Source of the DNA: Candidatus Nanopelagicales bacterium
Lineage (GTDB): Bacteria > Actinomycetota > Actinomycetes > S36-B12 > UBA10799
Direction of reading: 5' to 3'
DNA: 34,304 bases
NCBI GenBank assembly: GCA_030157755.1
Contig: JAOAUD010000005.1
Location: 1-34,304 of the forward strand
Below the pieces are notes generated by a model, which had not been told where the DNA came from, made no database searches, and worked only from the letters and a program-made list of their open reading frames with translations. Below are positions 1 through 34,304 of the stretch, in pieces (position 1 is the first letter of the stretch; every line of letters starts with the position of its first letter). A program made the translations under genes and the position numbers.

Positions 1-117
1 CACAATAACCTGACAAAAGTGAAAAACACAACGAACTCGTAGTGGGTTGCAGGTTTATTTAGGACAGCATCCGGGTATCTTGCTGGAGTCACTCCCCGAC
101 CAAGCCTGGAGCCACTC

Positions 118-348
118 ATGCGTAACACCGTCGCCGCCCCAAGAACGCGCACAATTCTTGCGATCGTTGGTCTCACCTTGGCGGCAGTTGCGCTGCTGTT
201 CACCAGCGCTTCAACGTCATCTGCCTCGCAGTCGCCAACCCCAGCACCAGCAGCAGTCGGCCAGCAGTCGCCCCAATCGGCTGACCAGCATGCCCACCCG
301 AACGAAAAACTTCGGGTGCCGTGGAACTCGTGGCTGACCGCCAACTAG
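118..348 (+). CDS. small putative secreted or membrane-anchored protein
   Basis: 76-aa ORF with N-terminal basic residues and a hydrophobic stretch (TILAIVGLTLAAVALLFTSAS), followed by a Ser/Pro/Ala-rich tail; GGAG about 6 nt upstream of ATG. Confidence 0.45.
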   Translation: MRNTVAAPRTRTILAIVGLTLAAVALLFTSASTSSASQSPTPAPAAVGQQSPQSADQHAHPNEKLRVPWNSWLTAN

Positions 349-464
349 GACCCATAGCCAAACCGATTCCACAGGAGCGTTCACGACCATCGCCCTATGT
401 CAGCGTCTAGGGTTCCCAGAGAACCGAACACGCTGAAACCACCACATCACCGAGGCGAGGACTC

Positions 465-635
465 ATGGCCGACCCAACCGCCTGCGCAAACGGTCTCATC
501 GCCGGGCAGGGAAGTATCTACTGGAAGGAAGGAATGGCATCTTGCACCGCCTGCGGGCACAACTACCTTCATTCCAAGAAAGATCCTTGCCACTTGTGCC
601 AAATGGAAGTCCGCTTACGCGCACTCGAGGCGTGA
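465..635 (+). CDS. 56-aa putative zinc-ribbon microprotein (below the cutoff of the supplied ORF track)
   Basis: Own translation: MADPTACANGLIAGQGSIYWKEGMASCTACGHNYLHSKKDPCHLCQMEVRLRALEA*. CxxC...CxxC pair (CTAC / CHLC); purine-rich GGCGAGG upstream of ATG. Confidence 0.5.
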   Translation: MADPTACANGLIAGQGSIYWKEGMASCTACGHNYLHSKKDPCHLCQMEVRLRALEA

Positions 636-672
636 CGTTAACGGGACCTCGTGACGATAGCGAGACCTCAGA

Positions 673-1428
673 CTATGTGCGGTAGGTCTTGACCTGGCTG
701 TACGCGGAGTACCCAGTTGTCGCTGGAGCCGACCAGGCGATTCTGATTCGCGCTCGCTGACCGTATGTCTTGATGTAGGTGGATCCGTTCGCACGCACGA
801 AGACCCGAAAGATCCTGATGTCCCCGCGCAACCTGCCGGTGGCCGAAACGGAAACGGGTGTGCCGGAGTTCGTGATGCAGCCTGCTTTCATCAACCGCCG
901 AGTTCCTCGAGTCGGAAGTTTCTTTGGGGCGGTCACGCACCCGTTGACCGGCAGTTGCGCAACCGGGGAAGGTGCCGGGTTACCCGTTCCGCTCAGTGCG
1001 ACGTCTTGCGGCGACGGCGGGTCGACCTGACCACCGCCGGTGAACACAAAGTGCAGGTCCGCACTGCGACTTCCTGTCGCAGTCGGGGTGAAACTGACGC
1101 TGACCGAGCAAGTACCGTGCGCAAGTAACGTCGCCCCAGAGCAGCTATTCGTCACGATGGCGAAGTCGGCGCTGTTCGCACCGGTCACAGTCACCGCGCC
1201 TGCGGCAAAAGTCAGGAAGTTGACGTCGTTATCCGCGCCATTCGTAATTGTCTCGGTGAGCGTTGCGGATTGAGTCGAGACCACTTGCGACCCGAATGCC
1301 AACGCCCCGCTCGGCTGGAACTCAGCATGACCGTTGGCAATTGCAGGTGAAGCCGCCACACCGATTGCGCCAATTCCCACCGTTGCCGCAGCCAAACCAC
1401 TAACTGCCCATTTTGCTGTCGCACGCAC
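673..1428 (-). CDS. secreted protein with choice-of-anchor-D / Ig-like (ASPM-SPD-2-Hydin-type) domain
   Basis: Signal peptide (SGLAAATVGIGAIGVAASPAIA); 'LAFGSQVVSTQSATLTETITNGADNDVNF...FAIVTNSCSGATLLAHGTCSVSVSFTPTATGSRSADLHF' is typical of choice-of-anchor D repeats. Confidence 0.7.
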   Translation of the reverse strand: MRATAKWAVSGLAAATVGIGAIGVAASPAIANGHAEFQPSGALAFGSQVVSTQSATLTETITNGADNDVNFLTFAAGAVTVTGANSADFAIVTNSCSGATLLAHGTCSVSVSFTPTATGSRSADLHFVFTGGGQVDPPSPQDVALSGTGNPAPSPVAQLPVNGCVTAPKKLPTRGTRRLMKAGCITNSGTPVSVSATGRLRGDIRIFRVFVRANGSTYIKTYGQRARIRIAWSAPATTGYSAYSQVKTYRT

Positions 1429-1493
1429 GTCAGCAAGCTAGCAGACGATTCGGGAATTGACGGTCAACGCAATACGCCCTCAAACCTCATGCG

Positions 1494-2024
1494 TCAGTCA
1501 GTGTGTTGCTCTTCGAGATCGAGCAGCAACACCTTGCGATCAAGGCCGCCGCCATAGCCGGTCAACGAACCGTTAGACCCGATCACCCTGTGGCAGGGGA
1601 TCATGATCGCGATTGGGTTGTAGTGGTTAGCCATCCCGACCGCGCGGCTCGCAGCGGGATTCCCAACAGCTGCAGCAACCTCCCCGTAGGTGGCCGTCTG
1701 CCCGTAGGGGATCGCACATAGAGCGGCCCAGACCTTCATGCGGAACTGCGTCCCCGAAGGTGCCAACGGAACGGAGAAACGGTCACGTCTTCCTGCGAAG
1801 TACTCATTGAGTTGGGCACGCGCCTCTTTGAAGGCCCGGCGATCATGCTTCCAGTCGTCACCGAAATCTGGCTTGGTGTCGTCATGTGTCTCCATGGAAA
1901 GGTGCGTGAGAACCTCACCATCGCCGACCAAGGTGAGCTGACCGATCGGGCTTGACATGGTCGTGTAGCGGACGATCGCATTGGAATCCGGATCAACAAA
2001 GCGGACTTCCTCAAGAAGTGCCAT
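1494..2024 (-). CDS. ogt: methylated-DNA--[protein]-cysteine S-methyltransferase
   Basis: Catalytic IPCHRVIGSNGSLTGYGGGLDRKVLLLDLE; ATG at 2024 overlaps the stop of the upstream gene (TGATG). Confidence 0.9.
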   Translation of the reverse strand: MALLEEVRFVDPDSNAIVRYTTMSSPIGQLTLVGDGEVLTHLSMETHDDTKPDFGDDWKHDRRAFKEARAQLNEYFAGRRDRFSVPLAPSGTQFRMKVWAALCAIPYGQTATYGEVAAAVGNPAASRAVGMANHYNPIAIMIPCHRVIGSNGSLTGYGGGLDRKVLLLDLEEQHTD

Positions 2025-3595
2025 CAGCTGCGCCCTTTCTGTTTGGCGGTCGAGGTTGTACGTGAAGTCTGACCGTTCACGGAATCCAGGAACGCCCACA
2101 AATGGTGGGTTGTGTATGAACGCCACGGGCGCCAGACCTGTGAATAGGTTTCAATACTTTTCGCATCACCTGGCTGCCCGAGCGCAGCCATTGCTTTAAC
2201 AATCCCCAAATCCGTCGGCAGAAAGACGTCAGGATCGCCAAGTCCGCGCATTCGGATCGCGGCCACTGTCCACGGCCCAATGCCGTGCAGTGCCAACAAC
2301 TGCTGGCCTACGTGGTCCCAGTCTGAACCTGGATTCAGCACGATCGATTCATCAGCGAGTGCCTGGGCAAGTGCCTTAATTGCCTTCTTCCGCGAGACCG
2401 GCATTGCGAAATCCGCGGGGTCCGCTTCGGCGAGAACACCCGGTGCCGGAAACGTATGCGTCACCGATCCGACGGGAGCGCGCAGCGGCAATCCGTACCC
2501 CGCAACGAGTCGCCCGGCGACCGTCCTCGCGCCTGTGGTGCTGACCTGCTGACCAATCACCACTCTGAAGGCGACCTCATTCGGGTCCGTACTGCCGGGC
2601 ATTCGGTGCCCCGGACTCGCAGCGATCAACGGCCTCAAGAGTGGATCGCGGGCCAGTTGTTCGTCGATCGCCAGTGGATCGGAATCAAGATCGAGCATGC
2701 GCCGACAACGCTGCACAGCCGCAGTGAGATCCCGCAAGTCGTCCAGCCAGAGTTCACACTCAACAAATCCGGCCAATCCGCCCGCCCCGGCCGACGACTC
2801 AGCCAACGACAGCGCAGCAACCCCCGACCCATGCGGAAGGATCAAGGAACGCCGATAGGTGCCACCTACGTACTCCTCGATTCCCTGGACAGAACGATTC
2901 CCGAGAAAGTCCAGTGCCGCACGCACGTTCATCGGCGCGCGGTATGCCAGCCGGACCTTCACGGAATCCCTGGGCCCGCCATTCGGCGTCCTCGCTTGTG
3001 AATGTGCCGCACCCGCTCGCAGCTGACTTGGTGTGGCGGCGAAGACTTCCTTGATCGTGTCGTTGAACTGGCGAATGCTCGAAAAGCCCGAGGCGAATGC
3101 GACATCACTTATCGAGATCGACGACGTTTCCAACAACAGCCTGGCGGTGCGAGCGCGTTGGGCCCGGGCAAGCGCGCTCGGCCCAACCCCGACTTCTGAA
3201 ACCAGCTGCCGATTCAACTGCCGTTCGCTGTAGCCAACCTCGGCCGCCAATCCTGCGACACCTTGTCGATCGACTACTCCGTCAGCGATCAATCGCATTG
3301 CCCGGCCAACAAGATCGCCTCGCACGTTCCATTCCGGGGAGCCGGGTGCGGTATCCGGACGACACCGTTTGCAGGCCCGAAATCCAGCCTCCTGCGCGGC
3401 AGCGGCAGTCCGGTAAAACGACAGGTTGGATTTCTTCGGTGTAATCGCTGGGCAACTCGGACGGCAATAGATCCCCGTCGACGAAACACCTGAGTAGAAG
3501 ACCCCGTCGAATCGCGAATCCTTGCCGCGAACGGCGCGATAGCAGACATCGGGATCCAGCAGTCCAGGGTTGCTCACTGACGTACTGTGCCTCAC
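2024..3595 (-). CDS. alkA: Ada-type metal-binding / AraC HTH / DNA-3-methyladenine glycosylase II (AlkA) fusion protein
   Basis: N-terminal Ada zinc domain (GIYCRPSCPAITPKKSNLSFY...GFRACKRCRPD), AraC HTH (ISISDVAFASGFSSIRQFNDTIKEVF), AlkA HhH-GPD region (LLALHGIGPWTVAAIRMRGLGDPDVF). Confidence 0.9.
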   Translation of the reverse strand: MRHSTSVSNPGLLDPDVCYRAVRGKDSRFDGVFYSGVSSTGIYCRPSCPAITPKKSNLSFYRTAAAAQEAGFRACKRCRPDTAPGSPEWNVRGDLVGRAMRLIADGVVDRQGVAGLAAEVGYSERQLNRQLVSEVGVGPSALARAQRARTARLLLETSSISISDVAFASGFSSIRQFNDTIKEVFAATPSQLRAGAAHSQARTPNGGPRDSVKVRLAYRAPMNVRAALDFLGNRSVQGIEEYVGGTYRRSLILPHGSGVAALSLAESSAGAGGLAGFVECELWLDDLRDLTAAVQRCRRMLDLDSDPLAIDEQLARDPLLRPLIAASPGHRMPGSTDPNEVAFRVVIGQQVSTTGARTVAGRLVAGYGLPLRAPVGSVTHTFPAPGVLAEADPADFAMPVSRKKAIKALAQALADESIVLNPGSDWDHVGQQLLALHGIGPWTVAAIRMRGLGDPDVFLPTDLGIVKAMAALGQPGDAKSIETYSQVWRPWRSYTTHHLWAFLDSVNGQTSRTTSTAKQKGRS

Positions 3596-3675
3596 TTCGC
3601 CACGATTAACTAGCGGAAATCAGACATCACCATCCGGCGCCCTCGGGCGCTGATGCAGCCGACCGACCGAGCAGA

Positions 3676-5349
3676 TCAGCCCACCAACCAGTCATGCACG
3701 ATAGGAACCACTGAGGCACCCTCACCAGTCGCCGACGCGACACGCTTCATCGAACCGGCCCTGACGTCACCGACCGCGAACACGCCGGGCGCGCTCGTTG
3801 CGAGATTCTCTGGCGGCAGGCCATCAATCCAAAACTCATGTGGAACGTCGCGACCGGTGAGGATGAAGCCTTTTTCGTCACGACTGACTTCGCTCGGCAG
3901 CCAGTCGGTGTGCGTCACCGCTCCGAGGAGGAGGAACAGCCCTTGAATCTCGCGCCGAGTGACCGACCCATCGATCAGGTTCCGAACATCGACGTACTGA
4001 AGCCACCCTTCTCCCCCACCATCAACGATTGCCGAGGAAGGCTGCACACGAATGCGCGCACTGTGTGCAATCTCCTCAATGAGGTACTGCGACATCGTGG
4101 CCCGCAAGTCTTCGCGCCGGACCATGATCGTTACTTCATTTGCAAACTTCGCGAGGTGCAGCGCGGCCTGTCCGGCGGAGTTCCCGCCACCCACGACGAC
4201 CACGTGAGCGTCTGCCATCTCACGAGCTGCTGTCATGGCGCTGCCGTAGTAGACACCTCGGCCCGCAAGTTCCTCCACGGCCGGGACACCGAGGCGCCGG
4301 TAAGCAACGCCGGATGCCAACACAACGGCACGAGCCTGAACGCTGCCTCGCTCGCTTTCGACGGTCCACAGCGTGCTGTCGGGGACGCGGCGAAGCCCCG
4401 TCGCCTGGGTGCCGTTGAAGAATGCCGCCCCAAATCGCATTGCCTGTTGGTTCGCTCGTTGCGCCAACCGCATTCCAGAAATCCCTCGGGGAAACCCGAG
4501 GTAGTTGCGGATCATGGAACTGGTTCCCGCTTGCCCACCCACGGCATCGGCTTCAATGACCATCGTCGACAAACCTTCGGAGGCACCGTAAACGGCGGCA
4601 GCAAGCCCGGCCGGGCCTGCCCCGATGATCACGAGGTCCAGGACAGTTCCGGGCGGAAGGTCCTCTGGCCTACTCGATAGGTAGGTCGCTACCTCGGCTG
4701 CGGTTTTCGGAGAGATCAACAGTTCCCGAAGTGGCGCACTCACCACCGGCAGTTGACCAACCTCGCCGTAGCGGGCTTCGAACTCGCCCAGGACCTGAAT
4801 GCCAACGTCGCTCTCCGGTGCGTGCAGGCCGTGCGGTAGCCCGGCACGCGCGAGCAGATCGCGGATGGCCATGGTCAACGGCTCTTTGCCAGTGGCAATG
4901 ATCTGAACCATTTCGACCTCGGGCGTTGCAACCGTGGATGCCCACTCAGACAGCATCTCCGTGATCGCGGTATGGAACTCCTCGTCTCGTGGACCCTGCG
5001 GCATCAGCAAGTAGGCATCGAGCAGGCCGGTCGCCATGCCGGGACGCATCGTTGGGCCCTCCACCAGGAACCGATCGCGATGCGCTGTGACTAGTCGGCG
5101 GGCCGTTGGGACCGCGGTCCTCAGCTTGGCAACTGCCTCAAGCGCTGGGGCGTCCGGCAATTCGGCATCCACCACGAACAGCGCGACCTGACGCCCCTGC
5201 GCAGCAAGCCCGGTTGAGACCTCCACAACTTGCGTTGCCGAAGTAGCGACCACCAATTCGTAGTCGCGGACGTAGCGACTGAACTCGTCGAGTAAGAAGT
5301 CCGTTCGGGTACCTGACACCAACACAACAACTGGAACTGACGAAGTCAT
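3676..5349 (-). CDS. FAD-dependent oxidoreductase, thioredoxin-reductase-like, with N-terminal response-regulator-like domain
   Basis: FAD GxGxxG motif ([29 protein letters not shown]), NAD motif ([14 protein letters not shown]), C-terminal [10 protein letters not shown]; the N-terminal ~200 aa resemble a receiver domain. Confidence 0.85.
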
Positions 5350-5358
5350 GAACGGATA

Positions 5359-6852
5359 CTAGTGGCCGATCCGTGGTCGGATCCGGGCCGGAATCCCATT
5401 GCCTGGTCGAAGCGTGACTGCAGGAACAGGAATCACATCGCGCGGCGCGGATGCCACGACCTCCCAATCACGCCCAAGCGTCGCAAGGGCAAGGACTGCT
5501 TCAGCCAACGCGAATCGATCCCCTATGCACTTGCGGGACGCAAACCCAAACGGGAACCAGGCTGCGCGAGGTTGCCCCGGCGCCTTCTCATCGAATTCGC
5601 CGTCGTCGTTCAGCCAGCGGCTCGGCGTGAAACTCGAGGCATCGGTCCAGTAGCGCGGGTCACGCTGCATGTAGTACTGCGACGCAAGCAAAGTCGACCC
5701 CTTGGGGATGTTGTACCCATCCAGGGAGATGTCCTCGCGCAGACGCCGCGAGATGATCCACGCGGGCGGATTCAGCCTCATCGATTCAGCAACGACCGCA
5801 CGGGTTCGGTGCAGTTGGCCGACGTCGTCGATTCCCAAACTCCGGTCCTGACCGACCGTGTCCCACTCCTCCTCGACCCATCGGCGAATCTCTCGGTGAC
5901 GGCTCAATTCGAGCCAGGTCCACGACAACGCATTCGCTGTGGTCTCGTGCCCGGCGAGCACGAGGGTCATCACTTCGTCGCGAAGTTCATTGACACTAAG
6001 GCCCTGGCCACTTTCCGGGTCCCGGGCTTGAATGAGAACAGCCAACATGTCGGTTGGATCTTCGCCAGCGAGAAGCTGGGCCTGCTTCTGCGCAATCAGG
6101 CGAGCGACAACGGCATCGAGCCGCTCCACGGATTCGATGAGCCGTCGCCGAGTCGGAGTCGGGAATCGCAACAGGACAACTCCAGCGGGGGACAACATCC
6201 TGCTGAACCGACCGAGAACGGCCGTCAAGGCCTCAGAGATCTCCACGGCATCGCCGGTGAGGTCTGCACCGAACAACGTGCGCCCCACAATGTCGAGAGT
6301 GAGGTCCGACATCTGTTCGGAAACCAGGATTCCCGTGTCGCCTGTCCTGACCCGATCACGCCATTGACTCGATAGTCGCTGCGTTGCCGCCACCATTTGA
6401 TCGCCGTAGGTTGCGATCCGCCGCGGGCTGAACGCCGGCTGGACCAGACTGCGGTTGCGCTTATGCTCAGGCTCTTCGGACGTCAGGATCCCGTTGCCAA
6501 GAATTGGGCGAGTGGCCTGCAACGCCATGGACCGGCGAGTAGTCCCGTCGAGCTTGGCGAATACCTCCCACACGAGCTCTGGGTCAGACAGCGCATACAG
6601 ATTTTCAGGGCCGACTCGCGCGAACGAAATCGGCTTGATGGAACACAACTCGCCCATGAAGGCAAGCGACGTGACCCGACCAGTCAGGATTGCGCTCGCG
6701 ACCCGACGACGTGACGGACCCGGTGGCCGCCGAATTCCCTTCGGCTGTTTGACCCGCAGTTGGACCATTGCCTCGCGAGTCAGTGCCAACCGCTGCTCGA
6801 TCGTCAACATCTGATCGTTGGGCAATGCCTGCGCGTTCGGCGTGGTTGTCAC
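5359..6852 (-). CDS. cytochrome P450
   Basis: Heme loop FGFASRKCIGDRFALAEA; I-helix AGHETTANALSW; ExxR-type ESMRLNPP. GTG start at 6852 is a guess within ORF 5359..6888. Confidence 0.92.
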   Translation of the reverse strand: MTTTPNAQALPNDQMLTIEQRLALTREAMVQLRVKQPKGIRRPPGPSRRRVASAILTGRVTSLAFMGELCSIKPISFARVGPENLYALSDPELVWEVFAKLDGTTRRSMALQATRPILGNGILTSEEPEHKRNRSLVQPAFSPRRIATYGDQMVAATQRLSSQWRDRVRTGDTGILVSEQMSDLTLDIVGRTLFGADLTGDAVEISEALTAVLGRFSRMLSPAGVVLLRFPTPTRRRLIESVERLDAVVARLIAQKQAQLLAGEDPTDMLAVLIQARDPESGQGLSVNELRDEVMTLVLAGHETTANALSWTWLELSRHREIRRWVEEEWDTVGQDRSLGIDDVGQLHRTRAVVAESMRLNPPAWIISRRLREDISLDGYNIPKGSTLLASQYYMQRDPRYWTDASSFTPSRWLNDDGEFDEKAPGQPRAAWFPFGFASRKCIGDRFALAEAVLALATLGRDWEVVASAPRDVIPVPAVTLRPGNGIPARIRPRIGH

Positions 6853-6891
6853 CAAGCCAGTATCAGCGCACTTTGGCGTCGGCAGCAAGAC

Positions 6892-8853
6892 TTAACTGGC
6901 AAACGCCCTGGCATACGCCCAAGCGGGTGCAGTCGATCCGCTGCAATTCTCCGAGATGTACGTCGCGTTGTTGGGGCAAGCGACGTCTCGTTGCAGCGCC
7001 CACCATGAAATCTCGCCGAGGTTGTTGGCCTTGGCCCACGTTGCAACCTTCGTAGCGTCCGCAACCGTGAATACCTCGTTAGCGACGTCGTTCTCACCAA
7101 TCATCGCCGTGATCCCAACGCGTGCAATGCGTTGCGCGGCCGTCGTCCCTGGGTAGAGGAACCCGACCTGGTTCGCTGTGTTTGTTGCCGCGTCAATCGC
7201 GCTTTGACCCATCGTGTTGTTGGGTCCTCCGTAGTCCATCGCCATGACGTTCACGAGGTCAACGCGACCTCCGCCGCTGACTGTGTCCTGCAGGACTCCA
7301 AGTCCGTCAGCCGTGAGTCCGCTCGGCAGAACCGGCAACGTGAATGTCACCGTCAGCGTCTTTCCTGCTGCGGCGGCATCTGCCTGGAGCCCAGCGATCG
7401 CCTGGCCACGACGAACGTTCGACGCATGATCGGACTGTGCTGCACCTTCAATATCGAAGTCGATACGAGTCAGGTTGTAGCGATCGATGACCGACTTGTA
7501 GGCGGCCTTGAGCGAAGCAGCGCTCGAGCACTTCGCGGCAACCTCTGTACCTGCGGCACCTCCGAAGCTGACGGCAACTTGACCACCAGCGGCCTGCAGG
7601 TCGCTGATCGTCTTGTTCATCGCATCGATCTGGCTGCCAGTCGAACTCGGCGACAGGGATGCGTATCCGCCCCAGGCGGGCGAACAATCACCTGGTGAGG
7701 TGATGAATGCCGCGGTGTAGGACGTGATTCCGGTGGCCGCCTTTGCTGCCATGAGGTCCGGGGTTGGCCAGTTGGACAAGTCGGCATACGGGGCAACTTT
7801 GAAGTTGGCCGGAAGTGGTACGGGTGCTGGTGCCGTGGGTGCTGGTGTCGGGGTTGGAGTTGGGGTTGGAGTTGGGGTTGGAGTTGGCGTAGGGGTTGGG
7901 ATCGGAGTTGGCGATCCTCCACCGACTGCACAGGTGCGAGCCCCTGCCGACGTTGTTGCTGCGCACGTTGTCGGGTTCGCTGGGACCGACGCGTAATTGG
8001 CAGTGAGCCCAAACGTTGCAGTCGCACCCGTTGCTAACGATCCGTTCCAGGCCTCATTTGAAACGATCAAGTGCGTTGGCGTGGACTGATTAATCCCACT
8101 CCACACTGATCCCGGGTTCAATCCCCAAGGGACATCGACCTTCCAGGAACTGATCGCCGGGCCGTTGTTCTTGACGGTGACGTTGTATGTGCCGCCACCA
8201 CCCCACGAACTTGAGGTGTACGACAAGCTGATCCCGGCGGCCGGAATCGGCGTCGGAGTCGGCGTCGGAGTCGGCGTGGGAGTCGGCGTGGGAGTCGGGG
8301 TCGGGGTCGGGGTCGGCGTCGGCGTCGGCGTCGGCGTGGGAGTCGGGGTTGGCGTGGGAGTCGGAGTGACCCCCGGGATCGTGCAAGTGGTGCCTGCCAC
8401 CGCGCAGCCACTCGGGGTCAGCGCCGCCCCTGTTGTTCGTGACGCATTAAGCCCAAAAGTGGCAGATGCCCCAGGTGCGAGTGCGGTCGCCCAAGAGGGC
8501 GCAGTCGTCCGGAATCCGGCCGGGTTGTTAGGAATTGCCGACTTGGTGCCATTCCACAAATCCGTCACCTTGTTAGTGGTGAAGAGATCAATCGTCCATG
8601 GGTTAAGCGTTGAGGTGGTTCGGTTGGTAATAGTCGCGGTTGCCTGAAATCCGGAGCCCCAGTCATTGTCGACATGCCACTGCAGTTCGACACCGGTGGT
8701 GACGGCAGCATCGGCGGGCGCACCAATCATCGCTGCGCCGAGGATCCCGACGGCCGACACCACCCCCACAGCAAGAGCGGGGCCACGGCGAAGCGAGCCA
8801 AATATGGATCGACCTTGTCGTGCAGTACTCGTACCGTGCGGCTGATTACTCAT
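6892..8853 (-). CDS. secreted GH18 chitinase with two CBM2-like domains and PT-repeat linkers
   Basis: ATG at 8853 preceded by GGAG; signal sequence; CBM2-like '[34 protein letters not shown]' and a second module '[36 protein letters not shown]'; (PT)n linkers; GH18 catalytic 'RIDFDIEGA'. Confidence 0.9.
7835..7911. repeat. tandem GGNGTN-type (Pro-Thr codon) repeat, C-terminal chitinase linker
   Basis: Repeated 'ggagttggggtt' units encode PTPTPTPTP on the minus strand. Confidence 0.8.
8247..8370. repeat. tandem GGNGTN-type (Pro-Thr codon) repeat, inter-CBM chitinase linker
   Basis: Long run of 'ggcgtcggagtc/gggagtcggcgt' hexamers encodes PTPTPTPT... on the minus strand. Confidence 0.85.
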
Positions 8854-9134
8854 CGTTCTCCAACCTAGGAATGTCCTCGCCAGGATGCCCGGTTCATCGG
8901 CAATCCCGTATCTGCAGTTGAGACAAGAGTGCGAATATCCACCAAAAGTAGTGGCCCATTCGTGGGGATCCACAAAGAAAGAACCCCAGGCACGCGGCAC
9001 AGCGACTTGGTGTTCGGGTAACACAACCCGCCTCAACAGAAGATCACGCCAACGGGCCTAACGCCGAAACTCATTGACCCATCCGCTCGGACTTGGGGCT
9101 AGCGTTCATCGAACTAACTAACGGTGAGGTGGAA

Positions 9135-10244
9135 ATGTCTCGGATCAAAGCACTAACCGCAGGGCTCGCGGCTGCAGGTTGCCTGATCGCAGTAGCAGGC
9201 TGTTCATCCGTGTCAAACAGTGTTGATCAATCATCTGCCGGTTCACCCAAGACCTTTTCAAACGTGGCCTACGTCGGCTGGCCCAACGACTGGGTATCGA
9301 GCATGGGCAACTACACCCTGACTGGATCCGGGACCTCGAAAGACAACAAGCCGTTCTTCGACACAGTTGTGTTGTTCGCCTCCAACATCGTGTCGAGCAC
9401 TAACCCGCCCACGACGAACACTCCCGCATTGAACATTCTCAATTCGGACCTCGGCGAAACTAATCCGAAAGGGTCAGCGCCGGACATCAGTTGGATCACA
9501 GGAGCGGTGAACTCCCTGCATGCCCAGGGCGTCAGCGTGCAGTTGGCGATCTTGCCAAACGGAGGTCAACAGAACGGCTGGTCGTGTTCGAGCACGAATG
9601 CAACCGGCGCTCAAACATTCGCCGAGCAAGTTGCCAATGCAGTGACGACCTATGGGTTCGACGGCATCAGCATCGATGATGAATACGCGAGTTGCTCCGG
9701 AAGCGTTACCGGACTGCAGACCATGGTCAACGCGATTCAGGCGCAACCGGCGATGAAGAACAAGGTCATCACGGAATCCGTCTACTACCCGATGGCGTAC
9801 CAATTCCCGACGATCGCGCCGTCGCTCGCGCAGGTCTACACCGAGGACTACAACGGCACCTCGGACATCGACAGCCTTTCGCAGTACCCCGGGGTCGCGG
9901 CTTCCAACTTCTTCGTCGGGATCAGTCCATACGACCCAACCTATGACGTCACCCAAACCAACCAATCGCACTGCGGCATCAATGAGGCCGCAACAGCTAA
10001 TGCCGTCGGGAAGCAACTTGCGAGTTCAACGAAGACATTCGGCGGCGCGATGGTCTTCTCACCCGTCCAGCAACTGAATGGAACTGCTGGCCAAGCGGAG
10101 TACTACACGCAGCTCGCGCAAGGTGAATATGGATCCGGTGCAACGGTGACGTACCCATCATCGGCACCGCAGCCACCAGCCTTCGCGAACCCCTGCTCCA
10201 CCATGAACCCGGCAGACGTGACGCCAGCGAAACCGAAGAAGTAA
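9135..10244 (+). CDS. lipoprotein with GH18 endo-beta-N-acetylglucosaminidase (EndoH-like) domain
   Basis: ATG at 9135 preceded by GGTGAGG; lipobox-like IAVAGC; GH18 DxxxDxE-type catalytic segment 'YGFDGISIDDEYASC' resembles the EndoH family. Confidence 0.75.
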   Translation: MSRIKALTAGLAAAGCLIAVAGCSSVSNSVDQSSAGSPKTFSNVAYVGWPNDWVSSMGNYTLTGSGTSKDNKPFFDTVVLFASNIVSSTNPPTTNTPALNILNSDLGETNPKGSAPDISWITGAVNSLHAQGVSVQLAILPNGGQQNGWSCSSTNATGAQTFAEQVANAVTTYGFDGISIDDEYASCSGSVTGLQTMVNAIQAQPAMKNKVITESVYYPMAYQFPTIAPSLAQVYTEDYNGTSDIDSLSQYPGVAASNFFVGISPYDPTYDVTQTNQSHCGINEAATANAVGKQLASSTKTFGGAMVFSPVQQLNGTAGQAEYYTQLAQGEYGSGATVTYPSSAPQPPAFANPCSTMNPADVTPAKPKK

Positions 10245-10309
10245 CCACGTCGAGCTCAGTGCGGGCCGGCCGAACCTCGCCGGACCCGATTGACATGCGG
10301 CTGAGTTGG

Positions 10310-10849
10310 TCAGCCGACTCCGAGACTCGTGGCCAACCGGGCTAGGTCAATTCGCCGTGGCGCAGAAGTTCGAGATGCGAGTTCTTCCACGGCCGCCGCG
10401 GCCTCGGCAAGGCTCATATGCATGACAGACGCAATCTCGCGATCAGTAGCGCCATTGGCCAACAGCGATAGCAGCTGACGGTCGGCCACGCTAAGGCGGA
10501 AGTGTCCTGCATTGATCTGCGCGTCAAGATCGCCGAGCCTGTTGACCGCGGTGCCAGTGCGGTCAGTGGTTAAGACAATCGCACTCGATCCGATGTTGAT
10601 CCGATCCCCGGGGCTCAGCTCGACCGGGTTGGCTATGCGAACGCTGTTGACGTAGGTCCCATTTGTCGAACCGCGATCGATAACCTTCCAGACTCCGTCG
10701 ATGCTGGTCAGCAGAGCATGGGATCTCGATGCGCGCCCATCACCGGTGAGTACGACGTCGTTGTCGAGACCACGACCAATGGTTACCTGCGCGCCAGTCA
10801 AACTAATCGTTCGTACCTGGCCATCTGTGACGACCTCAAGCAGTTCCAT
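10310..10849 (-). CDS. FHA domain protein with C-terminal LuxR-like helix-turn-helix
   Basis: FHA core (VTIGRGLDNDVVL...SRSHALL...VIDRGSTNGTYVNSVRI...LSPGDRINIG) then 'LSVADRQLLSLLANGATDREIASVMHMSLAEAAAAVEELASRT'. Confidence 0.8.
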   Translation of the reverse strand: MELLEVVTDGQVRTISLTGAQVTIGRGLDNDVVLTGDGRASRSHALLTSIDGVWKVIDRGSTNGTYVNSVRIANPVELSPGDRINIGSSAIVLTTDRTGTAVNRLGDLDAQINAGHFRLSVADRQLLSLLANGATDREIASVMHMSLAEAAAAVEELASRTSAPRRIDLARLATSLGVG

Positions 10850-11006
10850 CGATCCCCCGGTGCGTTGCCTGCCCAGCGCGCGCGGCGTTCGAGGTTCCCG
10901 AACACGCGAGCGCGACGCTGCTCTTCACAAAGATTCTTACACCGCGGCCGCAGGACCAACCCCTGCGAAACGCCGTCATCTCACATCGTGAGCGTGCCGC
11001 TGGTCA

Positions 11007-11876
11007 CTATCCAGCGAAGTGTTCCTTGTGCTTCTCAATCCACTGAAGAACGGATTCAGCTTTTCGGCCTGTCACGCGCTCAAAGTCCTCGGACACCAAC
11101 GCGGCGTCACCGCGGCGCCACGCGCGGTAATGGCAGAGCACCTGCATCTCACACGTTTCGCGATCGGGGAACGCACCGAACTCGATGACCATGTTGGCAA
11201 AGTCATCTTCGGTCATATCGTTGTACGGAATCTCCTTGCCCAAGACCTTGGAGAAGTCGGCGGCAACCTGGTACATGTCGACTGCGGCCGGACCGGTCAG
11301 CATCACGCTCTCACCCACGCAGCCGCCGTCCACGACGACCTGCGCAGTCGCATCTGCAACGTTCTCAAGCGCTACGAAACCAACCTTGCCGTGCCCGCTG
11401 GTTCCCGCGATCATTCCGAATTGGATCGCCTTGTTGAGTCCGAGAAATGACGTCTCCATGACGGAGTTCGGGCAGATCAAAGTCCAGCGAAGCCCGGACT
11501 CCTTCAGGTGAGCGATCGACGCTGCATGGAGTTGACTGAGGTGGTCTCCCCGGTGCTCCACGGCGCCATGAAGTTTGAGAATGCGGACGTCGGCACCCGT
11601 GGCAACAACCGCGTCGATCACATTGATTTCGCGAGTCGCGATGTGCTCGTCCATCGGCGAAACCAAGAACACGTCGGTGACGCCGTCAACAGCGGCAGCA
11701 AGGCTCGCCGGGTCATCCATGTCACCGCGGACGGCCGTCACGTTGTCCGCGTGCACATCGAAGGCATCGAGGTTGCGCACCATCGCATTGACCTCAACGT
11801 CGGCGCGCCCGGCGAGTGAATCGACCAAAGCGCGACCGAACATGCCGTTGCCGGTGGTCACCATCAACTTCTTCAC
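11007..11876 (-). CDS. NmrA-like NAD(P)-binding reductase
   Basis: 'KKLMVTTGNGMFGRALVDSLAGRADVEVNAMVRN...VTAVRGDMDDPASLAAAVDGVTDVFLVSP' NmrA/atypical SDR pattern; GTG at 11876 with GGAG upstream. Confidence 0.82.
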   Translation of the reverse strand: MKKLMVTTGNGMFGRALVDSLAGRADVEVNAMVRNLDAFDVHADNVTAVRGDMDDPASLAAAVDGVTDVFLVSPMDEHIATREINVIDAVVATGADVRILKLHGAVEHRGDHLSQLHAASIAHLKESGLRWTLICPNSVMETSFLGLNKAIQFGMIAGTSGHGKVGFVALENVADATAQVVVDGGCVGESVMLTGPAAVDMYQVAADFSKVLGKEIPYNDMTEDDFANMVIEFGAFPDRETCEMQVLCHYRAWRRGDAALVSEDFERVTGRKAESVLQWIEKHKEHFAG

Positions 11877-12080
11877 ATGAACTCCAACCTTTGACTGCGC
11901 GTGCACGATGGGCGCAACCCTGCCAGTTTCTAGATCACCGAGCAAAACGAGAGGAAACTGCGCGGATCGGTCGATGGTTAGTCGGGACTTTCTTCCCGAC
12001 CAACGCGGCCCTAAGCCTGCCCGCATCAGATCGCCGACTGCTAGCTTCGAAGTGATCTTTGAGACCACCGAAGGATTCGC

Positions 12081-13100
12081 ATGTGCACAGATATTCGACT
12101 CGTCCGCCTTTCCGATCGCCATATCTCCGGACGGACTCTTGACTTTGGCTACGACGTCGAGTCGCGCGTTCAGGTCGTCCCACGCGGCCAAGATCATTCG
12201 GCCGTCGCAACTGACACGTCGGCGCAGACCCTGACGTGGTCAAACGACCTCGGCTACGTCGGAATGGATGCATTTGGTTTTGCGTGGGCGATCTGTGACG
12301 GACTGAACGAAGCTGGCCTTTCCGTTGGCACGCTTTGGCTACCTGAGACCAAGTTGCCGACGTCGCCACCAACGGACGACGGCACTGGCGTTATCGACTT
12401 CGTGAATCTGGCCGGTTGGATCCTGGGAACGTGCCGCACTGTCGATGACGTCCGGGCCGCATTGGCATCCGTGCGTATCTGGAATGCGCCAGTCAAACGG
12501 CTATGGCAATCGTCCGAGCCCCTTCCGAAGAATTTGGTTCCACTCGCCGACTACGCGTTCACTGAGCACCTCACCATTCACGATGCGTCCGGAGGAGACC
12601 TCGTCGTTGAGTTCATCGACGGCGAGACTGTGTTCCACGACAACAAGATCGGCGTACTCACAAACTCACCCACCTATGACTGGCATACGACGAACCTGCG
12701 CAACTACATCGGGCTGACCAATGTTGAAGACAAGCCGCTCAACCTCATGGGCATCCCTGTTACTCCCACTGGAAATGGCACTGGTCTGCTCGGGATGCCT
12801 GGCGACGTCACACCCGCATCACGATTCATCCGAGCCACGGTGCTCACCGAAGTAGCAACATCAGCAAAGGACACCCGCGACGCCATCAATCAAACGATTC
12901 ACTCCCTGGATCTCGTGAGCGTCCCGCGCTTCCTCGCCGCCTCCGGTGACTACACCCAGTGGTACGTCGCCCGCGATCACGATGACCCCACCTACTACGT
13001 GCGCGCCTACGACTCTTGGCAGACTGATGTTCACCGCCTCGCGGACCTCAACGTGAACAAACCAGGCGCCACTTCATCATTGAGCCTGCCGACTGCGTAG
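12081..13100 (+). CDS. linear amide C-N hydrolase (choloylglycine hydrolase / penicillin V acylase family, Ntn-hydrolase)
   Basis: N-terminal Met-Cys (MCTDIRL) giving a nucleophile Cys; 'SGRTLDFGYD', 'GMDAFGFAWAICDGLNEAGLSVGTLWLP', 'GVLTNSPTYDWHTTNLRNY' are family hallmarks; GAAGGA upstream. Confidence 0.85.
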   Translation: MCTDIRLVRLSDRHISGRTLDFGYDVESRVQVVPRGQDHSAVATDTSAQTLTWSNDLGYVGMDAFGFAWAICDGLNEAGLSVGTLWLPETKLPTSPPTDDGTGVIDFVNLAGWILGTCRTVDDVRAALASVRIWNAPVKRLWQSSEPLPKNLVPLADYAFTEHLTIHDASGGDLVVEFIDGETVFHDNKIGVLTNSPTYDWHTTNLRNYIGLTNVEDKPLNLMGIPVTPTGNGTGLLGMPGDVTPASRFIRATVLTEVATSAKDTRDAINQTIHSLDLVSVPRFLAASGDYTQWYVARDHDDPTYYVRAYDSWQTDVHRLADLNVNKPGATSSLSLPTA

Positions 13101-13106
13101 CACCGT

Positions 13107-13667
13107 TTAGTCCTTCCTGCGGTACCTCGCGTAGACCATTCCGTCAGCGAAGCGCCGCTGATCCAAGAGGTCCCAGGCCAGCTTCAGCCCGGGCGGGAAT
13201 ACCGGATTCCCGCCACCGATAACCACGGGCACGGTGAACAATGCGAATTGATCAACGAGGCCCGCATGCAAAGCGGCGGCCGCAAGCGTGGGTCCGCCGA
13301 TCTCGATGTCGCCGGTGGCCTCGGCCTTCAGTTTCCGAATGTCATCGGGGCGAAACTCACGTTCCAAGCGGGTGCGCGCTGTGGAAACCTCAGCGAGGGT
13401 TCGCGAGTAAACGATCTTGTCTGCCGCCCGCCAGGTCATAGCGAAGTCGTACTCGATTCCCGAACCTTCATCGATTGCCTCTGGCGTATCCCAGTAGGTC
13501 ATCATCTCGTACATTCGGCGCCCGTAGATGCAGGTTCCGATCGGCTCCATCAACTCGTTGGCCAGGGTGTGCGCCTCTGGACTCGGCATCGCCCAACTGA
13601 AGTCTCCTTGCTCATCGGCGATGTAGCCGTCCAGGGATGCGAATGCCGAGTAGTTCAGCAATGCCAT
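13107..13667 (-). CDS. dihydrofolate reductase / RibD C-terminal-like family protein
   Basis: 'SLDGYIADEQGDFSWAMPS...IYGRRMYEMMTYW...DIEIGGPTLAAAALHAGLVDQFALFTVPVVIGGGNPVFP'. Confidence 0.88.
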   Translation of the reverse strand: MALLNYSAFASLDGYIADEQGDFSWAMPSPEAHTLANELMEPIGTCIYGRRMYEMMTYWDTPEAIDEGSGIEYDFAMTWRAADKIVYSRTLAEVSTARTRLEREFRPDDIRKLKAEATGDIEIGGPTLAAAALHAGLVDQFALFTVPVVIGGGNPVFPPGLKLAWDLLDQRRFADGMVYARYRRKD

Positions 13668-13743
13668 GGGAACGCTCCAGTTATGTGGTCGTGGTCAGCG
13701 GTCGGGGTCACAAGTCGGTGCCTGAAGTTGGTGCGTGATGTCG

Positions 13744-15516
13744 TTATGTTCGCGCACCTTCTTTGAAAGTCTGCCAGCCCATGTAGACCGCGGCCAACAG
13801 CAGCAGGACTCCAAGACCTTGTGCGAAGTTGCCGAGAATCACGGACACAATCGCCATCAGCACAATGAGGATCACAATTGCCACCACGACGTTGGCGATC
13901 AGGTGCACGAGACGACCCCGCAGAAATGCCTCGATGACCACCATGACCACGACCAGAATCAGTAGCGCGCCAACGATGTTGCGGTAGCCCAGCAGTAACA
14001 GCAGTCCCGCAGCTCCCATAAGCAACGATGCGGAGGCAGCCGCCCAGATTCGCAGCAGCCGATCGCGCAAGCCACGGCTGTCGGCCGCCTCCAGCGGCAT
14101 CGCCCGATGCCGCAGATGAGAATGCGCAGGTTCGATCACGTCGGGGCGCGACAGCGCGCGATCAACGGCGTCGAGGTCTTCGCCAAGGTCGGTTGCCTGC
14201 TGGCGCAATGACTCGACCGCCACGGTCAACTCCGCGACTCGCTTTGACGGATGGCGGGCATCGCGCCCAGCCGTTCGGTCCGCGCTGCGCGCACCACGAA
14301 GCCGGTTTCGGGCCGCCTCTAACTCGCGACTTATGCGTTCACTCTCCTCAAGAACGGATTCGCGTAGTGCCTCAAGTTCCGCGGTTGCTTCGTGGGCGGT
14401 GGGCGCTTCTTTGTCCAACCCGGCCCAAGCAACTGGCTGCCGCCAGGAATCCCGGACACTCCCGTCGCGGTCATAGCGTGGACCTGCCGGGGCTCGCTCC
14501 CCGCCCAGCGGGTCTTGCGTATCCAAGCCCCACAACCCGCGATAGTCCCGGACCCAGGGAGTCTGATCTGTAATGACGGTTGGCGACCAATGACGATCCT
14601 GACCGGGCCCCACTGAATCGCCGTCACCGCGTCGATAGTCGATGTAGGGAATTCCAATGACCTCATCACCACCGTCGCCCCAGGGTAGGAGTCGAGCAAG
14701 GTTTCGTCGTAGCCGCTCAACAAATCCTGGCAGCGGCAACCCAACCGACGTCACGTATTCACCGGGTAGGTAGGCGCCTGAGTGTGAACCAGCGCCGGCG
14801 TACACGACCGGATGCGTGCCGTCGACGAAGCTGATGTCGGGGTCATCCCATCGCCGCCGCAGATCGTCGCCAACCTCGTCATGCGACGAGAACGCCACCC
14901 ACGCTGGTTCTGGTTCGCGATCCGCACCGTGGTCTACCAGGAAGATGGTGACCTGTTCCCAATCCGCTTCATGATCATTCACTCCCCCGAAGGTGGAGCG
15001 CCAGTCATTCATCGCGTACAGATACCAGTACTGCAGCACCACGTAACCGGCATCTCTGGTGACGCGCCCGTAGTAGGCGAAGCTGGACTGCTTACCAATC
15101 TGTTGGTGCGCGGCCGCTGCGTAGCCACCAGGAACCCGACCACGCAGTAGCAGCGTCAAACGCATCACGGTGTCGATCAAACGCGACAGCAAGCCCACCG
15201 AGGCGAAGCGACTGCTCGCTTTGAACTTCGGACGATCTGTGCCTTTGCGCCATTTCTTGTATTCGCGGCGCGACATCGGTCGCTCCACAAACTGCAGGTA
15301 GGTGCGCTCACCTTCAGTTTCTCGTCCTACTTGCGCGAGGCGAACCGGGTCGAGAGTCCCGGCAGGCGCAAGTTGTCGAGCTTTGCGCTTGCCCTTTGTG
15401 GTTACAAAGAGCGCGGCGCCGCGCAGGTAGTCCTCCACCGGCGCCGGCAGGAATAACTCACCCTCGGTGTATTTAATGACGGGCTCGAAACGACGCAGCA
15501 GTTCGAGGTCGCCCAT
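13744..15516 (-). CDS. hypothetical protein with C-terminal transmembrane helices and a central coiled-coil-like region
   Basis: 590-aa ORF; conserved-looking 'VLQYWYLYAMNDWRSTFGGVNDHEADWEQVTIFLV'; several hydrophobic helices at the C-terminus. Confidence 0.7.
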   Translation of the reverse strand: MGDLELLRRFEPVIKYTEGELFLPAPVEDYLRGAALFVTTKGKRKARQLAPAGTLDPVRLAQVGRETEGERTYLQFVERPMSRREYKKWRKGTDRPKFKASSRFASVGLLSRLIDTVMRLTLLLRGRVPGGYAAAAHQQIGKQSSFAYYGRVTRDAGYVVLQYWYLYAMNDWRSTFGGVNDHEADWEQVTIFLVDHGADREPEPAWVAFSSHDEVGDDLRRRWDDPDISFVDGTHPVVYAGAGSHSGAYLPGEYVTSVGLPLPGFVERLRRNLARLLPWGDGGDEVIGIPYIDYRRGDGDSVGPGQDRHWSPTVITDQTPWVRDYRGLWGLDTQDPLGGERAPAGPRYDRDGSVRDSWRQPVAWAGLDKEAPTAHEATAELEALRESVLEESERISRELEAARNRLRGARSADRTAGRDARHPSKRVAELTVAVESLRQQATDLGEDLDAVDRALSRPDVIEPAHSHLRHRAMPLEAADSRGLRDRLLRIWAAASASLLMGAAGLLLLLGYRNIVGALLILVVVMVVIEAFLRGRLVHLIANVVVAIVILIVLMAIVSVILGNFAQGLGVLLLLAAVYMGWQTFKEGART

Positions 15517-15655
15517 AACCGGCGATGGTAGTCAGAGCTCAACAAGGCCACACCGGGCAGTCTTGGCTTTCCGGTACCAGAAACTTAGATGATCAGGGGG
15601 TTACGCACCTGACCATGTTCGGATAGCCTGCGCTTAGATGATCTTTGGGGGCGCT

Positions 15656-17287
15656 ATGCCGGAAGTGGACTTCCCAAAGTCGGAGGGCATCTACCGCGAA
15701 TTGTTCGCGCGCGCTCCCGACGGGATGCTGCTTGTCGATAGCGCGGGCGTAATTCAACTCAGCAACCCCAAAGCATCTGAGCTTTTTGGATATCCGAAAG
15801 CTGCTTTCGACGGGATGTCCGTCGACGAACTCGTTCCGGAGATCAGTCGTTCTCGGCACGCGACACTGCGAGCCGGATTCCTGTCCGAACCGCGCATGCG
15901 GCCAATGGGTTCCGACCTCAGCTTGTCAGCGCTGTGCAGCGACGGTTCGCTCCTGCCGGTCGAAATCAGCCTCAGCCCGATTACCGTCGGAGCCGAGACG
16001 ATGGTCGTCGCCGTTGTCCGCGATGTATCCGAGCGTCGTTCTACGGAGACCCTCGTCTCCCAATTGCGATCAGCGCTTGAGGATCGCGTCGACATGCTGC
16101 AAGCCCTCAACGACGAACTCACGGCGTATCGCGTCCTGGTTAACAGCGCGCCCGACGCGATCTTGCTGGTTGGCAGCACTGGCCTGATCACGCTGGCGAA
16201 CCCTGAGGCCCACGAGATTCTTGGATACGACACTGGAGATCTTGTCGGCCGCCCTGTTGATGACCTTGTACCCGATGAGATCCGCGCCGGCCATGCGGCG
16301 AACCGGGCTTCTTTCATGTCTCATCCGAAGAAGCGGCCGATGGGATCGAATCTGAGTCTGTCCGCGAAGCGAAAGGACGGGACGCTACTTCCGGTTGAGA
16401 TCAGCCTGAGCCCGGTGGAATCTGAATCCGGGAATGCGACGCTGGCCCTGGTTCGGGATGTAACTGACCGACGCATGTCCGAGGAACTGATTCGGGAGTT
16501 AACGGATTCACTCGCCAACCGCGTCGAAACCCTAGAACTGCTCAATACCGAACTCGAGACGTTCAGCTACTCGGTTTCCCATGACTTACGAGCACCGCTG
16601 CGAGCGATTGATGGCTTCAGCTTGGCGGTCCTTGAGGATTACTCCCCCTTGTTGGACGACCAGGGCCGGGACTACTTGCGCAGGATCAGAGCAGCCGCTC
16701 AGCGAATGGCTCAGCTCATTGACGATCTGCTGGGACTTTCACATGTGAGTCGCTTTGAACTTCACCGAGAATCAGTGTCAGTGTCGGCACTGGCTGCGCG
16801 GATTATTCGCGAGCTCCAGCGGTCAACGCCCGACCGACGCGTTGACATCGCGATTGAATCCGACATCACGTTAGACGCGGACCCAGCTCTGCTACGAATT
16901 CTGCTGGAAAATCTGATTGGCAACGCGTGGAAATTCACAAGCAGACGCGACAACGCTCGGATCACGGTCAGTTCCGTCACCGTTGGCGGATACCCAGGTC
17001 TGCAGATCACCGACAACGGCGCGGGTTTTGATCCCGCTTACGCAGACAAGATCTTCGGGCCGTTTCAACGTTCACACGCGGAGTCCGACTTCCCTGGCAC
17101 CGGCATCGGCCTCGCGATTGTTCAGCGCATTGTCGCCCGGCACAACGGGCGGATCACCGCCCACGGCGAACTCGGGGAAGGTGCCACTTTCACGCTGACT
17201 CTCAGCGCCGGGACCAACTCAAGTGATCCCATTTTGAGGCACTCGACTCGGTCGCCTGAACTTCCGGCTCAGGGGGTGACGACATGA
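15656..17287 (+). CDS. PAS-PAS sensor histidine kinase
   Basis: Two similar PAS modules, HisKA 'FSYSVSHDLRAPLRAIDGF', HATPase 'NLIGNAWKFT...ITDNGAGFD...GTGIGLAIVQRIV'. ATG at 15656 follows GGGGG; an upstream in-frame ATG at 15638 is an alternative start. Confidence 0.9.
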   Translation: MPEVDFPKSEGIYRELFARAPDGMLLVDSAGVIQLSNPKASELFGYPKAAFDGMSVDELVPEISRSRHATLRAGFLSEPRMRPMGSDLSLSALCSDGSLLPVEISLSPITVGAETMVVAVVRDVSERRSTETLVSQLRSALEDRVDMLQALNDELTAYRVLVNSAPDAILLVGSTGLITLANPEAHEILGYDTGDLVGRPVDDLVPDEIRAGHAANRASFMSHPKKRPMGSNLSLSAKRKDGTLLPVEISLSPVESESGNATLALVRDVTDRRMSEELIRELTDSLANRVETLELLNTELETFSYSVSHDLRAPLRAIDGFSLAVLEDYSPLLDDQGRDYLRRIRAAAQRMAQLIDDLLGLSHVSRFELHRESVSVSALAARIIRELQRSTPDRRVDIAIESDITLDADPALLRILLENLIGNAWKFTSRRDNARITVSSVTVGGYPGLQITDNGAGFDPAYADKIFGPFQRSHAESDFPGTGIGLAIVQRIVARHNGRITAHGELGEGATFTLTLSAGTNSSDPILRHSTRSPELPAQGVTT

Positions 17288-17712
17288 TCCTTCTCGTCGA
17301 AGACAACGCTGACGATGCCGCCCTTGCAGTTCGCGCGCTGCGCCAGAACGGATTCGCCCACGAAGTCGTTCGGGCGAAAGACGGCGTCGAGGCGCTCGAC
17401 TTCCTGCACGGTTTTGGCGAGCACGCGTCCCGTGACACTCGAGATCTGCCGATGCTCGTCCTGCTCGACCTCAAGCTGCCACGCAAAGACGGCCTGACCG
17501 TCCTGCAGGAAATTCGCCAAAGTCCACTCACTCGACGGTTGCCCGTGGTGATCCTCACATCGTCACGTGATGACGCTGACCTGGCATCTGGTTATGACCG
17601 AGGAGCAAACAGTTGCGTTCGCAAGCCGGTCGATTTCACTGAGTTCGTGAAGACGCTGAACACGCTTGCTACGTATTGGCTGAAGATCAACGAACAGCCT
17701 CCGAGATCGTGA
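17284..17712 (+). CDS. response regulator (single receiver domain, Rcp1-like)
   Basis: 'ILLVEDNADDAALAVRAL...LVLLDLKLPRKDG...VVILTSSRDD...CVRKPVDFTEF'; ATGA overlap with kinase stop. Confidence 0.92.
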   Translation: MILLVEDNADDAALAVRALRQNGFAHEVVRAKDGVEALDFLHGFGEHASRDTRDLPMLVLLDLKLPRKDGLTVLQEIRQSPLTRRLPVVILTSSRDDADLASGYDRGANSCVRKPVDFTEFVKTLNTLATYWLKINEQPPRS

Positions 17713-19826
17713 TGGGGGCGACCATGATCAAGGAACCGCTGAAGTTGCTGCTCATCGAAGACTCCGTCGACGATGCAGACCTCACCCTGCGCCACCTGCA
17801 CGGCGAGGGGCTCACGGTCGAAGCGACACGCATCGACACCCGAAAGCAGCTGCAGGAGGCCATGGCGACCGACTGGGACGCCGTGTTGTGCGACTTCAGC
17901 CTTCCTGGTTGGGACGGACTCGATGCACTGAAGGAGATTCGCGCAACCTCACCCGATCTTCCGTTCCTCTTCGTGTCCGGAACCATCGGTGAGGGAGTCG
18001 CGGTCACGGCAATGCGGTCCGGCGCGAACGACTACATCCTTAAGAAGGACCTGAGGCGCCTCACGCCTGCCCTCATCCGAGAGATTGAGGCACGTGGGTT
18101 TATCCGACGCGCTGAATCCAGCGACAAGGCTCGATTACTCAGCGATGCGCGCTACGAGAGTGTGGTCGCAACTGCGGCTGATGCAATCATCACCATCGAC
18201 AAAGATCAACTCATCACGTCATTCAACGTGGGTGCCGAAAATATCTTCGGATACAAGTCTCGAGAGGTCATCGGCAAACCGCTCGAGAACTTGATCCCCA
18301 ACCGGCTACGCGAAATGCATCACAAACACGTCAGCGCATTCCTTGCCTCCGATGTCACGCAGAAGCCGATGAACATGCGTGGGGACGTTTACGGACTTCA
18401 CGCGAGCGGTTCGGAGTTCCCTGCGCAGGCAAGCATTTCCAAGGCGGGCGAAGGCGATGAGGTGGTGTGCACGGCAATCCTTCGCGACATCACAGACATC
18501 AAGAAAGCCGAAGACCAGATCCGGTTCTTCGCACACTACGACCCGCTGACCAGCCTGCCGAATCGCTTCCTGTTCCGCGAGCGGTTGCAGCGTGCCGTTG
18601 AACACGCAGTCCGCAACCGTCGCTTCGTGGGAGTCCTTCTCCTTGATCTGGATCGCTTCAAGGTCGTCAATGACACGCGCGGTCACGGAGTCGGCGACGA
18701 ACTCCTGGTCGCCGTTGGCCAACGCCTGGTGTCTGCGTTGAGGTCCGGCGATACGGTCGCCAGGCTCGGCGGGGACGAGTTTGGGGTTATCTTGGATGAC
18801 CTCGCCGAGCCGGAGCTGGCTGAACGATTGGCGAACACCGTTCTGCAGACTCTGCGCCAACCGCTCGCAACGGGTGCGGCTCTGATTCACACCTCGGGGA
18901 GCATTGGCGTCACGATCAGCCCACTTGATGGGCAAGAACCACAGGACCTCCTAGCCAATGCAGACCTCGCCATGTATCGAGCAAAGGATGCCGGTGGCGA
19001 CGAGGCCGTCCGCTTCTTCGAATCGATGTCGCGGCGCGAACGAGAGCGCGCCGATCTCGAAAGCGATCTGCTTGAAGGCTTGCAAGCCGGGGAGTTCACA
19101 GTTGCCTACCAACCGCAGGTGCGGATCGCCGACGGTCACACAGTGAGGCTTGAGGCGCTAGCCCGATGGCAACACCACAAGCGCGGAAATGTGCCACCAA
19201 ACCAGTTCATCCATGTGGCCGAGGACGCCGGACTCATTAACCTGCTCGGGATGGCCGTGCTCGTTCGGTGTTGCCAGGACGCGCATCTGTTCAAGGATCG
19301 CGATGGTCGGCAGATCAAGATCGCCGTCAACGTGTCTGCCTCGCAGCTACGCCTGCCCGACTTCACAAACCAGTTCCTCAGCACCATCCAGCAATCTGGG
19401 TTAGCGCCGTCGGACTTCGACGTCGAGATCACGGAGACCGTGTTTGCCGACGATGACCCCCACTTCCGCAACGCGATCAGGGAATTCGAAGAAGCCGGTG
19501 TGAACCTGGCGATTGATGACTTCGGCACGGGCTTCTCGAACCTCAACCGATTACGTCAACTACCGGTTTCCACCCTCAAGCTGGACATCTCGTTGATCCG
19601 CGGCTTGCCGGGAACGAAGGATGAGCGCGCGATCGCTGAAGCAGCCATCGCGATGAGCCAGCGTCTTGGGTTCGAGTCTGTCGCTGAGGGCGTGGAAACC
19701 AACGCCCAATTGGAAATCCTCACCGATATCGGGTGTGACTCGGTTCAGGGTTTCCTGTTCAGCCGACCGCTACCTGCTGCGGCTATCCGCAACTGGGTGA
19801 GCCACCACGACCTCGCGGCTCAATAG
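17712..19826 (+). CDS. receiver-PAS-GGDEF-EAL cyclic-di-GMP signalling protein
   Basis: REC 'LLLIEDSVDDADL...AVLCDFSLPGWDG'; PAS; 'RLGGDEFGV' and 'EALARW' plus 'IDDFGTGFSNLNRLRQLP'; ATG overlaps stop of the preceding response regulator (TGATG). Confidence 0.93.
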   Translation: MGATMIKEPLKLLLIEDSVDDADLTLRHLHGEGLTVEATRIDTRKQLQEAMATDWDAVLCDFSLPGWDGLDALKEIRATSPDLPFLFVSGTIGEGVAVTAMRSGANDYILKKDLRRLTPALIREIEARGFIRRAESSDKARLLSDARYESVVATAADAIITIDKDQLITSFNVGAENIFGYKSREVIGKPLENLIPNRLREMHHKHVSAFLASDVTQKPMNMRGDVYGLHASGSEFPAQASISKAGEGDEVVCTAILRDITDIKKAEDQIRFFAHYDPLTSLPNRFLFRERLQRAVEHAVRNRRFVGVLLLDLDRFKVVNDTRGHGVGDELLVAVGQRLVSALRSGDTVARLGGDEFGVILDDLAEPELAERLANTVLQTLRQPLATGAALIHTSGSIGVTISPLDGQEPQDLLANADLAMYRAKDAGGDEAVRFFESMSRRERERADLESDLLEGLQAGEFTVAYQPQVRIADGHTVRLEALARWQHHKRGNVPPNQFIHVAEDAGLINLLGMAVLVRCCQDAHLFKDRDGRQIKIAVNVSASQLRLPDFTNQFLSTIQQSGLAPSDFDVEITETVFADDDPHFRNAIREFEEAGVNLAIDDFGTGFSNLNRLRQLPVSTLKLDISLIRGLPGTKDERAIAEAAIAMSQRLGFESVAEGVETNAQLEILTDIGCDSVQGFLFSRPLPAAAIRNWVSHHDLAAQ

Positions 19827-19845
19827 GTCAGCGTCGGCTCCCGCA

Positions 19846-20475
19846 CTAGATTCCGCACTCCTTTGAGAAGGCGTCGTACTTGCGCGTCATCGTTGGTTTG
19901 AGGAACAGCCTGACGGGTCCGGGAATCATGCCCCACACCTGCGACGAGACCGCTGGTTGTGCCCCATCGCAGATCCAAGGAAGCACAAAGTTCGCGTGTT
20001 CACCTTCACGGTTGAACTTCATGAACTCCTTCATGTCCTCCTGCGTGATGTACCGCTGGACAACCTGGATCCCCTGGGTCTCCTCATGTTCACAGTGTTG
20101 ACTCAATACCGTGAAGAGAGCCTCCAGTTGATCATTGAGGACTACCTTGTCCGTGGCATCGGACAAGGTCTTGAAACCTGTATCTACCGTCGTGAGGATC
20201 TCCAGCAATTCACCGTGTTCAGCCTCCATCTGATCGAGGATCGCCACTTCACTCGGATCGGCCTTTGGCTTAACCCGCTCAAACAGGTAAGTGTCTTCGC
20301 CCTCGTGGTGATGGTGAAGGGTCTCGGAGAAGAAGTCGTATCGCCTCACCAGATTCGCCCGGGCGGAACTGCTTGCCAGATCTGCCTTGGCTAAGCCTGA
20401 CTGGATTCTGCGAATTTCACGCTTGAAGGCTGCGTGCATGTTCGTGTTCATGCTGGTGTCGTTCATCGCCGACAT
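19846..20475 (-). CDS. hemerythrin domain-containing protein
   Basis: HHHHEGEDTYLFERV...MEAEHGELLEIL...HCEHEETQ hemerythrin-like metal ligands; ATG at 20475 preceded by GAGGGAG. Confidence 0.88.
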   Translation of the reverse strand: MSAMNDTSMNTNMHAAFKREIRRIQSGLAKADLASSSARANLVRRYDFFSETLHHHHEGEDTYLFERVKPKADPSEVAILDQMEAEHGELLEILTTVDTGFKTLSDATDKVVLNDQLEALFTVLSQHCEHEETQGIQVVQRYITQEDMKEFMKFNREGEHANFVLPWICDGAQPAVSSQVWGMIPGPVRLFLKPTMTRKYDAFSKECGI

Positions 20476-20641
20476 TGGAACTCCCTCGCTGTACCGATTG
20501 TTGAGTGACTCTAGTCGGCGGATCGAATGAGCCGACACAAGCGTGTCCAACCTCGGCCGGAGCCAATGCGCTCAGGCCCATGGCGGTTAAGCCAAACGAG
20601 CGAGCATCATGATCGAAGGTTGCGGCCGAGAACGCACACTG

Positions 20642-21328
20642 ATGCGTATGCGCGCATCCACCCTTCTCAAAGCAAGTGCCGCCGTCGCAGGTGGGCTGCT
20701 ACTGAGCGCAGTCGCTGCTAGTCCAACGTGGGCGGCTGCGCCGAGCCAGATGTCCAACCAATTCAGCCAGTACGACATGGCCGACATCGAATACTTCAAC
20801 GAAGTCAATTTCATGGGCGACGTTTCGCTGACAGTCCAGCAACCGACCGCAACAACATACGGGGTACTACTCGTCTGTCCCCCAACTGAATCGCCTTCCT
20901 TTCCCCCGCCGACGCTAGATATCAGCCTGGCGACCTCCGGGGGCCAAGCGACCACTAGTTGCCCGAATCCAAAACCGTTGGAAATAAGTCGCGATTCTGC
21001 TGACTGCATGCCCACCGGCGCATGCGCTCTGCTCTTCAAGGCATCGAACAAGATGACTGGGTTGACGTACAGCACAACGATGACTGACTTCCTTTTGAAT
21101 CGGCCAATGACCTTGATCCCTCACCTAAATCCAGCGACGTTGCCGATCAACGGCCATAGCACGCTGCTACCGCCGACGGACACCACTTCAAGCGGCTTAG
21201 GGACGTTGCAGTTGTGCGAAGCCTCGAAGGCATGCGACAGCGGTGACACGCCAGCCTCGGGCTACTCGTGGAACAGTTCGGTGTACTTCCAAACCATGAT
21301 CAGAGACAAGATCCCTAACCAGAGCTAG
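20642..21328 (+). CDS. secreted hypothetical protein
   Basis: Signal peptide MRMRASTLLKASAAVAGGLLLSAVAASPTWAA; 4 Cys in the mature part; no family recognised. Confidence 0.65.
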   Translation: MRMRASTLLKASAAVAGGLLLSAVAASPTWAAAPSQMSNQFSQYDMADIEYFNEVNFMGDVSLTVQQPTATTYGVLLVCPPTESPSFPPPTLDISLATSGGQATTSCPNPKPLEISRDSADCMPTGACALLFKASNKMTGLTYSTTMTDFLLNRPMTLIPHLNPATLPINGHSTLLPPTDTTSSGLGTLQLCEASKACDSGDTPASGYSWNSSVYFQTMIRDKIPNQS

Positions 21329-21425
21329 CTGGGTCCGGACACATCGTGCTGTGCGCGTTCAAGCGCATGGTCCGACAGTTGAATCCGCTGCCACCGAAGC
21401 GAACGGAAACCGAACGACCGACTGA

Positions 21426-22889
21426 GTGGATAGGGTCACGCTGACATCCCACGCCAATGAAAGCGACCCTGCAGTGAACGCCGATCACAAGCGCCTCGTC
21501 TTCGCGTTGTGCGTGATCGTTGGCATCTCGTTCGTCGTGGGCGCGAGTCTGAACTTCATGCTCACCCCAATGCTTGACGATCTCGGCCTGACCGAGGCTC
21601 AAGCAGGCACCGCCCTGGCCATTCCCAGCATCGCCTCACTACTGATCGTTTTCGTCGTGGGTCGACTCGGAGATCGAATCGGTCATCGCCGAGTACTTGT
21701 GGCTGCCAGCGTTCCGTTCATCGCGGGTTCAGTCCTCGTGGCGTGTGCGCCCGGGATGGCAATCGTCAGCCTCGGCTTGTTGCTCACCGGAGCCGCTGCG
21801 ACGGCAATGCAGATCGTTGCACTCGGACTACTTCAGAAGTCCATCCCGGAAGGCCGCGCGCGCGTGTCCGCCTTCACCAGCTACGGGATGATGTTTCCGG
21901 CCGTGTATCTGGCCGTCCCGGTATTGACCGGTTGCTTAGTGGGGGTCGCCCCATGGCGGATTGTCCCCGCCTTGTGGGCAATCATCGGGCTCGCTTTGCC
22001 CGTCGTAACGCTGCGCCTGATCGATCGTCCCGGGGAGGCGTCGCGGGTCGGCGAGTTGTGGACACCGATCCTCGCCGGCGTCGCGCTCGCGGGTGCGGTG
22101 CAGGCGATCAACAGCGGAAATGACAACAGCTGGACGTCCCCGCAGACCCTGGCGTGGACTCTCGTCGCACTCATATCGATCGGCGCCTGTGCACTGTTGG
22201 TGAAGTCGTCACGAAGAACGTCCCTCTCGCTGACTCCCCTACGCAGTCCGATGATGCTGCTACTGCTCGCCGGGGTTGCACTCGTCGCGATGGCGAACAC
22301 CCTCACCTACGTGATGATCGGCCTTGAGTACCTCTACGGCATGAGCGTGCTCGGCGCTGCGCTGTACCTCGTCCCGGCCCAGGCCGCAGCGGTCGTCGGC
22401 TCGAAGGTCGTGGCGAGCTGGCTCATGAGGCGCTCGGGAACTGCCCGCGCGGGACAGGTGATGTTGGCGGGATTCACGTTGTCGCTGCTCACGCTGGTCG
22501 TAATGAGCGAGTCAGCGCCGGTGGCACTTCTGGTCGTAAGCTCGTCGCTCTTCAGCCTCTTCGGGTTTGGGTCGATCACGATCGTCAACGCCGCCGTGAT
22601 GGCCGGGTCGCAGACAGGCCAGTCGGGCATGGTCTCGGCCTATCGCGGCGCAGCGAGTTCGCTGGGAACGTCGCTGGGAGTGGTGATCCTTGGTGCTGCG
22701 ATCAGCACCGTCGTGCTCGACTTCTCAACTGCGGCTGACGGTCAGACTCCAGATCCGGCAGCACTCGCCGATGGGCTTCAGACGAACGGAGTTGTGGGTG
22801 CAATCATTGCCGCAATCGCTTGGATCGCGTTCACCCTTGCTGCCAGGCGCCGAACCTCTGGCCGGACCCCCACTGGCACGAACGCCTAG
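21426..22889 (+). CDS. MFS transporter
   Basis: Multi-helix protein with 'GRLGDRIGHRRVLVAAS' MFS motif A-like loop; 14-TM drug/H+ antiporter-like length. Confidence 0.9.
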   Translation: MDRVTLTSHANESDPAVNADHKRLVFALCVIVGISFVVGASLNFMLTPMLDDLGLTEAQAGTALAIPSIASLLIVFVVGRLGDRIGHRRVLVAASVPFIAGSVLVACAPGMAIVSLGLLLTGAAATAMQIVALGLLQKSIPEGRARVSAFTSYGMMFPAVYLAVPVLTGCLVGVAPWRIVPALWAIIGLALPVVTLRLIDRPGEASRVGELWTPILAGVALAGAVQAINSGNDNSWTSPQTLAWTLVALISIGACALLVKSSRRTSLSLTPLRSPMMLLLLAGVALVAMANTLTYVMIGLEYLYGMSVLGAALYLVPAQAAAVVGSKVVASWLMRRSGTARAGQVMLAGFTLSLLTLVVMSESAPVALLVVSSSLFSLFGFGSITIVNAAVMAGSQTGQSGMVSAYRGAASSLGTSLGVVILGAAISTVVLDFSTAADGQTPDPAALADGLQTNGVVGAIIAAIAWIAFTLAARRRTSGRTPTGTNA

Positions 22890-22913
22890 CTCAGGATTGT
22901 GCTGGAGCCAGCC

Positions 22914-25076
22914 CTAATCCGCGGTCTGGCGCGCTGCCAAGTCCCGGAACGGACCTTCGATCTCAACAAGCTCGTCGAACGTTCCCTGCTGAACGACGCC
23001 GCCGTCGACCAAGACGATGATTTGGTCGGCATGTTGAATTGTCGAGAGCCGATGCGCCACCACGATGCAGGTTGCCTGCAGCGCGCCTAGCGATGCGGCA
23101 ACAGTTGCCTGCGCGGTGTTGTCGAGAGCAGACGTCGCTTCATCCAGCACCACAATTCGCGGTCGCCGAGCCAATGCTCGGGCAAGCATGATGCGCTGAC
23201 GTTGCCCGCCAGAAAACGTCCCAGCCCCGTCGCTGACGACGGTTTGCATGCCCATCGGCATGGCGCGGATGTCGTCGGCGAGACCAGCTGCCTCGGCCGC
23301 GCGCCACGCGTCCTCCTCGGTGATTTCCGCGTGACCACCGGCGATGTTCTCCAGCAGAGAGCCAGTCGCAAGTGCAGCATCCTGCGGCACAACACCGATC
23401 TGTTGGCGGACGGCAACCTTGTCGAGTTGCGCCAGTGCTCGACCGTCCAGCAGCACCTGACCGCTGTCGGGGGCTTCAAGGCCAAGCAGCAGCCGCACGA
23501 TGGTGGACTTACCTGACCCGCTTGGTCCGACGATGGCCGTCATCGTTCCGGGTTCCACGGTGAAGCTGACATCGGTGAGAATCGGTGCGTCTTCGTCATA
23601 GGAGAAGCTCAGGTTCTCGACACCCACGGCACCAATGAGCTCACCTGGATCCTCCGCCGCACCGCCAGAATCCTCCGGCTCCGCCCGCAGCACTGGACCC
23701 ACAGCGATGACGGCAGGCACAAGCGCGATCAAGGTCGCTGCGATCGGCAAGATCACCGTGACGGCTCCGGCAGCTTGCGCTGCCGCTGCCGACACCGTTG
23801 TGAAAGTTCCGAGGCCGATCGGCGGCTGCGTCTTCGCCGCAACGAGAACGACCACCAACGACACAACCGCCGCAGGAATCGCCGTAACGAGCGACAACCG
23901 AATGTTGACGCCAGCGGATTCGCGCGCCGCCCGCTGTTGGCGCGCATAACCTGCCAACCAGCGTGCGTACATCCTGTTCTCCGCGCCGGCAACGCGGATC
24001 TTCGCGATCGCCCCCAACATGGAGAAAAGAGTTCCGGAGAGCTCGAGAGACTCAGCGGTGTATTCACGAGAGGCGCGGTACTGACTGCGCAACAAGAAGC
24101 CACCGACGATCACGAATAACGCCGAAACCACAAGGACGGGAACCGCGACGATCGGCAGACGCCAGAACAACACCAGCATGCTGGAGATGAAGAGCGTCGC
24201 AGCTCCAATCGCTGCAGGCAGCGCTGTGGCGAGGACATCGCGCAGTGCGCTAATTCCGGCAACTCGCTGGGCAAGTTCACCAGGCTCGTACTTGCGGTGA
24301 AACTTGATCGGTAGGCGAAAGAGTCGGTCGTAGAGCGCGGAACTCAATCTCAGGTCGCTTCGAGCCGCCATGCGCTGCGCGACGAGTCCTTGAACAACGG
24401 CTATGACCGAACCGATCATGGCGACAACGACCAAGATGATCGCGACGCTGACAATCCGACCGACTTCATCGGTGGGTACGTAGAGCGACACGATCTGACC
24501 ACTCATGATCGGCGTCAGCGTGCCGAGCACAGCGGCGATCACCGTGCAGCCAAGGATCAGCCAGACGTCGCGATTACCACCGCTGCTCCAACCGATTCGG
24601 GTGATGTCGCGTGGTCCACATGCCCGATCTGGCAGCACTGGGGTCACGCTGTACGCGTGCCGGTCGATCTCTTCTGCGCCTTGACGGTCTAGCCGAGTCG
24701 CAACACCGTCCTGTGTCAGCACAACGCGCTTGCCTCGGCGCGGAACGATTCCGACCCATGAGCCGTCTTGGCGGGCAACAAGAGCGTCGACGTCGCTGCG
24801 CCACCAGCCGGGTCCATCGGCTAAGTCGACAGGGCGGACCGTCAGACCCAACGCCCTGGCAGCCTTCACCACGTCGTCGGGCCATCGTCGCCTAGCCGAC
24901 GCGATCCGTTCAGGTGCGACGTCAACCTTCAGTTCGTCGGCGCATGCGAGCAGCGCATCCAGGATCTCGTTTCCGGTTGGATCCCGCGGCGGCTTCACCC
25001 CTTTGTTGATGCCTTCGCGCAAGGAACGCTCGGCCGCCCTCAGCTGAAGATCGGAGCTTTGTGCGGGAGCACTCAT
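22914..25076 (-). CDS. NHLM-type bacteriocin system ABC transporter, ATP-binding/permease protein (second subunit, no intact C39 triad visible)
   Basis: Walker A GPSGSGKST, signature FSGGQRQR, 'IVVLDEATSALDN'; long atypical N-terminus before the TMD; ATGA overlap with the upstream C39-ABC gene. Confidence 0.88.
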   Translation of the reverse strand: MSAPAQSSDLQLRAAERSLREGINKGVKPPRDPTGNEILDALLACADELKVDVAPERIASARRRWPDDVVKAARALGLTVRPVDLADGPGWWRSDVDALVARQDGSWVGIVPRRGKRVVLTQDGVATRLDRQGAEEIDRHAYSVTPVLPDRACGPRDITRIGWSSGGNRDVWLILGCTVIAAVLGTLTPIMSGQIVSLYVPTDEVGRIVSVAIILVVVAMIGSVIAVVQGLVAQRMAARSDLRLSSALYDRLFRLPIKFHRKYEPGELAQRVAGISALRDVLATALPAAIGAATLFISSMLVLFWRLPIVAVPVLVVSALFVIVGGFLLRSQYRASREYTAESLELSGTLFSMLGAIAKIRVAGAENRMYARWLAGYARQQRAARESAGVNIRLSLVTAIPAAVVSLVVVLVAAKTQPPIGLGTFTTVSAAAAQAAGAVTVILPIAATLIALVPAVIAVGPVLRAEPEDSGGAAEDPGELIGAVGVENLSFSYDEDAPILTDVSFTVEPGTMTAIVGPSGSGKSTIVRLLLGLEAPDSGQVLLDGRALAQLDKVAVRQQIGVVPQDAALATGSLLENIAGGHAEITEEDAWRAAEAAGLADDIRAMPMGMQTVVSDGAGTFSGGQRQRIMLARALARRPRIVVLDEATSALDNTAQATVAASLGALQATCIVVAHRLSTIQHADQIIVLVDGGVVQQGTFDELVEIEGPFRDLAARQTAD

Positions 25077-27286
25077 TGCGCACCGACCAATCGCGCGTAT
25101 TCACCAGCGAGGGCCATTAGTTCAGCGTGCGTGCCACGCTCAACAACCTCACCGTGCGTCATCACGATGATCTCGTCGCAATCGCGCACTGTCGACAGCC
25201 TGTGCGCGACGACCAAGACACCCGCGCCGGAATTAATGACTGCGTCCATCACCTTCTGCTCGACGAGTGGATCGAGTGCACTGGTGGCTTCGTCGAGAAC
25301 GAGGATTCCTGGGTTCAGCACCATCACTCGCGCGATCTCAATTCGCTGACGCTGACCCCCAGACAGATTTCGCCCGCCGTCGGCCACGATCGCGTCGTAT
25401 CCGCCGGGGCGTCGTTCGATCTCATCGTGAACGCCCGCTGCCTCTGCCGCTGCGCGAACATCGGCGTCAGCAATGCTGTCATCGAACAACGTGATGTTGT
25501 CGCGGATGCTTCCGGCGAACAGCACGATGTCCTGATCGACGTAGCCGATCCGCCCCGCGAGAAACCCTGGCGGGGCATCACGCAAGACCACACCGTTGGC
25601 GACGACTTCACCTTCGGTCGGCGGCAGAAGTCCGACCGCGATCCGCGCGGCCGTCGACTTGCCACTGCCCGAAGCGCCGACGAGTGCGACTCGGCGTCCT
25701 GGTTCAACGACCAAGGACAAATCCGAGACCGCTCGCGGTGAGCCTGGGGCGTAAGAAAACGACACATCGCGCAGCTCTAGGCGACCGCCACCCGCTGGGG
25801 TCGCCACGGGTTCGATCATCGCACCAATTTCGGGGGCCGCTGGATCCACGGGGTGATCGAGGAGGTCATCAAGGCGCGCAAGCCACGCGCCGACTTGTTG
25901 CAGCGTGCTGCCCATCGAGACCCAGGTGCCCAACGGTGAAAGGAAGATTGGCAACAGCGCGACGACCGCAACGAACTGACCGACGAGTAGGTCCCCCTTG
26001 GTCACCATGACACCACCGATGCCGATGATCACAGCACCCGCTGCGGCGGTGACGAACCCGGGAATTGAACCAAGGATGCTGCCGGATTTCAGAAGGGTCT
26101 GCTCAGCATCGTTGCGGCGCGCGATATGACCCAAGATGTTGCGCACTGCGGTCTCGTCGCCACCGGTGGCCTTAAGCGTGTCGATCGTGCGCAGGTCGTA
26201 GGAGATCGCGCCGGACAACGTCGCTTGCTCTCGACCGAGGCTGATTGCCTGGTCGCCGCGAACTCTGTTCGACGCCTTGAGGACGATCGCAACAATCGCC
26301 GCGGCGACGATCGCCACGACCGCAAGTGGCCATGCGTACAGCAGCAACGCCACCGCAACTGCTGCCGATGTGACGAGTCCCAGCACTGCCGGGATCAGCT
26401 GTCCGGCGGCAACGTGTGAGACGCTGTCCACCAATTGCAGGCGAGCCGCGATCTCTCCCGAATACCTCTGCGCATAGAACGACACCGGGAGCCGTAACGC
26501 GTGCGATACAAGCATCGTCGCCTGCCGCGCCGACAACACTTGGGTCACCTGCCGAGCCACGATTCCCTGGAGGAACGACAACCACAGCATCAGGAACATC
26601 GCTACGAACAATGTGATGACCGAAAGTACGGCCCACTGACTCAACCCGTCGACGAGGAATTGGTCTACAAAGGCTTGCAGCGCCATGGGCGACAGCAAGG
26701 TGGGCACAGCGATTGCCAGTCCCGCAACGACGAGATATGCCAAACCCTTGCCGCTACCGGCGAAGCGCCACCCCAAACCTGAACGCAGTGATGGCGGTCG
26801 ACCGCCAGTTTCGAAGTCAGGCCCTGGGGTGACTCGCAAGATCAATCCAGTAAACGATCTGTCTGCCTCTTCCCACGGAACGAGCCACCGCCCCCGCGCC
26901 GGGTCATTAACCTGCACACCCTTGCTGCTCGTGCCTTCGATCACGAGGAAATGATCGAAGTCCCAGTGAGCGATGAGCGGAAACTGCTCATCGGGAAGAT
27001 GGTGCAGATCAATGCTGAATCCGCCAGCCTGCATGCCGTACCGCCGAGCAGCGACGACGACGGACTTTGCAGTCGCACCGTTTCGTGAAACCCCGCACTC
27101 AACTCGCAATTCCTCAAGGGGAACCCACCGCCCCTGCGACGCGAGAATCATGGCCAGCGATGCAGCACCACATTCGGTTGCTTCCATCTGCAGGATGGTC
27201 GGAACGCGCACCTGCTTGCGTCGCAGGCCGTGAGTGAACTCAAGGTCAGGCGGTTCGCGAGTGGCGGTATCGGAGACCTCGGTCAT
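25073..27286 (-). CDS. NHLM-type bacteriocin ABC transporter with N-terminal C39 peptidase (PCAT)
   Basis: C39 motifs 'VPTILQMEATECGAASLAMILASQGR', 'HWDFDHFLVIEG', 'VNDPARG'; Walker A GASGSGKST; LSGGQRQRIEIAR. ATG at 27286 overlaps HlyD stop (TGATG). Confidence 0.92.
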   Translation of the reverse strand: MTEVSDTATREPPDLEFTHGLRRKQVRVPTILQMEATECGAASLAMILASQGRWVPLEELRVECGVSRNGATAKSVVVAARRYGMQAGGFSIDLHHLPDEQFPLIAHWDFDHFLVIEGTSSKGVQVNDPARGRWLVPWEEADRSFTGLILRVTPGPDFETGGRPPSLRSGLGWRFAGSGKGLAYLVVAGLAIAVPTLLSPMALQAFVDQFLVDGLSQWAVLSVITLFVAMFLMLWLSFLQGIVARQVTQVLSARQATMLVSHALRLPVSFYAQRYSGEIAARLQLVDSVSHVAAGQLIPAVLGLVTSAAVAVALLLYAWPLAVVAIVAAAIVAIVLKASNRVRGDQAISLGREQATLSGAISYDLRTIDTLKATGGDETAVRNILGHIARRNDAEQTLLKSGSILGSIPGFVTAAAGAVIIGIGGVMVTKGDLLVGQFVAVVALLPIFLSPLGTWVSMGSTLQQVGAWLARLDDLLDHPVDPAAPEIGAMIEPVATPAGGGRLELRDVSFSYAPGSPRAVSDLSLVVEPGRRVALVGASGSGKSTAARIAVGLLPPTEGEVVANGVVLRDAPPGFLAGRIGYVDQDIVLFAGSIRDNITLFDDSIADADVRAAAEAAGVHDEIERRPGGYDAIVADGGRNLSGGQRQRIEIARVMVLNPGILVLDEATSALDPLVEQKVMDAVINSGAGVLVVAHRLSTVRDCDEIIVMTHGEVVERGTHAELMALAGEYARLVGAQ

Positions 27287-28086
27287 CAGCCGCCACCGAC
27301 GAGTGCTTGCCACGGCGTCTGCTCATCGATCTGGATCTGCGTATCGACGATCTCACCGCTGGCAGGAGGTTTGGCAGGGCCCGGGCCGCCGGTCCACACC
27401 AGCTTCGTCGGATCACCGGAGACAGTGTCGAGCGTGATCGTGATTTCGTGGACGATTCCGCTTTCCATGATCTGGGCGGTCAATGCCGGATCAGTCACCA
27501 TTGATTCGACCCGATCTGTCGAGACGGGTAGTCGAGTTACCTCCGAGACCTTGCCCGTGAGTTGCCCCTCGCTCGACGGATCGGAACTGACAGGCGTGAT
27601 GAAGACGGGATCGCCAATGGTGATGCCCGGAACTGTTGACGTAGGTGCGAAAACAATGCCGATCATTGGCGCGGAATCGTGAGCAAGCGTGACGAGAGTT
27701 TCGCCGGGTTGAACCGGCGCATTTGAACTCGTTCCTAGTGCGACCACTGTGCCGGAGATCGGTGAGGGCACTGACACGAGCTTGCCGTCGGGTGTCCTGA
27801 TCTTCGCGACCGGATCTCCCGGCTTGACCACCCGATCCAACTCCTCCGGTCCGGACTCCACCACGCCATTCACTGTCGCAACGACGTCGACGTTTTCCGG
27901 TGGGTTCACGATGACTCCGGAGGCCGGAACCCGCACCGCCACTTGACCGCCAAAGAGCCAGAACGCGCCGCCAAGGATGATCAACAACGCGAGGATTAAG
28001 CCAACGAGAGCTGGCACTGACACCAAACGCAGCGGGCGGTCGAGATCCTCGTCGGATCTTTTGGTCATCGCGCGAGCTCGAAACAC
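27286..28086 (-). CDS. HlyD-like NHLM-type bacteriocin system secretion protein
   Basis: Single N-terminal TM (LVGLILALLIILGGAFWLF), biotinyl/lipoyl-like hairpin 'PISGTVVALGTSSNAPVQPGETLVTL'; operon with C39-ABC. Start may be ATG 28068. Confidence 0.85.
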   Translation of the reverse strand: MFRARAMTKRSDEDLDRPLRLVSVPALVGLILALLIILGGAFWLFGGQVAVRVPASGVIVNPPENVDVVATVNGVVESGPEELDRVVKPGDPVAKIRTPDGKLVSVPSPISGTVVALGTSSNAPVQPGETLVTLAHDSAPMIGIVFAPTSTVPGITIGDPVFITPVSSDPSSEGQLTGKVSEVTRLPVSTDRVESMVTDPALTAQIMESGIVHEITITLDTVSGDPTKLVWTGGPGPAKPPASGEIVDTQIQIDEQTPWQALVGGG

Positions 28087-28149
28087 GGCGTCACTCTAGC
28101 GACGAACGAACCGCTGATGCGGCTTCAGAGATGACCCTGACGGTGCCTC

Positions 28150-28938
28150 CTACGGACCTTGGATTGGGGCCCGCGGATCGCCCATTTCCGCGGCGTCCGC
28201 GTCGCAAATCTGCTGCAACTGCGCGTCGGTGCACTCTTGCAAAAACGTCAGCCGGTCGACGTTCGCGCGATAGCTCGCGTGTGTGTAGCGGACGGCGCTG
28301 CGCTCGTGCCAGAGGTGGTAGCAGGCACGTTGCGCGTTGATGCCCAATCTCCCGCCGAGGCGTGCGAACTTGACGGAAAGTGCGTCGTCCTCTCCACCCC
28401 AACCTGAGAAGCGTTCGTCGTAACCACCTGCACGAGCGAACAGCTCGCGAGTCACGAAGAACAACCCGCCGCAAAATGGCAGGTACTCACCCTGCCCACG
28501 CTTGTTGCCTTCAAGATCAGTGGTCGGTTCCGGCAACGCGCCACCTTCGCGGAAGGCAGCCGTCTCCTGCTCGGATAGATCGACGATGCGATCAAAGGGT
28601 TTGACCGCGTCGAAATCACCCGCGGCCACCGCGTTGATTGCGGCCGTCATCTCAGGTAGCGACATGATCAAGTCAGCGTCTCCCATGCCGACAACTGGTG
28701 CATCGGTGAGTCGGAAACCCACGTTCATCGCCCATGACTTGTTGAACGGACCATCGTGCGCGATGAAGTGGTACTCCACTCCGGCTGGAGCGTCGAAGGC
28801 CGGTGAGATGTCTTGTTCGACGACAACAACCGCGACGTCAGGTAGCGCGCTGACGTGGCGGAGCACCGCCGCGAGGTTCGCTGCCCGCGCATCATCGGCG
28901 CCGCGCCGATAAGTAATGACGTACGCAGTGTGAGTCAC
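28150..28938 (-). CDS. GT-A glycosyltransferase (galactosyltransferase/GT2-like)
   Basis: 'AYVITYRRG', 'NKSWAMNVGFRLTDAPVVGMGDADLIM' (DAD), 'YLPFCGGLFFVTRELFARAGGYDERFSGWGGEDDALSVKFARLG'; GTG start with AAGGAGG RBS. Confidence 0.88.
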   Translation of the reverse strand: MTHTAYVITYRRGADDARAANLAAVLRHVSALPDVAVVVVEQDISPAFDAPAGVEYHFIAHDGPFNKSWAMNVGFRLTDAPVVGMGDADLIMSLPEMTAAINAVAAGDFDAVKPFDRIVDLSEQETAAFREGGALPEPTTDLEGNKRGQGEYLPFCGGLFFVTRELFARAGGYDERFSGWGGEDDALSVKFARLGGRLGINAQRACYHLWHERSAVRYTHASYRANVDRLTFLQECTDAQLQQICDADAAEMGDPRAPIQGP

Positions 28939-29113
28939 CGAGACAACCTCCTTCTTCGATGCGCCAACCTAGCGCGGCGGCGATACTCCCAACAGTGCAA
29001 TCAGTACGGATGGGCGGAAACACTGTGCTCCACCCGGGTGTTCTAGCGCTGGCAACAGATCGCGGCGCGAACTAACCTCGTGAGCAACCACAGCGTGACC
29101 TAGGGAGACCAAT

Positions 29114-29302
29114 ATGGGTGGCAAGGATCAGAACCCGAACCCCGCGATCGACGGTATTCAAGCGATCGATGATGACGCCCTTGAGGCTGCGACCGGCGGC
29201 ATCCAGCTGTGCAGTAGTCCGACTTCTTGCAGCACACACCCGGGCACGGGCTCGGGCTCGAGCGGGGGCTACACCGTGAACCAGACGCTGTACTTCCAGT
29301 GA
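29114..29302 (+). CDS. putative RiPP/bacteriocin precursor peptide with double-glycine leader
   Basis: 62 aa: acidic leader MGGKDQNPNPAIDGIQAIDDDALEAATGG ending in GG, then core IQLCSSPTSCSTHPGTGSGSSGGYTVNQTLYFQ (33 aa); GGGAG RBS; next to C39 exporter and glycosyltransferases. Confidence 0.8.
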   Translation: MGGKDQNPNPAIDGIQAIDDDALEAATGGIQLCSSPTSCSTHPGTGSGSSGGYTVNQTLYFQ

Positions 29303-30105
29303 CACCCGAGCCCCAACCAGCCCCAGTCAACGTCTATCTCGGCACGCCAGTTGCAGGTGGTGTGGTTGCTCACGACTACATGCATTCGGTGTTCGCGATT
29401 CAGCGACACTTCGACAAGCTTGGTTGGGGCCTGAAGGTCGTCACCCAACCCGACGGACTCGTCACCCGTCCACGCAATGCCTTCGCCAGCGTGGTCGTGC
29501 GTAGCGACGAGTTCACGCACCTCCTGATGCTCGATGCGGACGTAGTGATCGCTCCGGAATCCGTGGAACGGATGGTTCGTGCGCAGCACGATGTGGTGGG
29601 TGCGGGAGTGCCGTTACGCCAAGTGGACTGGAACAAGGTCCGCGACCACCTCGACTTGATTCCTGCGGCAACGGCGGCCGAACTTCGCGCCGTTTCGCAC
29701 CGCTTTGCTGCCTGGTTCGAACCGGCCGGTGGCGCTCGAGTTCCGGTGAATGGATTCCTACCTGCCAGAGTGATCGGATCAGCCGCATTGCTGATCTCAC
29801 GCGACGCGTTATGCCGGATGGTGGAGCTGGATGCAGTCGACGCATTCAAGTTCGGCGCCCACGCCTCCGACGGGCAAGAATCGGGCTGGACCTTCTTTGA
29901 CCCCTATGTCAGTGACGACGGCGTCTACCTGTCCGAGGACTATGCTTTCTGCGACCGGCTGCGCAGCATCGGTGGTGAGGTATGGGTCGATTTGGAGTCA
30001 CCGACAACCCACGTAGGGCCGGTACCGATCGAGGGGGAAATCTCAACGACCCTCGCCGCCGCGACGCAGGCGGCACAAGCGCGACGAGCTCGCGGCACGA
30101 ACTAG
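29299..30105 (+). CDS. GT-A glycosyltransferase translationally coupled to the precursor gene
   Basis: 'VNVYLGTPVAGGVVAHDYMHSVFAIQRHF...FTHLLMLDADVVIAPESVERMV' (DAD motif). In-frame GTG at 29299 overlaps precursor TGA (GTGA); ORF-track start at 29227 lies inside the precursor and is probably wrong. Confidence 0.82.
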   Translation: MTPEPQPAPVNVYLGTPVAGGVVAHDYMHSVFAIQRHFDKLGWGLKVVTQPDGLVTRPRNAFASVVVRSDEFTHLLMLDADVVIAPESVERMVRAQHDVVGAGVPLRQVDWNKVRDHLDLIPAATAAELRAVSHRFAAWFEPAGGARVPVNGFLPARVIGSAALLISRDALCRMVELDAVDAFKFGAHASDGQESGWTFFDPYVSDDGVYLSEDYAFCDRLRSIGGEVWVDLESPTTHVGPVPIEGEISTTLAAATQAAQARRARGTN

Positions 30106-30130
30106 GCCGCATCACAACCAGGAGGCAGAC

Positions 30131-30322
30131 ATGTTCGGTATCGGCGGATTCAGTGGTGGAAGCGCCAATGGCCCTCACTACGAGATTGAAGTCAACGAGG
30201 GCTCAGTCAACATGAAGAGGTTCACGTCTGTCGCCAATGAACGACACGGCAACGGCTATCGGATGGCACACGTCTACATGCAGCAAGGCAACACCATCGT
30301 GGTGTGGGAGCGGGTTAGCTAG
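30131..30322 (+). CDS. 63-aa DUF4177-like small protein
   Basis: MFGIGGFSGGSANGPHYEIEVNEGSVNMKRFTSVANERHGNGYRMAHVYMQQGNTIVVWERVS; strong AGGAGG RBS; 'GYRMAHVYMQQGNTIVVWER' recalls DUF4177. Confidence 0.75.
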   Translation: MFGIGGFSGGSANGPHYEIEVNEGSVNMKRFTSVANERHGNGYRMAHVYMQQGNTIVVWERVS

Positions 30323-31235
30323 TCATGCCAGCAACGGCCGCCAAGGCCTGAGCGACTGGCACCCTATTTTGCAGGTGTGCGAGGTAGGCGTTCGGATCCT
30401 CTACGCGCAGAGTTGCCGCATCCCAGTGGGCATCGAAGTGAGCAGCATCAAACGTGTTGTTTCCGTGAACGAGGTAAATGTAGAGCTCGGGAAGATCGAG
30501 CAGAGCAACCGTGCCTCTAATGACAATCGCCTCTGCCACCGGAGAGTCCTCGCCGCGGCGCAGCGCCGGGTACTCAATGAGCGCTTCGCGGCGAGCAACC
30601 ATCGACCCTTCCCATAGACGCCGCGTCCCGATGGCGATCCGCGGGCCGTCGGTCCACAAGATGGTCCAGCGTTCCAAGAAGCACGCATCCGCACCGGAAT
30701 CGTGAAGGACTCCGACCTGCCACCAGAGGCGATCGGGGTCGGACAGATCGTCGTCGTCCCACTGGCACACAAGTTCCCCATGCGCATTCGCGACCGCAGT
30801 GTTGCGGAGTTCACCAAGGGTCTTGTCAGTACTCGCGAGCCTCACCATCCGAATGCGTTCATCAGCAAGCCCGGCAACATAGTCGGCGAGATCATCCGTC
30901 GGCCCGTCGTCAATGATGACCAACTCGCGGTTGGGGTAGGACTGACGCTGGAAACACTCGACCGCGAGGCGCGCACTGGCAGGCCGAGCAGCCGTCACCA
31001 TGAGGCCACTGACCAGTGGTGGCGACGACCCGAGTATGGGTCGCGAATGCAGATGCGATGGTTCGGCTCCCTGAGCTGAAATCAGGCGCAGCGGCGCGTC
31101 AGATGCTAGGGGTTCGTCGAACACGTCCTCAGCCTGCCGCAGCAATCGGCGCTGTCGCACCTCAGCAAGAGCGCGAGGTCCTCGCCGGAGTTCACCCGTG
31201 ACGGTGAGTTTGGGCGCCGGGCTCCCGGGTACCAC
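30315..31235 (-). CDS. GT2 family glycosyltransferase
   Basis: 'RLAVECFQRQSYPNRELVIIDDGPTDDL...ELVCQWDDDDLSDPDRLWWQV' classic GT2 with acidic DxD-type cluster; GTG start at 31235 uncertain. Confidence 0.85.
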   Translation of the reverse strand: MVPGSPAPKLTVTGELRRGPRALAEVRQRRLLRQAEDVFDEPLASDAPLRLISAQGAEPSHLHSRPILGSSPPLVSGLMVTAARPASARLAVECFQRQSYPNRELVIIDDGPTDDLADYVAGLADERIRMVRLASTDKTLGELRNTAVANAHGELVCQWDDDDLSDPDRLWWQVGVLHDSGADACFLERWTILWTDGPRIAIGTRRLWEGSMVARREALIEYPALRRGEDSPVAEAIVIRGTVALLDLPELYIYLVHGNNTFDAAHFDAHWDAATLRVEDPNAYLAHLQNRVPVAQALAAVAGMTS

Positions 31236-31296
31236 AACGACGAAGATCGCGTCCGCAGACCATCGGCCCGCGAGCGCCTCACTCTAGGAGGTCGCT

Positions 31297-31569
31297 ATGA
31301 ACACTCTCGCAAAGATCGCACTCGGCACAGTCGCAACCGGAGCAGTGGCCCTCGCAGCCGTATCGCCGGCAATGGCTGCTCCACAGACTCCAGCAGTCGA
31401 CATGGCAGTCGCAACGCCGACGACCGTCAGCGCACCGGCCCCGGCCTACCTCGCGTCGAATTCCACAACGCAGGCACCTGCGCCGCAACTCATTGGGCAC
31501 CACAACCCAGCCAAGTTCGGATGCGGCATCTTCACTGCCTGTGGACCGGACCACCTCAACGATTTCTGA
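31297..31569 (+). CDS. small Sec-type secreted peptide with C-terminal CX5C motif
   Basis: Signal peptide MNTLAKIALGTVATGAVALAAVSPAMAA, Ala/Pro/Thr-rich linker, C-terminal HHNPAKFGCGIFTACGPDHLNDF; AGGAGG RBS. Confidence 0.75.
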   Translation: MNTLAKIALGTVATGAVALAAVSPAMAAPQTPAVDMAVATPTTVSAPAPAYLASNSTTQAPAPQLIGHHNPAKFGCGIFTACGPDHLNDF

Positions 31570-31609
31570 TCCAAACTTCACAAGTACCGCACTGATCGCA
31601 GGTCTCGCT

Positions 31610-32140
31610 TCAAGAAAGGCGGGGCCTGCGAGTGCGTGCGGCCCGGGAGCCGCTCGAAGGCTCGCCTGCAGCTTCGATGTAGCGCTTGAGAGCACGAAGG
31701 CGGCGTCGAGTCTCAAGCTCAAACGCCTTCATCGCCACGGCTTCCAAGGGCCGCGCGAACCAAGTCGGCCGACACCGCAGGTTCAGGGTGTAGACGACTT
31801 CACTTTCCGCACCATCTGCGGGATCGGTGCCACGCCCAGGTACCTCGCGATGACGAATCGACGCTGACCAGTTCTCGAAGATGAAGTACGGCTTCACGAG
31901 CGTCACGGCAGCAACAACTGGGCGGTTCAAGGTGACGTAGCGAGTCCGAAAAACTAGGCCGCCGAGGTACCAACGCGCGGCACAGACTGCGACTGCCCCC
32001 TGTTCGGGTACCCGATTGCCCTCCATCCGCGCGCTACGCAGCAGCGTGTCCCAGTCCGTGCGGATCTCGTAGTCGTGAACGACATCGAAGACCTGCTCCG
32101 CTGTGGCATCGATGGTGATCGCGATGACTGCGTGTGCCAT
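31610..32140 (-). CDS. SRPBCC / polyketide cyclase-like family protein
   Basis: 'AVIAITIDATAEQVFDVVHDYEIRTDWDTLLRSARMEG' START-like N-terminus; ATG at 32140 overlaps stop of upstream SRPBCC gene (TGATG). Confidence 0.75.
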   Translation of the reverse strand: MAHAVIAITIDATAEQVFDVVHDYEIRTDWDTLLRSARMEGNRVPEQGAVAVCAARWYLGGLVFRTRYVTLNRPVVAAVTLVKPYFIFENWSASIRHREVPGRGTDPADGAESEVVYTLNLRCRPTWFARPLEAVAMKAFELETRRRLRALKRYIEAAGEPSSGSRAARTRRPRLS

Positions 32141-32718
32141 CACTGACCAACGCAAGAAGCTGCAAATGCAACGGATGGGAGTTGCGAACTAACGCGCGCA
32201 GTCGCAGTCGCGTTGTGCGCGATCGCCTTCAACAGGTACCTCTGGAATCCGCGCAACACGACCCACACCGGGATGCCGAGCAGGGGCGCGAACCGTCGAT
32301 CGATCGAGTACTCGGTTCCGAGTTGAATGGTGGTCGTTGCACCTTGCTCATCCAGGACGTAATAACCGGTGGCAATCTGCACCACCCCATCGGCAAGGTC
32401 GAAGCAGAACACGACCTTAAATCCCGGCTCGGGGTTGAACGTGAACGCGTACTCCCGATTCGGTTCCCACACCGTGATCCGTTGGACGAATCGCTTACCC
32501 GTATCGAAGTAGGCAATCCGTTGGCCACCAACACCAGAGTCAATAACCTCAGCTCGCAGCGGATTGGGAATTCCTAGGAATCGAAAGTAGCGCGGGTGAG
32601 GAAAGCTGTGAATGTCGACGTTGGTGATCTGATCCCACACGTTCGCGATTGGAGCGCGCACTCTTGCAGAGGAGACCATCGAGCGGAACACGCGCGATCG
32701 GTTGGTTCTTGCACTCAC
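32140..32718 (-). CDS. SRPBCC family protein
   Basis: 'VSSARVRAPIANVWDQITNVDIHSFPHPRYFRFLGIPNPLRAEVIDSGVGGQRIAYFDTGKRFVQRITVWEPNREYAFTF'; exact start uncertain (GTG 32718 or ATG 32679 within ORF 32140..32829). Confidence 0.75.
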   Translation of the reverse strand: MSARTNRSRVFRSMVSSARVRAPIANVWDQITNVDIHSFPHPRYFRFLGIPNPLRAEVIDSGVGGQRIAYFDTGKRFVQRITVWEPNREYAFTFNPEPGFKVVFCFDLADGVVQIATGYYVLDEQGATTTIQLGTEYSIDRRFAPLLGIPVWVVLRGFQRYLLKAIAHNATATARVSSQLPSVAFAASCVGQ

Positions 32719-32869
32719 GCGAACAGTCTCGCACGACTTTGCTTCGGCCCGGCCCGAGCGAGTTCCGGCCGAGTTTCGCCCCAACACCCATCGCGAGCGA
32801 CTGGGCCCCGGCGGAACCCGACCGTGCAAACGGAACGATTTGGCGCTTGGTTCTTGGAAAGAAGAAGCG

Positions 32870-33688
32870 CTAAAGCGTCTGCAGTCCGCGTTCAGTGACG
32901 GCGAAGGAGCGATCCTTACGGAACATGACGATCACGGCGATCACAGCCGCGACGGTCACAGCGGCGACCTGAACCAATAGGTTGGTAACGATTCCATTAT
33001 CGGATGCGGGCAGGAACACCGACATGTCCCACAAGCCGTGGGCAACCATTCCCAACACCAGAAGTCCGCGCCAGCGACGGACTGAGTACAGCAGCACGCC
33101 CGCCGTCGACGCGAGTACACACTGGCCGATTACCTGGCCCAGCGGCGAACCATTGGCGAGGTTGGTCGCGTGAAAGAAACCAAACCAAAGGGACGACCAC
33201 AGCATCACCCAGAATTCCGCACGCATCTTCGTTCGCAGCGATCGAAGGATGATCCCGCGAAAGAGTGTCTCCTCGGCGAACCCCACCAGGACACCGGCCG
33301 CAATGATCGCTGCGATCAGACCACCGGAGGGTCCGCCCCACTTGACTCCAATCAAATGTACGACGATTCCGACCGCAAAAAGCACGACACCGACCGTGAG
33401 GATCCCGTACATCGGAAGCCTTGCGGAGTCTGTGAAGACGAAGTCCCAGCGCGCCCACCACAGGAAGATGATGAGCACGAGCGATCCGCCGATGAGTGGA
33501 ATGACCGCAGTCCGGAACGCATTCTCGCCTGAAGCAAACCAGTCGCCGTAAGCGATGCCAGATGACGACGAGAGCCCAATAAAGGCGATGACGTAGGCAA
33601 TGAACACACCGAGTGCAACCGGCACTGACGGCGCGATCCGCGCATTACTTGTGCGCTGATCCGCAGCGCTGACTGTCTTGGTAGTCAT
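32870..33688 (-). CDS. CPBP family intramembrane metalloprotease
   Basis: Multi-TM protein with 'FAEETLFRGIILRSLR', 'FGFFHATN' and 'GLLVLGMVAHGLWD' (CPBP/Abi motifs); GGGGGA RBS. Confidence 0.88.
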   Translation of the reverse strand: MTTKTVSAADQRTSNARIAPSVPVALGVFIAYVIAFIGLSSSSGIAYGDWFASGENAFRTAVIPLIGGSLVLIIFLWWARWDFVFTDSARLPMYGILTVGVVLFAVGIVVHLIGVKWGGPSGGLIAAIIAAGVLVGFAEETLFRGIILRSLRTKMRAEFWVMLWSSLWFGFFHATNLANGSPLGQVIGQCVLASTAGVLLYSVRRWRGLLVLGMVAHGLWDMSVFLPASDNGIVTNLLVQVAAVTVAAVIAVIVMFRKDRSFAVTERGLQTL

Positions 33689-33789
33689 GTGGTCCCCCTG
33701 TGCCAGGTCAAGTCAATGGTTGAGGCTACAAGTAACCTCTGCGAGACCTCGCAGTTAGGTAGAAGCTGGGCCCTAGGCGGGCAGGGGTC

Positions 33790-34260
33790 CTACGGGAGTT
33801 TCAACCCAAGTTCCTTGCGAACGGCCTTCCAGTCCGGGTACTTCTTCTTCCCGAAGCGAATGAGTCGACCGTCGAATTTGTCGGCACCGTTCTTCTTACG
33901 GTCATCGATGAGGATCGCGCCCGAGTTCAGGTGTTTGTGGTGACTCAGGATCAGGCGCTTGTACGCGACGGTCTTGTCGCCGTCACCGAAGTACCGATGC
34001 ACCCACAACAACTTGTCCGACCAAGACGTTGAGTTGTGCCACGAAGCGGTTGACAAGATGTAGGCGTCGTATTCGTCACTGCGCTGGAGCGCGTGAAATG
34101 ACTCGACGGCCCCGGGCATGGGTTCCATCAGGCTAAAGATGCGCGGGATCTCATCCTCACGACCCTTGTACTTCTTGCGCATCTTCTTGCCGACCTTGTC
34201 GAGGCCGGATTGAAAGTCCACAAGGACCCCATCCATGTCGACGTACACGATCTTTGCCAT
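33790..34260 (-). CDS. 5'(3')-deoxyribonucleotidase-like HAD family protein
   Basis: 'VYVDMDGVLVDFQSG' HAD motif I; 'YILSTASWHNSTSWSDKLLWV', 'LILSHHKHLNSGAILIDDRKKNGADKFDGRLIRFG'. Confidence 0.85.
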   Translation of the reverse strand: MAKIVYVDMDGVLVDFQSGLDKVGKKMRKKYKGREDEIPRIFSLMEPMPGAVESFHALQRSDEYDAYILSTASWHNSTSWSDKLLWVHRYFGDGDKTVAYKRLILSHHKHLNSGAILIDDRKKNGADKFDGRLIRFGKKKYPDWKAVRKELGLKLP

Positions 34261-34304
34261 GTGCTCATGGTGGCAGGAGGGTGTTGAAGTACGGGAGTGG
34301 GCGC

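Follow-up and report, generated by a model that had tools for sequence, protein, structure and literature searches.

Gene content and conservation of the island

The window, i.e. the whole stretch of 34,304 nucleotides that was analyzed, derives from a 2.16-Mb actinobacterial metagenome-assembled genome (MAG) that is 84% complete. Between positions 22914 and 31235 it carries genes for an NHLM-type exporter (C39-ABC, second ABC and HlyD proteins), three glycosyltransferases (GTs; all genes intact) and a 62-amino acid peptide with a double-glycine (GG) leader. All of these had been pointed out in a sequence-only reading of the locus, and gene and domain calls recovered each of them in its place. 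The left edge of the functional island probably lies further out, at position 20609, where the gene for a Sec-exported protein bearing the motif of the peptide core begins. The MFS transporter adjoining the island (21426..22889, forward strand; MFS_1, 97.7 bits; 81% identical in the sister species) possibly serves in self-protection; no dedicated immunity gene was evident. The island yielded no radical SAM gene, and scans for promoters and terminators returned nothing above chance.

The genomes compared are fragmented MAGs. In the sister species, a close relative of the host (MAG UBA10799, locus L003), the genes occur in the same order and orientation, with the exception of an arylsulfatase-like gene inserted between the genes for GT2 and a 63-amino acid protein. 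This insert (L003:8959-10581) was named a sulfatase by eye, and a sulfated product is conceivable. Apparent frameshifts in the GT genes of the sister coincide with runs of N in the scaffold, and their interpretation as pseudogenes was rejected for this reason. Comparison of the window with L003 (NG86, own script) gave dN/dS values of 0.022, 0.040 and 0.046 for ABC1, ABC2 and HlyD, of 0.18 for GT1, 0.037 and 0.042 for two parts of GT2 and 0.097 for a part of GT3. For the precursor peptide the value is 0.139 overall and 0.029 for the leader alone. Exporter, GT and precursor genes are coding beyond chance (dN/dS 0.02-0.18), and the precursor is under purifying selection. Two genomes of the same genus (G121 and G122) possess the flanking genes and gave no DNA match to the block from 20.6 to 31.6 kb, which is therefore regarded as an accessory island.

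Two small proteins are encoded to the right of GT2. The 63-amino acid protein (30131..30322, forward strand; 98% in the sister, dN/dS 0.007) is not assigned to a family. Its previous description as DUF4177-like had to be abandoned, as Pfam yielded no match to DUF4177 and only a chance-level match to another family at E≤10. The second, a small secreted protein of 90 amino acids with a signal-peptide-like N-terminus (31297..31569, forward strand), is conserved in the sister, including its C-terminus (FGCGIFT...HLNDF) except for the second cysteine; its membership of the system is uncertain.

The exporter

The exporter genes are located on the reverse strand. Among 191 families, the ABC2 subunit (permease/ATPase, 22914..25076) matches TIGR03797 (NHLM_micro_ABC2) best, with 640 bits and a cut-off of 709. 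ABC1 carries an N-terminal C39 peptidase domain (25073..27313; Peptidase_C39, 3.5e-29) and matches TIGR03796 (NHLM_micro_ABC1) with 785 bits (cut-off 853), while the HlyD-like membrane fusion protein (27286..28086; HlyD_3, 4e-7) has a weak match to TIGR03794 (1.8e-17, 63 bits versus a cut-off of 156). The set of HlyD, C39-ABC1 and ABC2 is complete, and its designation as NHLM-type in the sequence-only reading is borne out by the best matches of all three proteins, although every score stays below the respective NCBI equivalog cut-off. The C39 domain of ABC1 is predicted to cut after GG.

The glycosyltransferases

GT1 (28150..28938, reverse strand) belongs to Glyco_transf_7C (Pfam, 6.3e-11) and contains GDAD and WGGEDD motifs. 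Its nearest solved relatives are polypeptide GalNAc-transferases (6e4q, 1.8e-7), and its match to the MftF model is very weak (E 0.001, 18 bits versus a cut-off of 280). GT2 (29299..30105, forward strand), a protein of 268 amino acids with a DAD motif, starts with GTG at 29299; a start at 29227 results from ORF extension and was rejected as an artefact. Pfam gave no match for GT2, which groups with phrog_1574, a family of unassigned function; GT2 is distantly related to Anp1, which distant GT2 relatives match weakly. While a sequence search of solved structures returned nothing meaningful for GT2, its AlphaFold2 model (pLDDT 88.9) has a GT-A fold and matches GT-A enzymes in the PDB, e.g. STIV A197 and the glycosyltransferase region of LH3. 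Phages and Acetobacteraceae contain distant relatives (23-32%), for which no link to peptides is known. GT3 (30315..31235, reverse strand) is a generic family-2 enzyme (Glycos_transf_2; Pfam, 4e-14) that is conserved in the sister and resembles polysaccharide GTs. Its gene overlaps the end of the gene for the 63-amino acid protein, and the true start is probably downstream of the listed GTG. Neither GT3 nor the 63-amino acid protein was found in the loci examined in G028 and G083, two genomes from two other genera. The sequence-only reading had named cell-wall clusters as a setting in which GT homologues would speak against a peptide substrate; the closest GT2 homologues adjoin exporter, precursor or motif-bearing proteins, and obvious cell-wall clusters were not encountered.

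None of the window genes scanned encodes an RRE/PqqD domain. At a separate locus of the same genome (G000:C138 458-1483), a PqqD/RRE domain is fused to a GT2-family domain (PF05402, 29.9 bits versus a cut-off of 23.4), and the gene for an Anp1-like GT follows. In G028, this pair of RRE-GT and Anp1-like GT occurs together with GT1, GT2, a group-1 GT and two core-motif proteins. RRE-GT fusions have been predicted earlier as possible RiPP enzymes (RRE-Finder, PMC7470986; PMC12710340).

The precursor and its leader family

The precursor (29114..29302, forward strand; 62 amino acids) consists of the leader MGGKDQNPNPAIDGIQAIDDDALEAATGG and the core IQLCSSPTSCSTHPGTGSGSSGGYTVNQTLYFQ (29201..29299), which displays the conserved motif LCS.P..C ... 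Y[ST]VNQT[LI]Y[FY]Q and a single N-x-T (NQT). Absence of the precursor from syntenic loci of relatives had been named in the sequence-only reading as a finding that would speak against its interpretation; an ortholog is indeed present in the sister island (L003), in the same position and 74-79% identical. The stop codon of the precursor overlaps the GTG start of GT2 by 4 nt, and this location of the start within the precursor stop region suggests that the two genes are translationally coupled.

A leader search of the same genome uncovered a second precursor (G000:C104) with the leader MSADESTKKPVDQGIEAIDDEALDAVTGG and, behind the predicted C39 cut, the core TLIKPVNTTIT. Two further precursors were found in this way in the sister, with the predicted cores KIVKPVNTTLT and QMMNSTELVYASTYVPFDSSF. 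By reading gene neighbourhoods, GG precursors were also found in G028, adjoining the exporter (predicted core QMTNSTEIVYASTFVPFDSSF), and in G083, directly upstream of GT2 (predicted core GISHQIINMTCA). A leader-profile search of 166 genomes of the order, which may miss divergent leaders, recovered these seven known peptides and no other convincing match, and C39 exporter loci at ten other places in the order lacked a related leader. The leaders have in common [IL] at position -12, D at -11, L at -7, a hydrophobic residue at -4 and GG, which is the usual pattern of C39 leaders.

These related leaders carry four unrelated types of core. N-x-T (Asn-x-Thr) is nevertheless present in all seven cores, as NQT, NTT, NST or NMT, and in none of the leaders. 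Shuffling gave a probability of about 4e-4 for N-x-T in four independent core types, a value that is conditional on composition, post hoc and based on few independent cores. Cysteines are not a common property: the window core and its ortholog have one pair and the other family cores one cysteine or none, such that three of the four core types lack a pair and two lack cysteine altogether.

Genes of the GT2 family (E≤1e-10) were detected in four of the 166 order genomes and precursors (leader E<1e-3) in the same four, a coincidence that is partly circular because the precursors of G028 and G083 entered the profile after their discovery beside exporter or GT2. The C39 exporter is found in 42 of the 166. 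Beyond the host genome itself, GT2-family searches of a class sample (395 genomes) and a phylum sample (397 genomes) returned only a weak match over 99 positions in G090.

Several further features were noted around these loci. DUF192 is a recurring partner of the peptide family, occurring in G028 as a fusion with HlyD of the exporter (L035:935-2257) and in the host genome as a free lipoprotein adjacent to the second precursor (L068:3217-3756). A very long Gly/Asn/Ala-rich repeat protein of the GGNGGAGG type is encoded beside the G028 exporter locus (L035:10146-15000). Just downstream of GT2 in G083, a second GG-leader-like start (L036:12118-12156) runs into a tRNA-looking region and is possibly a broken precursor. 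By the look of its genes, a locus in G027 with a TfuA/YcaO-looking pair (L105:1048-3617) beside another NHLM exporter and with its own GG peptide (190-336, reverse strand) appears to represent a separate RiPP type in the order.

The core module in Sec-exported proteins

The Sec-exported protein at the left edge of the island (20609..21328, forward strand; 239 amino acids if counted from the first start, with ATG 20642 as the likely one) ends with LQLCEASKACDSGDTPASGYSWNSSVYFQ, which matches the core-motif profile at 21209-21310 (E 5.4e-5). The protein has no Pfam match; its AlphaFold2 model, built from three sequences, is all-beta and with a pLDDT of 46.7 too poor for a fold search. The profile also matches the homologue in the sister, two lipoprotein-like proteins in the GT cluster of G028 and one protein in G092, and among 397 phylum genomes the only convincing addition was a protein of the Sec type in G532. 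The latter genome belongs to a different family of the phylum and has no GT gene beside that of the motif protein; GT2-family searches found no such gene in either G092 or G532. At the aligned position, the sequon is present in the Sec proteins of the window and G028 and absent in those of the sister (NTQ), G092 (DQA) and G532 (NSN). Since the core and the C-terminus of these Sec proteins are homologous, the same structural module would leave the cell by two routes. Judged from the sequences, it seems that the secreted module existed first and that the leader was joined to it.

Discussion

Genes for the general parts of a RiPP system, a precursor with leader, a processing protease and an adjacent candidate modifying enzyme, are all present and conserved in the island. 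In mycofactocin biosynthesis, the PqqD-like protein MftB and the glycosyltransferase MftF act on a ribosomal peptide. The combination of a PqqD-type domain with a GT that would act on such a peptide is a likeness, but the match of GT1 to MftF is far below cut-off and the island encodes a GG-leader precursor and a C39 exporter and no identified radical SAM enzyme. With the glycocins (sublancin/SunS, glycocin F/GccA, thermoglycocin/ThgS; PMC12457901) the island shares a GG-type leader, a C39 ABC exporter encoded beside the precursor and an adjacent GT gene. Whereas the glycocins employ one GT (PMC12457901), the island encodes three, none of them of the SunS family, and whereas glycocins possess a nested-disulfide core with two or more cysteine pairs, the window core has one pair, lacks that scaffold and carries the N-x-T common to all family cores. 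The exporters differ likewise, the island having the NHLM-type set of two ABC proteins and HlyD. The sequence-only reading, which had called the island glycocin-like, was correct with respect to the underlying logic of peptide, GT and C39 exporter; membership is rejected on the basis of the negative SunS search and the missing cysteine scaffold.

The NHLM/NHLP export systems (TIGR03794/03796/03797; PMC2887384) resemble the island by best match in their three-component exporter, with the island scores below equivalog cut-offs, but use nitrile-hydratase or Nif11 leaders, while the island has a short leader and GTs as candidate tailoring enzymes. Putative RiPP clusters with RRE-GT fusions (PMC7470986; PMC12710340), which are predictions in those reports, are comparable insofar as the host genome likewise encodes a PqqD/RRE-GT protein. 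However, PMC12710340 names PF00535 GTs, whereas the host fusion GT is phrog_1574-like, distantly related to Anp1 and encoded away from the island. Taken together, the island is best explained as a putative glycosylated, NHLM-exported type of RiPP, which is related to the glycocins in logic and not a member of them.

We consider it probable that the product of the island is an exported, glycosylated peptide of ribosomal origin and that the island belongs to a RiPP family with several GTs and NHLM-type export. The 62-amino acid precursor would be translated as a coupled unit with GT2, and GT2 and GT1 would add one or several sugars to the core and extend them; the multiple glycosylation proposed in the sequence-only reading is one conceivable outcome. 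GT3, the RRE-GT fusion and the Anp1-like GT, the latter two from elsewhere in the genome, may participate in sugar addition. The most likely site is the N-x-T segment near the C-terminus of the core, where the similarity of GT1 to GalNAc-transferases favours Thr as the acceptor and the constancy of Asn in the cores favours Asn. As deduced from exporter family and leader pattern, the NHLM exporter would then bind the leader, C39 would cut after GG, and a glycopeptide of about 33 amino acids would be secreted, in which one disulfide between the two cysteines probably forms outside the cell. Leader and core behave as modules, with at least four unrelated cores on related leaders.

That a GT-modified, C39-exported peptide is the predicted product is well supported by the coupling of precursor and GT2, the synteny in the sister, the GG precursors that adjoin an exporter or a GT2 relative in two further genera and the RRE-GT in the genome. 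A different and rather unlikely reading is that the peptide is exported unmodified as an ordinary GG bacteriocin or signal and the GTs act on a surface polymer or on the Sec proteins with the same C-terminal module. Such a division of labour would agree with the two Sec/lipoprotein-like motif proteins without GG leader next to the G028 GT cluster, with the resemblance of GT3 to polysaccharide GTs and with the frequency of C39 exporters without the GT2 family in the order. Against it stand the 4-nt overlap of precursor and GT2, the GG precursor directly upstream of GT2 in G083, the identity of the genomes with GT2 family and those with precursor, and the fusion of RRE to a GT2-family enzyme in the host genome. 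It is highly improbable that the GTs serve the cell envelope or polysaccharides and that the small ORF is coincidental or decaying: the GT families in the island are broad and the distant GT2 relatives of phages and Acetobacteraceae are without known peptide link, but the precursor is under purifying selection, keeps its position and has independent relatives in its leader family.

Still more remote is a true glycocin, i.e. SunS-type S- or O-glycosylation of Cys or Ser in a disulfide-stabilised bacteriocin. The layout of peptide, GT and C39 exporter and a window core with two cysteines and many Ser and Thr residues would fit, but the SunS model TIGR04195 matches none of the window GTs and returned only weak generic matches outside the island in four genomes, none over the cut-off that one control genome exceeded, and SunS is absent among the 50 PDB fold matches listed for GT2. 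The NHLM-type pair with HlyD and the scarcity of cysteine in the other core types also argue against it. The preferred reading of a glycosylated, exported peptide might be extended to a new RiPP class. Its GT-A enzymes would work in the cytoplasm and add sugars to an N-x-T sequon, perhaps at Asn, of short peptides that are guided by their leaders. The cores would be interchangeable, and one would have been exchanged with the C-terminal module of Sec proteins, so that the same glycosylated module would arrive outside via C39 and Sec; we put this forward as a speculative and on balance doubtful proposal.

The family probably consists of peptides that are secreted and decorated with sugars, a kind that has not been described before. 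Candidate roles are those of a bacteriocin, a signal or a surface module common with the Sec proteins. Having one core in common is unusual for a leader peptide and Sec proteins; rather than a plain antibiotic, it hints at a structural function or one at the surface. RRE-GT fusions have been predicted since 2020, and the host lineage now supplies candidate substrates for one of them. Few glycosylated RiPPs are known, and to our knowledge mining has so far yielded examples that are tied to SunS-like enzymes. The combination of an NHLM-type exporter with a GT family that is not related to SunS would provide another search handle for glycosylated RiPPs, and the N-x-T common to the cores directly predicts, in a form open to experiment, where the modification would be located.
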